Assembly: GCA_024743315.1 (NCBI GenBank)
Contig: JANSWU010000004.1
Coordinates: 387,106 to 451,105, forward strand
Direction: 5' to 3'
Origin: Hyphomonadaceae bacterium
GTDB lineage: Bacteria > Pseudomonadota > Alphaproteobacteria > Caulobacterales > Hyphomonadaceae
Length of the DNA: 64,000 nucleotides
Made by a program: the position numbers and the translations under genes. Position 1 is the stretch's first letter. Every line of letters begins with the position of its first letter. The notes under the pieces are model-generated. The model did not search any database. It was not told the DNA's origin and was given only the letters and a program-made list of their open reading frames with translations. This document shows, in pieces, positions 1 to 64,000 of this stretch.

Positions 1-627
1 AAGCGAAGCGAGAACGCGCGCGTCGAAAACGGACAGCTGATCATTGAGGCCCGCCAGGAACCAGTGCCGACCGAGATCTTCCCCGACAGTGGCGGGCAAG
101 AGTTCACATCGGCCCGCCTGCTGACATCTGGGCGCGCTGCATGGCAATATGGCTATTTCGAAATCCGCGCCAAACTGCCGTGCGGGCGCGGGCTCTGGCC
201 AGCCATCTGGACGCTACCTGAAGGCGACTCAACCTGGCCGGACGATGGCGAAATCGACATTATGGAATATGTCGGGTGGAACCCTGACGCATTCCACGCC
301 ACAGTGCATACGCAGGACAATAATCATATGCTCGGCTCGCAATTCGGATCGAGTTATCAAAGCCCAACCGCCTGCGGCGCCTTTCATACCCATAGCCTGC
401 TCTGGACCAAAGATGCGCTGCAAGTCGCAGTCGATGGAAATATCTATTTCACCTATCAGCGCGACGACAAAGGGTATGGCGAATGGCCATTTGATCGTCC
501 GCACCACCTCATTCTGAACGTCGCGGTCGGCGGCTGGGGCGGCCAGCAAGGGATCGATGAAACCGCCTTCCCGGCCCAAATGCAGGTCGACTATGTGCGG
601 GTCTATCAGATAGCGGGCAGCAGCTAA
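1..627 (+). CDS. Glycoside hydrolase family 16 beta-glucanase, 5' truncated
   Basis: The frame is open from base 1, so the N-terminus lies outside the window and about 208 residues remain. The sequence [10 protein letters not shown] (bases about 246-275) matches the family 16 catalytic motif ExDxxE, in which the first Glu is the nucleophile and the last the acid/base. It is preceded by the typical [19 protein letters not shown] stretch and followed by the C-terminal strand ending VDYVRVYQ. Family 16 enzymes retain configuration while cleaving beta-1,3/1,4-glucans, laminarin, agar or carrageenan; the exact substrate cannot be read here. The signal peptide expected for a secreted enzyme would be in the missing part. 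It ends 73 bases before argG and is probably a separate unit. Confidence 0.9.
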
Positions 628-700
628 TCGCGGATCACCCTTGCGCCGCACCGCAACCCGCGCCATACGCGCCCGGAAAACAAATCTGATGGAGTCGACA

Positions 701-1936
701 ATGTCCTCTGCGCCCAAGAAAGTTGTGCTCGCCTATTCCGGAGGGCTCGACACCTCCATCATCCTGAAATGGCTGCAGACCGAGTTTGGCGCTGAAGTCA
801 TCACTTTCACCGCCGATCTTGGCCAGGGTGAGGAAATCGAACCGGCCCGCGCCAAAGCGATCGCCGCCGGGGTAAAGCCAGAAAATGTTTTTATCGAAGA
901 TGTCCGCGAGGAATTTGTCCGCGACTTTGTGTTTCCAATGTTCCGGGCGAATGCCGTCTATGAAGGCGTCTACCTGCTCGGCACCTCGATTGCCCGCCCG
1001 CTCATCGCCAAGCGCCAGATCGAGATTGCCGACATGATGGGCGCCGATGCGGTCTGTCACGGCGCCACCGGTAAGGGCAATGACCAGGTCCGGTTCGAGC
1101 TTGGCTATTATGGCCTCAACCCGGACATCAAAGTCATCGCGCCGTGGCGCGACTGGGACTTCAAATCGCGCACCGACCTGCTCGCTTTCGCGGAAAGCCA
1201 GGGCATCGAGATTGCCAAGGACAAACGCGGCGAAGCGCCTTTCTCCGTGGATGCCAACCTTTTACACTCATCCTCGGAAGGCAAAGTCCTGGAAAATCCG
1301 GCCGAAGCGGCGCCGGAATTCGTCCACTTGCGCACCGTTGCACCAGAAGATGCCCCAGATGAGCCAGAGATCATCACGATCGGGTTTGAAAAAGGCGATG
1401 CTTGCGCGATCAATGGCGAGCCGATGAGCCCGGCGACGCTGCTGACCAAGCTCAATGAATATGGCCGCAAGCACGGCATTGGCCGGCTCGATCTGCTCGA
1501 GAACCGCTTTGTCGGCATGAAGTCCCGCGGCATCTATGAGACGCCGGGCGGCACCATCCTGCTGACCGCGCATCGCGGCATGGAGAGCATCACCCTCGAC
1601 CGCGGCGCCGGCCATCTGAAAGACGAGCTGATGCCGCGCTATGCCGAGCTCATCTATAATGGCTTCTGGTGGAGCCCGGAGCGCGAAATGCTGCAAGCCG
1701 CGATCGACCATTCTCAGCGCTTCGTCACCGGCGAGGTTAAGGTCAAACTCTACAAGGGCGGGGTCCACCTGGTCGGCCGCGACAGCCCCTACTCACTCTA
1801 TCGCGAAGACATTGTGACGTTTGAGGATGATCACGGCGCGTATGATCAGAAAGATGCGGAAGGGTTCATCAAGCTGAACGCTTTGCGCTTGCGGATTTTA
1901 GCGGGGCGCGATCGGAAATTTGGGAAGAATGGGTGA
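701..1936 (+). CDS. argG: Argininosuccinate synthase
   Basis: Joins citrulline and aspartate with ATP to form argininosuccinate, the penultimate step of arginine synthesis, in the cytoplasm. The N-terminal [10 protein letters not shown] is the ATP-binding PP-loop signature, and [13 protein letters not shown] and RDSPYSLY are further family motifs. I chose the ATG at 701 because GGAG lies 6 bases before it; a second in-frame ATG at 689 has no ribosome site. The protein is then 411 residues, close to the usual 400-410 for the family. No other arginine gene is adjacent, and a hairpin follows the stop. Confidence 0.97.
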
Positions 1937-1943
1937 GGTTGAA

Positions 1944-1976
1944 GACGGTGAGGCAAAATATAGAAGCCTCTCCGTC
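1944..1976 (+). terminator. Hairpin after argG, probable terminator
   Basis: GACGGTGAGGC (1944-1954) pairs with GCCTCTCCGTC (1966-1976), an 11-bp stem with one mismatch starting 7 bases after the argG stop. There is no clean T-tract, so termination may be weak or Rho-assisted. Confidence 0.45.
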
Positions 1977-2050
1977 GCGTTAAGTCTTGCGGTGCGCGAC
2001 CCGCCCCCCAAATGCCAATGAACACAACACGGGCAGGAGGCCTCCCAGAC

Positions 2051-2566
2051 ATGACCACCCCTATCTACAAATCCACCATTGGCGTGATGATCCGCCAGGC
2101 TGAGGCGCTGACCGGCATTCTCACGGCCGGGCGCGAGCATCTTGGCGACGGGGCCGATGCCTTCATCAACGAAAAGCTGATCGAGGACATGCTGCCCTTC
2201 TCGTTCCAGATCCGGGCGGTGTGTCATCAATCGCTTGGCGGGATCAAATCCATGCGCTCGGGCCAGGCCGGACCGCCGCCAGAGATGAGCATCAGCACCT
2301 ATGCCGATCTCGAAAAACTGCTGGCCGATACGATTGCAGAGCTTAAGACCATCACGCCAGAGGAGCTCGATAGCTTGCTCGACAAGGACCTGGTCTTCGT
2401 GCTCGGCGATTTCAAACTGCCGTTTAAAGGCCTCGGCTTCCTGACCTCATTCCTGATGCCGAATTTCTTCTTCCACATGACCACCGCCTATAATTTGCTG
2501 CGCCAGAAAGGCGTGCCGATTGGCAAGCGCGAATATCTCGGCGCCATGGATATGAATATGGGCTGA
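2051..2566 (+). CDS. DUF1993 family protein
   Basis: A 171-residue soluble protein that resembles the DUF1993 family: an N-terminal segment (TTPIYKSTIGVMIRQAEAL), a central ADLEKLLADTIAELKTI helix and the C-terminal MPNFFFHMTTAYNLLRQKGVPIGK block with a His typical of DinB-like four-helix bundles. The family is uncharacterised and its function is unknown. The ATG at 2051 is preceded by AGGAGG at 2035-2040 (10-base spacing); an ATG at 2012 would add 13 unrelated residues. It stands alone between the argG hairpin and a repeat element. Confidence 0.8.
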   Translation: MTTPIYKSTIGVMIRQAEALTGILTAGREHLGDGADAFINEKLIEDMLPFSFQIRAVCHQSLGGIKSMRSGQAGPPPEMSISTYADLEKLLADTIAELKTITPEELDSLLDKDLVFVLGDFKLPFKGLGFLTSFLMPNFFFHMTTAYNLLRQKGVPIGKREYLGAMDMNMG

Positions 2567-2573
2567 TCAAAAG

Positions 2574-2674
2574 TGTCATCCCGGATGCCGCACTCGCGGC
2601 AATCCGGGACCCAGAACACTCCGCCACTTTGTAACGAGGTCCCGGATAAGCACGAAACGCTTTCCGGGACGACA
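2574..2674. repeat. Intergenic inverted repeat, family A copy 1
   Basis: Begins TGTCATCCCGGATGCCGC and ends CTTTCCGGGACGACA, so the two ends are inverted copies of each other. Internally GTCCCGGATAAGCACGAAACGC resembles the interior of the copy at 7869-7940. It lies between the stop of the DUF1993 gene and the stop of the DUF1232 gene, where a bidirectional terminator or REP-like element is expected. Confidence 0.6.
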
Positions 2675-2681
2675 GACTTTG

Positions 2682-3254
2682 CTATCCAGCGTGGAAAAGC
2701 GAGGTGATGATGTCGGTGCCTGCACCGCCACCAGAACGACGACGACGGCGGCGGCGCATGCGCGATTGCAGCTCATCCCGCGCCACTTTCAGCGGCTGGG
2801 CGTCAGCCATCTTGGCGGCGAGGTCTTCGCGGTTCTCACAGAATTCAGCATAGGCTTCGAGTTCCGGGGCAAGATCAATCGCCGCGAGATCAATCATGAT
2901 CGCGTCATCAAGGAAGCCAATGCCGGGCAATTCGTCGGGAATGATGTCCTTCGGGTCAGCAAAATAGGCGAGCACTTCCAGGACACGTTCACGATCATCA
3001 TTTTCCAGCGCCCAGTCGCGGTCTTTGAGCATATCGACCATGTTTTGCAGGGTCAGCATGCGCGAGACCACGAAAGTCGGTGGATTGCTTTCCAGCGCTT
3101 TCACGGCCAGGGCCTCCGCCGCGAGAATGACCCGATCATCGTCGCGCAAAGCGCGGTTTTTGCGGGCCTTGGACAGGCGGTTGCGGAAATATTCAATATC
3201 CTGAGCGCCGAGTTCAAAATTGATGCGCAGCGTTTCGCTGACTTGGACGTCCAT
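2682..3254 (-). CDS. DUF1232 (YkvA-like) protein
   Basis: A 190-residue protein. The central segment YFADPKDIIPDELPGIGFLD carries the DxIPD-x-PG-x-G-x-DD signature of DUF1232/YkvA proteins. Unlike many members it shows no clear transmembrane pair; its C-terminal third is basic (a run of eight arginines near residue 168) followed by a Gly-rich tail, suggesting nucleic-acid or membrane-surface contact. GGGGAG sits upstream of the ATG. The function of the family is unknown. It converges on the DUF1993 gene across a repeat element. Confidence 0.7.
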   Translation of the reverse strand: MDVQVSETLRINFELGAQDIEYFRNRLSKARKNRALRDDDRVILAAEALAVKALESNPPTFVVSRMLTLQNMVDMLKDRDWALENDDRERVLEVLAYFADPKDIIPDELPGIGFLDDAIMIDLAAIDLAPELEAYAEFCENREDLAAKMADAQPLKVARDELQSRMRRRRRRRSGGGAGTDIITSLFHAG

Positions 3255-3386
3255 ATGCTTGGTCTCCCCATTGCATTTATTGCCGCTACGATGCCGATAG
3301 ATGCGCGCAGATGCAAGCAGAAATGGGTTTGAAATCTTGGTTTTAGGCTTGCTGCACCGGCAAGCGCCCGATAGCTAGGCGGCACA

Positions 3387-3881
3387 ATGAGCATCCGACT
3401 TTATCGTCCCAGCGACTTTTCGCGTGTTTTTGCCGCCAATGAGGCGTCCGTGCCGGGCGTTGGCAAAGAATCCGAAGCTAACCTCGCGCAATGGATCGAG
3501 CTGTCAACTTGCCTGGTCGCGGCGGATGCAGAGGACGAGGTGCTCGGCTTCATCACGGTCATGGAGATTGGCCAGCCTTCTTATGACAGCCCGAACATGC
3601 GCTGGTTCGAGACCTATGCAGCTGAATCCGGCAAATCCCTCGTCTACGTCGATCGCATTGCTTTACTGCCCGAGGCGCGGGGCCAGCGGTTGGGCGAAGC
3701 GCTCTATAAAGAAGCGTTTCAGCGCTTCGAGGCCGACGAGATTGGCTGTGAGGTCAACACGCTGCCGCCAAATCCGGGCTCGCACCGTTTCCATGAGCGC
3801 CTCGGCTTCAAGCCGGTCGGTGACGCGACTTACAAGCCTGGTGAAAAGGCGGTGAGATTTTACACCCGTTCGCTCGTTTAG
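3387..3881 (+). CDS. GNAT family N-acetyltransferase
   Basis: A 164-residue single-domain GNAT protein. The motif-A segment VDRIALLPEARGQRLGEALY contains the R-G-Q-R-L-G acetyl-CoA pyrophosphate-binding loop, and the C-terminal HRFHERLGFKPVG matches motif B. It would transfer an acetyl group from acetyl-CoA to an unidentified amine. Its stop codon overlaps the stop of the convergent fumarylacetoacetase-like gene by 4 bases, so no terminator separates the two. Confidence 0.85.
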   Translation: MSIRLYRPSDFSRVFAANEASVPGVGKESEANLAQWIELSTCLVAADAEDEVLGFITVMEIGQPSYDSPNMRWFETYAAESGKSLVYVDRIALLPEARGQRLGEALYKEAFQRFEADEIGCEVNTLPPNPGSHRFHERLGFKPVGDATYKPGEKAVRFYTRSLV

Positions 3882-4888
3882 ACGGACGCCACCGTCTGCT
3901 CGATGGCGCCGAAGATAGACTTGCCGGCTTTGTCCAGCATCTCCATCCGCACCGTGTCGCCGGGCTTCATGAATGGGGTCTTGAACTCGCCGGTGGCGAT
4001 TTTCTCGATCATCCGAATCTCGGCGATGCAGGAATAGCCGAGCCCACCTTCGGCGACCGGCTTGCCCGGGCCGCCATCCGCGCCCTTGTTCGACACTGTG
4101 CCAGAGCCGATCACTGTACCGGCGGTCAAAGGCCGGGTCTTGGCGGCATGGGCGACGAGGCGGGCAAGTGAGAAGGTGGCGTCTTCTGCCGCTTCGGCGC
4201 GGCCAAAAGCTTCGCCATTATAATCGACGCGCAGCGGTAAATGGACGAGACTGTCTTTCCACGCCGCGCCAAGTTCTTCGGGAGTGACTGCGACCGGCGA
4301 AAAGGCGCTCGGCGGCTTGGACTGGAAGAAGCCAAAGCCCTTGGCGAGTTCGGCCGGGATCAGCCCTCGCAGCGAGACATCATTGCACAGCATGATCAGC
4401 TTGATGTGATCGGCCGCCTCGGCCTCGCTGACACCCATGGGCACATCATCAGTGATGACGGCGATCTCGCCTTCCATATCGCAGCCCCAGGCGACATCGC
4501 CGAGCGGGATCTCGTCGCGCGGGCCCAGGAAGGCATCTGAGCCGCCCTGATACATCAGCGGATCATCATAAAAGCTTTCTGGCACTTCGGCGCCGCGGGC
4601 TTTGCGGACGAGTTCCACGTGATTGATATAGGCCGAGCCGTCGGCCCATTGATAGGCGCGCGGCAGCGGGCTTTCGCAATCATGCTCATGAAAGCGAAAG
4701 GTCGGCACGGAACCAAGCTCGACCCCTTCAGCCATACGGGCAAGGCGCGGGGCGACGGTGTCCCAATCATCGAGGGCCGCTTGCAAAGTCGGAACGATCC
4801 GCGCCGCATCGGTGCAGCGGGTCAGGTCCTTGGACACAACAACCAGACGCCCGTCGCGCGAGCCGTTTTTGAGTGTGGCGAGTTTCAT
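3878..4888 (-). CDS. Fumarylacetoacetate hydrolase family protein (probable fumarylacetoacetase)
   Basis: A 336-residue FAH-fold enzyme. CDMEGEIAVITDD supplies acidic metal ligands and VIGSGTVSN is the conserved glycine turn near the active site; RAYQWADGSAYINH is the N-terminal FAH stretch. It would hydrolyse fumarylacetoacetate to fumarate and acetoacetate, the last step of tyrosine/phenylalanine breakdown. This assignment rests on the family and on HPPD 0.9 kb upstream on the same strand. Homogentisate dioxygenase and maleylacetoacetate isomerase are absent here. A repeat element separates it from the VOC gene. Confidence 0.85.
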   Translation of the reverse strand: MKLATLKNGSRDGRLVVVSKDLTRCTDAARIVPTLQAALDDWDTVAPRLARMAEGVELGSVPTFRFHEHDCESPLPRAYQWADGSAYINHVELVRKARGAEVPESFYDDPLMYQGGSDAFLGPRDEIPLGDVAWGCDMEGEIAVITDDVPMGVSEAEAADHIKLIMLCNDVSLRGLIPAELAKGFGFFQSKPPSAFSPVAVTPEELGAAWKDSLVHLPLRVDYNGEAFGRAEAAEDATFSLARLVAHAAKTRPLTAGTVIGSGTVSNKGADGGPGKPVAEGGLGYSCIAEIRMIEKIATGEFKTPFMKPGDTVRMEMLDKAGKSIFGAIEQTVASV

Positions 4889-4899
4889 ACCTTATTTCC

Positions 4900-5009
4900 T
4901 GTCATCCCGGCCAAGAAGCGAAGCGACGCCGAGCCGGGATCTCGAACGCTCGTGAATGTGTTTTCAAGCCTGGGTCCCGGACAGAGGCTGCGCCTCTTCC
5001 GGGATGACA
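4900..5009. repeat. Intergenic inverted repeat, family A copy 2
   Basis: Starts TGTCATCCCGGCC and ends CTTCCGGGATGACA, inverted ends as in the copy at 2574-2674. The interior contains GGTCCCGGACAGAGGCTGCGCCTCTTCC with a small hairpin (GAGGCTGCGCCTC). It sits between the FAH-family gene and the VOC gene, both on the minus strand, so it may reduce read-through or stabilise the upstream mRNA. Confidence 0.6.
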
Positions 5010-5019
5010 ATTCTGGGGC

Positions 5020-5571
5020 TCAGCTCTCTTCTTTGATCTTCTCGTGCAACCAGGCAGCGTGGCGGGGCGCCTTCTTGGTCTGGCTCCATTCTTCCAGCAT
5101 TTCGGGGGCGACGCGTTTCAGCTCTGCATACTGATCCGGCGTCCCGATATCGCAAGCGAGCTCGAGCCGGTGGCCATTCGGATCGAAGAAATAGATCGAT
5201 TTAAAAATACCATGATGAGTGGGCCCGAGCACGTCGAGCCCGTGCGCTTCGGCCCGTTCCTTAGCGGCCAGCAGCTCGTCCATCGAGCCGACCTTGAAGG
5301 CGATATGCTGGACCCATTGCGGGGTGTTTTCATCGCGGCCCATATCGGGTTGCTGCGGCAGTTCGAAAAAGGCCAGCACATTGCCATTCCCGGCATCGAG
5401 GAAAATGTGCATGTACGGGTCATAGGCTCCGGTTGAGGGGACATGGTCTTCCGCAATCGCCAACTGGAAATCCATGCCGAGCACATTTTGATAGAACTCG
5501 ACCGTCTCTTTGGCATCCTTGCAGCGATAAGCGACGTGATGCACGCCTTGCAGGTTTGGAGCTTCAGTCAT
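5020..5571 (-). CDS. VOC family (glyoxalase/dioxygenase superfamily) protein
   Basis: A 183-residue protein with one vicinal-oxygen-chelate domain: LQGVHHVAYRCKDAKETVEF supplies the first metal His, VQHIAFKV another, and FFDPNGHRLELA the Glu. The ATG at 5571 is preceded by GAGGAG; a GTG at 5592 is open upstream but lies before that ribosome site. Position between HPPD and a fumarylacetoacetase-like gene suggests a role in aromatic amino acid catabolism, but the reaction cannot be assigned from sequence. Confidence 0.8.
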   Translation of the reverse strand: MTEAPNLQGVHHVAYRCKDAKETVEFYQNVLGMDFQLAIAEDHVPSTGAYDPYMHIFLDAGNGNVLAFFELPQQPDMGRDENTPQWVQHIAFKVGSMDELLAAKERAEAHGLDVLGPTHHGIFKSIYFFDPNGHRLELACDIGTPDQYAELKRVAPEMLEEWSQTKKAPRHAAWLHEKIKEES

Positions 5572-5624
5572 TTGTGTCTCCTCATGTATCACTCATCCAC
5601 ACCTATTTTCTTCATTACCGCATT

Positions 5625-5709
5625 GCCAACGCAAGTTGGCACCCACGGCGGCTGGCTGATTCAACCGAAACTTCTCTCTACCGCCATGGGTCCTGACTTG
5701 CGTCAGGAA
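5625..5709. repeat. Two-hairpin intergenic repeat, family B copy 1
   Basis: Contains GCCAAC-GCAA-GTTGGC (5625-5640), GGCGG (5647-5651), CCGCC (5681-5685) and CCTGAC-TTGC-GTCAGG (5692-5707). The copy at 7734-7809 has the same parts in the same order. It lies between HPPD and the VOC gene. Confidence 0.65.
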
Positions 5710-5731
5710 AGCGGAGAATGGCGGCCGAATA

Positions 5732-6832
5732 TTAAGCCGGCTCCTCCACCGCTAAGACACCCCGCTCGACCTGATCACGTTCAATGCTTTCAAACAAGGC
5801 TTTGAAATTGCCTTCGCCGAAGCCGTCTTTGTAATCGCCGACGCGCTGGATGAACTCAAAGAAGACCGGGCCGAGCTGCGGCTGTGCGAAGATTTGCAGC
5901 AAGAGGCGCGGGGTCCCGCCTTCGGTCGTGCCATCGAGCAGGATGCCGCGGGTCTGCAAGTCGGCTTCGTTCTGGCCATGGCCCGGCAGGCGCTCGGACA
6001 GCATCTTATAATAGGTCTCTGGCGGCGCAGTCATGAATGGCACGCCTTGCTTTTGGAGCTTGTCCCAACAGGCGACGAGATCGTCACAGATCAGGGCGAT
6101 GTGCTGAATGCCTTCGCCATTAAACTCGCGCAGATATTCTTCGATCTGGCCTTTGCCGCCCTCGCCTTCTTCGTTGAGCGGAATGCGGATCTTGCCATCT
6201 GGGGCGGTCAGTGCCTTCGAGGTCAGGCCGGTATATTCGCCCTTAATGTCGAAATAGCGGATTTCCTGGAAGTTGAAGAGCGTCTCATAGAAGTCGGCCC
6301 AATATTTCATCCGGCCGCCATAGACATTGTGGGTCAGGTGATCGACGAGCTGAAAGCCGCAACCCTCAGGGTGGCGGTCAACGCCTGGCAAATATTCAAA
6401 ATCAATATCGTAAATCGTGTGGCTGCCTTCGCCGTCGGCATAGCGATCAATCAGGTAGATGATCGAATTGCCGATGCCGCGAATGCCTGGAATGCGCAGC
6501 TCCATCGGGCCGGTCTCAGAATGCACCGGCTCAGCGCCCTGGGCAAGCAAATGCTCATAGGCCTTGTGCACATTGCGGACCCGAAAGCCCATGCCACAGG
6601 CGCTTGGACCATGCTCGCGCGAGAAATACCAGGCGGCCGATTTCGGTTCATAATTGGTGATGAAATTGATCCCGCCCTGGCGCCAGAGCTCGACATCCTT
6701 GGACCGGTGACGCGCCACTTTGGTGAAGCCCATGCTCTCAAACACCGGCTCAATCACGCCTTTCTCAGGGGCGGAAAACTCGATGAATTCAAACCCATCC
6801 AAACCCGCAGGATTGTCAAACAGATCGGCCAT
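5732..6832 (-). CDS. hpd: 4-hydroxyphenylpyruvate dioxygenase
   Basis: Converts 4-hydroxyphenylpyruvate, O2 and an internal keto-acid group to homogentisate with Fe(II), the committed step of tyrosine catabolism. The 366-residue chain has two VOC halves. The iron ligands are visible as VDHLTHNVY (His), [10 protein letters not shown] (His) and [10 protein letters not shown] (Glu), the last within the C-terminal block that is diagnostic for HPPD. I take the ATG at 6832 with GGAGG 7 bases upstream; a GTG at 6838 is too close to that site. A perfect 8-bp palindrome lies upstream at 6887-6904. Confidence 0.96.
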
Positions 6833-6886
6833 GGTCACGCCTCCTCGCGCTGTGATTATTGGTGATTAGGAGTATGTATCAGAAAT

Positions 6887-6904
6887 TAGTTGCATCTGCA
6901 ACTA
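6887..6904. promoter_or_regulatory. Perfect palindrome upstream of HPPD, candidate operator
   Basis: TAGTTGCA-TC-TGCAACTA, two perfect 8-bp arms with a 2-bp centre, 55 bases before the HPPD start and 49 before the divergent beta-lactamase-like gene. Length and symmetry suit a dimeric winged-helix repressor such as MarR. No regulator gene is adjacent, so the binding protein is unknown. Confidence 0.6.
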
Positions 6905-6952
6905 TATGGAAAAAGGCTGGCGTCAAGCCGCGATGCGGTTCAAAACGCGTCT

Positions 6953-7723
6953 ATGTCTGCGCAGGCCTTACAGTCGCTTTGTGATCGTTTTGCTCTCGGT
7001 CAGGGCAAGATCTCACTATTGGTCGAGGCCAAATCGGATCCGTCACTCTGCGCTGCGGTGAATGCTGATGCGCGGCTTCCATCCGCCAGTGTGATCAAGA
7101 TTGCCGTGGCTTGCACGGCGGCTGACCTCGCCGCGCGCGGCGATATCGACCTGACGCAATCCATATCGCGCGGATCATTGGATGAGACCTTTTATTGCTC
7201 GATCCTGCACGCGTTTGACGCTGACGATCCGCTGACCCTGAAAGCCTTGATCGGCTTGATGCTGATCGTCAGTGACAACCCTGCAACCAGTGCGGTCCTC
7301 CAAACCGTTGGTATGGACAGGGTAAACAACTGGCTCGATCAGAATGGGTTGCAGGACACAAATCTCAGCCTTGGCTTTGAGGATGCGCATTTGGGGACGC
7401 CGCTGCGGGTCAATCTGACCACCGCGCGCGATTGTCTGACGCTTCTCAAGCGCGTTGATAGCGACCCCACTTATGCCTTCATCAAGCGCATGCTCGCCAA
7501 CAATCTGCGTAATGAACGGATTCCGAAACAGCTTCCAGACGACACTGTGATCGCCCACAAGACCGGTACACTCGCCGGTTTGGTGCATGATATCGCGATC
7601 ATCGAAAGCCCGATTGCGGCCTATTATCTCGTCGTGCTCGCGGATGAACTGGAAGACGACGCTGAGTTTGTGTGCGCGCTAAATGCGTTTTCGGCTGACC
7701 TGTATGAGATGATGACAGCCTGA
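6953..7723 (+). CDS. Class A beta-lactamase-like serine hydrolase, no signal peptide
   Basis: A 256-residue protein with the serine beta-lactamase/transpeptidase motifs in order: SVIK (SxxK, residues 46-49), SDN (107-109) and KTG (203-205). No signal peptide or lipobox is visible, although class A beta-lactamases are normally exported; it may be cytoplasmic. I chose the ATG at 6953; the only upstream in-frame start is a TTG inside the 6887-6904 palindrome. It may be a beta-lactamase, an esterase or a peptidase; resistance should not be assumed. It is divergent from HPPD and followed by repeats. Confidence 0.78.
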   Translation: MSAQALQSLCDRFALGQGKISLLVEAKSDPSLCAAVNADARLPSASVIKIAVACTAADLAARGDIDLTQSISRGSLDETFYCSILHAFDADDPLTLKALIGLMLIVSDNPATSAVLQTVGMDRVNNWLDQNGLQDTNLSLGFEDAHLGTPLRVNLTTARDCLTLLKRVDSDPTYAFIKRMLANNLRNERIPKQLPDDTVIAHKTGTLAGLVHDIAIIESPIAAYYLVVLADELEDDAEFVCALNAFSADLYEMMTA

Positions 7724-7733
7724 ATCCCGCTTT

Positions 7734-7809
7734 GCCAACGCAAGTTGGCATCCCTGGCGGCGGGTTGACCTTGCCCTCAACCGCCATGGATCCTGACATT
7801 CGTCAGGAA
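7734..7809. repeat. Two-hairpin intergenic repeat, family B copy 2
   Basis: GCCAAC-GCAA-GTTGGC (7734-7749), GGCGG (7756-7760), CCGCC (7781-7785) and CCTGAC-ATTC-GTCAGG (7792-7807). The first hairpin is identical to copy 1 at 5625. The distance between the GGCGG and CCGCC arms is 9 bases shorter, while all arms are kept. It begins 10 bases after the stop of the beta-lactamase-like gene. Confidence 0.65.
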
Positions 7810-7868
7810 CACGGAGAGCATGCAGATTTCCTTGAAGTGCGCGCCGCGCCCCCGCCAGCCATCTGAAG

Positions 7869-7940
7869 AGATCCCGGGTCAAGTCCGGAATGAGCGTCGC
7901 GGAGGGTCCCGGATAAGCGCCACGCGCTTTCCGGGATGAC
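7869..7940. repeat. Intergenic inverted repeat, family A copy 3
   Basis: Contains GATCCCGGGTCAAGTCCGG and the end block GGTCCCGGATAAGCGC...GCGCTTTCCGGGATGAC, in which GCGC arms and the CCGGGA/TCCCGG ends pair. Similar to 2574-2674 and 4900-5009. Confidence 0.6.
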
Positions 7941-8136
7941 CATTCAGAACTTGCCGCAGGTCCGCCGGCGTTTTTGTTCGCGTAACCCTCATCTACGTTC
8001 TGCCCAGCTTGTCTGGGCAGTCCAGCACGGGATGGTGACGCGGGCTCAGGAGAGATGAGTTTGCTCCCGATCTGAGCCGAGAGAACGGGAGTTGGACCCC
8101 ACGGGCAAGCCGTGGGGAGCGCTTCTTCAGAAGTCG
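7941..8136. other. Non-coding stretch with two short hairpins
   Basis: No credible ORF. CTGCCCAG-CTTGT-CTGGGCAG (8000-8020) and CCCCACGG-GCAAG-CCGTGGGG (8097-8117) are perfect 8-bp stems with 5-base loops. The second lies 20 bases beyond the stop of the minus-strand Ddl homologue and may end its transcript, although no T-tract follows on either strand. Together with 7724-7940 this makes about 410 bases without a gene. Confidence 0.5.
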
Positions 8137-9315
8137 TCAGCGTCGCTGCAGCAATCGCGCATCCTGCGGCACTGGGTCTTCGAAACTCTTGATCGTGTCA
8201 GCCGTCGCCTCGTCGATCAGGTGCTGGATCAGTTCCGGGAACAGCATGGGCTCAGGCGCGGCTTCCCAGAGGAAGAAGCCATAAGACCCTGGAATCGCAT
8301 TGATCTCGTTGAACCAGAGCTCGCCGGTTTCCTTATTTGACATGAAATCAATCCGAGGTGCCCCTCGTTTCCCGAGCGCGTTAAACGTTCGCCGGGCATA
8401 GTCATAGATTTTTTCCTGCAGGTCCTTCGGTATGTCCGGATTGATGTCTCGGGTCAGCGACAGCATGCCTTCCGACGGTTTGAACGTGCCTTTCGTACCG
8501 CCATCGGCCGACAGATATTTTTCGCGGAAATCGAGCACCTCGGCCCCGGATTTCGGGCGTTCAATCGCGGAGAGTTTGATCTCCTCGCCCTTGGCAATCA
8601 TGGCGATATTGTACTCGACCAGGTTCTGCACCTGAGGTTCAATCAAGGCCAGCGTGTCTTTCTTCAAGACATATTCGACCAGCGGCCAGACATCTTCGGC
8701 AGTCTTGGCGAGGCCAACGCCGACGCTCGAGCCGAGATTGGCCGGTTTGACGATGACAGGAAAACCGAGCGCCGCCTGTACGTCCGGCAAAATCATCTCA
8801 GCATCTTCAATCTGTGAACGCCCGACTGTGATATGCGGCAGGACATTCACGCCCGCCTCCTTGACCAGGGCTTTGGTGACATCCTTGCGCATCGCGATCG
8901 AAGATGAGGACGCACTGAGGCCGGTGACCGGGATGCCCAAAAGTTCGAAATAGGCCTGGATGCGGCCATCTTCGCCAAACGTGCCGTGGAAGACCGGCAA
9001 GACGCAATCGACCGGCTGGATCACCGTCCCATCCATAGCGCTGAGCACTGGACCATTGTCGCCCCAGCGAAACGTCACTTGCTGCCCCACAGGCGGGCGC
9101 GGCTTGTATTTGCTGATATCGCGCAGGCTGGCGCCGATCCAAAATCGGTTGGCGAAATCCATATAGACCGGCAAAACTTCGACATGGCGAACGTCCGCTG
9201 CATCCATCAATTGATGGGCGCTGACGACGCTGACATCATGCTCAGAGCTGGCGCCGCCAAAAATAATCACAGTTTTCAGAGATTTTGCCAATTTTTCACC
9301 AGTCTTCTGTCTCAA
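8137..9315 (-). CDS. D-alanine-D-alanine ligase homologue, variant acceptor pocket
   Basis: ATP-grasp ligase of the Ddl family, up to 392 residues. Aligning by motif with E. coli DdlB: SSEHDVS gives the N-terminal Glu, GSSVGV the phosphate loop, K266-Y267 match K215-Y216, R321 and D323 match R255 and D257, and E337/N339 match the metal ligands E270/N272. The segment after NAIPG reads SYGFFLWE instead of MTSHSLVP, so the Ser that holds the second D-Ala carboxylate (S281) is F348. No ATG exists near the start: TTG at 9315 or TTG at 9291 (GGTGA upstream) are the choices. Divergent from the alpha/beta hydrolase and membrane Mur ligase genes. Confidence 0.85.
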   Translation of the reverse strand: MRQKTGEKLAKSLKTVIIFGGASSEHDVSVVSAHQLMDAADVRHVEVLPVYMDFANRFWIGASLRDISKYKPRPPVGQQVTFRWGDNGPVLSAMDGTVIQPVDCVLPVFHGTFGEDGRIQAYFELLGIPVTGLSASSSSIAMRKDVTKALVKEAGVNVLPHITVGRSQIEDAEMILPDVQAALGFPVIVKPANLGSSVGVGLAKTAEDVWPLVEYVLKKDTLALIEPQVQNLVEYNIAMIAKGEEIKLSAIERPKSGAEVLDFREKYLSADGGTKGTFKPSEGMLSLTRDINPDIPKDLQEKIYDYARRTFNALGKRGAPRIDFMSNKETGELWFNEINAIPGSYGFFLWEAAPEPMLFPELIQHLIDEATADTIKSFEDPVPQDARLLQRR

Positions 9316-9366
9316 GTGGCTCTACTGTATTTAAGAGCGAATCGCCGAGCGGGATCAAGCGCACCT

Positions 9367-10128
9367 ATGAGCACTGAAGTGAAGCCAAATTTGGTTCAAA
9401 TTGGGGACAGGTCGAAACCCGCTATTGTGTTCGGACACGGCTGGGGGCGCTCCTATCGTGATTTTATTCCTGTCGCCGAAGCGCTGGCCCCCGTCGCCAG
9501 CTCTTATCTGGTCGACTTTCCGGGCTTTGGCGACTCCCCGCGCCCGGACGAGACCTGGGGCACCGAGGACTATGCCGAGCACATGGTCAGGATCCTGCGA
9601 GAGACCTATGGGCTGACATCCTACACATGGGTTGGTCATTCCTTTGGCGGGCGGGTCGGCATGCGCATCGCGGCGCAACATCCAGACCTGATTCAGCACC
9701 TGATCCTTGTTGCCTCCGCCGGCGTGCCGCGGACTCGGACACGCTTTCAAGAATGGCGCGGCAAGCAGCGCAGCTGGGCCTTCAAAGCGCGCAAAGCCCT
9801 CGCTGGCTCGCCGGACGCCCTTGATGCTCTGGAAAAGCAGTATGGCAGCGTTGATTATGTCCACAGCAAAGAGATCGGCATGCGGGACATTTTTGTCCGC
9901 ACGGTGAACGAGGACCAATCAGAGACGCTTGGCCAAATCAAATGCCCAACGACACTGATCTATGGCGGCCTCGATTTCGAAACCCCAGTGGAAGTCGGGG
10001 AAAAAATTGCTGCCGGCATCTCGGATTCGAAGCTCATCGTGTGCCCGCACTATGACCATATTTCGATCCTCGATCGCGGACGCCACCAGATCGCGCTCAG
10101 CGTCAAAGAACGATTGGTCGCGGCATGA
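9367..10128 (+). CDS. Alpha/beta hydrolase
   Basis: A 253-residue alpha/beta-hydrolase. VGHSFGGRVGM is the nucleophile elbow (Ser), FGHGWGRSYRD forms the oxyanion-hole region, YGGLDFETP carries the acid and CPHYDHISIL the catalytic His. No signal peptide is seen, so it is probably cytoplasmic. The substrate is unknown. The start ATG overlaps nothing upstream, and its stop overlaps the ATG of the Mur ligase gene (ATGA), implying coupled translation. The pairing with a Ddl homologue and a Mur ligase suggests action on a cell-wall-like amide or ester. Confidence 0.85.
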   Translation: MSTEVKPNLVQIGDRSKPAIVFGHGWGRSYRDFIPVAEALAPVASSYLVDFPGFGDSPRPDETWGTEDYAEHMVRILRETYGLTSYTWVGHSFGGRVGMRIAAQHPDLIQHLILVASAGVPRTRTRFQEWRGKQRSWAFKARKALAGSPDALDALEKQYGSVDYVHSKEIGMRDIFVRTVNEDQSETLGQIKCPTTLIYGGLDFETPVEVGEKIAAGISDSKLIVCPHYDHISILDRGRHQIALSVKERLVAA

Positions 10129-11720
10129 CATTTATTGCGCAACTCCCCTTCGCCGTGTTTTTTGCCAGCCTGATCGGCTTTGGCTGGGTCCGGATCAATA
10201 CGATCCTGACCTATTTCCAGCAGGAAGAATATGACAGCTCGCGGTTCCTCGGCGCGATTGTCCGGGTGCGGCTTTATGATTCCCTGGCCACCGTGGGGCT
10301 CGTGGCCCTGGCCATCGCCAGTGCCTTTATCGATCTCGGGCCGATTGGCTGGCTGTTCGCCGCTGCCCTGCTGGTGGCGATCGCCCTGCGCGAACGCGGT
10401 TATCGGTATAAGAAAAAGCTCGTGGTGACCGAACGGCTGAGACGCATTCGCTGGCTAACCCGGAGCCTGTTCGGCGTCATCCTGATGATGGTGCTGATCC
10501 ACCCGATCGCCGTCTTCCTGATCATTCAGTCTATCCCGTTCCTGATCATGCTCGCCAATCGAATGTTGCGACCGATGCAAGAGCAAATCAATCAGGGCTT
10601 TGTCGACGAGGCCATGGACAAACTCAAATCCTATCAGCCCATCACCATCGGCATTACCGGGTCCTTCGGCAAAACCACGACCAAGCACATTCTGGCCGAA
10701 GTATTGGCCAGCGCCGGGCCGGTCTTTTACAGCCCTGGTAGCATCAACACGGTGCTTGGCCTGACCCGCAATATTCGCGAGAAACTGCAGCGCGGGCACA
10801 AATTCTTCATCGCCGAGATGGGCGCCTATGGCATTGGATCGATCAAGCGCCTGTGCGATTTCGCGGATCCTGAATATGCCATCGTCACCGCCATTGGCGA
10901 TGCCCATACGGAACGCTTTGGCAGCATCGACAATATCGCCATCGCCAAGTCTGAACTGGTTGAGCACGTCACCGCCCGCGGTGGCAAAGCCGTGATCCCG
11001 CACGAGATCCTGTCACACAAACCCTTTGCTGATCTCAGAAAGGCTCACCCGGGTCTGGTCAAGACGGTGGGGCAGGAACCGGACGCCGACTTTGTCATCG
11101 TCAAAGCCGAGCTCGAAGACAGCAATTGGGCGATTGAACTCTGGCCACAAGGCGCGCCGGATAACGCCCGGATCACGTATACGCTGCCGCTCCTGGGTGA
11201 CCATAATATCCTCAATTCTGCGCTTTCCGTCGTGCTGACCTTCCTGATCAGCCCGGCCACAGCGACCCGCATCGCGGCCTTCTCCAAAGATGTCGAACAA
11301 GTCCAGCACCGTCTCCAGAAAATCGATAATCCGGGCCAGCCACTTATTCTCGACGATGCTTACAATTCGAACGAGATCGGCTTCAAAAATGCGGTTTCAG
11401 TGCTGCGCAAGTTGGCCGACCAACGCGGCGGCCGCGCCATCCTGGTGACCCCCGGGGTCGCCGAGCTTGGTCTTGAGCATGACCGGGTTCATCATCGACT
11501 AGGGACATTCGCCACGCAGCATTGCGATCATGTTGTCGCGATTAACCCGGCGCGGATCGAAGCCTTTGTCAGCGCCCTCGATGGCGACAAAGTCGAAATC
11601 CACACGCGCGCCTCATTCGCAGATGCACGCCGCCTCGTCAGTGACTTTGCAGACGAGAAAGATGTCGTTCTGTACGAGAATGATCTGCCGGACCTGCTGG
11701 AAGAAACCCGCCTGCTCTAA
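10125..11720 (+). CDS. Membrane-anchored Mur ligase (MurF-like)
   Basis: 531 residues. The first 175 hold about four hydrophobic segments (near residues 3-25, 47-66, 72-88, 105-135) with basic loops. A Mur ligase core follows: GITGSFGKTTT at 176-186 is the ATP P-loop, FIAEMGAYGIGS the central-domain motif, LLGDHNILNS and LDDAYNSN the C-terminal MurF-type motifs. Canonical MurF has instead a soluble N-terminal domain that binds UDP-MurNAc-tripeptide, so this enzyme must recognise its substrate differently and works at the membrane. It overlaps the hydrolase by ATGA. An ATP-dependent amide ligase is certain by family; its substrate is not. Confidence 0.85.
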   Translation: MTFIAQLPFAVFFASLIGFGWVRINTILTYFQQEEYDSSRFLGAIVRVRLYDSLATVGLVALAIASAFIDLGPIGWLFAAALLVAIALRERGYRYKKKLVVTERLRRIRWLTRSLFGVILMMVLIHPIAVFLIIQSIPFLIMLANRMLRPMQEQINQGFVDEAMDKLKSYQPITIGITGSFGKTTTKHILAEVLASAGPVFYSPGSINTVLGLTRNIREKLQRGHKFFIAEMGAYGIGSIKRLCDFADPEYAIVTAIGDAHTERFGSIDNIAIAKSELVEHVTARGGKAVIPHEILSHKPFADLRKAHPGLVKTVGQEPDADFVIVKAELEDSNWAIELWPQGAPDNARITYTLPLLGDHNILNSALSVVLTFLISPATATRIAAFSKDVEQVQHRLQKIDNPGQPLILDDAYNSNEIGFKNAVSVLRKLADQRGGRAILVTPGVAELGLEHDRVHHRLGTFATQHCDHVVAINPARIEAFVSALDGDKVEIHTRASFADARRLVSDFADEKDVVLYENDLPDLLEETRLL

Positions 11721-11722
11721 AT

Positions 11723-12292
11723 TCAGGCTGCGCGCTGCACCGCCTGGATCCGGTTCAACTCTTCATGCAAAAGATCGAGCGGGGATCCGGCTTCAGCAAG
11801 CACATCGCCGGTCCAGTTCTCAGACGAAAACCGTCCGATCGCCATATCGCGCGCGCGACTGACACGGCTTTTCACGGTCCCTGCTGAACAGCCAAGCACG
11901 TCGGCGGCCTCTTCATAGGTAAACCCTGCTGCGACAACCAATAAGAAGGCGTCCTTCTGAGCCGCTTTCAAAGACTGCACCGCGCTCAGCATTCGCTTCA
12001 GGTCTGTCCGTTGTTCCAGATCACAATTGGCGATCAAATAGTCATCTATGTCATCCGTATGATCCGTGTCACGGACACGCTCGGATCGCAATTGCTGATA
12101 ATATTCATTGCGAACTATTCGGAAAAGCCAGGCGCGCAAAGGACCCTTTTTCGGGTCGAACTGCGCCCGGTTTTGCCATGCCTTCAAACAGGCATTCTGA
12201 ACGATATCGTCAGCCCGCGAGATGTCGGGGCTTAACATCCGGGCATAGGCGCGCAAATCAGGTAAGAAGGTTCCAAGCTCGTTCGAAAACAT
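11723..12292 (-). CDS. ECF sigma factor, EcfG-like (ECF15 type)
   Basis: A 189-residue RNA polymerase sigma factor. Region 2 is LRAYARMLSPDISRADDIVQ and ACLKAW...WLFRIVRNEYY; region 4 is AGFTYEEAADVLGCSAGTVK and SRVSRARD, which resembles the G-(F/Y)-SYEEAA-x-GTxKSRxxRAR signature of EcfG, the alphaproteobacterial general-stress sigma factor. It is a paralogue of the gene at 12641 on the opposite strand. Converges 2 bases from the Mur ligase stop. No PhyR-type response regulator is adjacent; a NepR-like gene lies at 23798. Confidence 0.85.
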   Translation of the reverse strand: MFSNELGTFLPDLRAYARMLSPDISRADDIVQNACLKAWQNRAQFDPKKGPLRAWLFRIVRNEYYQQLRSERVRDTDHTDDIDDYLIANCDLEQRTDLKRMLSAVQSLKAAQKDAFLLVVAAGFTYEEAADVLGCSAGTVKSRVSRARDMAIGRFSSENWTGDVLAEAGSPLDLLHEELNRIQAVQRAA

Positions 12293-12640
12293 CGCGAATT
12301 CTCTTTATTTCAACTCACGATAGTTTTCGTTACCTAACACTTAGTTTCCAAAACTGCAGGTTGAATATTTTATTTAACCCTGTTTGAGCATTGAATGGCC
12401 AGCGACTTCCCTGGGTGGTGCGTCCATGCAATGCCCATAACGATCTGTTTTTATGTCTATTTTTATTGTCTGCAGTGATTTAGCGCAGGGCCTTCGCACG
12501 GGTGAGGTCCAGGCTTTTCCCAGTCAAATCAGTCGCTTGCACAACTTACGGTACCCAAGAAGATTGATCAGGTGTTAACCATATTTACAGTTAATTAACC
12601 GACTAGCGAGACACCCAGAGTGCAAAAACGGGGCTGAGAC
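12293..12640. promoter_or_regulatory. Divergent promoter region between two sigma factor genes
   Basis: 348 bases with no ORF, AT-rich next to both genes. It contains GTTAACC (12574-12580) and TTAATTAACC (12591-12600), which resemble CtrA half-sites but are not at the TTAA-N7-TTAA spacing. I found no GGAAC...CGTT motif, so self-activation by an EcfG-type factor is not evident. Confidence 0.4.
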
Positions 12641-13219
12641 ATGTTTTCGCAAGAGCTTGAACGGCTGATTCCAGAACTTCGCGCCTATGCGCGCATGTTA
12701 AGCGCTGATCGCGATCGCGCCGATGATATTGTTCAAAACGCCTGCCTCAAAGCCTGGAAAGCGCGCCGCACTTTTGATCCCAAGAAAGGCTCGTTCAAAG
12801 CCTGGATGTTTGTCATCACGCGCAATGAATTCTTGCAGGATGTCCGAAAATCAAGGCGGACGGACACGTATTGTCCGAGTGCATTTGAAGCCACCCTGAC
12901 CGAAGAATGCCAATTGGCGAGTCGGGCGGAATGCTCCGAAGCGATCCGCCAATTGTTCGCCCTCAACCAGGATCAGCGCGATGTTTTCATTCTCGTGATT
13001 GCCGTCGGATATTCCTATGAGGAAGCCGCTAAAATCCTGAACTGCTCTGTTGGAACCGTGAAAAGCCGAATTAACCGCGCCCGCGCCAAGCTGATCGAGA
13101 AATTGTCTCAGGATAATGTACGCGATCCCTCAGGGTCGGCTCCCGGCATAGAGGATGGCTTCCATCAGGTTCAGGACGTTTTCGGTTACGCCGATCAAAT
13201 TGTCCGGCGTGCGGCTTAA
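12641..13219 (+). CDS. ECF sigma factor, EcfG-like paralogue
   Basis: 192 residues, clearly paralogous to the sigma factor at 11723 (both start MFS-x-EL and share RADDIVQNACLKAW and FDPKKG). Region 4 is VGYSYEEAAKILNCSVGTVK followed by SRINRARAKL, again EcfG-like. It would direct RNA polymerase to GGAAC/CGTT-type promoters if the EcfG assignment holds; one such motif lies 83 bases after its stop, before a predicted small RNA. Region 2 contains WMFVITRNEFLQD, the polymerase-contact segment. No dedicated transmembrane anti-sigma gene follows. Confidence 0.85.
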   Translation: MFSQELERLIPELRAYARMLSADRDRADDIVQNACLKAWKARRTFDPKKGSFKAWMFVITRNEFLQDVRKSRRTDTYCPSAFEATLTEECQLASRAECSEAIRQLFALNQDQRDVFILVIAVGYSYEEAAKILNCSVGTVKSRINRARAKLIEKLSQDNVRDPSGSAPGIEDGFHQVQDVFGYADQIVRRAA

Positions 13220-13301
13220 CCAAATATCCGCTATTAATTCAGCGAATACAGGGATCTAGCACGCTCAATTTTGCAGTGTGAAAAACTTTTTCAAAAAAAT
13301 T

Positions 13302-13327
13302 GGAACGCTTTTCGAAGCTGAGACGTA
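13302..13327 (+). promoter_or_regulatory. EcfG-type promoter candidate for a small RNA
   Basis: GGAAC (13302-13306), a 17-base spacer and CGTA (13324-13327). The known EcfG consensus is GGAAC-N16/17-CGTT, so there is one mismatch. It is located so that transcription would start around 13333-13336, at the first hairpin of the predicted RNA. Confidence 0.55.
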
Positions 13328-13333
13328 GAGACT

Positions 13334-13401
13334 ATGGAAACGCCCGTTTCCAAATCTCCATTATGACTGACCCGCGCAGATCATGCGCGGGTCTCTTTTT
13401 T
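13334..13401 (+). ncRNA. Predicted stress-type small RNA
   Basis: About 68 nt. A 5' hairpin GGAAAC-GCCC-GTTTCC (13336-13351) is followed by a single-stranded linker with TCTCC (13355-13359), able to pair with ribosome-binding sites, and ends in a 10-bp terminator stem with a T-run (13369-13401). It has its own promoter candidate and lies between an EcfG-like sigma gene and a GGDEF gene with no ORF of its own. In Caulobacter the sRNA GsrN is under the general-stress sigma factor; this one is analogous in layout, and homology is not shown. Confidence 0.6.
13369..13401 (+). terminator. Strong intrinsic terminator of the small RNA
   Basis: GACCCGCGCA (13369-13378), loop GATCA, TGCGCGGGTC (13384-13393), then TCTTTTTT. 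Perfect 10-bp GC-rich stem and a T-run, the best intrinsic terminator in the window. Confidence 0.9.
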
Positions 13402-13455
13402 GGTTTCCAGTTTAAGCTGCTCCATTAACCCTCAGCCTGTGCACCGGCCCCTGAG

Positions 13456-13471
13456 TGTAAACTGTTTTACA
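13456..13471. promoter_or_regulatory. GTAAAC palindrome 1, upstream of the GAF-GGDEF gene
   Basis: TGTAAACTGTTTTACA, a near-perfect 16-bp dyad 58 bases before the GGDEF start codon. The same core occurs before two XRE regulator genes (19642, 24962). Confidence 0.6.
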
Positions 13472-13529
13472 ACCACTGATAGAATATACGTATTTTCCCG
13501 GAGGAAGAAAAAATTGGAGATTTGAGGGA

Positions 13530-14633
13530 ATGATTTCGTATCCACCGCCCAAGTTTGAAGAGCAAAAATCTGAAATCCTGCAGCGCTATCAAATCCTCAG
13601 CGAGGATGATTCGAAGAATGCCTTATGCATCGCAGATTCGATTGCCTTGGCGCTCAATGTGCCCTTCGTCATCGCGGCGCTGAACCGCCGCTACCGTAAA
13701 TGGTATCATTGTGATTTCGGACTTGGCGCCTATCCCGAAAGCGACCTGCAAACCTATTTTGCGCGGATGCATCTTTCGCAGAGCCGGTTCGAAGCGCCAG
13801 ATGTCGAGGCTGAAGCCTTTTTCACCCAACACACAACCGGTCTGCGCTTGCCGAAATTTAAATCCATTGCTGGTGTTCCGCTCACTGATCCAAACGGCAA
13901 ACGATTTGGAACGCTGTGTATCGCTGACCGAAAAGTGCGGCAGTTGAGCGAAGCGGAATTGTCCTTGTTGACCAGTTTTGGCCGCGTCGTCAGCAACGAT
14001 ATCTGTGTCCGCAGCGCAGCCCGCTACGCCGTCCGTGACCTGGTCGAATTGGAGCACGAAAAGTGCGACCTGTTCGAACTGGCCACCATTGACCCCCTGA
14101 CCAAGGCCCTCAATCGCCGCGCCTTCATGCGCTTTTCAGAGCGAGAGCTGGCCCGCTTCAAACGCGATCAAGGTCAATTGTCCGCCCTGATGCTGGACAT
14201 TGACCACTTCAAACAGGTCAATGATGTGCATGGCCACGCCACCGGCGACAAGGTCTTGGCCAAACTGGTTTCGGTGGCCACCAATGTCCTGCGTCAGGAA
14301 GATCTGATTGGGCGCTTGGGTGGCGAGGAATTTGCCATAGTCCTGGTCGACTCTGATGCCCAGGCCGCGGCCAAGGTCGCCGATCGAATTCGGCAAACCA
14401 TTAAACAGGTCAAGTTTCCCAGCGAGACCGGGCCCTTCAACGTCTCGGTCAGCATTGGCGTGTCGGAACCGTTCTATAACGAGTCCAGCATCAATGATGC
14501 GCTCGAGCGCGCCGATGCTGCCCTGTACAATGCCAAACGAAATGGACGCGATCGAGTCGAATTGGCGACCGAGAATGTTGCCTTGATGGATCCACCGGCG
14601 GGCTCTCAGGTGGCGCAAACACTACCAAATTAG
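13530..14633 (+). CDS. GAF-GGDEF diguanylate cyclase
   Basis: 367 residues. An N-terminal GAF domain (about 15-165: IALALNVPFVIAALN, FKSIAGVPLTDPNG, FGTLCIADRK) precedes a GGDEF domain (about 190-350) with DPLTKALNRRAF, the metal-binding LDIDHFKQVND and the active-site GGEEF near residue 264. RQED lies five residues before GGEEF, the inhibitory I-site, so product feedback is expected. It makes cyclic di-GMP from two GTP; the GAF ligand is unknown. No transmembrane segment. GGAGG precedes the gene and a palindrome shared with XRE genes lies upstream. Confidence 0.92.
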   Translation: MISYPPPKFEEQKSEILQRYQILSEDDSKNALCIADSIALALNVPFVIAALNRRYRKWYHCDFGLGAYPESDLQTYFARMHLSQSRFEAPDVEAEAFFTQHTTGLRLPKFKSIAGVPLTDPNGKRFGTLCIADRKVRQLSEAELSLLTSFGRVVSNDICVRSAARYAVRDLVELEHEKCDLFELATIDPLTKALNRRAFMRFSERELARFKRDQGQLSALMLDIDHFKQVNDVHGHATGDKVLAKLVSVATNVLRQEDLIGRLGGEEFAIVLVDSDAQAAAKVADRIRQTIKQVKFPSETGPFNVSVSIGVSEPFYNESSINDALERADAALYNAKRNGRDRVELATENVALMDPPAGSQVAQTLPN

Positions 14634-14683
14634 AGCCGTGTTTGACGGTCGCATTGGGATCGATCCGCTAAGTCTCCTGAACT

Positions 14684-14713
14684 AAAAAACACCCGGCGCC
14701 GAGGCACCGGGTG
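14684..14713 (-). terminator. Intrinsic terminator of glutamate dehydrogenase
   Basis: CACCCGG (14690-14696) and CCGGGTG (14707-14713), extended inward by GCC/GGC with one mismatch. On the minus strand the stem is followed by six T (14684-14689), which fits termination of the gene at 14759-16186. Confidence 0.8.
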
Positions 14714-14758
14714 GTTTCACTGGTCGAACCTCGATGCGGCGAGGTCGCCAACCGCCCT

Positions 14759-16186
14759 TTAGAGGGTGAAATGATCCATGACGCTGGCGATCCGGCGCAC
14801 CGCGACCATATAGGCGGCGGTCCGGAGATCTGGACAATTCGGATGCGCTTGCCGGACCTCGCGCATCGCGACATAGGCCGCGCGCATCGTGTCATCGAGC
14901 CCTGAGCGCACCAGTTCCAGTTCACCTGCCCCACACTCAAGCTGGCGCTTGATCGATGCGTCTACGCCATTCGGGAGCAGTGTTTCCAGCTGTTCAAGGA
15001 AAGCGCGGCTGCGCGCTTCTTCCTGACGCCGCTGCATGCGTCCGAACCGGATGTGCGAGATGTTCTTCGCCCACTCGAAATAGGACACAGTGACCCCGCC
15101 AGCATTGGCGAACAGGTCTGGAATGATCGTACATCCGCGCTCGAGCAGAATATCGTTCGCTTCGGCCGTGACCGGCCCATTCGCGGCTTCGATGATGAGG
15201 GGCGCTTTGATCCGGTGGGCGTTGCCGTAAGTGATCACACTTTCGCACGCCGCCGGGATCAGGATATCGCACTCATATTCCAGGCCGAGCGCGCCGTTTT
15301 CGGTGAACTCGACGCCCGGGAAGGCGCAAAGCGGCTGCCCGCTCACAAGATGCGCTTTGAGATCTTCGACATTGATGCCTTTGGGATCAAACACGGCCCC
15401 GTCACGCTCAACGACGCCGACAATCTTGGCACCATCCTCTTCGCTCAGGAATTTTGCGGCGTGGTAGCCAACATTCCCAAGTCCCTGAACGACGACGCTC
15501 TTGCCGTCCAGCGTCCCTGAGAGCCCCGCGGCGGCGACATCGTCCGGGTGACGAAAGAATTCTTGTAAGGCATACTGAACGCCGCGCCCGGTGGCCTCGG
15601 TGCGTCCGGCGATACCGCCCGCATTCAGCGGTTTGCCCGTGACACAGGCGCGCGCATTCATATCGGTTGGGTTCATGCGGCGATATTCGTCCGCCATCCA
15701 AGCCATTTCGCGCTCGCCGGTGCCCATATCCGGAGCTGGAACGTTTTGCGATGGATTGATCAGGTCGCGCTTGGCCAATTCATAGGCAAAGCGGCGTGTG
15801 ATCTTTTCAAGCTCATGCGGTTCCCAGGCGGTTGGATCAATGATCAGACCGCCTTTAGAGCCACCAAATGGGGTTTCCACCAAAGCACATTTAAAGGTCA
15901 TCAAGGCGGCCAGCGCTTCGACTTCATCCTTGTTCACTTCGATGGAGTAACGGATGCCGCCCTTGGCGGGTTCCATATGTTCTGAATGCACCGAGCGGTA
16001 GCCTTTAAAGCTATGCAGCTTGCCGCGCAAACGGACTGAGAACTGAACTTCATAGGTTGAGTTACAGACGCGAATAGTCTCTGCGACATCCTCCGGAAGA
16101 TCGAGCAATTTGACCGCGCGATCGTACATAAGATTGACGCTCTGAAGGAAGCCAGTGGTTAATGGCTTTTTGTTTTGAAAGTTCAT
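14759..16186 (-). CDS. Glutamate dehydrogenase (Glu/Leu/Phe/Val family)
   Basis: 475 residues. Catalyses reversible oxidative deamination of glutamate to 2-oxoglutarate and ammonia. PFGGSKGGLIIDP has the active-site Lys, PAPDMGTGEREMAW the second catalytic block, and VVQGLGNVGYHAAKF is the Rossmann dinucleotide-binding loop. The N-terminal part (LRGKLHSFKGYRSVHSEHMEPAKGG) has a stretch not found in the shortest hexameric enzymes. I take the ATG at 16186, which follows AGGTAGGG, rather than the extended frame from 16225. Cofactor choice cannot be fixed from sequence. Monocistronic, with its own terminator. Confidence 0.93.
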   Translation of the reverse strand: MNFQNKKPLTTGFLQSVNLMYDRAVKLLDLPEDVAETIRVCNSTYEVQFSVRLRGKLHSFKGYRSVHSEHMEPAKGGIRYSIEVNKDEVEALAALMTFKCALVETPFGGSKGGLIIDPTAWEPHELEKITRRFAYELAKRDLINPSQNVPAPDMGTGEREMAWMADEYRRMNPTDMNARACVTGKPLNAGGIAGRTEATGRGVQYALQEFFRHPDDVAAAGLSGTLDGKSVVVQGLGNVGYHAAKFLSEEDGAKIVGVVERDGAVFDPKGINVEDLKAHLVSGQPLCAFPGVEFTENGALGLEYECDILIPAACESVITYGNAHRIKAPLIIEAANGPVTAEANDILLERGCTIIPDLFANAGGVTVSYFEWAKNISHIRFGRMQRRQEEARSRAFLEQLETLLPNGVDASIKRQLECGAGELELVRSGLDDTMRAAYVAMREVRQAHPNCPDLRTAAYMVAVRRIASVMDHFTL

Positions 16187-16337
16187 GATCCCTACCTTTT
16201 TCGATATGGGATCACCATACAACATACTGTTTTAGTTGAAGATAATACAGAAACAAAGTTTTCAGGTCGAGGCGAAGGCTTTCGTAATTATGGTAAACAA
16301 GAAACGAAAACTTTTCGCGAAACTGGCAACCTCGTGC

Positions 16338-18125
16338 TTATTGTGAAATCCGCAAATCAGAAATCGACGTCGCGATTTTCTTATACGCGTCGGTCAATTC
16401 AGCAGCTGAGTCCGGTTCGAAGAAGTATTCCGGACCACTGGCACAGTAACTGAGCACGCGTTTGCCTGCCGATGGCGCCTGAAGGGCGACCGCGTAAACT
16501 TTTACTCCAGTCGCTTTCATATTGTCGCAGAGCGCGCGCGCTTGAGCATCCGAGCTGCCTTGGGTCGGGAAGATTTCGGCGTTGAATTGGCCATCCGTCA
16601 TCAAGATTACGACTTTGCTGCTATCTGGCTCGGAGTAAGACATCGGGGCAGACGCTCCGGTGAATACGCCATCCCAGTATTCGGACACGAGATACCAGCT
16701 CCAGGCGACGCCGAGATGCCCGGCTGTGCCGCCACCGGCGGTGAGGCTTTCAATATGACGGTTGAGCGTGTCGCGATTATTGGTCAGCGCCACAGGTTCG
16801 CTATTGCGGCATTCGGTGCCGCGATACCAGGAGCCCGATCGGCTCGGATGACCAGTCTGCCAATAGCCGCCATCGCGATGATCTTCGTCTTCAACAAACC
16901 AGGCTTGCATATGCGCGAGATATGCGCCGACACCAGGAGCTGCATCGGTGAACTTTTCGACGCCATCACGCTCCCAGACGCAAGTTGAGGTTAGCGTATA
17001 TTCCTTTTCCTCAGGCGCGGTGCCATTCGCAGGCGCAATCTCAAACGCGATCGTTTCATCATACAATTTCCGACCGCGAGCGCGGGGCCGGTCATAGAGC
17101 CGGATCCGCAGAGTATAATCGCCTTCACGCCAGTTGCGGCCATTATAGTTTCCACGGCGGTCCCCATAGAGCGCATATGGCGCTGCGTTTTCCCGCTGCG
17201 TTCGGCGTTCGCGCCCGCGTAGATCAAAACGCATGCTGCGAAACGTTCCAAAATATGGGCTTGAGGCAGGAACCGAAACATCCACAGTCAGCCTTTGCTG
17301 GGTCCGGTCATTGCTCCAGTCTTCGATGCCAATAACGGCGTCATCCCCAAGATCAGAGATCTCGGATCCAGAATCCGCGTCCAGCAATTTGACGTCAATA
17401 TCTCTCAATAGGTCGCCCACGTCCGTGCGTGTACCCCCTGGCGATCCTGGGATCGTATGGGTGTATGAGCGCGTGGCTGGCACACCGGTGACCGCTTCGA
17501 AGTAGTCTCCGGCATTGACCATTGTATTGTATGAGACCATCGCGAGACGCGTATTTTCGATCAGCTTCGGTGACGCATCTGCTGGCAATAGAATATTGAT
17601 CGCGTCCTTCGCCGCAGCTTTGAGATTTGTCAGGCGGCTATTGCTGTTCATCGAGCCTGAAATGTCAAACATGAACGCCACATCGATCTTGTCGATGCCG
17701 TATTCCGCCATGGAGTCGACGCTGAAATTCATCTGGTCCTGACCGATGACACGCGTCAGCGAGGTGAGCTGGGAACAGCGGATACTGGCCGAGATCGCTT
17801 CGCGCGAAGATTCAATTCGACCCACGGGCGTGGCGCAGGTCATGCCGCCGCCAATCGGATCAATCTGAGCCGCCACATAAGCATTCATGGCTGACAGCGT
17901 TTCGTCATTCGTCGCGCCGCTCTGTTTGACCCGGGCTGCGGCCAGAACCGCCGAATCGATGATCAATTGCACTTTCTGCTTTTTCTTCACCGTGTGCTGA
18001 AAATCGATTGCAAAGCCTGCGACGGCAAAGATCGGAATGATCGATAGCGCAAAGATCATCGCGACATTGCCGCCAGTGCCGGACAGTTTCTTAAGCCAAT
18101 TCAAACGCATGTTCGGGTCGCCCAT
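16338..18125 (-). CDS. TadG-like pilus-associated protein with VWA domain
   Basis: 595 residues. An N-terminal TadE/TadG-like membrane segment (GNVAMIFALSIIPIFAVAGF, about residues 19-38) is followed by a Tad-type region rich in AAAR. A von Willebrand A domain begins near residue 150 with DISGSMNS, the MIDAS metal site, and continues after a long insertion (about 240-420) with VVILMTDGQFN. It is probably anchored in the inner membrane with the VWA part outside. The rest of a Tad pilus locus is absent, so it is an orphan. The insertion carries strongly charged, Arg-rich strands. ATG 18125 or 18110 could be the start; neither has a strong ribosome site. Confidence 0.85.
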   Translation of the reverse strand: MGDPNMRLNWLKKLSGTGGNVAMIFALSIIPIFAVAGFAIDFQHTVKKKQKVQLIIDSAVLAAARVKQSGATNDETLSAMNAYVAAQIDPIGGGMTCATPVGRIESSREAISASIRCSQLTSLTRVIGQDQMNFSVDSMAEYGIDKIDVAFMFDISGSMNSNSRLTNLKAAAKDAINILLPADASPKLIENTRLAMVSYNTMVNAGDYFEAVTGVPATRSYTHTIPGSPGGTRTDVGDLLRDIDVKLLDADSGSEISDLGDDAVIGIEDWSNDRTQQRLTVDVSVPASSPYFGTFRSMRFDLRGRERRTQRENAAPYALYGDRRGNYNGRNWREGDYTLRIRLYDRPRARGRKLYDETIAFEIAPANGTAPEEKEYTLTSTCVWERDGVEKFTDAAPGVGAYLAHMQAWFVEDEDHRDGGYWQTGHPSRSGSWYRGTECRNSEPVALTNNRDTLNRHIESLTAGGGTAGHLGVAWSWYLVSEYWDGVFTGASAPMSYSEPDSSKVVILMTDGQFNAEIFPTQGSSDAQARALCDNMKATGVKVYAVALQAPSAGKRVLSYCASGPEYFFEPDSAAELTDAYKKIATSISDLRISQ

Positions 18126-18337
18126 TTAAGTACTCAAGGGGCAGACCTATCAGACTATGCTTGATACACGTTTGAGTAGAATTGTAAGATTTTCGACCCC
18201 AGGTAAGACTTCGTTCATCTCCGACGGCCAAGCATGGCGAAAATCCTCCGCGAACGGTTGATCTGGAACGCGCCCGAGCTAGTGTCTTCAGAAATGGGGC
18301 TGATCGAACTAACGGTTATACGGTTCCATACATATGA
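18126..18337. other. Intergenic region, nothing assigned
   Basis: 212 bases between the VWA gene and a small divergent ORF. No clear promoter motif, hairpin or ORF was found. Confidence 0.4.
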
Positions 18338-18547
18338 ATGTCGGGGCCTATGGGCGACAAATATTTGAGCATGACGGATTTTGAATATGTCGCAGATCTT
18401 CTGCGCGCCATGCGAACCTTTGCCCCTGAATTTGATAATCTTTCCGACGACGCGAAGCAGGATCTGATCGACTCGCTAGGCATTTCCGAAGCCGCCTTGC
18501 GCCGCGCTGCTACCGAGGTCTCGGCGCAGAAACGACAGCTTCAATAG
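18338..18547 (+). CDS. Small hypothetical protein
   Basis: 69 residues, acidic in the middle (EFDNLSDDAKQDLIDSLG) and helical, with no transmembrane segment and no motif I recognise. Several in-frame ATGs exist (18338, 18350, 18371); GGGG before 18350 makes that start possible. It converges on the Crp/Fnr gene with 11 bases between stops. Coding status is supported by codon-like composition only. Confidence 0.5.
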   Translation: MSGPMGDKYLSMTDFEYVADLLRAMRTFAPEFDNLSDDAKQDLIDSLGISEAALRRAATEVSAQKRQLQ

Positions 18548-18558
18548 GGCGAGCGCCC

Positions 18559-19236
18559 CTACTCTCCAGTAGCCTGAACTTCCGCCTCAACCCAAGCCTC
18601 AAGCTTATCACGATTAACGCTGAGAACGCCCCGTTCCGCGCGCTGTATCAAACCCTGTTCTTCCAGAGTCTTGATCGCCTTGGAGATACTGATGCGCGTG
18701 ACAGCAAGTATGTCGGCCAGTTCCGTCTGCGTGAATTCGACCGACGGGCGATGCCGGGTGATTGTCAATATCCGCTTTGCCAGGCGGATAATCAACGGAG
18801 CGCTTCGTTGTTCGCGAAGATAGCCAAGCGCCGTCATGAACCGCTCCGACAGATCGCGGAACAAGAATTCAGCAAATGTCACATCGCTAGAAATCAGATC
18901 GTAGACGGCGTCGCGGTCCAGCATGACGACGCGTGTGCCATCGTCGACAGCATCAATGCGGAATGGATTGGGAATCTGCAAATGCATCCCCGCATGGTGC
19001 AAAACTTCTCCGGCTTCTCGGAAAATCGCTGTCGGCGCCGGCTTCCCGTCCTGAAGGTAAACCAGCGTGGTTTTCCCCGAAAGGATGATCATCAAATGCT
19101 GATCTGTGGCTTCATATTCCAGCAAAGTTTCATCTGCTTGGGCTTCAAAAAAAGACCCGCGCGCGAGGATGGCTTGCCAAGACTCTGCAGAGAAGGCGTC
19201 GATACGATCTTCCGGTTGCGCCGTAACGCTTTGCAA
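18559..19236 (-). CDS. Crp/Fnr family transcriptional regulator
   Basis: 225 residues. Residues about 25-120 form a cyclic-nucleotide-binding-type beta roll without FNR-type N-terminal cysteines, so it is not an iron-sulfur oxygen sensor. The C-terminal winged helix contains FTQTELADILAVTRISISKA, the Crp-type recognition helix. The ligand cannot be told. It follows an XRE gene (19257-19610) in the same direction by 20 bases, so the two may be co-transcribed. Confidence 0.88.
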   Translation of the reverse strand: MQSVTAQPEDRIDAFSAESWQAILARGSFFEAQADETLLEYEATDQHLMIILSGKTTLVYLQDGKPAPTAIFREAGEVLHHAGMHLQIPNPFRIDAVDDGTRVVMLDRDAVYDLISSDVTFAEFLFRDLSERFMTALGYLREQRSAPLIIRLAKRILTITRHRPSVEFTQTELADILAVTRISISKAIKTLEEQGLIQRAERGVLSVNRDKLEAWVEAEVQATGE

Positions 19237-19256
19237 AGCCTCGTCCTCTTCGTCGA

Positions 19257-19610
19257 TTATGCTGCTTTTGTCGGACGCGGCCGTGAATCCTCATGCCGCC
19301 GCATCAATCTCGTCAGCGCGAGGTTTCCACGCATTTGCGACAGCGTCTCGGAGGTTTCTGATTTTTGTGTCTGGTTTGAACCTGCTGCCGGCAATCCGAA
19401 GAACCAACGTATTTCTAACCCGAACAGTTGCGCTAGACGCACGATCACATCGGCGGAAGGTCGAATGCGGCCCGCTTCCAGGTCCGTAAATTCAGCTTGA
19501 GTGAGGCCAGCCTCACTGGCGAGATCCGCAACCGTCCGTCCGGATTGATGCCTAGCGAGCCGGATACGCGTTCCGATTCGGGCGTCTAAGTCTGAATAAA
19601 TAGCGCTCAA
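19257..19610 (-). CDS. XRE family regulator with TTG start
   Basis: 117 residues. A helix-turn-helix (about 10-65: IGTRIRLARHQSGRTVADLA then EAGLTQAEFTDLEAGRIRPS) is followed by a segment with WFFG, also found in the two other XRE proteins here. The only usable start is TTG at 19610 with GGAA upstream; no ATG lies in the N-terminal coding part. A GTAAAC palindrome at 19642-19657 lies 32 bases upstream, suggesting autoregulation. Likely first gene of an operon with the Crp/Fnr regulator. Confidence 0.82.
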   Translation of the reverse strand: MSAIYSDLDARIGTRIRLARHQSGRTVADLASEAGLTQAEFTDLEAGRIRPSADVIVRLAQLFGLEIRWFFGLPAAGSNQTQKSETSETLSQMRGNLALTRLMRRHEDSRPRPTKAA

Positions 19611-19641
19611 GTTGAGTTCCGTGAAATTAGCTGCACTGTAA

Positions 19642-19657
19642 TGTAAACTTCTTTACG
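19642..19657. promoter_or_regulatory. GTAAAC palindrome 2, upstream of the XRE/Crp operon
   Basis: TGTAAACTTCTTTACG; arms GTAAA/TTTAC with a 4-base centre. Same core as 13456-13471 and 24962-24977. Confidence 0.6.
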
Positions 19658-19741
19658 TTAATTCTTACCGAAAAGTAAAGACACCGCACTTCCGCGCACA
19701 TGTGAGGATGCTTTGGGCAAATAAGGCGACAGATTTCAGGG

Positions 19742-20173
19742 TTACTCGGGAGATGCTGGCAAGGGCGGCGGCTTGCACATGACTCCGGTGGCATCGTTCA
19801 CGGCGTAATTCAAAAAGGCCGTACCGCGCGGGGCAATCCAGACGGGCGGCTGATCGGTCCGCAACATAGGGGCACAGACCATGGCGTGGCTGTTTCTATT
19901 GTTAAGACGAACTTGAGCTTCGATTGTCGCGCCCTGGCATTCAAAGGTCTGTAAAATCTCGACACCGTGGTCGAAATCCACGCTTCGATGAGGAACCCCG
20001 AATGCTTCGGTGAGAATTCGCTTGCAGTCTTGCGCGTCAACCAGGTCTGAAAACGGCGTGGCTTGAACCCGATTCAGGGATCCATACCGGAGCGCTTCAT
20101 CACCCATCCGCGCGGTCCCGGCGCATCCAGCGAGCAGCAAGGCGACCGTCAAACTGACAATATGCAATCGCAT
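19742..20173 (-). CDS. Small secreted lipoprotein, hypothetical
   Basis: 143 residues. MRLHIVSLTVALLLAGCAGT is a signal peptide ending in a lipobox (LAGC, Cys 17), so an outer- or inner-membrane lipoprotein is expected. Further Cys residues occur near 46, 69, 98 and 135 and may form disulfides. I use the ATG at 20173 with GGAGG 5 bases upstream; the open frame runs further to 20239 but lacks a site. I recognise no domain. Confidence 0.7.
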   Translation of the reverse strand: MRLHIVSLTVALLLAGCAGTARMGDEALRYGSLNRVQATPFSDLVDAQDCKRILTEAFGVPHRSVDFDHGVEILQTFECQGATIEAQVRLNNRNSHAMVCAPMLRTDQPPVWIAPRGTAFLNYAVNDATGVMCKPPPLPASPE

Positions 20174-20310
20174 CACGACCTCCTGTACGCCTAAAGCCCT
20201 TATCACCGTCGGTCGTGTTCGAAACCGATTAACAAACAACTACCTTAAATTGCATTTTGACCTGGATTTGTGGTTACAATTTCTCAACCCTATGTTGAAA
20301 TTCTGCCTGC

Positions 20311-20676
20311 ATGATTCGTCACGCCCAAACTCCGGACAGGATCGATCGAGCCCCGCATAAATCGGCCGGTCTTCCGCTGATTTTGCTGTCAGCAGCGACA
20401 TTGGCTGTCTCCAATCTCATGGTTGGCTTGATGACCGGAAATCGGTTCTTAGTGGCAGCCAGCGCGCTCCTCGCATTGATTTTCGCGACCGCTTATAGCG
20501 TGAGGACTCGCCTCTTTTCGACGCGTGACCGGGCCGCGAATGCCACTTCGAGCGTGTCCCGCAAATTTGGACCGCGTGTTCCTATCTGGGTGTTCCCGGC
20601 CGTGCTGTTCATTGCTTTGCCCGGACTGGTATGGATTCTTCAAGCCATCGGTGCACCCGCTATTGGCTCAATTTAA
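20311..20676 (+). CDS. Small membrane protein, hypothetical
   Basis: 121 residues with three hydrophobic stretches (about 22-42, 45-62 and 90-112) joined by a basic loop (RTRLFSTRDRAANATSSVSR). Function not recognised. Ends 18 bases before the XRE gene at 20695 and may be co-transcribed with it. Confidence 0.55.
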   Translation: MIRHAQTPDRIDRAPHKSAGLPLILLSAATLAVSNLMVGLMTGNRFLVAASALLALIFATAYSVRTRLFSTRDRAANATSSVSRKFGPRVPIWVFPAVLFIALPGLVWILQAIGAPAIGSI

Positions 20677-20694
20677 GATTGCATTTACGTCCCG

Positions 20695-20994
20695 ATGCCT
20701 AGGGTTATTGGGGAACCCAAATCGGACGCTGTTTTGACCACACCCTCTGACGATCAAATTGGACGACGGATCCGGGAAGCCCGCATGGATGCGGCCATGA
20801 CCCAGGCGCAACTGGCAAGTTTACTGGGCTGTTCCAGCCAACAGATTCACAAATATGAGCGGGGCGACAATCGCGTCTCGGCAGGGACGCTCTTCATGAT
20901 TTCAAATGCCCTCGATCGCCCGATTGACTGGTTCTTTCGTGACCCAGGCGGGATTGGCGAGACTTTGCCGTTGAACCCGTCCAAGCTTCATTGA
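20695..20994 (+). CDS. XRE family regulator
   Basis: 99 residues. Helix-turn-helix at about 22-77: IGRRIREARMDAAMTQAQLA, then GCSSQQIHKYERGDNRVSAG. The block NRVSAGTL and the end DWFF are shared with the XRE protein at 24514, so these are paralogues of one alphaproteobacterial XRE group. No sensory domain; a ligand or partner, if any, is unknown. Start ATG 20695 is weak in ribosome site, and a TTG 13 codons later is an alternative. Confidence 0.85.
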   Translation: MPRVIGEPKSDAVLTTPSDDQIGRRIREARMDAAMTQAQLASLLGCSSQQIHKYERGDNRVSAGTLFMISNALDRPIDWFFRDPGGIGETLPLNPSKLH

Positions 20995-20999
20995 GTTGA

Positions 21000-21374
21000 T
21001 TAACTCGGCGACATTGCCGCCGCATCGATGTGTGCACACAAACCGGCCTTTGTGAGGACTGATTGTACGGCTTCGAACTTCGACCAATCGGCAAAGCCTG
21101 CGAGCGTGATTCCAGTTTCCGGGCTGCGCAGAAGGAAATCTATCAATCCATCGGGTAAAACACCGTCCGACTCAGATTGACCAAAAATCGGCTCGTATCG
21201 TCCGACATGCAGCCCCAAACCATCGAAACCGACACTTTGCCGTTCTTGGATATAGGCGACTGGGCGTTGATCAACGCGCGCGGCATCAATCACCCGAGAC
21301 AGCGTATCAGAGACGGTCTTCAATACAGTCGGATCGAGCCCTCCGACATGATGGCAAACAACTAAAAGGCACAT
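21000..21374 (-). CDS. Hypothetical protein, possibly isochorismatase-like
   Basis: 124 residues. The start LLVVCHHVGGLDPT and the middle VIDAARVDQRPVAYIQE recall the isochorismatase/cysteine-hydrolase fold, and LAGFADWSKFEAVQSVLTKA resembles its later part, but the usual Asp-Lys-Cys triad is not evident. It may be a degenerate or non-catalytic member; the fold assignment is weak. Its ATG follows the TGA of the GNAT gene directly (TGAATG), implying translational coupling as the last gene of a three-gene operon. Confidence 0.5.
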   Translation of the reverse strand: MCLLVVCHHVGGLDPTVLKTVSDTLSRVIDAARVDQRPVAYIQERQSVGFDGLGLHVGRYEPIFGQSESDGVLPDGLIDFLLRSPETGITLAGFADWSKFEAVQSVLTKAGLCAHIDAAAMSPS

Positions 21375-22007
21375 TCAGGCCGCGACAGTCTTGATGTCGC
21401 CGCCGCGAGATGCGGATTGATCCAGGATTCCCGGCGTGTCCCAATCGCCTTCCGGGCGGATAATCGTCAGCGGGTCAGAGTTGGAGCGGATCGCCTCGGG
21501 ATGCGCGGCAATCGAGATTTCGATTTCACAATACTCATAATCGGAGAAATAGAAATTTGGATGGTCGTCCATCATCCGGCAATTCAAGGTCTTTGACCAA
21601 AGCGGCCAAAGGCGGGTTTGGATTTGCGCCAGCATCCGCCGGAAGCCCTTTCGCGCTGAGATTTCAAAGGCCGCCCCCAGCATAACTTTAACGACGCCGC
21701 TGCCCCTATGCGCAGGCAATACGCTCACCCGCTCGATTTTACCAAATCCGGCAAACCATCGCATTCTGAGCGTCGCAATGGGTTGGCCTTTATAATAGGC
21801 TAGAAGATGATTGGCGCACAGATCATTGCCGTCATATTCTTCTTCATACGGACAATCCTGCTCGCCCATGAACGTCATCGCGCGCACGGCGACGACTTTC
21901 TGATACGAATCCAGGGTTCGCACCATCTCGACGGGGAACTGTTCGACAAGGTCCGGATCCAAAGGCTTGAGCAGGCCAGACTCTCCGATCGGTGAAATCT
22001 TCAACAT
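21375..22007 (-). CDS. GNAT / LuxI-like acyltransferase-fold protein
   Basis: 210 residues. Residues about 35-150 have a GNAT-like core: VRAMTFMGEQDCPYEEEYDG, HLLAYYKGQPIATLRMRW, and IERVSVLPAHRGSGVVKVML with the acyl-CoA binding loop. The Arg-Phe-Asp pattern early in the chain faintly recalls autoinducer synthases, but the substrate cannot be set. I take the ATG at 22007, whose first base is shared with the TGA of the upstream gene (TGATG). Middle gene of a coupled operon. Confidence 0.65.
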   Translation of the reverse strand: MLKISPIGESGLLKPLDPDLVEQFPVEMVRTLDSYQKVVAVRAMTFMGEQDCPYEEEYDGNDLCANHLLAYYKGQPIATLRMRWFAGFGKIERVSVLPAHRGSGVVKVMLGAAFEISARKGFRRMLAQIQTRLWPLWSKTLNCRMMDDHPNFYFSDYEYCEIEISIAAHPEAIRSNSDPLTIIRPEGDWDTPGILDQSASRGGDIKTVAA

Positions 22008-22588
22008 CACGCCACCTTCGTTTCCGGCGCGACCAAGGCGCCTTGCATCCATAATTTGTCAGCGCCGAAGCCGGCCGGTTTCCAGCCCAGGCTCTCCATT
22101 GAGCGCGCGCCATCCTCTGTCGCCGCGCGCGCAAAACACGGCACCTGCGCGAAAACCGCCATACGGATCACGCCTGCGCCACTCATCACCGCCTTTCGGG
22201 CCGCTTTGGTTTCCCCGGCATAGATGCCGATATAACAGGCGGCGCAGGGCTCACCCGCCGCGGCGACGAAAGCGTTGTCGGGTGACATAGCAACAAATCG
22301 GTTTTCCTGAACCGCATCGAGCCCTTCCGGTGAAAGCGGCACCGAAATCACCAGTCCTTCAATAGGGTCACCAAATACCCAAGCTGTAAGTCCGGTGAGC
22401 CCATGCAGCCGTGTCAGCGTCTCTGGGCTGATCAGCTGACCGTCTACCAATCGCTCTCCGAGCGCCAGCATTTGCGGAATTTCTTGCGCGTTTGCCGTGC
22501 GCCAACCAAATCCCGCCATCAATTCAATCATCTTGGACGCATCGACAATAAAGGGATGTGTTTCGAGCTTTGTTTGTGCTTCGGGCAT
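22007..22588 (-). CDS. Hypothetical protein, first gene of coupled operon
   Basis: 193 residues from the ATG at 22588, which has GAGGAGG 7 bases upstream; the frame upstream is open but lies in the divergent promoter. The C-terminal half (YIGIYAGETKAARKAVMSGA, then GARSMESLGWKPAG) resembles the end of an acetyltransferase-like fold but lacks a clear acyl-CoA loop. Function unknown. It is divergent from a LysR gene 100 bases away, which probably controls it. Confidence 0.6.
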   Translation of the reverse strand: MPEAQTKLETHPFIVDASKMIELMAGFGWRTANAQEIPQMLALGERLVDGQLISPETLTRLHGLTGLTAWVFGDPIEGLVISVPLSPEGLDAVQENRFVAMSPDNAFVAAAGEPCAACYIGIYAGETKAARKAVMSGAGVIRMAVFAQVPCFARAATEDGARSMESLGWKPAGFGADKLWMQGALVAPETKVA

Positions 22589-22646
22589 GAAAAACCCTCC
22601 TCTTTGTCGCAGAGTCGCATATTTCGTCCGTATCCGATGCAGACAG

Positions 22647-22676
22647 AATCGAATTGGGGTAGTACAGAAATCGAAT
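22647..22676. promoter_or_regulatory. Phased direct repeats in LysR intergenic region
   Basis: AATCGAAT at 22647-22654 and again at 22669-22676, each preceded by an ACAGA block. The 22-base spacing is two helical turns, as expected for two dimers on one DNA face. Candidate binding site of the adjacent LysR protein. Confidence 0.4.
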
Positions 22677-22688
22677 AAGAGGCGGCTG

Positions 22689-23678
22689 ATGTTTGAGAAT
22701 CTCGACTGGGACAAGCTTAAAGTCTTTATAGTTGTTGCCGAACTCGGCAGCATGAACGCGGCTGCGACTCGATTAAAGGAGACCGCGCCGACGGTTTCGC
22801 GCAAAATTGACGAACTCGAACGCTCTTTGAATGCGCGGCTCCTTTATCGCTCGCCCCGCGGCGTGACGCTGACCGAAGCTGGCAAAAAAGCGCTGCGCTA
22901 CGCCGAAATCATGTCCGACGCCGCTGATGGCTTGCGCAGCGATGTGCTTGATCACGATTTGCCGGCTGAGGGACCTGTCACCTTGTGCACGGGCGACGGA
23001 CTCGCCTCGCACTGGATCGCACCGCATTTGCCGGATTTTCACCTACAGAATCCGAAAATCGAATTGCGCCTGGTGACCACAGATAGTCCGGACGCGGAAT
23101 TGCTGAATGAAAAAGCCGATATTGCGATCCAGTTCAAAGAACCCGGGCGACAAGATATTGTCTCAAAGCGCCTGGGCATTCTGCACTATGTGTTTTTCGC
23201 ATCACCCGAATATGTGCGCAATTTCGGTCATCCCACGAGCGTGTTCGACCTCCACAATCATCGCTGCATCATCCATTCTGGTTATGTGAATCAAATGGAG
23301 CGCTGGGCCCCAAAGGCGAAAGAGTTTCGCGACTTGATCGACTTTGCGCTGGTTACAAATTCCGGGTCGGTCATGCTCGAAGTTTGCGCAAATGGCGGCG
23401 GCATTGCGCTTTTGCCGACCTATGTCCACAGCCTGGGCAAAAGCGTTGTTCCATTAAATCTTCCTGAGGTTGCCCCCATCCGCTTCTGGTTGACCTATAC
23501 CGAGCGTGTCCGCCGCATGGCGCGGGCGCAGATTGTGATCGAATGGTTGCGCGGCCTGTTCAATCAACAGCGAACCCCTTGGTTTAGACCTAATTTCGTT
23601 CATCCCCTGACCACCGAGAATGAATTCAGAGAGCTGAGCCCAATCGAGGTACAAGTCTCTGAGAAATCGCCAACTTAG
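22689..23678 (+). CDS. LysR family transcriptional regulator
   Basis: 329 residues. N-terminal winged helix (about 1-62) with FIVVAELGSMNAAATRLKET and APTVSRKIDELERSLNARLL, then an inducer-binding domain (about 90-300). The ATG at 22689 starts the canonical LysR sequence; the longer open frame is not needed. It probably regulates the divergent coupled operon (22588-21000). The C-terminal tail is about 30 residues longer than typical. Inducer unknown. Confidence 0.9.
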   Translation: MFENLDWDKLKVFIVVAELGSMNAAATRLKETAPTVSRKIDELERSLNARLLYRSPRGVTLTEAGKKALRYAEIMSDAADGLRSDVLDHDLPAEGPVTLCTGDGLASHWIAPHLPDFHLQNPKIELRLVTTDSPDAELLNEKADIAIQFKEPGRQDIVSKRLGILHYVFFASPEYVRNFGHPTSVFDLHNHRCIIHSGYVNQMERWAPKAKEFRDLIDFALVTNSGSVMLEVCANGGGIALLPTYVHSLGKSVVPLNLPEVAPIRFWLTYTERVRRMARAQIVIEWLRGLFNQQRTPWFRPNFVHPLTTENEFRELSPIEVQVSEKSPT

Positions 23679-23797
23679 CGCAACAAGCGTGCGCGAATTA
23701 ACCAGTATTGCAAAAATTATATAACTCACCCTGTTGCTATAACGCGTGAATTGCTCGCCCTACGCCAGAAAGGGAAACTCAAAATAGAGACGACTGA

Positions 23798-23968
23798 ATG
23801 TCCGGGGACAAAGACTCACCCAAAAAGCCGTCGGACTGGCGGCCGGATAATCCATTGGGGAAGGCCTTGCGTGACCGATATAAGGAAGTCTTGAATGAAC
23901 CGGTTCCCGAGAAGCTCAAAAAATTGATTGAAGAGATGAAAAAGAAAGAGGAACGCGGCGAGGACTAG
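23798..23968 (+). CDS. NepR-like anti-sigma factor
   Basis: A 56-residue ORF. The segment LGKALRDRYKEVLNEPVPEK followed by LKKLIEEM matches the NepR pattern (LG-x-x-LR-x-x-Y-x-x-V-x-x-EPVP-x-x-L-x-x-L). NepR holds the EcfG sigma factor inactive until phosphorylated PhyR captures it. The start of the chain is disordered and Lys/Pro-rich, as usual. No phyR or ecfG gene is adjacent; two EcfG-like genes lie 10-12 kb upstream. Ribosome site weak (AGAGACGACTGA before ATG). Confidence 0.72.
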   Translation: MSGDKDSPKKPSDWRPDNPLGKALRDRYKEVLNEPVPEKLKKLIEEMKKKEERGED

Positions 23969-24030
23969 TTCACGCGGGACACGCTTTGGGACGCTCTTTT
24001 CTGTAAATCCAAAAAAAATTCTTCGTGCGC

Positions 24031-24056
24031 GGAACAAATCCGGCAGGTGATGCATT
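24031..24056 (+). promoter_or_regulatory. Weak EcfG-type promoter candidate
   Basis: GGAAC (24031-24035), 17-base spacer, CATT (24053-24056); one mismatch from GGAAC-N17-CGTT. It would start transcription near 24063, about 60 bases before the ORF at 24124. Confidence 0.3.
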
Positions 24057-24123
24057 GCTTGTATGTAGGGTCGGCAAAAACCGGCGCTGACACAAACTGC
24101 GTATTACAAGAAGGATAAAAGCC

Positions 24124-24474
24124 ATGGGGGCTGAAAAACTGATTGAGCGCGAATTGCCGCAATGGACAAAATCGCAACGGCGCCACGCCCATTTTGCACA
24201 ATCAATCGAGACCGAGGAGCTGGCGGATGCTGAGCTCGACGTTCAACTCAACATGATCGAAGCGATCAGCGCCAAGCCGGCGACCAGCCCGCTCGACATG
24301 TTGCTGAAACTGAAAGTCTGGGAAAGCTTTTCCGCTTCGGACGCAGATCAGGATATGTTGCCGCCGGAGGCGCAGCTGATCTTGTCGGTGATTGGAGATC
24401 TCGAAGCGTTTGTCGAAACCGGCGGCGGCTCCATGGCCTCTTATGAAGGCGCGCAATGGGCAAAAGTGAGCTGA
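24124..24474 (+). CDS. Hypothetical protein
   Basis: 116 residues, acidic, mostly helical, no transmembrane segment or known motif. Distinct segments are an N-terminal basic part (WTKSQRRHAHF) and a long acidic helix (EELADAELDVQLNMIEAI). AAGGAT precedes the ATG. A weak EcfG-type motif lies upstream. Function not recognised. Confidence 0.6.
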   Translation: MGAEKLIERELPQWTKSQRRHAHFAQSIETEELADAELDVQLNMIEAISAKPATSPLDMLLKLKVWESFSASDADQDMLPPEAQLILSVIGDLEAFVETGGGSMASYEGAQWAKVS

Positions 24475-24513
24475 GCTTAAAACCTCAACTCACTTTCAAA
24501 TTGTTGCAGGAGA

Positions 24514-24876
24514 TTAGCGTGCGCCAGCTAGGCGCAGCACTTCCCGGACCGGGCCGAGATTGGAGCTTTGACGCAAGTCGAGCAGCATGTTCATGCAATC
24601 CTTGAACTCGGTCGCAGATGTCTCTTCAACCTCACCAATCCGGTCAACCACGTCTTCATCAAAAAACCAGCTGATCGGAATATCCAGGACTTTAGCAATA
24701 TCATAGAGCGTGCCGGCAGAAACCCGATTGACCCCTTTCTCGTATTTCTGGACTTGCTGAAAAGTCAGGCCGATCATATCGCCGAGCTGACCTTGAGTCA
24801 GTTTCGCCGCGCGACGCGCCTGACGAATACGACGACCAACTTGATGGTCCACGTGGGACGGGGTTTTTGCACTCAT
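24514..24876 (-). CDS. XRE family regulator, paralogue
   Basis: 120 residues from the ATG at 24876 with GGAG 6 bases upstream. Helix-turn-helix (about 12-68) with GRRIRQARRAAKLTQGQLGD and LTFQQVQKYEKGVNRVSAG, then SWFFDED; paralogous to the protein at 20695. A C-terminal tail of about 45 residues ends with EVLRLAGAR. Its upstream palindrome at 24962-24977 suggests autoregulation. It lies just outside the flagellar locus. Confidence 0.88.
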   Translation of the reverse strand: MSAKTPSHVDHQVGRRIRQARRAAKLTQGQLGDMIGLTFQQVQKYEKGVNRVSAGTLYDIAKVLDIPISWFFDEDVVDRIGEVEETSATEFKDCMNMLLDLRQSSNLGPVREVLRLAGAR

Positions 24877-24961
24877 TTTAATCTCCATGCCGCGGCGGCT
24901 CGTTTTAATTGAATTTGCCGCTCTTCGCGCGCAGATAGTAATGCTGACAGTCTAAACAGAA

Positions 24962-24977
24962 CGTAAACTGGTTTACA
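24962..24977. promoter_or_regulatory. GTAAAC palindrome 3, upstream of XRE gene
   Basis: CGTAAACTGGTTTACA, a dyad with arms GTAAAC/GTTTAC. Lies 86 bases before the XRE start at 24876, between it and the end of the FliJ-like gene. Confidence 0.6.
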
Positions 24978-24990
24978 TAGCCCGTATTTG

Positions 24991-25299
24991 TTACAGCATG
25001 GACTGGGAAAAGACCGACTTTCGCAGCTCGGCTTGAACCGTATCCGCGCGCCGTTCCAGCTCCGATATCTGCCTTCTGATCGCCTCGCGGCGATGCTGGA
25101 CGTATCTTAAATATCCATTGGCGACGCTGATCCGGTCAATGCCATCATCACGCTGATCCAGACCTGCGACTTCCTCTGATAAGTTGGCGAGCTTTTCGCG
25201 CAAAACGCGCATGTCAGACATGATGTTCGCGAGGCGGGCCTCTTGATCACGTTTTTTCAGATTAATTAATTTCGCGATGGTTGGATCAATTGCGCTCAT
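24991..25299 (-). CDS. FliJ-like coiled-coil protein
   Basis: 102 residues, almost all helical with heptad-like Leu/Arg/Glu repeats (LVREKLANLSEEVAGLD type, and AIRRQISELERRADTVQAEL). Its start overlaps the end of flhB by 14 bases, so it is the last gene of the export operon. FliJ is a coiled-coil partner of the FliI ATPase; the gene next to fliI here is not FliJ, so this may be the substitute. It is short for FliJ (about 140) and the identity is inferred from position and shape only. Confidence 0.5.
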   Translation of the reverse strand: MSAIDPTIAKLINLKKRDQEARLANIMSDMRVLREKLANLSEEVAGLDQRDDGIDRISVANGYLRYVQHRREAIRRQISELERRADTVQAELRKSVFSQSML

Positions 25300-26380
25300 C
25301 TGGACCTCTCAAACGTTGACGGACGCGATCGACATATTGGATGGCCGCAGCCACCGCAGCGAAATGCTCCTGGCGAATTTCATGATCCAGTTCGACAAGG
25401 CTGTAGAGCGATCGCGCAGTCGGGGGATCTCGATAGATCGGCACGTGATTGGCTTGAGCGACTTCGCGAATTTTGGCAGCCAGGTGATCAACCCCTTTGG
25501 CCACGCAGATCGGGGCCTTGTCGCCATCAGGGTCCCATTTCAACGCAACCGCATAATGCTCCGGGTTGACCATGACGACGGTCGCAGTCTCGACATTCTT
25601 GATCATCTCGCCGCGCGTGATCTGCGTGCCGCGATCGCGGCGTTGTTGCTTGAGCTGCGGATCGCCTTCATTCTGTTTGACTTCTTTCTTGATGTCTTCA
25701 CGCGTCATTTTCAGGCGATTGGCGTGAAAGTAGCGCTGCATCGGGACATCAAGCAGCGCCAGAATGAGCTGGAAGCCAGCAAAGAAGAGAATGAGCTTGA
25801 GGATTTGGCCAAGCGTGAATTCCACCAGCTGACCTTTGGAAATGGCGCTGCCGGCATAGAACTCAGAGGCGAAGAAGATCAGGAAATAGCCCGCGATCAG
25901 GCTGGCAAACGTCATCTTCGCAGCGTCCTTGAGGAAATCCATCATCCCCTTGGCGCCATACTTGTTCTTGATGTTCTCAATCGGATTGATCTTCTTGAAT
26001 TCCGGCTTGAGCTTCTTGGTCGAGAAGGCGATCGCCCGCTGCAGGATCAGCACCAGCAGGACACAAGCCATTAAGACAGCCAGAACGGGCAGGATGGCGA
26101 TCATCATGTCGCCAAACACTTTTCGGGTTTGCGATCCCTGATCAGTGAAGATATCCGTGGCGTAGCGATCGGCATGATAGAACATGCTGGCAAAGCCATC
26201 ATTCAGCGCTTGCGAGGTGACCATCAGGAAGACCATGGTCGCAAGGCCAATGCCGATCACCAGGCCGAAGGCATTCGCTTCTTTCGATATTGGAACATCG
26301 CCATCCTCTCGCGCCTGTCGCAGGCGCTCCTCTGTGGCCTCAAATTCCTTTTCACCGGACTGATCGTCTTGTTCAGCCAT
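25286..26380 (-). CDS. flhB: Flagellar export protein FlhB, NPEH variant
   Basis: 364 residues. Four transmembrane segments (about 35-230) and a cytoplasmic C-terminal domain. FlhB selects export substrates after self-cleavage between N and P of NPTH; here the site reads VNPEHYAVAL (N-P-E-H), Glu replacing Thr. EATEERLRQAREDGDVPISK is the family N-terminal motif. It follows fliR by a few bases in an operon. Confidence 0.95.
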   Translation of the reverse strand: MAEQDDQSGEKEFEATEERLRQAREDGDVPISKEANAFGLVIGIGLATMVFLMVTSQALNDGFASMFYHADRYATDIFTDQGSQTRKVFGDMMIAILPVLAVLMACVLLVLILQRAIAFSTKKLKPEFKKINPIENIKNKYGAKGMMDFLKDAAKMTFASLIAGYFLIFFASEFYAGSAISKGQLVEFTLGQILKLILFFAGFQLILALLDVPMQRYFHANRLKMTREDIKKEVKQNEGDPQLKQQRRDRGTQITRGEMIKNVETATVVMVNPEHYAVALKWDPDGDKAPICVAKGVDHLAAKIREVAQANHVPIYRDPPTARSLYSLVELDHEIRQEHFAAVAAAIQYVDRVRQRLRGPDERN

Positions 26381-26383
26381 GGA

Positions 26384-27142
26384 TTATAACCACACGATCA
26401 ATTGGGCGATCTGGTCCTGCCAGACCATCAGCATAGCCGCGATCGAAACCGCCAGCAGGAACATGCCAGCCCCGACCAGGAACGGCGCGCCGACAAAGGC
26501 GACCATCATTTGCGGCATGGCCTTATTGATGAAACCGAGACAGACATTGTAGAGCAAGTTCATGGCGACAAACGGCCAAGCCAGCAGGATGGCGAACGCA
26601 AACGCGGCATAGATGCTGTCGAACAGGAAAGCTTGCGCGATCCAGGACGATCCGCCAATCGGAATCGTATCATAAAGCTCAATCCAGCTTGAGATTACCT
26701 GGACATGGAAGTTCATCGAGAACAGTAAGGCGGCGCCGGCCATGGACAATAGATTGGCGGTTGCGGTCTGCGACTCATTTTCCAGCGCGACGCCCAAAGG
26801 TTGGGCCAAGCCGATCGATTGGGCGATGACGCTGCCGGCAATGTTCAGGGTCCAGATCACAACGCGCAAGCCGATGCCGAGAAACAGGCTCAAGAGCAGC
26901 TCGGTCACTATCACGATGCCGAAATCCGTCAGATTGTCGGGCAACACATAGTCTGTGATTCCAAGCCCCGAGATCGCTGCGGCGAGCCCGAGCAATAAAT
27001 ACACGCGGACCTGCGCCGGGATCATCTGCTCGCCAATGCCGGGTATCAGGGCAATCACGAAGGAGAGCCGCGCCACCGTGACGATAAATTGCGCAACCCA
27101 ATGAGATAGATCTGGTCCGAGAAGATCCAGAAACGGGATCAT
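26384..27142 (-). CDS. fliR: Flagellar export protein FliR
   Basis: 252 residues, six hydrophobic segments; DLLGPDLSHWVAQFIVTVAR start and PQMMVAFVGAPFLVGAGMFL near the end match FliR. Part of the FliPQR export gate in the inner membrane, wrapped in the MS-ring. Its ATG overlaps the flhA stop by 4 bases (ATGA), indicating coupling. Confidence 0.95.
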   Translation of the reverse strand: MIPFLDLLGPDLSHWVAQFIVTVARLSFVIALIPGIGEQMIPAQVRVYLLLGLAAAISGLGITDYVLPDNLTDFGIVIVTELLLSLFLGIGLRVVIWTLNIAGSVIAQSIGLAQPLGVALENESQTATANLLSMAGAALLFSMNFHVQVISSWIELYDTIPIGGSSWIAQAFLFDSIYAAFAFAILLAWPFVAMNLLYNVCLGFINKAMPQMMVAFVGAPFLVGAGMFLLAVSIAAMLMVWQDQIAQLIVWL

Positions 27143-29217
27143 ACAATGCCCACGATTTGCGGCTTGCTGCTGGACCGGATTTCCTCATAGGCGAGCACCG
27201 CATTGCGGATGCCTTTGCTGGCCAGAACCGTCTGCAGGAAGCGTCGGCGCTTCGACGAAGTGGCCACCGCTGCCACCACCCCACGCTGCGCAGTTTCGTT
27301 CAATTTCTCCTGAATGCCGTTCAGCAGCTCGCTGAACAATTCTGGCGGCAATGCAATATCGGAGGCGCCGGCTTCTGATTTGATTTCATGCTCGGCGAAT
27401 TTCTGTTCCCAAGCGGTTGAGAGCTGAACCAAAGGCAGCCGCCCCTCGCCATCCTGTAACTTGTTGAGGATCTGGAAGGACAGGCGCTGGCGCACCAGTT
27501 CGACCATCTGGGTCTGGTTCGCGCCTTGCGCCTTGGCCTCTCCGATGGTCTCCAGAATCAGGAAAATATTGCGGATGGACACGCGCTCTTCGAGCAAGGA
27601 TCGCAGAACGCCGAGCAAGGTTTCAGGTGGCACTTTGGTCGGAATATATTCATCCAAGATTCTTTTATTGCTCTGTCCACGTTCGCTATCCGACACGCTG
27701 GTCAAGGCATCCAGGGTCTGGATCATCACCATGCGCGTGAAGATCAGGGAGAAATTGGCCTGAATCAGCTCAAGCATGTGCGTGGCGAGTACTTCGATGG
27801 GCTCAATCACCGGAGTGCCGGAGGCGACCAGTTCCTGTTTCTTGGTGGTCGGCAACCACCGCGCCGCGGCTTTGTAGACGGGCTCTTTGACCCGCTCGCC
27901 CTGCAGATGCGGCAACTGATCTTCTTCAATCAGGGCCAGCACAGAGCCAGGGCGCAACAGGCCGGTATCGACCGGCACGCCCTGGATCTTGAGCTGATAG
28001 GTGTTGCGCGCCAGGGTCGGATTGTCGGTCATCCGGATTGACGGCAGCACAAAGCCGTACTCCTCGGCAATGTAGCGACGAATCTTCTCAATCCGCGTTT
28101 CAATCCCGCTTTCGCCCTGCAGCACAGTGGCGACCAGATCGGGGGCGACTTCGAGGTGGATTTCGTCTGAGTGGATGGAATCGCCAATTTGCGCCGTCTG
28201 GGCTTCTGGCGTGTCTTCGTCGGCGTCTGGTTGGGATTCGATCGCCTGTTGCTGTTTGCGCAGGAAATAGGCGGTGACGCCAAACCCGATCGCGGCAAGC
28301 ATGAATGGCAGGAACGGCAAGCCTGGCAGAAGGGCAAACACCGCCAGCAATCCAGCAACGATCAGGAGCGAGGTGGCATTGCCGCCCAGCTGTTTGCCAA
28401 GCGCTTCGTCAATCGCGCCATCATCCTTGCCCTTGGACAACAAGAGGGCGGCTGACACCGAAACGATCACGGCTGGGATTTGTGAAACCAGGCCATCGCC
28501 CACGGTCAGGATGGAATAGTTGGCCGCAGCCTCTCCAATCGACAGGCCATGCACGGCGAGGCCAAACCCGATGCCAGCGACCAGGTTCAAAGCTGTGATC
28601 AGAAGCCCTGCAATTGCGTCGCCTTTGACAAACTTCGAAGCACCATCGAGCGAACCGAGAAAGGCCGCCTCTTCCTGTTCCTTTTGGCGGCGTTGTTTCG
28701 CTTCTTCATGACTGATCGCGCCGACGGCAAGATCAGAGTCGATGGCAAGCTGCTTGCCCGGCATCGCGTCCAATGCGAAACGCGCGCCGACTTCGGCCAT
28801 CCGGCCTGCACCCTTGGTGATGACCATGAAATTGACAATGATCAGCACGCCGAAGACGACGAGCCCAACAAATAGATTGCCGCCCATGATGAACATGGCG
28901 AAGCCTTCAATCACGCCGCCTGCTGCGCTGGTCCCGGTATGACCTTCGGAAATGATCAGCTTGGTCGAGGAAACATTCAAAGCCAGCCGCAGAATCAGGG
29001 AGGCGAGAAGAACACTCGGAAATGAGGAAAAATCGAGCGGCTTTTCGATAAAGATCGCGGTGGTAAAAATCAGGATGGCGAAGGCGAAAGACGCAGTCAG
29101 GCCAAGGTCAAGCACCCAGGCGGGCACGGGCAGAACCATGACCAGAATAATCAGCATCAGCCCGATCGCCAGCAAGGCGGTGGGCTTAGACAGGTCGAGA
29201 AGTTTGGACTCAGTCAT
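27139..29217 (-). CDS. flhA: Flagellar export gate protein FlhA
   Basis: 692 residues. About eight transmembrane helices (residues 10-320), with the FHIPEP-type cytoplasmic loop SLDGASKFVKGDAIAGLL, then a large cytoplasmic domain (about 350-690) that docks export chaperones and FliI/FliJ complexes. The size matches the family. ATGA overlap with fliR downstream; fliQ lies 7 bases upstream. Confidence 0.96.
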   Translation of the reverse strand: MTESKLLDLSKPTALLAIGLMLIILVMVLPVPAWVLDLGLTASFAFAILIFTTAIFIEKPLDFSSFPSVLLASLILRLALNVSSTKLIISEGHTGTSAAGGVIEGFAMFIMGGNLFVGLVVFGVLIIVNFMVITKGAGRMAEVGARFALDAMPGKQLAIDSDLAVGAISHEEAKQRRQKEQEEAAFLGSLDGASKFVKGDAIAGLLITALNLVAGIGFGLAVHGLSIGEAAANYSILTVGDGLVSQIPAVIVSVSAALLLSKGKDDGAIDEALGKQLGGNATSLLIVAGLLAVFALLPGLPFLPFMLAAIGFGVTAYFLRKQQQAIESQPDADEDTPEAQTAQIGDSIHSDEIHLEVAPDLVATVLQGESGIETRIEKIRRYIAEEYGFVLPSIRMTDNPTLARNTYQLKIQGVPVDTGLLRPGSVLALIEEDQLPHLQGERVKEPVYKAAARWLPTTKKQELVASGTPVIEPIEVLATHMLELIQANFSLIFTRMVMIQTLDALTSVSDSERGQSNKRILDEYIPTKVPPETLLGVLRSLLEERVSIRNIFLILETIGEAKAQGANQTQMVELVRQRLSFQILNKLQDGEGRLPLVQLSTAWEQKFAEHEIKSEAGASDIALPPELFSELLNGIQEKLNETAQRGVVAAVATSSKRRRFLQTVLASKGIRNAVLAYEEIRSSSKPQIVGIV

Positions 29218-29224
29218 GGACGGG

Positions 29225-29488
29225 TCAGCCTGTAATCATAGGAATGATCATATTGTTGAACAGGTCCAGACAGACGCGGGTCATGTAGCCAATCGTCAGG
29301 AAAAAGACGGCGACCACTGCGATGATTTTTGGCACGAAGGTGATCGTCATTTCCTGAACCGACGTCAGCGCCTGCACCAGGCCGATAACCAGGCCCAAGA
29401 GCAGTGCGACCCCCAAGATTGGGAGCCCCATTAGAACACCTGTCCAGAGGGAGGCCCTCAAGACCTCAAAAATTTCAGATTCGCCCAT
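29225..29488 (-). CDS. fliQ: Flagellar export protein FliQ
   Basis: 87 residues, two transmembrane helices with the intervening QALTSVQEMTITFVPK motif of FliQ. Part of the FliPQR pore. GGAG precedes the ATG. Confidence 0.94.
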   Translation of the reverse strand: MGESEIFEVLRASLWTGVLMGLPILGVALLLGLVIGLVQALTSVQEMTITFVPKIIAVVAVFFLTIGYMTRVCLDLFNNMIIPMITG

Positions 29489-29503
29489 CGTCCCCGCGCT
29501 CCT

Positions 29504-29800
29504 CTAGACCGGCATTCGCAAGAGTTCCTGATAGGCTTCCACGACCTTGTCGCGGATCGTCACGGCCGTATCGAGCACCATTTCAGCGTTCGCGAGCGCT
29601 TCGACCATGGCGTGCGGATCAGCGCCGCTCACCGCGGTGTCAATCGCCGCCTGTTCCGCTTGTTGCACAGCGGCCTTGAACTCAGACGCGCCTTTGGCAA
29701 TCGGATTTTCCTCGATCTCCGGTTTGGCCGGGACCGTGGTGGGCGTGGTGATCTTGGCAGGATTGAGCGTGTTATACGCCCCGAACCCAAAATTCGTCAT
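29504..29800 (-). CDS. fliE: Flagellar hook-basal body protein FliE
   Basis: 98 residues. FliE links the MS-ring export gate to the rod. The C-terminal helix VETLANAEMVLDTAVTIRDKV-type segment ending YQELLRMPV is the family signature. GGAGGCC precedes the ATG; 10 bases separate it from flgC. Confidence 0.92.
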   Translation of the reverse strand: MTNFGFGAYNTLNPAKITTPTTVPAKPEIEENPIAKGASEFKAAVQQAEQAAIDTAVSGADPHAMVEALANAEMVLDTAVTIRDKVVEAYQELLRMPV

Positions 29801-29810
29801 TCAGGCCTCC

Positions 29811-30194
29811 TTATCGACGCAAGACATCCAGCAGGGACGAATACATGGTCCGGGCTTGCTGGAAGGAATTGAGATTGGCTTCATAGGTCCGATTGGCTTC
29901 GCGCATGTCCGCCATCTCGGTCACCAGGGAAACGTTAGACAGGGTGATATATCCCTGATCATCCGACATCGGGTGAGAGGGATTGAATTCCTGCTCTCCG
30001 GGGGTGCGATCGAGCGCCGTGCGCAGCGCGCCAAAAGAGATCTCCGATCCTGCACGCGGCTCAGACAATAGGATCTTGCGCTGATAACCGGGCGTGTCCG
30101 CATTCGAGACATTCTCAGCGCTGACCGTGATGCGTTGCGAGTTCACACGCATCCCGGACATGGCTTGCATCATGGAAAACTCAAAAGGATTCAT
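29811..30194 (-). CDS. flgC: Proximal rod protein FlgC
   Basis: 127 residues. N-terminal rod motif MRVNSQRITVSAENVSNADTP (residue 15 on) and C-terminal MREANRTYEANLNSF, as in FlgC. Assembles with FlgB and FlgF into the periplasmic rod. GGAGACTG precedes the start. Confidence 0.95.
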   Translation of the reverse strand: MNPFEFSMMQAMSGMRVNSQRITVSAENVSNADTPGYQRKILLSEPRAGSEISFGALRTALDRTPGEQEFNPSHPMSDDQGYITLSNVSLVTEMADMREANRTYEANLNSFQQARTMYSSLLDVLRR

Positions 30195-30206
30195 CTGACA
30201 GTCTCC

Positions 30207-30566
30207 CTAGTTGCGACGGCCGAGGGCGAGACGCATCATCTCGATCGATTTGGTGTACACGGTCAGCGCCATCTGGTGCTGGTTCGACGCTTCAGCGGAG
30301 CGGAACACTTCCTGCTCGACACTGACCGTATTGCCGTTCGGCGAGGCCGCGCCTTTGCTCAAACTTTGCTGGAAGGACTGATTGAAATCGATTTGCTCAA
30401 TCGACGGCCCGTTGCGCTGCATGAAGTCAGAAAAGGACTCAATCTCGACAGCTTTAAAACCAGGCTCATTGGCCCGCGCGAGGTTTTCGGCACTGGTCTT
30501 CTGAGACTCTGCCGCATGTCGCGCCATCGCCCCATAGATCTGGAACAGAGACATGTCCGAAAGCAT
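30207..30566 (-). CDS. flgB: Proximal rod protein FlgB
   Basis: 119 residues; first gene of the minus-strand export operon. NLARANEPGFKAVEIESF is the rod-protein N-terminal motif. I take the ATG at 30566 with GGGGA 7 bases upstream; a TTG one codon before is also open. A possible CtrA-like box lies upstream at 30584-30598. Confidence 0.93.
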   Translation of the reverse strand: MLSDMSLFQIYGAMARHAAESQKTSAENLARANEPGFKAVEIESFSDFMQRNGPSIEQIDFNQSFQQSLSKGAASPNGNTVSVEQEVFRSAEASNQHQMALTVYTKSIEMMRLALGRRN

Positions 30567-30583
30567 CAAAAAATCCCCGAAGG

Positions 30584-30598
30584 TTAACGTTACCGTAA
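30584..30598. promoter_or_regulatory. CtrA-like box between flgB and fliI
   Basis: TTAA-CGTTACC-GTAA, spacing 7, one mismatch from TTAA-N7-TTAA known for CtrA. Located between divergent flgB and fliI genes. Similar GTTAACGTT occurs before flgE at 45510. Confidence 0.35.
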
Positions 30599-30660
30599 AA
30601 TTTGCGACTATAAGTTGAAGAAAGGATTAACAGGTACCCTGGGTTTAATTAACTTTTCAC

Positions 30661-31980
30661 ATGCCGCATCAGCTTTCATCTCCTTGCCGTTTATGGGGCG
30701 CCGTGACCGAGATTTTTCCGGGCATGATCGAGCTGTCTGGCATCTCTCATGCGGTCGGCATCGGGGACAGTGTTAGCATTGAAAAAGCCGGTCAGGCCTT
30801 GATCGGCGAGGTTATGGCGGTCACCGGTGACGCAGCGCGCGTGTTAATGTTCAGCTCCACCGACGCGATCCGGATTGGCGATCGGGCTTTTGTCTCGGCC
30901 CAGGACCAAATCGAGATTGGCGAGCATTGGCTCGGTGCTTTGATCAATTATCGCGGCGAGGTTCAGACGCGGCGCACACCGACGCCGCCCTCATCGTCGT
31001 CGGTCACGGTGCCTTTGCTACGCGATGCCTTGCCCCCGGCGACGCGCAAACCGCTCGGCAAGCGCCTGTTTACCGGGCTAAATGTGACCGACACACTGCT
31101 GCCCATTTGTGGCGGCCAACGGATTGGCCTGTTTGCTGGATCTGGCGTCGGCAAATCAACCTTGCTGGGGCAATTGGCGGGTGGCATGAGCGCCGACCGC
31201 ATCGTCATAGCCTTGATTGGCGAACGCAGCCGCGAGGTTCAGGAATTTATCGATGATGTCCTGCCGCCCGACGTACTGCCGAAGACGACGATTGTTGCCG
31301 CCACAGCCAGCGAACCCCCGGGCGCCAAGAAGCGCGCAGCCTTCTGCGCCATGGCCGCGGCTGAGTATTATCGTGACCAGGGACACTCAGTCTTGTTTCT
31401 GTTCGACTCCCTCACTCGATTTGCAGAAGCACACCGCGAAACCGCTTTGATGGCGGGCGAAACACCGGCCTTGAACGCGTTTCCTCCGTCTACGGTTCGG
31501 GTTGTATCTGAGCTGGCTGAGCGCACCGGACCCGGTCTCAAGGGCAGCGGCGATATCACCGCGATTTTCTCTGTCTTGGTGGCCGGGTCAGATTTTGAAG
31601 AGCCTGTGGCCGATATGGTGCGCGGCATCCTTGATGGCCATATTGTGCTGTCGCGCAAGATTGCCGAACGGGGTCGTTACCCAGCAATCGATGTGTTGCG
31701 TAGCGTATCGCGGAGCCTGCCAAAGGCCGCTAGCGCGGAGCAGAACGATCTGCTCCAGCTCTATCGAAACCTGATCACGACCTATGATGAAATCGCGCCC
31801 ATGATCCGCGCTGGCCTCTACGAGTTCGGCAAGGATCCAAATGCTGATATCGCCTATTCTCTGTATCCAAGCCTCGATAAGTTCGTGACCGAGCCCAGCA
31901 ATGGCATCGAAACGGCATTCGATTATCTGAGCGGGCTGTTACAACCGGCTATCGGTGCCGCTGTTACTGAGGCGGCGTAG
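30661..31980 (+). CDS. fliI: Flagellum-specific ATPase FliI
   Basis: 439 residues. Walker A FAGSGVGKSTLLG near residues 159-171, Walker B-type VLFLFDSLTRFA, and ALMAGETPALNAFPPS of F1-type export ATPases. Drives substrate delivery to the FlhA/FlhB gate. Divergent from flgB; no FliJ gene follows on this strand. Confidence 0.95.
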   Translation: MPHQLSSPCRLWGAVTEIFPGMIELSGISHAVGIGDSVSIEKAGQALIGEVMAVTGDAARVLMFSSTDAIRIGDRAFVSAQDQIEIGEHWLGALINYRGEVQTRRTPTPPSSSSVTVPLLRDALPPATRKPLGKRLFTGLNVTDTLLPICGGQRIGLFAGSGVGKSTLLGQLAGGMSADRIVIALIGERSREVQEFIDDVLPPDVLPKTTIVAATASEPPGAKKRAAFCAMAAAEYYRDQGHSVLFLFDSLTRFAEAHRETALMAGETPALNAFPPSTVRVVSELAERTGPGLKGSGDITAIFSVLVAGSDFEEPVADMVRGILDGHIVLSRKIAERGRYPAIDVLRSVSRSLPKAASAEQNDLLQLYRNLITTYDEIAPMIRAGLYEFGKDPNADIAYSLYPSLDKFVTEPSNGIETAFDYLSGLLQPAIGAAVTEAA

Positions 31981-31983
31981 CCC

Positions 31984-32823
31984 TTAGAAATTGCTCAAGA
32001 ACAGGTTCTGACTGGCAATCGCGCCAAAGCCAGACGCGTTGCGCAACAGCGTCAATGCGGTGGCCGCGGATCCGGTCGCCGTCACCCCTTGATTTAGGGA
32101 TTCGAGGACCTGAAACCGTTGCACCATGCGCTCCATGGTCTCTGGTTCGGTCAGATCCTGAATCGAGGACAGGCCGAATTTCTTCTGCAATTCCTCATCG
32201 AGAATTTCGGCTTGCTTGTCCAAATCCAGGGCACTGAATTCTGTCGGCAAGCCGAGCGCCGTTTCCAGGACGGTTCTCACTGGCACGCTGCCAAGCAAAC
32301 GGTAGAGAACGGTCTGGTCGGTCGACCCCTCGGTCACCAGTTTCGGGACTTCGGCCTGAAAGTTCAAACTGAGCCGCATCGCATTATCCTGCTCACCGAC
32401 GGCTTGCTCGAAAGATTCAGAGGCAAATTGCGATGCCAGGGTCTGGACCTGTGCGGAGGTCAGGCTGATCGTTCCATTGCTATTCGGGCGAAACGCGTCG
32501 GCAAAATCGCTATAGGCGGCATTGTTGAGGCGCGCCAGAAACGTGCTTTCTGGATCCTGTACCTCTTCCAGCACCGTTCGGATATAACCTGTTTTCCAAG
32601 CCTCTTCGCCCAATCCGAATGCGGTCAATCCGATCCGCCGCAGCCGCCCGTCAGTAACGAAATCTTCGACCGCGATCGGGGCGGACAGTTTCTCGGTGAA
32701 ATAGTCGATATCATTCTTGATCTGGGCCGAATTGGAATAGGTCTCCAATTGCTGGTCATAGGTCGACTGCAGGAAGGACCAGCCTCCCAGCCCGGACAAG
32801 GGGATGACCGGCTGGAACACCAT
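31984..32823 (-). CDS. DUF1217 flagellar-locus protein
   Basis: 279 residues, DUF1217-like, with repeated Gln/Asn-rich helices and a C-terminal LRNASGFGAIASQNLFLSNF. The family is found in alphaproteobacterial flagellar clusters; its role is unproven. Its ATG follows the flbT stop directly (TAAATG), so it is the last gene of the flagellin-flaF-flbT unit. No signal peptide is evident, so an export substrate route is possible. Confidence 0.8.
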   Translation of the reverse strand: MVFQPVIPLSGLGGWSFLQSTYDQQLETYSNSAQIKNDIDYFTEKLSAPIAVEDFVTDGRLRRIGLTAFGLGEEAWKTGYIRTVLEEVQDPESTFLARLNNAAYSDFADAFRPNSNGTISLTSAQVQTLASQFASESFEQAVGEQDNAMRLSLNFQAEVPKLVTEGSTDQTVLYRLLGSVPVRTVLETALGLPTEFSALDLDKQAEILDEELQKKFGLSSIQDLTEPETMERMVQRFQVLESLNQGVTATGSAATALTLLRNASGFGAIASQNLFLSNF

Positions 32824-33240
32824 TTAGGCCGCCAGGGCGTCCGAGCGATCCTGGCCGAGCAGCTGGCTTTCAAGTTCAATCACTTGTTTCAAATAGCACA
32901 GCGCAGAATAGTAATTCCCGCGCCGGATCATTTCGCGCAGGGTCGGGATCAGATCAGGTTTGATGTGAATGAAGGCATCTCTCAGATCGTCGCAGGCGCG
33001 GTACAATGCGGGCAGCGTATCTTCTTCTTCGAGATCCTTGGTGATCAGAAGCTGGATCGCATAATAAACCTGCTTGACCGGCGTATCGACTTCATCCGGA
33101 CGCAGGGCATCGCGGCAACGAAGAACCATAACATCTGGGCTGGGCACCCGGATGCGGCCGGGTTTATCGCCATTTTCCAACAAGGTTCCGTTGATGATGA
33201 AACGCTCTCCAGGAGCGAGTTTGAGCATTAATCCGGACAT
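32824..33240 (-). CDS. flbT: Flagellin post-transcriptional regulator FlbT
   Basis: 138 residues with the FlbT pattern LKLAPGERFIINGTLLENGD and YYSALCYLKQVIELE. In Caulobacter FlbT binds the flagellin mRNA leader and limits translation until the hook is complete. Lies after flaF in the flagellin operon, 33 bases apart. Confidence 0.95.
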   Translation of the reverse strand: MSGLMLKLAPGERFIINGTLLENGDKPGRIRVPSPDVMVLRCRDALRPDEVDTPVKQVYYAIQLLITKDLEEEDTLPALYRACDDLRDAFIHIKPDLIPTLREMIRRGNYYSALCYLKQVIELESQLLGQDRSDALAA

Positions 33241-33272
33241 TCCTAGTCCCTCCCAGCTTTCTCTATCGCCGA

Positions 33273-33632
33273 TTAAGTCGCTTTGAGCCCCTGCATGATG
33301 GACTCATTGATTTCGATCAGGTCTGCAATTTGCGCATCGCCAGAGAGCACTTGCATAGAGTGACGGCGGACAAAGACAGAAAGTTCCAAGAGCGATTTAC
33401 GGATCGCGTCTGGGAGCTGATTTTCAGGATGCAGCAGGTCCGTGGTGAGAACGGTCCAAAGTTCGAGGTTTCGATTGACAGCGTCGGCCCATTTGGCGGC
33501 GTCAGTCTTGTCCAGGTCTACCGCTTCTCGCAATCCGTCGGTGATTTGCTCAAACAGCGCGTATTCGAGGGATTTATTATCGGCGGTGCGGTTTCGGACT
33601 TCGCCATATGCTTTGACAGCTAGAGCCTGCAA
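33273..33632 (-). CDS. flaF: Flagellin assembly/secretion regulator FlaF
   Basis: 119 residues with the FlaF core (NRTADNKSLEYALFEQITDG, then NRNLELWTVLTTDLLHPENQ). FlaF acts with FlbT to couple flagellin production to export. Directly downstream of the flagellin gene, beyond its terminator. Confidence 0.92.
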   Translation of the reverse strand: MQALAVKAYGEVRNRTADNKSLEYALFEQITDGLREAVDLDKTDAAKWADAVNRNLELWTVLTTDLLHPENQLPDAIRKSLLELSVFVRRHSMQVLSGDAQIADLIEINESIMQGLKAT

Positions 33633-33660
33633 TCAAGCCTCCAAGGATTCTAATATGAAA

Positions 33661-33688
33661 TCTGGAGCGCCCCGAAGAGCGCTCCAGA
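33661..33688 (-). terminator. Flagellin terminator
   Basis: TCTGGAGCGC (33661-33670), 8-base loop, GCGCTCCAGA (33679-33688), a perfect 10-bp stem 12 bases after the flagellin stop. On the minus strand TTTCATATT follows. Probably lowers, rather than blocks, expression of flaF downstream. Confidence 0.8.
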
Positions 33689-33699
33689 CATTTGGTTTA

Positions 33700-34947
33700 C
33701 TATCGGAACAGTGACAGCAGAGACTGTGGTGCCTGGTTCGCGATAGACAGCGCCTGGGTACCCAGCTGCTGCTGAACCTGAAGCGCCTGCAGCTTGGCTG
33801 AAGCAGCTTCCATGTCCGTGTCGGTCAGACCACCGATACCGGTTGTCAGAGAGTCGACCATGGTCTGTACGAATTCACTCTGCGTTTCGATCCGCTTCTG
33901 AGCTGAACCGAAGCCGGCAGCGGCGTCGATCGACGTATTCAGAAGTGTTTCAATCGACGTCAGGGCAGCGGTTGCACCGGTGTCAGTCGTCACGTCGATG
34001 GTCGCGAGGTTACCCAGGCCACCAGCTGACGTACCAGCGGTACCGCCCGTAGACGAGAAGCTCGTAATATCAACGTTCGCACCAGAATTGTTGGTGATCG
34101 AGATCGCGTTATCGGTCCGAGACACAACATAGTCGGTCTGTCCGGTTGCAGACAGGAAGTTCGAAAGCTGGGTCTCGAGGCTTGCGGCGACAGAGTTGGC
34201 GCTGTCATCCGCTCCAGCAACATATTCGAACGTCCGAACACCGATATTGTTGTTCGTGCCTGAATCGTCCAGCTCGATACGGTAGCCGTTGCCGTCGGCA
34301 ACAGATGCGATGGTGATGACTTGCGTTGCACCTGTTGCAACTGTGTCAGCTGTACCAGCCGCGGTACCACCATTGTCGATCAGAGACGTATCGGTCACAG
34401 CCGTGCCGCCATAAGTCGCAGCAGTAGCGGTGTTCGAAATTGACAGGTCGGTGCGGGCAACATCGATGTAAGACGCTGATACCGTGCCAGCAGACGAGCG
34501 GTCGAGCGAAGCAAGAACGCTGACATCTTCGGTAGAGGCACCGTCGATCAGGTTCAGGCCATTAAACTGGGCGGCACCGACAATCGAACCAACCTGGTCG
34601 CGGAGCGCCGCGATATCGGTTTGGATCTTGGACCGGTCAACGTTTTCTTCCTGAGCCGAAACGATCAGCTCTTTCATGTCCTGAAGAACGCTGGTGATCT
34701 GCTCAGCGGCACCGCGTGCAACACCGACAGATGAGCTACCGAGATTCAAAGAGTCCTGGATCTGCTTAAAGCTATCAACGTCTGTAGACATGACAGTTGA
34801 GATCGCCCAGATCGCCGCGTTGTCCTTGGCGCTCGAAACTTTTTTACCGGTAGAAATTTCTGACTGAACCATTGCGAGGTCTTTGTTGATGCCGCGCAGT
34901 GTTTCCAGTGCGACCATGGCACTGTTGTTCGTGAGAATACTAGACAT
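33700..34947 (-). CDS. Flagellin
   Basis: 415 residues. Conserved N-terminus (SSILTNNSAMVALETLRGI, then SSAKDNAAIWAISTVM) and C-terminus (QVQQQLGTQALSIANQAPQS, LLSLFR) form the filament core. Between them, residues about 165-330 are Thr/Ala/Ser-rich, an exposed surface domain that makes this longer than short alphaproteobacterial flagellins of about 275 residues. Only one flagellin gene lies in this window. FlbT/FlaF genes follow; a leader hairpin lies upstream. Confidence 0.95.
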   Translation of the reverse strand: MSSILTNNSAMVALETLRGINKDLAMVQSEISTGKKVSSAKDNAAIWAISTVMSTDVDSFKQIQDSLNLGSSSVGVARGAAEQITSVLQDMKELIVSAQEENVDRSKIQTDIAALRDQVGSIVGAAQFNGLNLIDGASTEDVSVLASLDRSSAGTVSASYIDVARTDLSISNTATAATYGGTAVTDTSLIDNGGTAAGTADTVATGATQVITIASVADGNGYRIELDDSGTNNNIGVRTFEYVAGADDSANSVAASLETQLSNFLSATGQTDYVVSRTDNAISITNNSGANVDITSFSSTGGTAGTSAGGLGNLATIDVTTDTGATAALTSIETLLNTSIDAAAGFGSAQKRIETQSEFVQTMVDSLTTGIGGLTDTDMEAASAKLQALQVQQQLGTQALSIANQAPQSLLSLFR

Positions 34948-35084
34948 TGATGCTTATCCTTATTTGGTTTGGTCCTAAGCGGGACTTTCTGTTCAATGCC
35001 ATCCTGACACCCCGTTTCACGGGAAACCACTCTTGGTTGTATTTATTTTGCTACAACTCTAAGGTGAAAAAATGTTTAATCGTC
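34948..35084 (-). promoter_or_regulatory. Flagellin leader and promoter region
   Basis: Contains a GTTGTA...TACAAC dyad (35036-35057) and a small CCCGT-GAA-ACGGG stem (35012-35024), seen on the minus strand before the flagellin start. The stem is in the presumed mRNA leader, the kind of place where FlbT acts in Caulobacter. No clear sigma-54 or sigma-28 element was found. Confidence 0.35.
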
Positions 35085-35465
35085 TTAGGCTTTACTTTCG
35101 AACCGGCCCCTGGCGCCCGAAAACTGTACTTTCGTACCACTCTGATCATAAGAACCGACTTGGACATCACTTTGCAGGCGATCCAAGCGCCCCAGAACTC
35201 GTTTCAATCCGTGCTGCATGGCCTGCAAATGCCGACCATGCTCTTCGGCCGTGGATTGCAATTTGGATATACGCCGGATAACCGCGTCGGATTGCCCCTT
35301 TAGCGCACCCGACTCGATCGCATTGGACAAAATGGCCAGATGTTCGAACTTGGACTGCGCGATTTGATTGAGCTCGCTCAGCTGTCCGCGAACAATATAT
35401 TCCGCTTCTTGTTCGAACACGCTTTCAATCGTGTCGAGGCAGGACTCTAAAGTCTCACTATTCAT
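35085..35465 (-). CDS. FlgN-like flagellar chaperone
   Basis: 126 residues from the ATG at 35465, whose GGAG is 6 bases upstream; it overlaps the end of the FlgJ-like gene by 8 bases. Helical, with IESVFEQEAEYIVRGQLSEL resembling FlgN/FlgK-FlgL chaperones that bind hook-junction proteins. Identity inferred from shape and position. Confidence 0.55.
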   Translation of the reverse strand: MNSETLESCLDTIESVFEQEAEYIVRGQLSELNQIAQSKFEHLAILSNAIESGALKGQSDAVIRRISKLQSTAEEHGRHLQAMQHGLKRVLGRLDRLQSDVQVGSYDQSGTKVQFSGARGRFESKA

Positions 35466-35781
35466 CAACGTCTCCATTTATAGCTGAGCGCGATTCCGGG
35501 GCTTGCGGCAGGTCACGATCTAAAAGGCCGAGTGGATGTTGCTCCGCGATATCAGCGGCGATCGCTTCGACAAAGTAGCGCGAGAACATGGACGCGCCGT
35601 CGCCACCGCCGAGCGTCAGCGACTTCTCAAGCCCCGTATGGGTCAGGAGTTCGGCCCAGAGCATTTGCTCAAATCGTAATTTTGTGTCCTCCGACATTTC
35701 CTGTGTCGGGCTGGCAGTATCCGTGGACTTCGCCGCGGTTGCCATAAGCTCAGGCGTCAAAATAGTCGGGTTGATTTGCAT
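35458..35781 (-). CDS. flgJ: FlgJ-like rod-binding protein without muramidase
   Basis: 107 residues with the rod-binding FlgJ N-domain (RFEQMLWAELLTHTGLEKSL, then GGGDGASMFSRYFVEAIAAD). The lytic muramidase domain of enterobacterial FlgJ is absent, as in other alphaproteobacteria, so a separate enzyme must open the peptidoglycan. Confidence 0.8.
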   Translation of the reverse strand: MQINPTILTPELMATAAKSTDTASPTQEMSEDTKLRFEQMLWAELLTHTGLEKSLTLGGGDGASMFSRYFVEAIAADIAEQHPLGLLDRDLPQAPESRSAINGDVDE

Positions 35782-35881
35782 AGGCCGCCTCGCAATTGCT
35801 GAATCAAATTTAAATTTAAAGTTGTTAATTCACTCTTTACGCCCTCTTGTTGTATTGGACCGAATTACCAATGAGTTTGTC

Positions 35882-37132
35882 ATGATCTCTGTCCTGCTCC
35901 CGGAATCGCCGTCCGCTCAGAAAGCGCAAACCCCAAAGGGGTCTGATCCGGCTGCGGAGGCGTCGGGCAAAGAAGATCGCTTCTCCGATTTCCTCGCCAA
36001 CGAACCAACAGACGAGCGTACAGATGGCATCCTGTCGAGAGACCCGGTTGCGCCGATAGAAACCAACGCCCCGAAGCCGCCTGCTTTGGGTGATGCAGAA
36101 ACCCTGATTCCGCTGCAATCGGACGTGATCACTTTGTCCACGCCTGACGCGACCGTAGAGGCCGACAATCCGACGCTTCGCCTGGCTACCAATGGCGCTG
36201 ACGGATTGGCGATGCAGCCATCCACTTCGCCCGCTGAAACCATGACCGCCGCACCAGACACCGTGCCGCAAGGATCCATCCAGAAAGCGGAAGTCACGGC
36301 CGCCGCGCCAGACTTGCCCAAAGCACAGCTGAGCGCAGCCCCTGACGGTGAGAACGCGCCTAAAACCACGCCCGAACTGACTGAGATTCGCGGGCAAGCG
36401 GCGCCAGCTGGCTCCGTCCAGGCTGACGACCAGATCCAGCCACCTTTGAGCGCATCACGCGAAACGCCTGAGGCTGATATTCGAAATGCCTCCGCTGAGC
36501 CTGATACGCTGGCAGACCTGGACGTGCGCGCGCCACGCACGGCAGCACCGAGCATTACGGAAGCCAGCCCCGTAGCAAGTCTGCTGACACGTGAAACGCC
36601 GACGATTACGCCAGATACGCAATTGAATATCGTGCCCGCCCCAGCGCCCGCGACAGGTGCGCCAGTCGCGCCGAACGGGCTGACCCCGACGGCCCCAATG
36701 CAAGTCATCGCTGCGCCGAATGAGCTCAGCGCGGTCATCGTCAACGCCCTGCAAGGCGGGCTCGATCCTAAGGAACAAATCGTCGTTCAACTCGACCCGC
36801 CAGAGCTTGGCCGCGTCTTGATTGACTTCAAGTTTGACGCCCAGGGTGTGCAGCAAATCACCATCACATCGGAAAATCCCGAAGCACTGAAACGGCTGCG
36901 GGAACTCCATTTTGAACTCACTCAGGCGCTCAAGGATTTTGGCCTGTCAGATCAGAACATGTCGTTCCAGCAGCATGCTGATCAGCGCCCCAATTCGAAC
37001 CCACCCAACGCCGATTGGGCTCAGCTATCCTCGCCTGGCGCTGCCAAGGACACAGTGACCGTGTCTCGATCCAGCAGCTCGCCTTCTCCCTCCAATGCGC
37101 TTGCAAAGGATCGACTCGACTTATTGCTTTAG
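35882..37132 (+). CDS. fliK: Flagellar hook-length control protein FliK
   Basis: 416 residues from the ATG at 35882. The N-terminal 280 residues are Pro/Ala/Thr-rich and low in complexity, the ruler part; residues about 290-385 form the Flg_hook domain (EQIVVQLDPPELGRVLIDFK, then LHFELTQALKDFGL). FliK measures the hook and switches FlhB specificity. The NPEH FlhB variant makes this partner worth comparing. Followed by flgD after 9 bases. Confidence 0.88.
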   Translation: MISVLLPESPSAQKAQTPKGSDPAAEASGKEDRFSDFLANEPTDERTDGILSRDPVAPIETNAPKPPALGDAETLIPLQSDVITLSTPDATVEADNPTLRLATNGADGLAMQPSTSPAETMTAAPDTVPQGSIQKAEVTAAAPDLPKAQLSAAPDGENAPKTTPELTEIRGQAAPAGSVQADDQIQPPLSASRETPEADIRNASAEPDTLADLDVRAPRTAAPSITEASPVASLLTRETPTITPDTQLNIVPAPAPATGAPVAPNGLTPTAPMQVIAAPNELSAVIVNALQGGLDPKEQIVVQLDPPELGRVLIDFKFDAQGVQQITITSENPEALKRLRELHFELTQALKDFGLSDQNMSFQQHADQRPNSNPPNADWAQLSSPGAAKDTVTVSRSSSSPSPSNALAKDRLDLLL

Positions 37133-37141
37133 GAGTAAGCT

Positions 37142-37813
37142 ATGAGCGAAATTAGCCCGATTTCAAACGCTGGCGCGACCAGCACAGCGGCCTCGACCGC
37201 CTCCACCAGTGCAACCAATTTCAGCGAAGATTTCGATACCTTCCTGCAATTGTTGACCGCGCAAATCCGTAATCAGGATCCGTTGCAGCCCATGGATTCC
37301 ACGCAATTTGTGGAACAGCTCGCGACCTTTTCCTCGCTTGAGCAGCAGGTAGAAACCAACACGACGCTTGGCAATATCGCGACGATGATTGGTGACCTTC
37401 ACGCCGTACTTGCCAATGAATGGCTTGGTCAGGACGTCGCCGTGGCCTCCAAGCATGTGGCATATGAGGGCAAGCCAATCGAGTTCGAAGTTAACCCTGC
37501 CTTTTCCTATGATGACGCGGTATTGACTGTTCGAGACAGCCAAAACCAGATTGTCTGGCAGGAACAGTTGGACGCCGATAAACAACGCCACATCTGGGAC
37601 GGCTCTGTCACAGATCCTTCGGCGCCGGCACAGGCAGGTATCTATCAAATGCAGATTGACCTGTTTTCGAACGGACAACCAATCGCTAGCACGCAAGCCG
37701 AAATCATCAGCAAAGTGACCAATCTCGCCAATGAGAATGGGCAGCTGCGGCTAGGCACCGATAATTACATGACAGCAGATCTAACCGACGTGCGTAAACT
37801 CGCAGGTCAGTGA
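37142..37813 (+). CDS. flgD: Hook assembly scaffold FlgD
   Basis: 223 residues. N-terminal QLLTAQIRNQDPLQPMDSTQFVEQLATFSS-type motif and a C-terminal Ig/FlgD domain with IWDGSVTDPSAPAQAG. Caps the growing hook so FlgE can polymerise. Same operon as fliK. Confidence 0.95.
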   Translation: MSEISPISNAGATSTAASTASTSATNFSEDFDTFLQLLTAQIRNQDPLQPMDSTQFVEQLATFSSLEQQVETNTTLGNIATMIGDLHAVLANEWLGQDVAVASKHVAYEGKPIEFEVNPAFSYDDAVLTVRDSQNQIVWQEQLDADKQRHIWDGSVTDPSAPAQAGIYQMQIDLFSNGQPIASTQAEIISKVTNLANENGQLRLGTDNYMTADLTDVRKLAGQ

Positions 37814-37840
37814 GTTTTTTGATCCTGAAGCGCGATCGAC

Positions 37841-38380
37841 CTACAGGTCCTGTTTGGCCATATCAATGATCAGGACATTCTTGATCTTGTCTGAAATTGC
37901 ATCGCGCAGGTTCATCAGAACCATGGCGCGGATCGTTTCGTAATTATTGATCTCTGTTGGGCGCTCCAAGGTCCGTCCATCATTACTGAGCGTGATCAGC
38001 GTGGTCATGATATTGTCGCGAAGCTTGGGGTCCTCGCTGAACATCTTGTCTGAAATGGAGGGGTCGTGCTCGACGCTGATATGCAAGATGACCAGGCTTG
38101 TCACTTGCCCTTCGCGCATGATCGGGACAACGAATTCGCGACTGAACTTGTAGAAGTTACTGTCGCCAGACGACGACGCTTTGACGTCTGTCTTGGCGTC
38201 GTCTGTCTTATCCGAATGATCGTCTTTCTTGGCGTCCTTCTTTGCGGCCTCATCCTTGTCACTCGCGGCCTCAACCGTGCTTGCCGCCACAGCCTCGCTC
38301 GGCGATTTGAGCACGACACCGGCAAAACTGCCGAGCGCGATAAAGATGATGGCAACCACGCTTGTGATGATGAGTTTCAT
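37841..38380 (-). CDS. FliL-like membrane protein (second copy)
   Basis: 179 residues from the ATG at 38380 with AAGGAAG upstream. One N-terminal transmembrane segment (LIITSVVAIIFIALGSFAGV), an Asp/Lys-rich linker (about 40-70) and a periplasmic domain FYKFSREFVVPIMREGQVTS then HDPSISDKMF, resembling FliL. Last gene after flgH. A separate canonical fliL is at 54965, so this may be a paralogue acting with the stator. Confidence 0.65.
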   Translation of the reverse strand: MKLIITSVVAIIFIALGSFAGVVLKSPSEAVAASTVEAASDKDEAAKKDAKKDDHSDKTDDAKTDVKASSSGDSNFYKFSREFVVPIMREGQVTSLVILHISVEHDPSISDKMFSEDPKLRDNIMTTLITLSNDGRTLERPTEINNYETIRAMVLMNLRDAISDKIKNVLIIDMAKQDL

Positions 38381-38390
38381 GACGACTTCC

Positions 38391-39110
38391 TTAGAATGGG
38401 AGGACTTTTTCCAAGACCTTAGGGACCATGCCGCGCTTGATCCCGGCTTGGGTTTCGCCGCGGCTGAGATATGACAAATTGGCGTCCGCAATCTTCTCAT
38501 ATGAGACTGTATTGGTGCGGGTAATATCCTGAGCCCGGATCACGCCGGACACAGTCAAGTAGCGGACCTCGTCGCTGACTTGGGTTTGCTGGTATCCAGC
38601 AATCACCAAGTTGCCGTTGGGCTCGACGCCAACCACGCGTGCCGCCAGACGGAACGTCACTTGTTCGGCGCGGTTCAGGGCGCCATCGCCGGACAGAGCA
38701 GACGACCGGTCATAATCTATGGCCGGCGACAAAGTGGCGCCATTTGGCAACAATCCGCCAGCAGCCTGTGGGAGGCCCAGCAAGGCGGCGATGTTGAACT
38801 GTTCATTGGTCTGTCGGTTGCGCGACAGAGAGGTTTGCATACTGGCCTGGTCATTCATATCGACGACCACGGTCAGCAAATCGCCGACATCCTTGGCCCG
38901 GCGCATGCCGAGCAGAGCATTTGGCGCTGTGGTCCATAGAGACGCAGCGGACGCACCTTCCTGCTTGGTGTACGACGCTTCGGTTGAAGCCCAATAAGTC
39001 GGCGGCTCAGCTGATACGTTTTGATTTGCCTGATCCGATCCACCCGACGCGCAAGCGGTCAGTGTAACGGCGAGCACTCCAGAGAGTGCGGCGATTTCTA
39101 ATTTACCCAT
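38391..39110 (-). CDS. flgH: Flagellar L-ring protein FlgH
   Basis: 239 residues. Signal peptide with lipobox LTACAS (Cys 20) for outer membrane anchoring, and the FlgH segments DVGDLLTVVVDMNDQASMQT and QVTFRLAARVVGVEPNGNLV. Forms the outer-membrane ring around the rod. Overlaps the end of flgA by 13 bases. Confidence 0.94.
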   Translation of the reverse strand: MGKLEIAALSGVLAVTLTACASGGSDQANQNVSAEPPTYWASTEASYTKQEGASAASLWTTAPNALLGMRRAKDVGDLLTVVVDMNDQASMQTSLSRNRQTNEQFNIAALLGLPQAAGGLLPNGATLSPAIDYDRSSALSGDGALNRAEQVTFRLAARVVGVEPNGNLVIAGYQQTQVSDEVRYLTVSGVIRAQDITRTNTVSYEKIADANLSYLSRGETQAGIKRGMVPKVLEKVLPF

Positions 39111-39499
39111 ACCCAGCCTCCTGCCTGTACGGTTCCTTCAACAATTTGACGCGACTCTAAATTCAACACGGAGACGCTTTCATTCTGTCCCGCCTCGCCG
39201 AGTGCCCGGCCGGTCAGGGTGATTTCCAATGGGCCCTTCATATACTTCACGGTGACCAATTGGTTGCGTTTCACCAGGCGCGGCGCGCGCGTGTCATTGG
39301 GTTTGATTTCCTGCCCGGCATAGACGACACGCTTGACTTCGCGGCCAAGCAATTCGGCATGTTCGTCCTGCCAGACATCGTCTGCGGGCGAGGTATTGGC
39401 TTGCGTAATGACTTCGCCCGGTCGCATGATTTCGGTCGCGGTCAGGGCCGAGCCGCTCGATAAGGTGAGCCCGAGGCTAATACAAAGTGCGCTCAACAT
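39098..39499 (-). CDS. flgA: P-ring assembly chaperone FlgA
   Basis: 133 residues with a signal peptide and the SAF/FlgA domain (VVYAGQEIKPNDTRAPRLVK, then TGRALGEAGQNESVSVLNLE). Periplasmic chaperone for FlgI. Shorter than enteric FlgA (about 220) by lack of the N-terminal region. Confidence 0.88.
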   Translation of the reverse strand: MLSALCISLGLTLSSGSALTATEIMRPGEVITQANTSPADDVWQDEHAELLGREVKRVVYAGQEIKPNDTRAPRLVKRNQLVTVKYMKGPLEITLTGRALGEAGQNESVSVLNLESRQIVEGTVQAGGWVWVN

Positions 39500-39503
39500 G
39501 ATC

Positions 39504-40289
39504 TTATCTCAGCCTCGTTGTGGCTGCCAGCATCTCATCCGAAGCAGTAATCACTTTCGAGTTGAGCTCATATCCGCGCTGGGCCTCGATCAGGTCCGAG
39601 ATTTCCTTGACCACATCAACGCTGGAATCTTCGACAAAGCCCTGACGCAGCGTGCCGACGCCTAAGCTGCCCGGAACTTGGCGATTGGCCTGGCCCGAGG
39701 CTTCAGTTTCGCGGAACATATTGTCGCCGAGCGCTTCCAGACCCTTCTCATTGACGAACGTGGCCAGCGAGATCACGCCGAGCGACTGTCCGGTCGGCTG
39801 ATTGTCGAAATAGGCCACGACTTCGCCGTCCCGGGTGATCGAAATGCGATTGGCATCATTTGGAATCGTGATGCCGTCCGCGAGCGAGTAGCCGTCCATA
39901 GTGACGATCTCGCCCTCCGGGCTGCGATTGAGTTTGCCATCTCGCGTGAAGGCCGTGTCACCGTCAGGTAACTGGATTTCGAGGAAGCCCGGCCCATCAA
40001 TGCCAATATCAAGCTCGCCGCCGGTCTGGCGCATCGAGCCTTGGGTGATCTCAACCGAGACGGTCGAGGCTTTGACCCCGGTGCCGAGCTGGATCCCCGC
40101 TGGCACGACCGTGCCGAGCTGTGAGGTCAGCGTCCCTGGGGTCAGGTATTGCTGATAGACCAGGTCCGAAAATTCAGCGACGCGCGGCCTGTAGGCCGTG
40201 GTGCTCATATTGGCGATATTGTTTGAGATGACATCGACGCGCATTTGCTGCGCGGCCATCCCTGTCGCCGCAATTTGGAGTGATTTCAT
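39504..40289 (-). CDS. flgG: Distal rod protein FlgG
   Basis: 261 residues. N-terminal IAATGMAAQQMRVDVISNNI and C-terminal IEAQRGYELNSKVITASDEM motifs of FlgG. Builds the distal rod that carries the P- and L-rings. Ends 4 bases before flgA. Confidence 0.96.
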   Translation of the reverse strand: MKSLQIAATGMAAQQMRVDVISNNIANMSTTAYRPRVAEFSDLVYQQYLTPGTLTSQLGTVVPAGIQLGTGVKASTVSVEITQGSMRQTGGELDIGIDGPGFLEIQLPDGDTAFTRDGKLNRSPEGEIVTMDGYSLADGITIPNDANRISITRDGEVVAYFDNQPTGQSLGVISLATFVNEKGLEALGDNMFRETEASGQANRQVPGSLGVGTLRQGFVEDSSVDVVKEISDLIEAQRGYELNSKVITASDEMLAATTRLR

Positions 40290-40305
40290 GGCTTATCTCC
40301 TGTGC

Positions 40306-41019
40306 CTACCGGTCTCTTACCGTTGAAATAAATTGCGTAATTCTCTGATCCTCGCGCTCGAGCAGGGTCTGCCCGGCTTCATAGGCGCGCTGCACCTCAA
40401 TCATCCGTGCCATTTCCAGGACGGGGGACACGTTTGACGCTTCTAAAGCGCCTTGCAGGACATTGGCGTTCTCAAGCGGTTGGAGTCCGCCGGCTGCGGT
40501 GAATCTGGTGTCGGTATCGCGCTGCAAATTGCCAGCGGCTGTGAACACACCGACTTGGCCGAGGATTTCGCCATCTGCGGAAATCGTCCCGTCGCCGGCA
40601 ATCGCAAGGCCTTCGGCTTCGGGCGGGATCTGAATCGGCGTGGAGCCGGCGCTGAGCACGCGGGCCCCATCGGACGCGATCAATTGACCTTCGGATGAAA
40701 TCTGGAACGCCCCTGCCCGCGTCAGTCTTTGGCCGGCATCGGTTTCCAGAGCAAAAAAGCCTTCTCCTTGAATGGCAAGATCGAACTGGCCGCCCGTGAA
40801 CTTAACTGTACCTTGAGTAAGGTCGAAATTATGTCCAGCCAGCGCCCCCATGGAGAGAGACGGTGTCGCCTCGCCTGTGCGCATGACATATTCGGCAAAA
40901 ATCGCGCGATCAGTCTTATAGCCGGACGTGTTGGTGTTGGCGATATTGTTGGCGACGACTTGCAGCTCTTTCAGCAAGCCGTCCTGACGGGCGATGGTGG
41001 CGTAAATACTATTGCTCAT
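40306..41019 (-). CDS. flgF: Proximal rod protein FlgF
   Basis: 237 residues. LKELQVVANNIANTNTSGYK and C-terminal MIEVQRAYEAGQTLLEREDQ define the rod family; the order with flgG fits FlgF. ATGA overlap with the large hypothetical gene upstream. Confidence 0.93.
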   Translation of the reverse strand: MSNSIYATIARQDGLLKELQVVANNIANTNTSGYKTDRAIFAEYVMRTGEATPSLSMGALAGHNFDLTQGTVKFTGGQFDLAIQGEGFFALETDAGQRLTRAGAFQISSEGQLIASDGARVLSAGSTPIQIPPEAEGLAIAGDGTISADGEILGQVGVFTAAGNLQRDTDTRFTAAGGLQPLENANVLQGALEASNVSPVLEMARMIEVQRAYEAGQTLLEREDQRITQFISTVRDR

Positions 41020-42725
41020 TCAGTGGCTCCTGCCGGTGATTGCGCAAGCGTGCGTCGAGTTGAGTCCAAAAGGCCCGCGATCTGGAATGGACGAATGTTG
41101 CGATCGACATCCACTGCGCCGGATCGTTTCGATTTTTGAATTGTCCGAATGCGATCGAGGCGGACGACTTCGTCATCCGAAAGTCCTGTGACCAGAGCGG
41201 CAAGATCGGTACTCCACAGCACCCAATTATTGGCGAGTGCGCCATATTCCAGAAGCTCAAGCTGTTTGCTCGGATCTGAAGCCAGGGCTGAAAATGCCGA
41301 GGCGGCGATGGTCGGTGCGTTGGCTTGCAGCGCCCGAATGCCGGCCATGCGATTGATCTCGACCGATTGCGGGAAGGCGTCCCGCACCTCAAACAAATCG
41401 CGATTATCACCGCTCCAGAAGGCGGCTTCCGCAAGCATCAGAGCGACTTCCTGGTCGCGCTCAACCGGGGTCAGGAATTCCGGCACCATGCTGTAAAGGC
41501 CAAGCTCCAAAGCCTTCATCGCTCCGCGCTTTCGCAATGCGGCGCCGGTTGCATCTAGAGGCAATTCAGAGTTGAAGACCGAAAGCGTTTGCAGCGCGTT
41601 CAAGGAATTGGCCGGGTCGCGATCCGCCAGGTAGTCATTCAGGGCGTTTACCGCAAACCGGTCAATCGCCTCTTCGACATCCGGGCGCGATGCAATCTCC
41701 AGCGAGCGCACGCGCTCGAGGCCGGCATACAGGTCATCACTGGCAAGGTGTTCAATCACAAAGCGCAGGATCGGCGCCATATCATGCTGCGTTTCATTCG
41801 CCTCGAGCACGTTCCAGGCTTCTTCCAGCACGAAGGACCGCACGGTCGGGCGTAACGTATTCTTTCGTTCGACCAGGATTAACAAGGCGGCAAGTTTGAG
41901 CTTGGGCTGGCTCATCAACATAACCAGGCGGTCATCCGACTCAGAGCCGTCTGGCATGTCGACCACAGCGGTGCGCAACGCGCTGAGACGAACCGAATTT
42001 TCAATCTCTTGCGGTGTGAACGTCGCGAGGATCTGTTGTCCAAGATCCCGGCGCCGTTCGATTAACAGGGTTGGAATGATCAGGGTCGCAACGTCTTCAC
42101 GCATGGCGAATGGCAAGCTTCTGACCGACCCGATATGACCTGCGATCCGCTCTGTCCCCTGCGGCGAGAAGACGGCGAGCTCGGCGACAGCAAGCCAGAG
42201 ATCCGCGCCAGGATGACAGTCCGCCAGGGCCTCAAAATAGGCGATATCCGGTCGGTCCCGGTTCTCGAGAAGGGAGATTAAATTACGATAGGCATGCCAT
42301 TCCGGATCGCTTTGACGGGTGATCAGGGTCTTGGCTTCGGCATATAGGCCCAGCGCGAGCTTCGATTTTACATCGCGCCGTAATTTCGTGGTCGCGTCTT
42401 CTGCCTCAACCTCGGACAAGGCATTGGGCAGCTCTGTGAAGCGGCGCAAATTCCGAACGACCGAAAAATCCAACGGATTGCTGTCCGGGCATGGCGCCGC
42501 GACCACGGCACCTTGAACCGGGCTGACAGCGTCTTCCCCAGCGGTCTCGCCACTCGGCACCAATAGTCCTTTTTGGATCGCGGTTTCGACAAAAGCATCC
42601 AGCCCGCCAGCTGGCGCTTCCGCCGCTTCTGGCTCAGGCTTCGAAACGTCGTTCGCTCCGGTGTCTGCAAACGAAGCAGACGCCAGAGCGACGAGGATGC
42701 CAGCGGAGGTGAGGCGTCGTATCAT
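41016..42725 (-). CDS. Large periplasmic helical protein of the flagellar locus, uncharacterised
   Basis: 569 residues. Signal peptide (IRRLTSAGILVALASASFA) and then almost all helix, consisting of many short amphipathic units of the type found in TPR/alpha-solenoid repeats. Translationally linked on both sides: its ATG overlaps the motA stop and its stop overlaps the flgF ATG (ATGA each). No catalytic motif is seen. A scaffold for stator or rod assembly in the periplasm is a reasonable guess from context, no more. Confidence 0.8.
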   Translation of the reverse strand: MIRRLTSAGILVALASASFADTGANDVSKPEPEAAEAPAGGLDAFVETAIQKGLLVPSGETAGEDAVSPVQGAVVAAPCPDSNPLDFSVVRNLRRFTELPNALSEVEAEDATTKLRRDVKSKLALGLYAEAKTLITRQSDPEWHAYRNLISLLENRDRPDIAYFEALADCHPGADLWLAVAELAVFSPQGTERIAGHIGSVRSLPFAMREDVATLIIPTLLIERRRDLGQQILATFTPQEIENSVRLSALRTAVVDMPDGSESDDRLVMLMSQPKLKLAALLILVERKNTLRPTVRSFVLEEAWNVLEANETQHDMAPILRFVIEHLASDDLYAGLERVRSLEIASRPDVEEAIDRFAVNALNDYLADRDPANSLNALQTLSVFNSELPLDATGAALRKRGAMKALELGLYSMVPEFLTPVERDQEVALMLAEAAFWSGDNRDLFEVRDAFPQSVEINRMAGIRALQANAPTIAASAFSALASDPSKQLELLEYGALANNWVLWSTDLAALVTGLSDDEVVRLDRIRTIQKSKRSGAVDVDRNIRPFQIAGLLDSTRRTLAQSPAGATE

Positions 42726-43588
42726 GCGGCTTGGCGTAACCCTTTCACAGCTTCCTCAACTTCATCAAAGGATGGACGCACGCGCGCCGGTGCATGGCGG
42801 CGGGCCACCTCGACACAAATATTGATCGGGTTCTTGTGCAGGCTTGAGACCAGCACTTCGCCAATCATCGAATAGAAAAAATGCTCTTCTTTTCGCGTGT
42901 GCGCGACTTTCGCCGCCAGCGGCCCGACGACGCCGTAAGCCAGGAACACCCCGAGGAAGGTCCCGACCAGCGCGCCACCGATCATGCCGCCCAGAACTTC
43001 CGGAGGCTTATCAATGGAGGCCATGGTCTTGATCACGCCGAGCACGGCCGCAACAATGCCGAGGGCCGGCAACGCGTCGGCCATGCTTTGCAGGGCATGC
43101 GAACCGTGCAGGCTGTCTTCAAGCAGGGCTTCGAGATGCTTCTCAAGCAGCTCCTCGACCTGGTGGACATTGTCGAAATTCATGATCATCGAGCGGATCG
43201 TGTCGCAGATCATTTCAATTGCATGATGGTCTTTGAGGATCTTCGGATATTTCTGGAAAATCGCCGACTCTTTCGGCGCTTCGATATGCGCTTCAATGTC
43301 AACCGGGTTTTCCTTCAGGATGCTCAACAGCTCCGTCATCAGACAGAGCAGATCCTGATAGTCTTTCTTCTTCCATTTCGGCCCACCCACAGCTGCGCCA
43401 AGGTCGCTGGCTGTGTGCTTGATGGTCGCCATATCATTGGCTGCGAGGAAGGCGCCGGTGGCAGCACCGCCAATCATCATCATTTCAAACGGCAGCGACT
43501 TCAAGATGATGCTCATCTTGCCCCCGGCGAGAATGTACCCGCCAAAGACCATCACCATGGTCACTGCCAAACCTAGAATCGCAAACAA
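42722..43588 (-). CDS. motA: Stator protein MotA
   Basis: 288 residues with four transmembrane segments and the cytoplasmic loop carrying the FliG-contact residues (IEAHIEAPKESAIFQKYPKI). Ion channel partner of MotB. It lies in the minus-strand operon after a FliM-like gene, while motB is on the plus strand 1.1 kb away. Confidence 0.95.
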   Translation of the reverse strand: MFAILGLAVTMVMVFGGYILAGGKMSIILKSLPFEMMMIGGAATGAFLAANDMATIKHTASDLGAAVGGPKWKKKDYQDLLCLMTELLSILKENPVDIEAHIEAPKESAIFQKYPKILKDHHAIEMICDTIRSMIMNFDNVHQVEELLEKHLEALLEDSLHGSHALQSMADALPALGIVAAVLGVIKTMASIDKPPEVLGGMIGGALVGTFLGVFLAYGVVGPLAAKVAHTRKEEHFFYSMIGEVLVSSLHKNPINICVEVARRHAPARVRPSFDEVEEAVKGLRQAA

Positions 43589-43625
43589 CGGAACTCTCCT
43601 TTAAACCCATGCTCACCCTTGATCC

Positions 43626-44513
43626 TCATGCCGCCGACACCTCTTGGACGAAGGACGGATCAATTTGTGTTTTCAGTTTCACCGCGCGCTGGTGCTTCCA
43701 GACGCCGAGTTCGCCGATCGCAATATCGACCGGACCATCAACGGTCTGGGCACTGACGGTCAGCTTTGTCTGACTGGTCCCGGGCAGCGAAATCACCGTT
43801 CCGGGCTCAAGCCGGGCGCATTCAGCGATGCTCATCGGCACGCGATCCAGAATGATTTCGAGGCGGACATTGGAATTCTGAACGCGCGATTGCGACAGGC
43901 TCTGCGAGGTCGGCGCTTCATCAGTCTCGGCGCTGGCAATCCCATCATCGCCGCCGGTGGCGAGCGCGATCGCCTTTTCCAGTTTCAGCGCGATACCGAT
44001 CCGAACCGCCTGGCCTTCAATGTCGCAAAGATAATAGACCAGAAGGCAGCTGCCTTCGACTTCGAGCGCATCAAAGGCGATCGGTTCTGGGCCTTCGCCC
44101 AGTTCGTTAACCATGCCGAATGCTGTCGCCGCTGCGAGGCTCAATTGATGCGCGGAGCCTTCCAGGAGCAATTGCAAAAACAATTGCGGTGCCTCGGCCA
44201 AGTCGGCCGGATCCTGCTGCATCTTGGCGGCCGCGACGCGCGCCGCAATCAGATTGTCGATCGACACCGCAACGACGAAATCGTCTGCAATGCTTTCATA
44301 GCCATAGAGATAGGCACCAAACAAATCATCTGGCAGGGCTTTGCCACGGCAAACCTCGCGTGATTGCAGTCGGACTTTGTTTTCACCCCCGACAATTTCA
44401 TCCAGCCATTGCGCGATGACTGATTCGAGGGTCATCCAGAAGCTACGATTCTGGAGCACGCGAGGAGGCAAACCACCGCTGGATTCGAGCTTTTTCCGCA
44501 GAACGGTGGACAC
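43626..44513 (-). CDS. fliM: FliM-like motor switch protein without CheY-binding tail
   Basis: 295 residues from a GTG at 44513 with AGGGG upstream. Middle FliM domain and a C-terminal SpoA/FliN domain (NVRLEIILDRVPMSIAECAR, then WKHQRAVKLKTQID). The usual N-terminal LSQ-x-EIDxLL motif that binds phosphorylated CheY is missing; the chain starts STVLRKKLESSGGLPPRVLQ. FliM joins FliG and FliN in the C-ring; control by CheY is not evident here. Confidence 0.8.
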   Translation of the reverse strand: MSTVLRKKLESSGGLPPRVLQNRSFWMTLESVIAQWLDEIVGGENKVRLQSREVCRGKALPDDLFGAYLYGYESIADDFVVAVSIDNLIAARVAAAKMQQDPADLAEAPQLFLQLLLEGSAHQLSLAAATAFGMVNELGEGPEPIAFDALEVEGSCLLVYYLCDIEGQAVRIGIALKLEKAIALATGGDDGIASAETDEAPTSQSLSQSRVQNSNVRLEIILDRVPMSIAECARLEPGTVISLPGTSQTKLTVSAQTVDGPVDIAIGELGVWKHQRAVKLKTQIDPSFVQEVSAA

Positions 44514-44527
44514 AAATTACCCCTAGT

Positions 44528-44583
44528 CGATAACGCATTAGTACTATTTAAAATTGAAATTTATGGTTGATAAAACGTTATCG
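44528..44583. promoter_or_regulatory. Spaced inverted repeat between fliM-like and motB genes
   Basis: CGATAACG (44528-44535) and CGTTATCG (44576-44583) are perfect inverted copies 40 bases apart in the divergent region. A looping operator or two sites for one factor are possible. Confidence 0.35.
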
Positions 44584-44670
44584 GCACCGAAAAAATCCAC
44601 CCTGCGTTGTATTTCTGAAATTTACCTTACTTTGCTAGCTCAATCCCAACGAACAGAATGGGTGCGTGCC

Positions 44671-45513
44671 ATGGCCAGTGAGGCGTCTTCACAACTTCAG
44701 CCAATTATCATCAAGAAAAAGAAAAAGGCGGGTGGCGATGGGCATCATGGCGGGGCCTGGAAAGTCGCCTATGCTGACTTCGTGACCGCGATGATGGCCT
44801 TTTTCCTGCTGATGTGGCTGTTGAACGCGACGACCGAAGAACAGCGCAAGGGCATTGCCGACTATTTCAACCCAACCATCCCGGTGAGCCGGATTTCTGG
44901 CGGTGGCTCGGATGGCTTGAATGGTTCATCGATCTTTACCGAGCAAACCTATGCCAAGATGGGCACAGGCGCGACGCGCGACGCCTCTGCCGGACGACCA
45001 TCGACGGCCAATAGCACGGATAATGAAACCGAAGCCCAGAAGATGACCGACGAGGAAATCGTCGCCAAGCTCGAGCTGGCCTTGCAATCTGAAGGCTCTG
45101 GGATTGACGAACACTTGCAGGTCAAACTGTCGCCTGAAGGCATCGTTATGGAACTGGTTGATTCTGAAGACGTGCCCTTGTTTGAGCTCGGCGAAAGTCG
45201 CCCGACCGACCTGTTGGTTGAACTGGTTCAAACCGTCTCGACCTCCTTCGGTGCATTCGGCAACAATATCAAAGTCGTGGGCCATACGGATTCCCTATCT
45301 TTCCGGAATGACAAGAAGTTTGACAATTGGGACTTGTCGGCGGAGCGCGCCAATGTGGCCCGTCGCCTGATGGTCGAAAACGGCTTCCCGCTCGAGCGTA
45401 TCCAGGAAGTGTCCGGGCGCGCAGATACGGATTTGCTGATGCCTGAAGATCCGTTCGCCGCACAAAATCGCCGGATCTCAATCACGCTGCTCAAGCAGGA
45501 AACCTCTAGTTAA
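44671..45513 (+). CDS. motB: Stator protein MotB
   Basis: 280 residues from the ATG at 44671. One transmembrane helix (ADFVTAMMAFFLLMWLLNAT) with the Asp that carries protons, and an OmpA-type peptidoglycan-binding domain (about 165-275: VVGHTDSLSFRNDKKFDNWD, LSAERANVARRLM). Anchors the stator to the wall. Transcribed away from motA. Confidence 0.94.
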   Translation: MASEASSQLQPIIIKKKKKAGGDGHHGGAWKVAYADFVTAMMAFFLLMWLLNATTEEQRKGIADYFNPTIPVSRISGGGSDGLNGSSIFTEQTYAKMGTGATRDASAGRPSTANSTDNETEAQKMTDEEIVAKLELALQSEGSGIDEHLQVKLSPEGIVMELVDSEDVPLFELGESRPTDLLVELVQTVSTSFGAFGNNIKVVGHTDSLSFRNDKKFDNWDLSAERANVARRLMVENGFPLERIQEVSGRADTDLLMPEDPFAAQNRRISITLLKQETSS

Positions 45514-45524
45514 CGTTGAGTTAT
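45510..45524. promoter_or_regulatory. CtrA-like box upstream of flgE
   Basis: TTAA-CGTTGAG-TTAT, one mismatch from TTAA-N7-TTAA. Shares GTTAACGTT with 30583-30590. Confidence 0.3.
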
Positions 45525-45551
45525 TCGCTTATTAACCAATGATTTCTACTT

Positions 45552-45580
45552 TCGGTTGCATCGACTGCAGGAGCAACCGA
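45552..45580 (+). promoter_or_regulatory. Hairpin carrying the flgE ribosome site
   Basis: TCGGTTGC (45552-45559) pairs with GCAACCGA (45573-45580), an 8-bp perfect stem directly before the flgE ATG at 45582. The AGGAG ribosome site (45569-45573) lies in the loop and stem edge. Confidence 0.6.
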
Positions 45581-45581
45581 C

Positions 45582-46886
45582 ATGAGTATTTCATCATCTT
45601 TGAACGCGGCCGTTATGGGCCTGAACGCCAACGCCACACGCCTCTCAACAATTTCCGACAATATCGCCAATTCAGAAACCTTCGGATACAAACGAAGTGA
45701 TGTGGCCTTTTCAAGCATGGTGCTTGAGCAACGCACTTCGGCCTATTCTGCGGGCGGTGTGCGCGTCGACAGTTTCAAAGATGTCAGTGCCATCGGCTCG
45801 CTCATTTCCACTGGCAATGCCACTGACCTCGCCGTCGCTGGGCGCGGCCTGGTCCCAGTCACCGATACGCAAGGGGTCAACACCCCGGCCACTGAACGGG
45901 CCTTGCAACTCCTGCCAACCGGATCATTCACCGCAGACCAGAACGGCAATCTGCGCACGGCGAGCGGTATGTTCTTGTTGGGTTGGCCAGCCAATAGCGC
46001 GGGCGAAATTGGTAATGTCAGCCGGAACAGCGGCACCAATCTCGAGCCGGTAAATATTGCCGCATCGCAATTCACCGCGTCACCAACTGCGAATATCGAG
46101 ATCGGAATCAACCTGCCAGCTGATGCGACTGAAGCCGGTGCCACGACCGGCGCCTATACACTGCCGATCGAGTATTATGACAATCTCGGTCGCGCCCAGT
46201 CTTTGCGCATGGAGTTCACGCCCAATGTGCCAGCCACTGGCGCCAGTAATACATGGCAAGTTCAATTGTTCGATGATGCTGGCGATCCAACCACATCAAT
46301 CGGCCAGTTAGACCTGACATTCAGTGACACGGTCGCGACGGGCGGTCGACTCGACACCGCCGCGGCATCCGCGGGTGCAACGTACGATGCAACAACAGGA
46401 CGTGTTTCCGTGAACCTGGTTCATGGTCCGGTTGAAATCTTTATCGGTCGCCCAGGCGAGCTTGAGGGCATGACCCAACTTGCAGCGCCATTCTCGCCAA
46501 CCGCTGTGACCAAGGATGGTTCGCCGATTGGCGACCTGCAATCGGTTGAGATTGACGAGCGCGGCTTCTTGCAGGCGATTTATGATACCGGCTTCCGCCG
46601 CACATTGTATCAGATCCCTGTGGGCGACGTGCCTAATCTGGATGGTTTGCAAGCCCTGGACGGTCAGGCCTATTCGGTCTCTGGCGACAGTGGCAGCTTG
46701 TACCTCTGGGATGCCGGAACCGGTCCGGTCGGACAGATTTCGGGCTTTGCCCTGATGGAATCGACCACGGATATTGCAGCCGAATTGACCGATCTGATCG
46801 AAACTCAGCGCGCCTATTCTTCGAGCGCCAAGATTGTTCAGACCGTAGACGAGATGCTGCAGGAAACTACGAACTTGAAGCGATAG
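45582..46886 (+). CDS. flgE: Flagellar hook protein FlgE
   Basis: 434 residues. N-terminal ATRLSTISDNIANSETFGYK and C-terminal LIETQRAYSSSAKIVQTVDE; central FlgE domains with SLRMEFTPNVPATG and VTKDGSPIGDLQSVEIDERG. Polymerises into the hook after rod completion. First gene of the flgE-flgK-flgL-flgI plus-strand unit and preceded by a hairpin that may control translation. Confidence 0.96.
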   Translation: MSISSSLNAAVMGLNANATRLSTISDNIANSETFGYKRSDVAFSSMVLEQRTSAYSAGGVRVDSFKDVSAIGSLISTGNATDLAVAGRGLVPVTDTQGVNTPATERALQLLPTGSFTADQNGNLRTASGMFLLGWPANSAGEIGNVSRNSGTNLEPVNIAASQFTASPTANIEIGINLPADATEAGATTGAYTLPIEYYDNLGRAQSLRMEFTPNVPATGASNTWQVQLFDDAGDPTTSIGQLDLTFSDTVATGGRLDTAAASAGATYDATTGRVSVNLVHGPVEIFIGRPGELEGMTQLAAPFSPTAVTKDGSPIGDLQSVEIDERGFLQAIYDTGFRRTLYQIPVGDVPNLDGLQALDGQAYSVSGDSGSLYLWDAGTGPVGQISGFALMESTTDIAAELTDLIETQRAYSSSAKIVQTVDEMLQETTNLKR

Positions 46887-46914
46887 GCCGTAACCGGCCG
46901 ACAGGGCTTTTGTC

Positions 46915-48363
46915 GTGAGTATTTCAAGCGCCATCCTTGCAGCGCGATCTGGTCTAAACGTTATTGGCGCGCGCGCCGATATCACTGCGACCAATATCGC
47001 CAATGCCTCTACCCCCGGCTATGTCCGGCGGGCCTTGACGGTCAGCGAAACCATTCTCGGCACCGAAACCGCTGGGGTGCAAATCACCAGTGTTGATCGC
47101 TCCGAGAATGCGCGCCTGACGGCAGAACGCCGACAGCTATCGAGCGATTTCGCGCAAGCGGATATGCTCAGCACGACATGGGCCAGCCTGTCCCAGCGCA
47201 TTGGTGATGACATTGACAGTTCGACCCTGTTCCAACGTCTGACCAATATGGAAGCCGCGCTCGAGGACGCACGCTTGAGCCCAGAGTCGACGACGCATGC
47301 CAACCAGGTAGTACAGTCGGCAAATGATCTCGTTGCCGAGTTTAACAGCCTGTCGACGCTGATTTCGCAGGAGCGGCAACGCGCGGATCAGAATATCGCG
47401 GCAAGCGTCGAGGTTATCAATGAATCGCTGCTCGAGATCGAGAATCTCAATCGGTCGCTTGCCAGTATTGATCGCACGACCTCGCAGGCAGCCGCCTTGT
47501 TTGACGAGCGCGATCGCGTCATCGATCGCATCTCAGAATTCATGCCGGTTCAAGCCGTGCCACGTGACAGTGGCGCGGTCGATATCATCACGCCGGAAGG
47601 GGTTTTCCTTGTCGCCGGCCCGGCAAAACAAATTTCCTTTACGCCGATGAATGCGGTCGGGCCGTCGCAGACGCTTGCAAATGGCGGCCTCTCCGGCCTG
47701 ATGGTCGATGATCTCGACATCACGCCAGGCGGGGTCACGTTCGGCGCTGTGTCGAGCGGGTCCATTGCCGCCCTGTTCACCTTGCGCGACAGCGATTTGA
47801 CAACTCTTGAGACACAGCTCGATACGATGGCGCAAGATCTCATCGACCGGTTTTCAGACCCCAGCATTGATCCGACCAATCCGCTCGGCGACCCAGGGCT
47901 ATTCCTTGACATTGACGCCACAGCGGGCGCCGGCGTGGCCGGGCGATTGGAACTGAATGCCTTGGTCGATCCGGCGCGCGGCGGCGCCGTTTGGCGGTTG
48001 CGCGATGGTCTTGGCGCGGCGACGCCCGGTGATCCCGGCAACAATACTATCCTCACCAATCTTTCCAGCGCACTGACCAATGTTCGCTCGGTTTCTGTTC
48101 CAGGCCTGCAAGGCGGCTTCACCGCTGGTGACCTGGTAGCACAACTGGGCTCTCTAGCGGGTCAACAGCGCATCCAGAATGAGGCTGTTCGATCTTCAAT
48201 TTCACTGCAGTTCGATACGGTGAAACAATCGGAAGCGAATGAAACCGCTGTCGATATTGAACGCGAAATGCAAGACTTGCTGATCATTGAGCAGGCCTTT
48301 GCCGCCAATGCACGGGTGATCCAGGTGGCGAGCCAAATGCTGACCGAATTGATGGAGATCTAA
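46915..48363 (+). CDS. flgK: Hook-filament junction protein FlgK
   Basis: 482 residues from a GTG at 46915. N-terminal VIGARADITATNIANASTPG and C-terminal DLLIIEQAFAANARVIQVAS of HAP1. Sits between hook and filament, exported with the help of an FlgN-like chaperone (35085 candidate). No fliD cap gene is in the window. Confidence 0.93.
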   Translation: MSISSAILAARSGLNVIGARADITATNIANASTPGYVRRALTVSETILGTETAGVQITSVDRSENARLTAERRQLSSDFAQADMLSTTWASLSQRIGDDIDSSTLFQRLTNMEAALEDARLSPESTTHANQVVQSANDLVAEFNSLSTLISQERQRADQNIAASVEVINESLLEIENLNRSLASIDRTTSQAAALFDERDRVIDRISEFMPVQAVPRDSGAVDIITPEGVFLVAGPAKQISFTPMNAVGPSQTLANGGLSGLMVDDLDITPGGVTFGAVSSGSIAALFTLRDSDLTTLETQLDTMAQDLIDRFSDPSIDPTNPLGDPGLFLDIDATAGAGVAGRLELNALVDPARGGAVWRLRDGLGAATPGDPGNNTILTNLSSALTNVRSVSVPGLQGGFTAGDLVAQLGSLAGQQRIQNEAVRSSISLQFDTVKQSEANETAVDIEREMQDLLIIEQAFAANARVIQVASQMLTELMEI

Positions 48364-48366
48364 GCC

Positions 48367-49344
48367 ATGAATGGTCTGACCCTTAATGGATTCCTGAACA
48401 CCGCGACCTCAACCAATATCACTGAGTTGCGCAAACAAATCGCAGACCGGTCGCAGGAAGCAACGACCGGATTCCAAGCCGATCTGGTGCTTCATTTGAA
48501 AGGTCGCATCGATCAGGCCTTACTCGGCGAGCGCGCCATCCAAGAGAATGCCGATGATCGCGCACGGCTCGAGCTGCGCAACATCCGGCTCTCGATCACG
48601 GACAATACGCTGACATCGATCCGCGATCTCACGGGCAGCATCCAACTTGATATGCAATCTGCCATTGGCGTCGGTGACCAGTTCAAACAAAACCAGCATG
48701 CCAGCGAAGCGCGCGAAGCCTTGGACGCCGTTCTGCAGCGCCTCAATGTCCGCCATGGCGAACGCTTCTTGTTCTCTGGCGACGCGACGGCGACACAGCC
48801 TTTCCTCGATGCCGAAGCGCTCTTGGACGATATTCGCGCCATCTCCGCCGCGGCCATAGATGAAGCCGATTTCGCCGCCCAGGTGCAAACCTATTTCGAA
48901 GATCCTGCGGGCGGCTTCCAGACCAGTTTCTATCAAGGCACGCAAACCGCGAGCGATGCGGATGCGGTCCTGTCCAATCAGAGTGCCTTTGCCGATCTGT
49001 TGCAAGGCCTCGCTTTGACCGCCCTCGCCGGCAGCGATCAAGGCGTACCTTATGCGCGAGCCGGAACGCCGGCGCTTGAACAGGCCTTGGATAAATTGGA
49101 GCGCGGCCGGACCGGGTTGGTTGAAGTCCAGGCCGGAGTTGGCATGCGGCTGACCAGCATACAATCCGAACAAACGCTGTTGGAACGTGAGGAAACCCTG
49201 CTCACAGCGGCCTTTGTCGAATTGGCCGGCAAGGATCAGTTCGAAGCAGCAACTCAATTGCGCGAACTGGAGTCCAATCTGGAAGCCTCATACTTGCTGA
49301 CCAGCCGGCTCTCAAACCTCTCCCTCTTGAATTACTTACGGTAA
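48367..49344 (+). CDS. flgL: Hook-filament junction protein FlgL
   Basis: 325 residues. Flagellin-like ends (LRKQIADRSQEATTGFQADL and TQLRELESNLEASYLLTSRL) without the surface domain, as in HAP3. 3 bases after flgK. Confidence 0.92.
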   Translation: MNGLTLNGFLNTATSTNITELRKQIADRSQEATTGFQADLVLHLKGRIDQALLGERAIQENADDRARLELRNIRLSITDNTLTSIRDLTGSIQLDMQSAIGVGDQFKQNQHASEAREALDAVLQRLNVRHGERFLFSGDATATQPFLDAEALLDDIRAISAAAIDEADFAAQVQTYFEDPAGGFQTSFYQGTQTASDADAVLSNQSAFADLLQGLALTALAGSDQGVPYARAGTPALEQALDKLERGRTGLVEVQAGVGMRLTSIQSEQTLLEREETLLTAAFVELAGKDQFEAATQLRELESNLEASYLLTSRLSNLSLLNYLR

Positions 49345-49348
49345 CACC

Positions 49349-50458
49349 ATGCGCCTTTTGACAAAAATACTCTGTATCGGGATTGCATTGACATTGACCG
49401 CCCTGCCCGTGGTCGAGGCGCAAACCAAACTGCGCGACGTGCTCGATATTGAAGGCGTTCGGACCAATGATCTGGTTGGATATGGCATCGTCGTGGGTTT
49501 GAACGGGACCGGCGACTCAGTGCGCAATGCTCCGTTCACTGAAGACTCCTTGTCTCACATGTTGGAACGTCTGGGCGTCAATGTCCAAGGCGAAGAGATC
49601 CGGCCGAACAATGTCGCGGCGGTCCTGGTCACCGCCTCTCTGCCCGCCTTTGCCCGCAATGGATCAGCCATCGATGTGTCTGTCGCGTCGATTGGAGATG
49701 CTCAAAGCCTGGAAGGCGGGACTTTGATCCTGACCCCGCTGCGCGGCGCCGACAATGAAGTCTACGCCGTGGCGCAAGGCAGCGTCATGGTTTCAGGCAT
49801 CAATGTCGAAGCGCCTGGCGCGCGTGATACGGTTGGCACACCAACCACAGGGGCGATCCCGGATGGCGCTCTGGTCGAGCGCGAGATCCAATTTGATTTC
49901 AATTCTCAAGACAGTGTGACCCTGGCCTTGCGCACGCCCGACTTCACGACGGCCGCGCGGGTCGAAGACACGATCAACACCGCGCTTGGTGGTCCGGTTG
50001 CCTTCATGCGGGATCCCGGCTCCATTGAGCTCAACATGGCGAGCATGAGCGGCTCGCCGGCGCGGGTCCTGGCGGCAATTGAAAACCTGCCAATCAAGGT
50101 CGAAACACCGGCGCGCATTGTGATTGATGAAAAATCCGGGACGATTGTGCTCGGCCAGGATGTGACGATTTCACAAGTCGCGATTGCGCAAGGCAATATA
50201 TCCATCAAGGTGCGTGAAAATCCGGTTGTTGTGCAACCCAACCCGTTCGCAAATGGCGAGACGATTGTTCTGCCCCGCACCGATATCGAGGTCGGACAGA
50301 CGGGCGATCAGAACATTGCTTTGCTGAATTCGAATACGACCCTGTCACAATTGATTGAGGGCTTGAACGCGCTTGGCGTCCGGCCACAGGAAATGGCGGA
50401 TATTATCCGTTCGATGAGCGCCGCGGGCGCGATTCATGCGGAACTTGTGATCCGATAA
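49349..50458 (+). CDS. flgI: Flagellar P-ring protein FlgI
   Basis: 369 residues with a signal peptide (LLTKILCIGIALTLTALPVV). FlgI core: LRDVLDIEGVRTNDLVGYGI, RPNNVAAVLVTASLPAFARN and DTINTALGGPVAFMRDPGSI. Polymerises in the periplasm around the rod; FlgA assists. Converges on fliG. Confidence 0.95.
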   Translation: MRLLTKILCIGIALTLTALPVVEAQTKLRDVLDIEGVRTNDLVGYGIVVGLNGTGDSVRNAPFTEDSLSHMLERLGVNVQGEEIRPNNVAAVLVTASLPAFARNGSAIDVSVASIGDAQSLEGGTLILTPLRGADNEVYAVAQGSVMVSGINVEAPGARDTVGTPTTGAIPDGALVEREIQFDFNSQDSVTLALRTPDFTTAARVEDTINTALGGPVAFMRDPGSIELNMASMSGSPARVLAAIENLPIKVETPARIVIDEKSGTIVLGQDVTISQVAIAQGNISIKVRENPVVVQPNPFANGETIVLPRTDIEVGQTGDQNIALLNSNTTLSQLIEGLNALGVRPQEMADIIRSMSAAGAIHAELVIR

Positions 50459-50496
50459 AGACCATTAAAAAGTCGATCCGCGGTTCGGCGCGTGGA

Positions 50497-51597
50497 TTAG
50501 GTCTCTTCTTCTTCGATGCGGACCAGTTCGATCACGCCGTCTCGCTTCAGTGCCATAAGCTTCATCAAGAAGTCTTTTTCGATCTGCTCAGATGCTTCGG
50601 GGGTAGGCGCTTTCACGCGTTCCAGGTCTGATCTCAAGGAATCCGCCATTCGGTTGGAGATATTTGAAATCAAATACTCGAACACGTCAGCATAATTTGT
50701 CTCCAGACACTTCAACGCTTCCAAGAGCACGTCCTGGTCGAGCGACTTGAACAGGACCGGGACATAATTGCGGCCCAAGAGGCTCGGAATGTCAGACAGC
50801 TCGAACATGCCTTTCTGAATCTGATCGACTTTGCCAGCATGCGATTCCTTGACATAATTCATCAGCGAGGCGCGGCGTTCGTTCGGCATCAGGCTTAACA
50901 CTTCGCCGACGGTTTGAAGCTGCTCGCCATCATCCTCGTCTTCGGTCTCCGGCACGAGCAAGAAGTCCATGCGCACCATCCGGGCGACCACCGCATCAAT
51001 TTCATACGAGGGCGGCGGCGGATCGACCATTTCGCCAAGCACCTTTGGCTGCAGGGTTTCATCCAGCAAGCAGATCAATTCAGAGCACAGCGTGGCGTCG
51101 ACATTGCGCAGGATAAGCGCAATGATATTGGGGGTCAGACCCGACAAATATTTGACGATATGCGCGGGTTCCCGCTTAGCGAATTTTTCCCATAGCCGGC
51201 TGAAATCCTCTTTGTTCTCAGGCTCCGGCATTTGCTCTTCAAGCGGCGGTTCACCCCCGCCACCATAAATGGTCTGCATCCGCTTCTCGTCGAGAATGCT
51301 GCCGAGGAATTCCCGCGTCGTATCGGGTCCCCCGCGCAGCGCCCCTTTCGACTGACGCAAGTGACTGAGAAAATCCATCACCACTTCAATCAGGTGTTCA
51401 CGTGGCAGGTAAGAGATCGTCTCGAGCGACGCAGCGATGCGGACGACCGCATGGTCATCCAGCCGATCGACAATCGGCTTGGCGGCGGTTTCTCCGAGCA
51501 TGGCAATAATGATCGCGGCGCGCTGCGACGCCGACAAATTCACGGCACCCGAGTCGATGCCAGCTTTTGGGGTGGGCGCATTACTCACGTTACGCAT
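50497..51597 (-). CDS. fliG: Motor switch protein FliG
   Basis: 366 residues. FliG N, middle and C domains are recognisable (SLMPNERRASLMNYVKES, GRNYVPVLFKSLDQDVLLEA, SNISNRMADSLRSDLERV). The C-terminus ends with several acidic residues (EEEET), unusual in charge. FliG links the MS-ring to torque generation. The ATG at 51597 overlaps the fliP stop; a GTG at 51588 with no overlap is an alternative. Last gene of the fliF-fliH-fliN-fliP-fliG operon. Confidence 0.9.
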   Translation of the reverse strand: MRNVSNAPTPKAGIDSGAVNLSASQRAAIIIAMLGETAAKPIVDRLDDHAVVRIAASLETISYLPREHLIEVVMDFLSHLRQSKGALRGGPDTTREFLGSILDEKRMQTIYGGGGEPPLEEQMPEPENKEDFSRLWEKFAKREPAHIVKYLSGLTPNIIALILRNVDATLCSELICLLDETLQPKVLGEMVDPPPPSYEIDAVVARMVRMDFLLVPETEDEDDGEQLQTVGEVLSLMPNERRASLMNYVKESHAGKVDQIQKGMFELSDIPSLLGRNYVPVLFKSLDQDVLLEALKCLETNYADVFEYLISNISNRMADSLRSDLERVKAPTPEASEQIEKDFLMKLMALKRDGVIELVRIEEEET

Positions 51598-52372
51598 ATC
51601 CTCTTAACAGGGCTTCGGTGATCTTCAGCCAGCCATCGGCGAGCACGAAGAATCCGAGCTTGAATGGCAGGGAGACAACAGTGGGTGGGACCATCATCAT
51701 GCCGACCGCCATCAGGATTGATGCGACCACGAGATCTATCACCATGAACGGCATGAAAATCACAAAGCCGATCTGAAAGGCATGCTTGATTTCGGACAGC
51801 ATGAAAGAGGTCGCGAGCAATGAGAATGAGTATTCCTGATCCGGGCCGACGGGCCGATTCAAGGCATCTGATAAAACCAGCAAGACTTCGGGATCGGTGC
51901 GCCGGGTCATGAATTCGCGAAACGGATCCGTAGTCAGTAGCCAGGCTTCCTGTTCGCCGAGATTGCCGTTGATGTAGGGCGACAATCCATTGGTCCACGC
52001 GTCCATGAAGACCGGTTCCATAATGAAAAAGGTCAGGAACATGGCGAGCGCCATAATCATCATATTGGGTGGTGCCTGTTGAACCCCGAGGGCCTGCCGC
52101 AGGATCGAGAAGACGATCACCATAAAGGGCAAGCAGGTGACCATCATGGCGATGCCCGGCACCAGGCTGAGAATGGTCACGAACAGGAAGAGCTGGATCA
52201 CCGTCCCGCTCAAGCCCTGACCATCGCCGAGCAGCCCTTGAATCGCCGCATCGGCCTGTTCCGGCACCACTTGCGCTTGCGCCAGGCCTGACCAAGCCAA
52301 CAGGGTGACCGCTGCGAGCACAAAGACTCGCACGGCAAATCGCTGCCAGACCGAGGTCTGCATGCTAGCCAT
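51590..52372 (-). CDS. fliP: Flagellar export protein FliP
   Basis: 260 residues from the ATG at 52372 (overlapping the fliN stop). A signal-like N-terminus (FAVRVFVLAAVTLLAWSGLA) and four later helices with PPNMMIMALAMFLTFFIMEP and LSEIKHAFQIGFVIFMPFMV, both characteristic. Core of the export gate. Confidence 0.94.
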   Translation of the reverse strand: MASMQTSVWQRFAVRVFVLAAVTLLAWSGLAQAQVVPEQADAAIQGLLGDGQGLSGTVIQLFLFVTILSLVPGIAMMVTCLPFMVIVFSILRQALGVQQAPPNMMIMALAMFLTFFIMEPVFMDAWTNGLSPYINGNLGEQEAWLLTTDPFREFMTRRTDPEVLLVLSDALNRPVGPDQEYSFSLLATSFMLSEIKHAFQIGFVIFMPFMVIDLVVASILMAVGMMMVPPTVVSLPFKLGFFVLADGWLKITEALLRGYA

Positions 52373-52679
52373 CGTCCTGTTCCTCAATCTGGGTCAGACG
52401 AAGGCCGATGGCGCCATCTTCAAGTTCGATCAATTCACCGAGCGCAATCAAGCGATCTTCGACCAGCAGCTCGATCGGATCTTCGATCTTGGCCGTGAGC
52501 GGAATGATCGTGTCGGGCTTGAGTTTCAGCAATTCCGCGACACTCAGTTTCTTGCGGCCGATTGAGACCACGACATTCACGGGCAAACCGTAAATCGAGC
52601 GGCGATACTGGTTCTCGGGAGATCCACTGCGGCGCTCGGTTTCACCAACGACGTCTTCTACGATTTCTGGCTCTGACAT
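52365..52679 (-). CDS. fliN: Motor switch protein FliN
   Basis: 104 residues. SpoA domain with YGLPVNVVVSIGRKKLSVAE and GELIELEDGAIGLRLTQIEE. Lower ring of the switch complex. Short acidic N-terminal tail. Confidence 0.9.
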   Translation of the reverse strand: MSEPEIVEDVVGETERRSGSPENQYRRSIYGLPVNVVVSIGRKKLSVAELLKLKPDTIIPLTAKIEDPIELLVEDRLIALGELIELEDGAIGLRLTQIEEQDDG

Positions 52680-52688
52680 CCTGTCCCT

Positions 52689-53297
52689 CTAACTAGCCTC
52701 GGGCCTGGCAAATCGCGCCAGGCATGATTTTACAAAACGATCCATATCGAACTGCACCCCGCCTTCGCGCCAATCCGCATCAAGGCTGAGCTCATCGCGG
52801 TCGACTTCAATTTGAAGGTCGGTGATTTCTTGAAACCGCGCTGATCCTTGCAAGGCGAGTTTGAACGATGCCTCGAAATGCGATGGAATGCGGATCCTCA
52901 GGCGCTCAATCTCTGGGGGGGCCGTTTGGTTCAGTTCACGCACAACTTCTTCAGCAAGGAATTCGTCCGCCAAACGCGGAAAGGCTGTCTGAATGAACTC
53001 GCATATTGCTTGATTGGCGTGCGCCAACGCCTCGCCTTGCAAGGCCGCGATTGAACGTTCCAAGCTGTTCAAGATCGCCCCCGTATCGATTTCAGGTTGC
53101 AGGTTGGGCGGCGGCAGGTCCGCCTGAGCCTCCGGCGACGGTATAACGTCTTCCAATGCGTCTCCCTGCGGTTCCAGGTCCGCCTGGAAGGGCGTTTCGG
53201 TCGGGTGCTCAGCATCAAGCCGTGCATGACCTTTAACCGTCTGGGCAAGACCGCGAACGTGAAATCGAGGGAGAGCGAGGGGCGAAGAACTATTCAT
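52689..53297 (-). CDS. fliH: FliH-like export ATPase regulator
   Basis: 202 residues. A disordered Pro/Glu-rich N-terminal half and a C-terminal region (FIQTAFPRLADEFLAEEVVR, then RLRIRIPSHFEASFKLALQG) with FliH features. FliH binds FliI and the C-ring. Similarity is modest; position between fliF and fliN supports it. Confidence 0.72.
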   Translation of the reverse strand: MNSSSPLALPRFHVRGLAQTVKGHARLDAEHPTETPFQADLEPQGDALEDVIPSPEAQADLPPPNLQPEIDTGAILNSLERSIAALQGEALAHANQAICEFIQTAFPRLADEFLAEEVVRELNQTAPPEIERLRIRIPSHFEASFKLALQGSARFQEITDLQIEVDRDELSLDADWREGGVQFDMDRFVKSCLARFARPEAS

Positions 53298-54840
53298 TTG
53301 CCGCTACTTTCCGGTCTTCGCGCAACCAGTCTTGTAGCAAAGCGGCCGTCTGCTCTTCATGATCTCGGGTGAAATCCTTGAGATAATCAATCGGGTCGCT
53401 GGACGATTCGAACAGGTCTGTGTCTGGATTGTCCGCCGCCGCGCCAGCTGCGACAGCACCGGCCACGCTGTCCGGTGCAGCAGACGCTGCAGCGGGTGGC
53501 CGCGAGAAGACCGGACGCATCACACCGAAGCCCAACGCCAAGACAATCAGCCCAAGAAAAGCCGCCTGCACGGCTGACCACATATGCTGCTCGATCAGGC
53601 GCTCGACCAGCCCTGGCGCCGGCGTCATTTCGACCTCTGGCAGAGCCTGGAACGGCATCAATTCAACTGTCAGCGTGTCGCCGCGTTCGGCCTCAAGCCC
53701 GGCCGCATTCTGAACCAGTGCCTCAAAGTTTTGACGGACCTGCTCAATCTGCTCCGCGGCATTTGCGGCGGTTAGGTCAATACCAAGCGCTTCTTGATTA
53801 AGCAGCACGGCAATCGAAACGCGTTCAATCTGTCCTGGCATACGCTCGGTCTGGGTCCGGGTTTCATTCAGCTCATACGCGATGGTTTCGGTCGAGCTGC
53901 GACTTGAGCTTTCGCCTGCCCCGCCAGCAGCGCCGTCGCCTTGAGGCAAGTTGCTGGCCACGGTCAGGCCACCGGCGCCGCCTTGATTGGTCTCGTTCGA
54001 ATCATTGGTGGTTCGCGATCGCACTACGCGCGACTCCGGATCAAACCGGACATCCGACACGACGGTCCGTTCGCGGCTAACATCGACGCTGACTGAAACT
54101 TCTGCATTTCCCTCGCCCAAGCGCGCGAACAATAAACGCTTGATCTTTTGCTCCAGGCTTGCCGCCTCATCTTCGGCGACGATAGACGGCGCCTCGACGG
54201 TGTCGACATTCGGACCAGCAAGAATGCCATGCCGGGGATCTATGACAGCGACATCTTCCGGGTTCAGGCCAGCCACCGCCAGCGCGACAAGATATTGAAT
54301 CGCCTCCGCTTGGCCTTTTGAGAGCCGGCGCACCGAAGACAGCGTGACCGACGCGGTCGGCGCTGGCTGTGAACGTGAGAAGCCAGAACGCAGATTGGCA
54401 CCAATATGGACCCGTGCTGACTCAACGCCCGGCGTGTTCAAGATGGTGCGCGTCAGCTCGCCCTCTTTGGCCCGCCAGTACGCCGCATTGTACATCTCCG
54501 AGGTGACCGAGAAGCCGTTGACATCATCGAGCAACTCATAGCCTTGGATCGATTGACGCGGCAGTCCGTCACGGGCGAGCGCGAACCGCGTTTTGTCGCG
54601 GACATTCGAATCAATAAAAATTGCCTCACCGCGGATCTCATAGTTCACACCGAGAGAATCGAGTTCAGTAATGACTTCTCCGGCTCGGACCGGGTCGAGG
54701 CCGGCATAGAGCAAGGATTTGGGTTGCTGGAACGTGCCACGCACCAAGAAGGTCATGGCCGCCAGCACGCCGAGAACAGCGACTCCCAACATGATCTGAC
54801 GCTGTAACCCGAGTGCACGCAGATTGGCGATAAACCCCAT
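53290..54840 (-). CDS. fliF: Flagellar MS-ring protein FliF
   Basis: 516 residues. Transmembrane helices near residues 15-32 and 428-448 flank the periplasmic ring-building domains (KGQAEAIQYLVALAVAGLNP, EGELTRTILNTPGVESARVH). The C-terminal tail (DFTRDHEEQTAALLQDWLRE) binds FliG. The fliH ATG overlaps the fliF region by 8 bases. Founding gene of basal body assembly. Confidence 0.96.
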   Translation of the reverse strand: MGFIANLRALGLQRQIMLGVAVLGVLAAMTFLVRGTFQQPKSLLYAGLDPVRAGEVITELDSLGVNYEIRGEAIFIDSNVRDKTRFALARDGLPRQSIQGYELLDDVNGFSVTSEMYNAAYWRAKEGELTRTILNTPGVESARVHIGANLRSGFSRSQPAPTASVTLSSVRRLSKGQAEAIQYLVALAVAGLNPEDVAVIDPRHGILAGPNVDTVEAPSIVAEDEAASLEQKIKRLLFARLGEGNAEVSVSVDVSRERTVVSDVRFDPESRVVRSRTTNDSNETNQGGAGGLTVASNLPQGDGAAGGAGESSSRSSTETIAYELNETRTQTERMPGQIERVSIAVLLNQEALGIDLTAANAAEQIEQVRQNFEALVQNAAGLEAERGDTLTVELMPFQALPEVEMTPAPGLVERLIEQHMWSAVQAAFLGLIVLALGFGVMRPVFSRPPAAASAAPDSVAGAVAAGAAADNPDTDLFESSSDPIDYLKDFTRDHEEQTAALLQDWLREDRKVAANE

Positions 54841-54964
54841 ACGAAACTTTTCCGTTTTCTCGCTACGGTTGAACTTGGTTAATTTCTCGGCCGAAAGCGT
54901 TAAGGCTTCCTTTACTTGGGATTGATTTAAACAGGAAAACTACTTCTGGTTTATCGAGGGTCCC
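54841..54964. promoter_or_regulatory. Divergent fliF/fliL promoter region
   Basis: 124 bases, AT-rich. No clear sigma-54, sigma-28 or CtrA element found; TTAA runs occur without the N7 spacing. Confidence 0.35.
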
Positions 54965-55465
54965 ATGAGCGAAGCGAAAGACGCCAAAACGGCAGACGCC
55001 GCCCCAGCCAAAGGCGGCTTGAACCTGGTCGGCCTTTTGGTGCTTGGCCTGGCCTGCGCCGCGACCTCGTTTGCAAGTGTGTTCTTTTTGGCACCGTCTC
55101 CAACGGTGGTGACCGCCGAAGCCGCCACGACGGAATATGTCGAAAAGGCACCGGCGCAAAAGACGGACCTGACCTATACCGAGGTCCCGGAAATTCTGAT
55201 CACGATTGGCAGCGCTCCCGCGACGCGCTACCTGAAAATGCAACTTTCGGTCGCCACCGACAAATCTGACTCGAAAAAGATCAAATCTTCTGAGCCTCAG
55301 CTTATCGATGCGTTCCTGCTCTATTTGCGATCGGTCGAAGTCACCGATTTCGAAGACCCCGCCTTCTACAAACATATGCGCGAGCAACTCGGCCGGCGGG
55401 CTGACCTGGTGCTCGGCGATGGCATTGTCGAAGGCGTCCTGATCACTGAATTCTTATTGAGGTAA
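54965..55465 (+). CDS. fliL: Flagellar stator-associated protein FliL
   Basis: 166 residues. N-terminal transmembrane segment (NLVGLLVLGLACAATSFASV) and a periplasmic FliL domain ending DLVLGDGIVEGVLITEFLLR. Supports stator function near the MS-ring. First gene of a three-gene plus operon. Confidence 0.93.
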   Translation: MSEAKDAKTADAAPAKGGLNLVGLLVLGLACAATSFASVFFLAPSPTVVTAEAATTEYVEKAPAQKTDLTYTEVPEILITIGSAPATRYLKMQLSVATDKSDSKKIKSSEPQLIDAFLLYLRSVEVTDFEDPAFYKHMREQLGRRADLVLGDGIVEGVLITEFLLR

Positions 55466-55469
55466 GCGC

Positions 55470-55982
55470 GTGCCCATTTCTCCTTTTGATATCGCCATCA
55501 TCCTCATTTCTTCGGTGGCTTGCATTTATTGCATCGTCCTCAGCCGCCGCCTGAAGGCGTTGCAAAACACCCGCAACGGGCTTGGCGCGACGATCAAGGC
55601 GCTATCTGACTCAATCAGCGCCGTCTCCACTACGACGGATGAGACGCGCTACCATGCCGGCGAACTCGCCGCCCGCCTCGCACGCTTGATCGAAGACGCC
55701 AAGCTCGCCTGCGATCGCGTCGAAGACCAAATCAGTGCACTGGAAGCGGCGCACCAGCGGGTGCAAGCCGCGCCTGTGCCCGCCACAGCGCCAGCCCCTG
55801 TAGCCTCACAAGATCCGTTGCAGTCTGCGCTTGCGACCACGAATGAGAAAATGCGCGAAATCTCGCAATTGATGGACCGATTGAAAGACCTGACCAAGGG
55901 CTCGGTTGCCGCCGCCGAACAGGCCCCAACAAATTTGCGACCCCTCCCGACTCAATTGCGCTCCCGAATGAAAGTCGTTTGA
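55470..55982 (+). CDS. DUF6468-like single-pass membrane protein of the flagellar locus
   Basis: 170 residues from a GTG at 55470. One N-terminal transmembrane helix (FDIAIILISSVACIYCIVLS), then a helical cytoplasmic or periplasmic region with a Pro/Ala linker and EKMREISQLMDRLKDLTKGS. Resembles DUF6468 proteins that follow fliL in alphaproteobacteria; a link with flagellar positioning factors such as PflI of Caulobacter is only a possibility. Confidence 0.6.
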   Translation: MPISPFDIAIILISSVACIYCIVLSRRLKALQNTRNGLGATIKALSDSISAVSTTTDETRYHAGELAARLARLIEDAKLACDRVEDQISALEAAHQRVQAAPVPATAPAPVASQDPLQSALATTNEKMREISQLMDRLKDLTKGSVAAAEQAPTNLRPLPTQLRSRMKVV

Positions 55983-55985
55983 TCC

Positions 55986-56603
55986 ATGGCCTTGAAGTCT
56001 GCAAACCGCTCGAATGTGCTGCTCACCCTAGGCATCCTGTTCACGCTCGGGGCCGCCACGAGATTGGTACCGACAAATTTCTCGTCGGCGGATGCGGCAG
56101 AGGCCGAGGATCGGGTTGCCGCCACCAGCGCCGGATTTGATCCGTCCGAAATTCCCCGCACCATGGCGATGCCGGTCGACGGGCAAATTTGTTTCAGCGA
56201 AGATTTGTCTGCGGCGCTCGCGAATGACCAGCAACGGCTTGAAATCGCCACTGACGCCATCGCCGAGCGTGAGCTGGAACTGCAAGCCTGGGCCGCAGAG
56301 CTGGAAGCAACGCGCGCCGATCTGACCGCCCTACAGAATACGCTCGAAACCCGCTGGGAAGACATGCAAGCCTTTGCCGGCGAAGATCTCAATCATTTGG
56401 CGCAAATGTACAGCGCGATGAAACCCGACCGTGCCGCGATCATTTTTGATCAGATGGATCCAGGTTTCGCCGCTGGCTTCCTGCGATTGATGAACAGCGA
56501 ACAGGCCGGACTGATCATGGCGAACATGGAAGCGCAGCAGGCCTATGTGGTCAGCGTCCGACTGGCCAGTCTCAATGAGGACTTACGCCGAGAAGATTCC
56601 TAG
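55986..56603 (+). CDS. MotE-like flagellar chaperone (MgtE N-domain type)
   Basis: 205 residues. N-terminal hydrophobic segment (VLLTLGILFTLGAATRLVPT), a coiled coil (about 80-130) and a C-terminal motif QMYSAMKPDRAAIIFDQMDP with RLMNSEQAGLIMANMEAQQA, as in MotE/MgtE N-terminal domains. In rhizobia MotE is a periplasmic chaperone for motility proteins. Last gene of the operon and of the flagellar locus. Confidence 0.72.
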   Translation: MALKSANRSNVLLTLGILFTLGAATRLVPTNFSSADAAEAEDRVAATSAGFDPSEIPRTMAMPVDGQICFSEDLSAALANDQQRLEIATDAIAERELELQAWAAELEATRADLTALQNTLETRWEDMQAFAGEDLNHLAQMYSAMKPDRAAIIFDQMDPGFAAGFLRLMNSEQAGLIMANMEAQQAYVVSVRLASLNEDLRREDS

Positions 56604-56726
56604 GCCGGTCCACAAAGCTTTGAACTGTCCTGCAAAAACGGGACGTAAAAAATACTACCTTAAATAGAATTGGTCCGGAATTTGCTTTTGCTGGGGTTCG
56701 ATAGGAACACAGCAATTCTTCGCAAT

Positions 56727-57122
56727 ATGGCGCATTCAATTTCGATCACTTCGCATCGCATCATTCGACAGACATGGATTACCAGAGATGACCTGCGGGC
56801 CAATCGCGGGCTCGTCTATGTGTATGGGGACAATGCCGCCCGTGATGGGCGCAGAGGACTTGCGCGGCAAATGCGCGGCGAACCCAATGCCCACCCAGTC
56901 TCGATTAGCTGGGGACCCCACGAGCCGTTTACGCATGCCACAGCGCACAAGGCGTTCTCAACCATTGCGACGGACCTGGACGCCCTGATTTCGCGCGAAC
57001 CGGCTATTATTGTCTGGCCGCTGCCAGGGCTCGTTCCGGAATTCCAGAGCATGCCGGACGAAATTCGCGCCGAGTTTCGCCAAATCGTGCGTCAACGGTT
57101 TCAGATTTCTGACCCAGTCTAG
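56727..57122 (+). CDS. DUF7831-like small protein
   Basis: 131 residues from the ATG at 56727. NRGLVYVYGDNAARDGRRGL then ARQMRGEPNAHPVSI is a pattern I associate with DUF7831/phage-type proteins (V-x-GDN-x-x-R-x-G and MRGE-x-NA). No transmembrane segment. Function unknown; not obviously linked to flagella. Flanked by intergenic gaps of about 120 bases. Confidence 0.6.
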   Translation: MAHSISITSHRIIRQTWITRDDLRANRGLVYVYGDNAARDGRRGLARQMRGEPNAHPVSISWGPHEPFTHATAHKAFSTIATDLDALISREPAIIVWPLPGLVPEFQSMPDEIRAEFRQIVRQRFQISDPV

Positions 57123-57240
57123 ACATGTCCTCGCTGGGTGGCGGAATAACCAAAGCGGCAGGATCGTTCGAAATCTCCCCGGGCAGATTAACCTAAATTA
57201 AAAACAACTCTGCGTAGAATTTTGTGATTAGACTTTCTCG

Positions 57241-58326
57241 ATGGGGACCGGCATGGCATCGGCCGCACAGGCAACTCAGATCGACGCAGACGACGCCGCA
57301 CCCGCGAGCGAACGGACAGTTGTTTTCAAAAACTGTCACGCTGCCTTTGAGCAGATCCAAAAGCACGGCACCCCGCCCGATCCTGTCACTTATGCGATCT
57401 GGTACGCATATGTCTCTCGCCAGCCACCTGAAGTCCGTTTGGCCGTCGACAAGGTATTGGGCTCGGGCGGCACGCTCGACAATTATGAATTGAACGAAAT
57501 CTATTGCGCGCATCTGGAGAAATCCGGTCCCAACGAGACCAATGAGCAAATCGGCAAGCAATTCGAAGACAATATGCAAACCGTCTCGAAATTGCTGCAA
57601 ACCGGAATCTCGCAGAATGCCCACTTCCGAACCACGCTCGATGATCTGAGCGCCGCACCGAAAAGCGATGAGCCTGAACTTGAGTTCAAGGATATGCTCG
57701 ATCAACTGATCAGTGAGAGTCAAAAAATGGCAGCGGTCTCATCCCGACTCACCGAAGGGCTGCGAAAATCCCAGGAGCAGGTCAAAAAATTAAACGAAGA
57801 GCTAGAACGCGCGCGGCGCCAAAGCCTCTTGGATCCCCTGACCTCCGTTGCCAATCGCCGCGCCTTTGACAACCGCTTAGAATGGCAGATCACAGATGCC
57901 GAGGCCAATGGCACACCATTCTGCCTGGTGCTCGCCGATCTCGATGAGTTCAAGCGCGTCAATGACAATCTCGGTCACCAAGCGGGCGACAATGTCCTCA
58001 AATTATTCGCCCGCAACCTGTTCGAGCACACGAAAGGATCTGACTTGGTCGCGCGATATGGCGGCGATGAGTTTGCGATCATCTTGCCGAACATTGATTT
58101 GATGGCCGCCTATAACCTGATGGTCACCGTGAAGCATCAATTTGAGCAATGCCGGGCGGCTGCAGCGCAATCCAATGTGGCGGCGGCCAATGCCACCGCT
58201 TCGTTCGGAATTGCCGCTTTCAAATTCCGGCGGTCCGCTGATGATATGATCGAGGCGGCGGATGCGGCCCTTGGTAAAGCCAAGTCTCTGGGCCGCAACC
58301 GCGTCTGTGCTGAAGGCCTCTCCTAA
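57241..58326 (+). CDS. GGDEF diguanylate cyclase without I-site
   Basis: 361 residues. N-terminal helical region (about 20-150) of unknown ligand, a coiled coil (LRKSQEQVKKLNEELERARR, about 175-195), then a GGDEF domain with DPLTSVANRRAFDNRL, LADLDEFKRVNDNLGHQ and GGDEF near residue 274. Five residues before it the sequence is KGSD, not RxxD, so canonical product inhibition is doubtful. Overlaps the stop of the MAPEG gene by 4 bases. Confidence 0.9.
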   Translation: MGTGMASAAQATQIDADDAAPASERTVVFKNCHAAFEQIQKHGTPPDPVTYAIWYAYVSRQPPEVRLAVDKVLGSGGTLDNYELNEIYCAHLEKSGPNETNEQIGKQFEDNMQTVSKLLQTGISQNAHFRTTLDDLSAAPKSDEPELEFKDMLDQLISESQKMAAVSSRLTEGLRKSQEQVKKLNEELERARRQSLLDPLTSVANRRAFDNRLEWQITDAEANGTPFCLVLADLDEFKRVNDNLGHQAGDNVLKLFARNLFEHTKGSDLVARYGGDEFAIILPNIDLMAAYNLMVTVKHQFEQCRAAAAQSNVAAANATASFGIAAFKFRRSADDMIEAADAALGKAKSLGRNRVCAEGLS

Positions 58327-58769
58327 GCCGACAGGATCAGGCCGACCAAAAGCGTGCCTCCCAGCACCAACGATGTCAGTGCCGTCAGTCCGGATCCAAA
58401 CATCCGCATCAGCACGAACGGTCGCCCTTGCCCCTCTTTGACCCCCACCAGGTGGGATCCGGCATTGCTCGAAAAGCCCAGAATATGTAGCCAGCGCGCA
58501 GCGAAGAACACGCCAGCTGTGATCAAGGCCACCGGGGTCTGTCCAAAGATCAGTTCGTAGAGGGTCAAAACGACAATAAATATCGCGGCATTCTCAGCCA
58601 GATTACCATGGCGCCGGACTTGCCGTTCAAGCGCCATGTCCCCGTCGACACCGACCCCCTTCCCGGCTTTGGCGCGGTAGAGCCCAACGCTCATCATCAA
58701 AAGCGCTTGCATTAACAGGAGCGCTGCGCCCAGCGTCGCGGCATAGATCGGTATATTGAGATCTTCCAT
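58323..58769 (-). CDS. MAPEG family membrane protein
   Basis: 148 residues with four transmembrane helices and the MAPEG pattern (VRRHGNLAENAAIFIVVLTL, then RWLHILGFSSNAGSHLVG). The family includes glutathione-linked microsomal enzymes; function in bacteria is mostly undefined. A stem GAGCGGG/CCCGCTC (58798-58819) lies upstream, between it and the MDR gene. Confidence 0.82.
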   Translation of the reverse strand: MEDLNIPIYAATLGAALLLMQALLMMSVGLYRAKAGKGVGVDGDMALERQVRRHGNLAENAAIFIVVLTLYELIFGQTPVALITAGVFFAARWLHILGFSSNAGSHLVGVKEGQGRPFVLMRMFGSGLTALTSLVLGGTLLVGLILSA

Positions 58770-58826
58770 GATCCAGTTCCTTTTGCTTGAGGGAGACGAG
58801 CGGGACCACGGCCCCGCTCAAAGCCA

Positions 58827-59810
58827 TTAGTGATGGGTTGGCGTCAGCAGAACCTTGCCATCGCGTCCGCTCGCCGCAGCGCGCGTGACGGCCTCGCCAA
58901 TCTCTTCCAAAGGGAACCTGGAATCGATTTTGGTCTTAACCTGGCCAGAGGCAACCAGCGGGACCAAAGCGGCCATCGCGGCCTGCTTGGTCTCGGGGTT
59001 CGCCGTCTGATACCAATGCGCCAGCCAGAATCCGCGTGGGCGAATGTCTTTCGTAATCATCGCGCGCAGGTTCAACTCAGGCTGTTTTCCGGACAGGCTG
59101 CCATACACGACAATAGACGCGCCATAGCCGAGCGTCTCAATCATGCGTTGGTGCGTATCTCCAGCAACCGCGTCAAAGGCCAGGCGAATGTCGGCCCCCC
59201 CCGTCGCGGCGTGCACACGCTCAGCAAGATCCGGTCCATCGACGACAACCACGGTGGCGCCCAAGGCCTTGAGACTGAAAGCAAGCTCTTCGCGACGAAC
59301 GATGTTCACCGTATTGATGCCCCGTTGCGCCGCCAGTTGAATGACCATTTCACCTACCGCCGAATTAGCCGCGCTCTGAATGATCCAGTCGCCTTCTTTC
59401 AGATCGACAAAATCTGTGAGCATCAAATGCGCGGTCATCGGATTAACGGCAATCATCGACAATTGCTCAATGTCGCCGGGGGGCGCGGGTACGAAACCCT
59501 CCACCGGCGCAACGATCTCATCGCGCCAAGTCCCGCCAACCCCCGCCAGCAAGACGTTTTGTCCAGTTTGATACTGCTCGACCCCGGGGCCGGTTTCGAT
59601 CACGCGACCGATCCCTTCTCCGCCTGGGACGGATGGCAGCTCTGCCGCGGCCGCATATTGGCCGGCAATCTGCAGAAGATTGGCCGGGTGGATCGGCGTC
59701 GCGAGCACTTGCACGCGGATCTCCCCCGGTCCGGGTGAGCGTTCCGGCAACGTCTTGAGCTGCAGCACGTCTGCGGGATTACCAAGCTGACTGAATTCGA
59801 CGACTTTCAT
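58827..59810 (-). CDS. MDR-family NADPH:quinone/enoyl reductase-like oxidoreductase
   Basis: 327 residues from the ATG at 59810 (AGGAG 8 bases upstream). GroES-like N-domain and a Rossmann domain (IIQSAANSAVGEMVIQLAAQ, then GADIRLAFDAVAGD). SAANSAVG resembles the cofactor loop of 2-enoyl thioester reductases; no zinc-ligand cysteines are seen. Divergent from a LysR gene with two TTGC/GCAA dyads between. Confidence 0.85.
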   Translation of the reverse strand: MKVVEFSQLGNPADVLQLKTLPERSPGPGEIRVQVLATPIHPANLLQIAGQYAAAAELPSVPGGEGIGRVIETGPGVEQYQTGQNVLLAGVGGTWRDEIVAPVEGFVPAPPGDIEQLSMIAVNPMTAHLMLTDFVDLKEGDWIIQSAANSAVGEMVIQLAAQRGINTVNIVRREELAFSLKALGATVVVVDGPDLAERVHAATGGADIRLAFDAVAGDTHQRMIETLGYGASIVVYGSLSGKQPELNLRAMITKDIRPRGFWLAHWYQTANPETKQAAMAALVPLVASGQVKTKIDSRFPLEEIGEAVTRAAASGRDGKVLLTPTHH

Positions 59811-59882
59811 GATCTGGTCTCCTTTCGATCTCTTGTGTCGAAACCGCAAGATAAGGGAGCCAAGTTCGAGAAAAATCGTCAG

Positions 59883-59913
59883 AATTGCGCAAGTGTATTG
59901 CTTTTTCAGCAAT
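59883..59913. promoter_or_regulatory. LysR-type operator candidate
   Basis: TTGCGCAA (59884-59891) and ATTGC-N7-GCAAT (59897-59913), two adjacent dyads between the MDR gene and its divergent LysR regulator. Consistent with the T-N11-A type of LysR sites. Confidence 0.45.
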
Positions 59914-59957
59914 AATCGATGAATCTGGCGATGTTGAGCAATGCTTGAGGGTCAGGC

Positions 59958-60860
59958 ATGGACCGCCTCCGCGCCATTCAGTATTTTATCCGCGTTGCCG
60001 AACTGGGCAGCTTCACCGCAGCGGCCAAGTCCCTCGGCGTGCCGGCCTCTTCGATCTCCAGACGCATTCAAGATCTGGAGGCGGCGCTCGGCACCACTTT
60101 GCTGCATCGGACCACTCGAAGTGTCAGCCTGACCGAACTGGGATCGGTTTATCTTGAACAAGTGAAACCGGCCCTGAAAGCGCTCGATCACGCTGGCGCG
60201 CTGCTTGCCGATCGGCCAAGCGCGCCGAGTGGCTTGCTTAGAATCACCGCCAATCCGGGCTATGGCCGCCTCTGCCTGATGCCGGTCATTCACAAGATGC
60301 GCGCCACGTTTCTAGACCTCATCATCGATATCGAGCTGACCGATCAGGTCTATAATCTCGCCAATCATGAGGTCGACATCGCGATTCGGGCGACGGCAGA
60401 CCTGCCGGACCGGGCAATTGCGCGCAAACTTGCCGATGGGCGAATGGTCCTGGTGGGCTCACCCGACTATCTCGCGGCTCACGGCACACCGCGCCGTCTC
60501 GCCGATTTGCAGCAGCACCGCACCCTGCTCTATCGCGGACCTGACCGCGTCATTCCCTGGCAGGCCAAGACGGCGGACGGTTGGATCGATCTGCAAACCC
60601 ATCCGGCCTTTATCTGCAATGTCGGCCGGGAAATGGTCGAACAAGCGCTGGCCGGGGCCGGCCTGGGTCTGTTTTTCGAATGGGGAGCCCGCGCAGAGAT
60701 CGCGCGCGGCGCACTGGTAGAAATCCCCCTCGAAGATGCGCAATTATCGATCACGCGCGCCGCTGATGCCGGGATATATCTGCTCTACAATCAGCCAAAG
60801 TATCGCTTGAACAAAATCAAGACGGCTGTTGATTTTTTAGTGAGTGCATTATCAGATTAA
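59958..60860 (+). CDS. LysR family transcriptional regulator
   Basis: 300 residues. Winged helix (about 1-60) with YFIRVAELGSFTAAAKSLGV and ASSISRRIQDLEAALGTTLL; inducer domain (about 90-295). GAGGG precedes the ATG. Probably controls the divergent MDR gene; ligand unknown. Confidence 0.92.
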   Translation: MDRLRAIQYFIRVAELGSFTAAAKSLGVPASSISRRIQDLEAALGTTLLHRTTRSVSLTELGSVYLEQVKPALKALDHAGALLADRPSAPSGLLRITANPGYGRLCLMPVIHKMRATFLDLIIDIELTDQVYNLANHEVDIAIRATADLPDRAIARKLADGRMVLVGSPDYLAAHGTPRRLADLQQHRTLLYRGPDRVIPWQAKTADGWIDLQTHPAFICNVGREMVEQALAGAGLGLFFEWGARAEIARGALVEIPLEDAQLSITRAADAGIYLLYNQPKYRLNKIKTAVDFLVSALSD

Positions 60861-60863
60861 ACG

Positions 60864-61868
60864 CTATGCGTCCGTTTCATCCATGTACCAGCGGTCCCAA
60901 AGCGGCGCTTGCGGCGCAGTGAGCAAAGACTTTGCGCTCGCAAGTTTGCCCAGCACGATCTGTGGATGGAAATCGAATTGCGCTTCGCAGGCCTGGATAA
61001 ATTCAGATTCGGAAGCGAATCCCGAATGATGGGCGATTTTGCCCAGCCGCTCAGGATTATCCGGACCAAAGGCCAGGCTCCGAAACGCGTAATCCAATCG
61101 TCGTGTGCGAACATAGGTTTCAAGGCTAACAGGCAGATCCAAAATCTGAATCAAGCTCGCTCGTGACAATTCGTGCATCGTCATCATATCGTCGAACTGA
61201 AAGTCTGGTTGCAGCAGCAATTCATCGAGCTGCGCGCGCAAGCGATCGCGCTGCGAAAACTCTGGTTGAAGTGCATCTTCAGGTTGCCGCAGCAGATCGA
61301 TCAGCAAGTCATAATGCGCTTGAGCGGCCTTAACGGCATCAGGTCGACGCATACCAGGCGCCTCCGATATGATCTGGCCCAAATTTTCGCTGAGGGCTTT
61401 GCCGTGCCGTGACCGGACGTCGAGTTGAAAGTTCGCGGGATGGCGGAGAGGGTCATAACTGATGGTACTGTGAGGCACGACAGCACACATGAACTCCGTG
61501 TCGGTTGAGATCGCGTGAAACGCTCTGGCATTATCGAAGATACAATACGTATTCGGACCAACGCTTCTGACGCGACCATCATGGAGCACGTGAGAGGTAC
61601 CCGATTTGACCACCCAGCAGAACAGGAAGTTTCGCGTTTCAAACGGAACCTGGCTTTCATCAACCGCCGTCACTTGCAGATCGTAACGACCTTGCGAAAC
61701 CACGAGACTGTCGACAATCCAGCTATTGGCTTTCGAGGAAAACGGACGATCGGGTCGCTCGATCGGCCGAGCATCATGCATCCATTTGAACACTTCGGAC
61801 CAATTGGTCATCGCCTGATCCTGAGACAGATCGCTGGGATCGAATTGAATGTTCGGAATGCCTTTCAT
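60864..61868 (-). CDS. AraC family transcriptional regulator
   Basis: 334 residues from the ATG at 61868; a GTG at 61886 would add six residues. N-terminal cupin-like sensing half (about 40-200) and a C-terminal AraC DNA-binding half: HELSRASLIQILDLPVSLET, YVRTRRLDYAFRSLAFG, then IAHHSGFASESEFIQACEAQ. The first helix-turn-helix is short relative to typical members. Converges 3 bases from the LysR stop. Target genes unknown. Confidence 0.82.
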   Translation of the reverse strand: MKGIPNIQFDPSDLSQDQAMTNWSEVFKWMHDARPIERPDRPFSSKANSWIVDSLVVSQGRYDLQVTAVDESQVPFETRNFLFCWVVKSGTSHVLHDGRVRSVGPNTYCIFDNARAFHAISTDTEFMCAVVPHSTISYDPLRHPANFQLDVRSRHGKALSENLGQIISEAPGMRRPDAVKAAQAHYDLLIDLLRQPEDALQPEFSQRDRLRAQLDELLLQPDFQFDDMMTMHELSRASLIQILDLPVSLETYVRTRRLDYAFRSLAFGPDNPERLGKIAHHSGFASESEFIQACEAQFDFHPQIVLGKLASAKSLLTAPQAPLWDRWYMDETDA

Positions 61869-61929
61869 GAACACATCGTAACCCACGTGTGGAATAATTC
61901 AATTGAACTACTTTGACGAGCAATCACCC

Positions 61930-61966
61930 AAAATAAAACCCCTGAAATCCAGAAGGAAATCAGGGG
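61930..61966 (-). terminator. Terminator of the initiator tRNA
   Basis: CCCCTGAAATCC (61939-61950), loop AGAA, GGAAATCAGGGG (61955-61966), 10 of 12 pairs on the minus strand, followed by TTTTATTTT. Confidence 0.8.
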
Positions 61967-61971
61967 CTTAT

Positions 61972-62048
<77 letters not shown>

Positions 62049-62140
62049 TCACGGGTTTGCTCCGTGGCTCCGGAGCGAGTGGCGGATATAGCTGCGGGAA
62101 GGAGGGAGCGCAAGCCCGCGCCTGTCACAAATCTGAGAAT

Positions 62141-63271
62141 TTACGGCAGATCGGCTTGGGTTTCAGCCACCAACCAATCGACCACCGCCTGCAGCGCTTC
62201 GCGCTCGTCGGCGCCGCCTGCCCGGGCCGTCGCGAAGACCTCCAACTGATTGCAGGCGCTGGTGCCGCGATCGAGGATCTTGCGCGCATGCTGAACCTCT
62301 TTCAGGCAGCCAAGGGCGCTCGCCTCTTCTTCCAGCATTTCGACCAATTCCTCGATCAGGACCGAGAAGGCCAATTGTTCGCCGCGGCTAAGATCGATCA
62401 GGCTGCGCGTGATGCCGTAGCGCTGCGCCCGCCAGCGGTTTTCGTCCATCAACATGCGCGGATAGATGCGCCAGCGCAGGTTGCGATGGCGCAGCCGGAT
62501 GAGCATACGCAGGATGCTCTGATACAGAGCCGCGATACAGATTGCATCTTCCATCCGCGTGCAGACATCGGTGATGCGCATCTCCACGGTTGGGAAGCGC
62601 GCACTCGGGCGCAGGTCCCACCAGATCTTGGTGCTGTCTTCCAGGGCGCCAGCTTTGACCATGTGCGCGACCATACGCTCATATTCAGAATAGGATTCAA
62701 ACCGGTCCGGAATACCCGTGCGCGGCATCGAGTCAAAGATGGCGAGCCGGGCGCATTTCATGCCCATATCCTGCCCGGCCCAGAAGGGTGACGAGGTCGA
62801 CAAGGCGAGCAAGTGCGGCAGGAAGTAACGGGCCTGGTTCATCAGGTCGATGCGCATGTCTGGATCTTCAATCCCGGCATGGACATGCATGCCACAGATC
62901 AGCATGCGCCGGATAATGCCTTGCATGTCCTGATCGAGCAGATGATAGCGCGGCGCATCGGTGTGTTTCTGGCTCTCCCACTCGCCAAACGGATGCGTCG
63001 AGGCGGCCATGAGGCGCATGCCGCACTTTTCGGCGTGTCGGATCAGAGTCTTGCGCAAGGCCGTGAGATGCCGCCTGACTTCGCCAATATCGGCGCAAAC
63101 CGGCGTGCCAATCTCGACCTGGCAGCGCAGGAATTCCGGCGTCACCCGTTCGCCGAGGGCCTCGCTGCAGGATTTCATGAATTCCGGCGGCGGCTCAACG
63201 ACCAGATCGCGGGTCTCCGGATCAACCAGCAAATATTCTTCTTCAACGCCCAGGGTCAGGGATGGAATCAT
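62141..63271 (-). CDS. Carboxylate-amine ligase, YbdK-like (GCS2 family)
   Basis: 376 residues of the glutamate-cysteine ligase type 2 family. LTLGVEEEYLLVDPETRDL is the N-terminal family signature with acidic metal ligands, HVHAGIEDPDMRIDLMNQAR carries the His/Arg active site, and RFPTVEMRITDVCTRMEDAI the later motif. ATP-dependent peptide-bond formation from a carboxylate and an amine; the true substrate of YbdK proteins is uncertain. Downstream of an N-formylglutamate amidohydrolase-type gene on the same strand. Confidence 0.88.
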   Translation of the reverse strand: MIPSLTLGVEEEYLLVDPETRDLVVEPPPEFMKSCSEALGERVTPEFLRCQVEIGTPVCADIGEVRRHLTALRKTLIRHAEKCGMRLMAASTHPFGEWESQKHTDAPRYHLLDQDMQGIIRRMLICGMHVHAGIEDPDMRIDLMNQARYFLPHLLALSTSSPFWAGQDMGMKCARLAIFDSMPRTGIPDRFESYSEYERMVAHMVKAGALEDSTKIWWDLRPSARFPTVEMRITDVCTRMEDAICIAALYQSILRMLIRLRHRNLRWRIYPRMLMDENRWRAQRYGITRSLIDLSRGEQLAFSVLIEELVEMLEEEASALGCLKEVQHARKILDRGTSACNQLEVFATARAGGADEREALQAVVDWLVAETQADLP

Positions 63272-63309
63272 AAGTCGCTGCTCCTCCGTGTCGGATCAGC
63301 AGCTGGTGT

Positions 63310-64000
63310 TTATCGCTTCAGCATTGCCTGCAAAGCCGGTTCGAGGTTCCCAGCCACTCGATCCACGCCATTTGTATTCGATACCAGGTCTTGGCGAACT
63401 TCAAGCGTTATGTGGCGAAGGCCGCGCGGACCGACATGGCGATCGACCGAATAATTGAACACGCGCGCATCATATGGCTGGTTGTCACCGACATGATAAT
63501 CGGTGTTTTCAGACAAATGCTGGATCACGTGCCGGGCGCTGGCTTCGTCTTCGCGCCATAACAGGCCGAGATGCCAGGGGCGGGTTTGCGCATCGCCGAG
63601 TAAGCGCGGTGTGAAGGAATGCACCGAGACAATGAGCGGGTTCGTGTGCGCGCGGCAAATCTGGTCGAGCGCCAGCTCCAATTGCTCGTGATAAGGCTGA
63701 TGGAAGGCCTCAATGCGCTGATGCCGATCGGCGGCACTGAGGGCCTGATTGCCCGGGATCGGAATACGGTCGGCTTCGCTGGGGATGAGATCAGCTTTGT
63801 CGAGCGACCGATTGGGATCAATTAGCAGCCGCGAATACTGACAGAACAGCGCCTTGGATTGCAGACGCTCCGCCAGGGCACGACCGAGCGCGGCGGCGCC
63901 TATGTCCCAGCCAATATGAGTGGCGAGGATATCATCCGGCAGGCCGAGATTGTCATACGCCGCGGGAATGGTGTTGCTGGCATGATCAACAAACACAAAG
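63310..64000 (-). CDS. N-formylglutamate amidohydrolase family protein, 5' truncated
   Basis: At least 230 residues; the frame remains open through the window edge. FVDHASNTIP, HIGWDIGAAALGRALAERL and SVHSFTPRLLG are family motifs carrying putative metal-binding His residues. The family hydrolyses N-formyl-glutamate or related amides. It probably forms an operon with the YbdK-like ligase 38 bases downstream. The N-terminus lies outside the window. Confidence 0.86.
   Translation of the reverse strand, partial: FVFVDHASNTIPAAYDNLGLPDDILATHIGWDIGAAALGRALAERLQSKALFCQYSRLLIDPNRSLDKADLIPSEADRIPIPGNQALSAADRHQRIEAFHQPYHEQLELALDQICRAHTNPLIVSVHSFTPRLLGDAQTRPWHLGLLWREDEASARHVIQHLSENTDYHVGDNQPYDARVFNYSVDRHVGPRGLRHITLEVRQDLVSNTNGVDRVAGNLEPALQAMLKR

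What the first reader, a model, noticed from the sequence alone, without database searches (positions are those of the whole stretch)
8137..11720. Ddl homologue, alpha/beta hydrolase and membrane Mur ligase form a compact cell-wall-like module
A Ddl-family ligase is divergent by about 50 bases from an alpha/beta hydrolase gene that overlaps (ATGA) a MurF-like ligase. Normal ddl and murF belong to the division and cell-wall cluster, which is absent here, so these look like additional, specialised copies. I recall similar trios (Ddl subfamily with NxIPGS...LWE, Mur ligase, hydrolase) in some Gram-positive genomes but cannot cite a function. A pathway making or editing a D-amino-acid conjugate on a membrane-bound acceptor is a plausible hypothesis.
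Basis: partly seen in the sequence, partly recalled or inferred. Interest (0 to 1): 0.75.

Follow-up and report, generated by a model that had tools for sequence, protein, structure and literature searches.

The report
Membrane MurF module replacing murF and ddl
Three neighbouring genes, found together in several bacterial phyla, appear to have replaced the two standard enzymes that build and attach the last two amino acids of cell-wall precursors, and the attaching enzyme is now built into the membrane, which suggests that the order of a textbook pathway may change.

Summary
The trio is real: a Ddl-type ligase (8137-9315, -), an alpha/beta hydrolase (ABH, 9367-10128, +) and a Mur ligase (10125-11720, +). 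They are not: this 99.93%-complete genome shows no other Ddl and no other MurF. Its division/cell-wall (dcw) cluster runs murE-mraY and lacks ddl. The Mur ligase has MurF's catalytic domains 2 and 3, but membrane helices replace the UDP-binding domain 1 (AlphaFold pLDDT 91.8).

In the same genus 9 of 29 genomes carry this "TM-MurF" and none of the 9 shows canonical murF. All 12 of the other 20 that I inspected keep murF and ddl. Vestiges of murF (8 of 9, a ninth weak) and ddl (4 of 9) remain. In other alphaproteobacteria the trio sits in the dcw at the ddl place (2 genomes), or MurF has lost its ATP site (5). ABH-TM-MurF-Ddl is also a conserved neighbourhood in Bacteroidales, Clostridia, Melainabacteria and others.

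Best explanation: an alternative module that makes and attaches the terminal dipeptide of the peptidoglycan stem, probably on membrane-linked tripeptide precursor (inferred from the missing UDP domain, as in MurT). Replacement is well supported; lipid acceptor, dipeptide identity and hydrolase role are not shown. My paper searches found no description.

The parts
8137..9315 (-). Ddl of the trio: ATP-grasp D-Ala-D-Ala-ligase family, the only Ddl found in the genome
   Evidence: Pfam PF01820/PF07478; TIGR01205 218.1 bits, below its cut-off 245.65; only PF01820 hit in the genome
8458..8544 (-). long omega loop of the trio Ddl (residues 258-286), poorly predicted (pLDDT under 50)
   Evidence: alignment, AlphaFold
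8263..8292 (-). PGSYGFFLWE motif (residues 342-351); Phe348 aligns with E. coli DdlB Ser281
   Evidence: DdlB letters and residue roles recalled; S344 and L349 invariant, W350 at least 90% in the 36 rows
9367..10128 (+). alpha/beta hydrolase (ABH) of the trio; triad Ser95-Asp206-His234 (numbering, which starts 3 codons before the ATG)
   Evidence: Pfam; the three residues invariant in 34 aligned homologues; their role as triad is from family knowledge
10125..11720 (+). TM-MurF: MurF-type ligase with predicted membrane domain, the only MurF-type protein found in the genome
10125..10640 (+). N-terminal membrane domain of TM-MurF (residues 1-172): helices 2-33, 53-69, 74-91, 103-124, 137-170, in place of Mur domain 1; FQQEEY-like motif in 48 of 60 and KK.L..T.R-like motif in 51 of 60 homologues
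10653..11234 (+). Mur ligase middle (ATP) domain of TM-MurF (residues 177-370), with the P-loop GSFGKT at residues 179-184
11307..11672 (+). Mur ligase C-terminal domain of TM-MurF (residues 395-516)

Best explanation
The trio is an alternative, self-contained module for the terminal dipeptide of peptidoglycan precursors, and it has replaced canonical ddl and murF in this bacterium and in many others. (1) The soluble Ddl joins two D-amino acids, most likely two D-alanines [inferred]. (2) TM-MurF uses ATP and MurF chemistry to couple the dipeptide to the stem tripeptide made by MurE [inferred from family and displacement]. (3) TM-MurF lacks the domain that holds the uridine of UDP-MurNAc and carries five predicted membrane helices with conserved polar loops instead, so its acceptor is probably the lipid-linked tripeptide (lipid I or II) at the inner membrane face. 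MraY would then act before, not after, the dipeptide is added [inferred; about 45%]. (4) ABH, translationally coupled to TM-MurF and with its catalytic residues kept, is an accessory hydrolase, perhaps one that edits wrong or unused dipeptide or precursor [speculative]. Shown by computation: sole Ddl and MurF found in the genome, domain architecture, conserved neighbourhood, mutual exclusion with canonical murF within the genus, relics of the displaced genes. Not shown: any activity.
Against: MraY of 9 trio genomes against 12 canonical ones of the genus shows no column that the other trio lineages consistently share, so there is no sign that MraY adapted to a tripeptide substrate. Some genomes keep canonical MurF together with the trio (G174, G440, G256; Kordiimonas, a Bacilli MAG, a Tissierellia MAG), so the module is not always a replacement. 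The membrane helices might only tether the enzyme. The Ddl lost the Ser281 equivalent, so the dipeptide need not be D-Ala-D-Ala. In G118 and G333 the only Ala_racemase_N hit is a 219-221 aa frame of about 71 bits, too short for a racemase, so their D-Ala source is unexplained; Chamaesiphon (G449) shows no S11 hit. In 3 of 31 class genomes the Ddl lies apart from ABH/TM-MurF, in 1 TM-MurF lies apart, in 1 neither partner was seen. Many comparison genomes are incomplete MAGs, including three of the nine genus members (84-93% complete).
Confidence: 0.7

Rival explanations
1. TM-MurF is a MurF that has exchanged its UDP-binding domain for a membrane tether but still acts on soluble UDP-MurNAc-tripeptide. 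The pathway order is unchanged and the trio is a plain displacement of two enzymes.
For: Same nearest relatives and catalytic motifs as MurF. No consistent MraY change linked to the trio. Genomes that keep canonical MurF and the trio with a single Ddl suggest a shared dipeptide.
Against: Domain 1, which holds the uridine in Mur ligases, is not in the model, and the membrane domain carries invariant or nearly invariant polar residues (Q32, Y36, K96, K97, T102, R104), more than a tether needs.
Confidence: 0.35
2. The module makes a different stem end, such as D-Ala-D-Ser, D-Ala-D-lactate or another D-residue. That would explain why both enzymes that handle the dipeptide were exchanged together.
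For: Co-replacement of exactly ddl and murF with the other dcw genes kept. Phe in place of Ser281 and a longer omega loop in the Ddl; KGS near the MurF C-terminus replaced by NDLxD in 58 of 60.
Against: The omega-loop KY pair and the equivalents of R255, D257, E270 and N272 are kept. VanA/B/C-type models score far below their cut-offs (the canonical Ddl of G002 does so too). None of the three genes is vanH- or vanX-like; the rest of the genome was not searched for them. S11 D,D-carboxypeptidase-family hits are kept in 13 of 14.
Confidence: 0.2
3. One reading: extra, specialised copies that build a D-amino-acid conjugate beside normal peptidoglycan synthesis.
For: In a few genomes canonical MurF is present as well.
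Against: No canonical ddl or murF found in this genome or in its 8 trio relatives of the genus; relics of the lost genes.
Confidence: 0.03
4. The bacterium makes peptidoglycan from tripeptide precursors without MurF, and the trio serves another polymer.
For: No activity has been shown for any member of the trio. Two trio genomes (G118, G333) show no racemase-length alanine racemase hit.
Against: FtsI in the dcw, alanine racemase-length hits in 12 of 14 and S11 hits in 13 of 14 trio genomes tested, this genome included; the trio sits inside the dcw in G376 and G295.
Confidence: 0.05

Closest known systems
MurF, UDP-N-acetylmuramoyl-tripeptide--D-alanyl-D-alanine ligase (PDB 4qf5, 3zl8, 1gg4)
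   Same: Domains 2 and 3, P-loop, DDxYN motif; best sequence and structure match
   Different: No domain 1 for UDP-MurNAc; five-helix membrane domain instead; KGS replaced by NDLxD; below the TIGR01143 cut-off (186.9 against 288.6 bits)
DdlA/DdlB, D-alanine--D-alanine ligase
   Same: Both Pfam domains, KY of the omega loop, ATP-grasp catalytic residues
   Different: About 390-445 aa, long omega loop, PGSxGxFLWE with Phe for Ser281; below the TIGR01205 cut-off in the window (218.1 against 245.65), although trio Ddls of many Bacteroidales and Clostridia genomes pass it
MurT/GatD, lipid II isoglutaminyl synthase
   Different: Works with the glutaminase partner GatD and amidates D-Glu; here the partners are Ddl and ABH
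MglA, a distant MurG homologue reported to replace MurG in Streptomyces coelicolor (PMC8092295, outline with short abstract and section headings seen)
   Same: An alternative enzyme for a core peptidoglycan step
   Different: Another step (lipid II synthesis) and another gene family

Membership tests
canonical MurF | Mur ligase middle domain with P-loop GxxGK[ST] and a C-terminal domain | tested here: met
   P-loop in 58 of 60 aligned TM-MurFs
canonical MurF | N-terminal domain 1 that binds UDP-MurNAc | tested here: not met
   No Pfam domain in residues 1-176; helical membrane domain in the AlphaFold model; hydropathy; TIGR01143 matched only from profile position 68
canonical MurF | score over the curated TIGR01143 cut-off | tested here: not met
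   186.9 bits against 288.6; the canonical MurF of G002, same genus, scores 323.9
canonical MurF | adds D-Ala-D-Ala to UDP-MurNAc-tripeptide | not testable with these tools
   needs an enzyme assay
D-Ala-D-Ala ligase (Ddl) | Dala_Dala_lig_N and _C domains | tested here: met
D-Ala-D-Ala ligase (Ddl) | omega-loop KY pair and equivalents of E. coli R255, D257, E270, N272 | tested here: met
   invariant K266, Y267, R321, D323, E337, N339; E. coli numbers and roles recalled
D-Ala-D-Ala ligase (Ddl) | Ser281 that contacts the carboxylate of the second D-Ala (role recalled) | tested here: not met
   Phe348 in its place; invariant Ser344 nearby might substitute
D-Ala-D-Lac / D-Ala-D-Ser ligases of van clusters | score over a Van-type NCBIfam cut-off | tested here: not met
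   e.g. VanA 105.8 against 775, D_ala_D_ser 123.6 against 520
MurT/GatD | adjacent class I glutaminase GatD | tested here: not met
   the direct neighbours are a Beta-lactamase2-family gene, the Ddl, ABH and an ECF sigma factor
alpha/beta hydrolase | Ser-Asp-His triad and fold domain | tested here: met

The most novel reading that the evidence does not exclude
A pan-bacterial variant of peptidoglycan synthesis in which the last two residues of the stem are added after MraY, on lipid I or lipid II, by a membrane-embedded MurF fed by its own Ddl and policed by a coupled hydrolase, possibly with a dipeptide other than D-Ala-D-Ala. UDP-MurNAc-pentapeptide would then not be a universal intermediate.
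Probability: 0.4. Interest if true: 0.93.

Novelty: new variant of a known kind. Interest (0 to 1): 0.8.

Why it matters
MurF and Ddl are treated as universal, essential and antibiotic-relevant steps. A widespread trio that replaces both would explain missing murF and ddl in many genomes, correct database names ('UDP-N-acetylmuramoyl-tripeptide ligase' on a protein without the UDP domain), and make a simple question testable: is the pentapeptide always finished in the cytosol before the lipid step? It would also tie an uncharacterised membrane domain and a hydrolase family to cell-wall synthesis.

Tried and rejected
MraY co-variation: MraY of 9 trio and 12 canonical genomes of the genus, checked against 9 other trio-only and 4 mixed genomes. 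12 columns separate the two genus sets; at some of them a part of the other trio genomes shares the trio residue (at most 5 of 9, column 132), at none do they share it consistently. Read as lineage drift; no support for a changed MraY substrate.

'MurF C-domain kept as a gene': I first read the 141-173 aa frames between murE and mraY of the nine genus trio genomes as a retained MurF domain. Rejected: only the end of the frame matches murF (43-53 residues in 8 of 9 genomes; at nucleotide level 40-43 bp in G000 and 88-128 bp in G015, the two tested), Pfam finds no Mur domain in the 4 of 9 frames scanned, and pairwise dN/dS is 0.43-1.22 over 36 pairs. It is a vestige plus the mraY leader.

Insertion of a TonB-receptor-like reverse gene (name by eye) as the cause of ddl loss: rejected, because 8 of 12 canonical genomes have the same gene beside an intact ddl.

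Longest-frame gene calls hid genes in G196, G425, G256, L152 and L153; the counts were therefore redone by frame-wise HMM search. wrongly counted L152 and L153 as lacking ABH; corrected. PF01168 hits were first taken as alanine racemase in 14 of 14; on recount two (G118, G333) are too short.

Papers: ten searches ran, eight on the topic and two for a precedent. From the listings none describes a membrane MurF or this trio; 'MuRF' the muscle protein swamps; the one 'MurF-like' passage I read (PMC4153887) is an archaeal gene in a table. Only open-licence PMC papers are searched, so absence from print is not shown.

Structure: VIA-align barely tests the first 25 residues, and one domain can fill its list, so I make no claim that the membrane domain has a new fold.
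Full report
WHAT IS THERE. The window holds a Ddl-family gene on the minus strand (8137-9315), divergent by 51-75 bp from an alpha/beta hydrolase (ABH, 9367-10128) whose stop overlaps the start of a Mur ligase (10125-11720) as ATGA. Pfam confirms all three. The best NCBIfam models are Ddl (218.1 bits, cut-off 245.65) and MurF (186.9 bits, cut-off 288.6, matched only from profile position 68), both under cut-off.

WHOSE GENOME. 

NOT EXTRA COPIES. The genome has 3.3 Mb in 8 contigs, 99.93% complete. PF01820 hits once, the trio Ddl; the other five PF07478 hits are much weaker (27.7-44.9 bits against 113.2) and lie in frames of 450-1145 aa, as expected of other ATP-grasp enzymes. PF08245 hits five proteins: the trio ligase, MurE, MurD and MurC of the dcw and FolC. 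In the dcw on contig 1, murE is followed after 381 bp by mraY, and no ddl was seen before ftsQ. NCBIfam confirms murE, mraY, murD, murC and murB over cut-off, and ftsW and murG as best hits just under it; the other dcw names are mine, from gene order and blast to a genus set.

A SWAP WITHIN ONE GENUS. Of 61 genomes (this one plus 60 relatives), 9, all among the 29 of the same genus, encode TM-MurF at 72-100% identity (G014 only from residue 245, at a contig end); none of the 9 gives a hit like canonical MurF. The Ddl follows the same pattern in 8 of the 9; the ninth, G026, is 84% complete and its contig starts inside the trio. None of the 9 has a murF or ddl over the TIGR01143/TIGR01205 cut-offs. 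I read the dcw of 12 of the 20 members without TM-MurF: all 12 have a murF (483-500 aa) and a ddl there. The murE-mraY gap is 381-414 bp in 8 of 9 trio genomes and 1435-1606 bp in 9 of 12 canonical ones; in the rest my gene caller lost one end. Just before mraY 8 of 9 trio genomes keep a stretch matching the last 43-53 residues of murF (the ninth, G014, only weakly), and 4 of 9 (G007, G014, G024, G028) keep 27-32 codons of ddl at 59-71% identity in the dcw region. I read these as scars of loss in place.

THE SAME SWAP ELSEWHERE IN THE CLASS. In an even draw of 385 genomes of the class (this one included), 22 others encode full-length or nearly full-length TM-MurF at 32-45% identity; one of them, G091, is partial with a stop inside. 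Over the 31 trio genomes (9 + 22), the three genes lie together in 22; in 4 a contig end cuts a consistent arrangement; in 3 the Ddl lies elsewhere; in 1 TM-MurF lies elsewhere; in 1 (3.9-kb contig) only TM-MurF is seen. In G376 and, across a contig end, G295 the trio stands between murB and ftsQ, the usual place of ddl. G176, G280, G118, G293 and G333 have a dcw read from ftsI to ftsZ without murF and ddl; in G425 and G098 murE is next to mraY in a less complete cluster. In G376 the murF place holds a 430-aa MurF-like frame without P-loop and DDxYN; in G309, G081, G212 and G110 a P-loop-less MurF piece is fused to MurE; in G225 a full fusion lacks DDxYN. G295 has a 152-aa frame there. Canonical MurF over cut-off remains in 3 of 31 (G174, G440, G256), and G277 has a full-length one under cut-off, 224.9 bits. 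G073, G128, G196 and G091 could not be judged at the murF place.

ACROSS PHYLA. ABH is directly upstream in 70, absent in 6, cut off in 4; Ddl is within 3.5 kb in 65, absent in 5, cut off in 10. I searched 30 of the 80 genomes with TIGR01143 (E up to 1e-40) and TIGR01205 (E up to 1e-30): 3 have a canonical MurF over cut-off (Kordiimonas, a Bacilli MAG, a Tissierellia MAG), 3 more have it in frames of 831-901 aa (presumably fusions), and 26 of 30 show a single Ddl hit (completeness not given). Blastochloris sulfoviridis, Actibacterium atlanticum and Pseudooceanicola nanhaiensis give one MurF-type and one Ddl hit each, on the trio's contig. Chamaesiphon polymorphus gives one of each, but on different contigs. 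In Pseudalkalibacillus decolorationis a second TIGR01143 hit (169.5 bits, 493 aa) scores much like the MurEs; I did not resolve it.

WHAT TM-MurF IS. A tree of 30 TM-MurFs, 7 alphaproteobacterial MurFs and three outgroup ligases puts TM-MurF on one side of a branch (support 94/94, not starred) and MurF on another (100/99); MurFs of other phyla were not included, and several rows have long branches. AlphaFold (60 rows, pLDDT 91.8, pTM 0.83) gives helices 2-33, 53-69, 74-91, 103-124 and 137-170, then Mur domains 2 and 3; hydropathy marks much the same stretches as membrane segments. The best PDB matches are MurFs. Catalytic motifs are kept (P-loop 58 of 60, DDxYN 58 of 60), while canonical KGS near the end is NDLxD in 58 of 60; the FQQEEY-like motif is found in 48 and the KK.L..T.R-like motif in 51 of 60. 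Q32, Y36, K96 and T102 are invariant, K97 and R104 nearly so. With five helices and a cytosolic ligase, both motifs should face the cytosol [inference].

WHAT THE OTHERS ARE. The Ddl keeps the KY pair and the ATP-grasp residues but has Phe348 where E. coli has Ser281, next to invariant Ser344, and a long omega loop with low model confidence. In ABH the Ser, Asp and His of the expected triad are invariant in 34 sequences, and so are Ser, Asp and Tyr of an SxDY motif.

MECHANISM. Two enzymes that share only the dipeptide are exchanged together while the rest of the dcw stays. That points to the terminal dipeptide step and suggests a changed dipeptide, channelling, or a changed acceptor. The lost UDP domain and gained membrane domain favour a lipid-linked acceptor. 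[quoted passage not shown]). Of 14 trio genomes tested, 13 have S11 carboxypeptidase-family hits (5 of 14 control genomes do) and 12 an alanine-racemase hit of racemase length, which fits D-Ala-D-Ala ends; G118 and G333 have only a short hit of that family, which I cannot explain. Against: MraY shows no consistent trio-linked change, and some genomes keep canonical MurF. My weights: replacement of canonical murF/ddl in this genome 0.93; lipid-linked acceptor 0.45; dipeptide other than D-Ala-D-Ala 0.2. The role of ABH is open.

NOVELTY. Where a source names these proteins it calls them MurF or 'Mur ligase family protein', apart from a few 'hypothetical protein' or 'Mur ligase middle domain' names. 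My searches listed no paper on a membrane MurF or on this trio, within open-licence PMC only. I file it as a new variant of a known kind: it appears to work like Ddl plus MurF, but TM-MurF fails the domain-1 test and is not a canonical MurF.

Noticed in passing
window 6890-7723 (+): A Beta-lactamase2-family serine hydrolase next to the Ddl gene, below the cut-off of all 17 NCBIfam beta-lactamase models that it matched. Found beside the trio in 7 of the 8 other trio genomes of the genus (the contig of the eighth, G026, is cut off there).
   Followed up: partly
L248:5056-6348 (G376); L251-L254 (G309, G081, G212, G110): MurF relics or pseudoenzymes at the murF place that keep the UDP-MurNAc-binding domain 1 but lack the P-loop; four are fused to the C-terminus of MurE. 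Open long frames suggest they may still do something, perhaps bind substrate beside the domain-1-less TM-MurF.
   Followed up: partly
L127:9474-9932 (G295): A 152-aa frame between murE and mraY that resembles the end of the G376 relic by eye, without a Pfam hit.
   Followed up: no
L250 (G174), L126/L249 (G440), L133/L257 (G256): Genomes with canonical MurF over cut-off and TM-MurF but a single Ddl, that of the trio: natural cases in which one Ddl must feed both ligases.
   Followed up: partly
G118:C18:1296-1910 and G333:C5:451002-451616: The only Ala_racemase_N hits of these two trio genomes are frames of 219-221 aa, too short for an alanine racemase; where their D-alanine comes from is open.
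   Followed up: no
L128:9054-10148 (G295): A second Ddl over the TIGR01205 cut-off, about 25-27% identical to the window's, besides the trio Ddl.
   Followed up: no
L251, L253, L254, L255, L259: dcw clusters of G309, G212, G110, G225 and G098 with mraY directly followed by ftsW and no murD hit there; murD was not sought elsewhere.
   Followed up: no
window 11723-12292 (-) and 12641-13219 (+): Two similar, divergent ECF-sigma-like genes right after TM-MurF; the first is beside the trio in all 8 other trio genomes of the genus, the second in 6.
   Followed up: no
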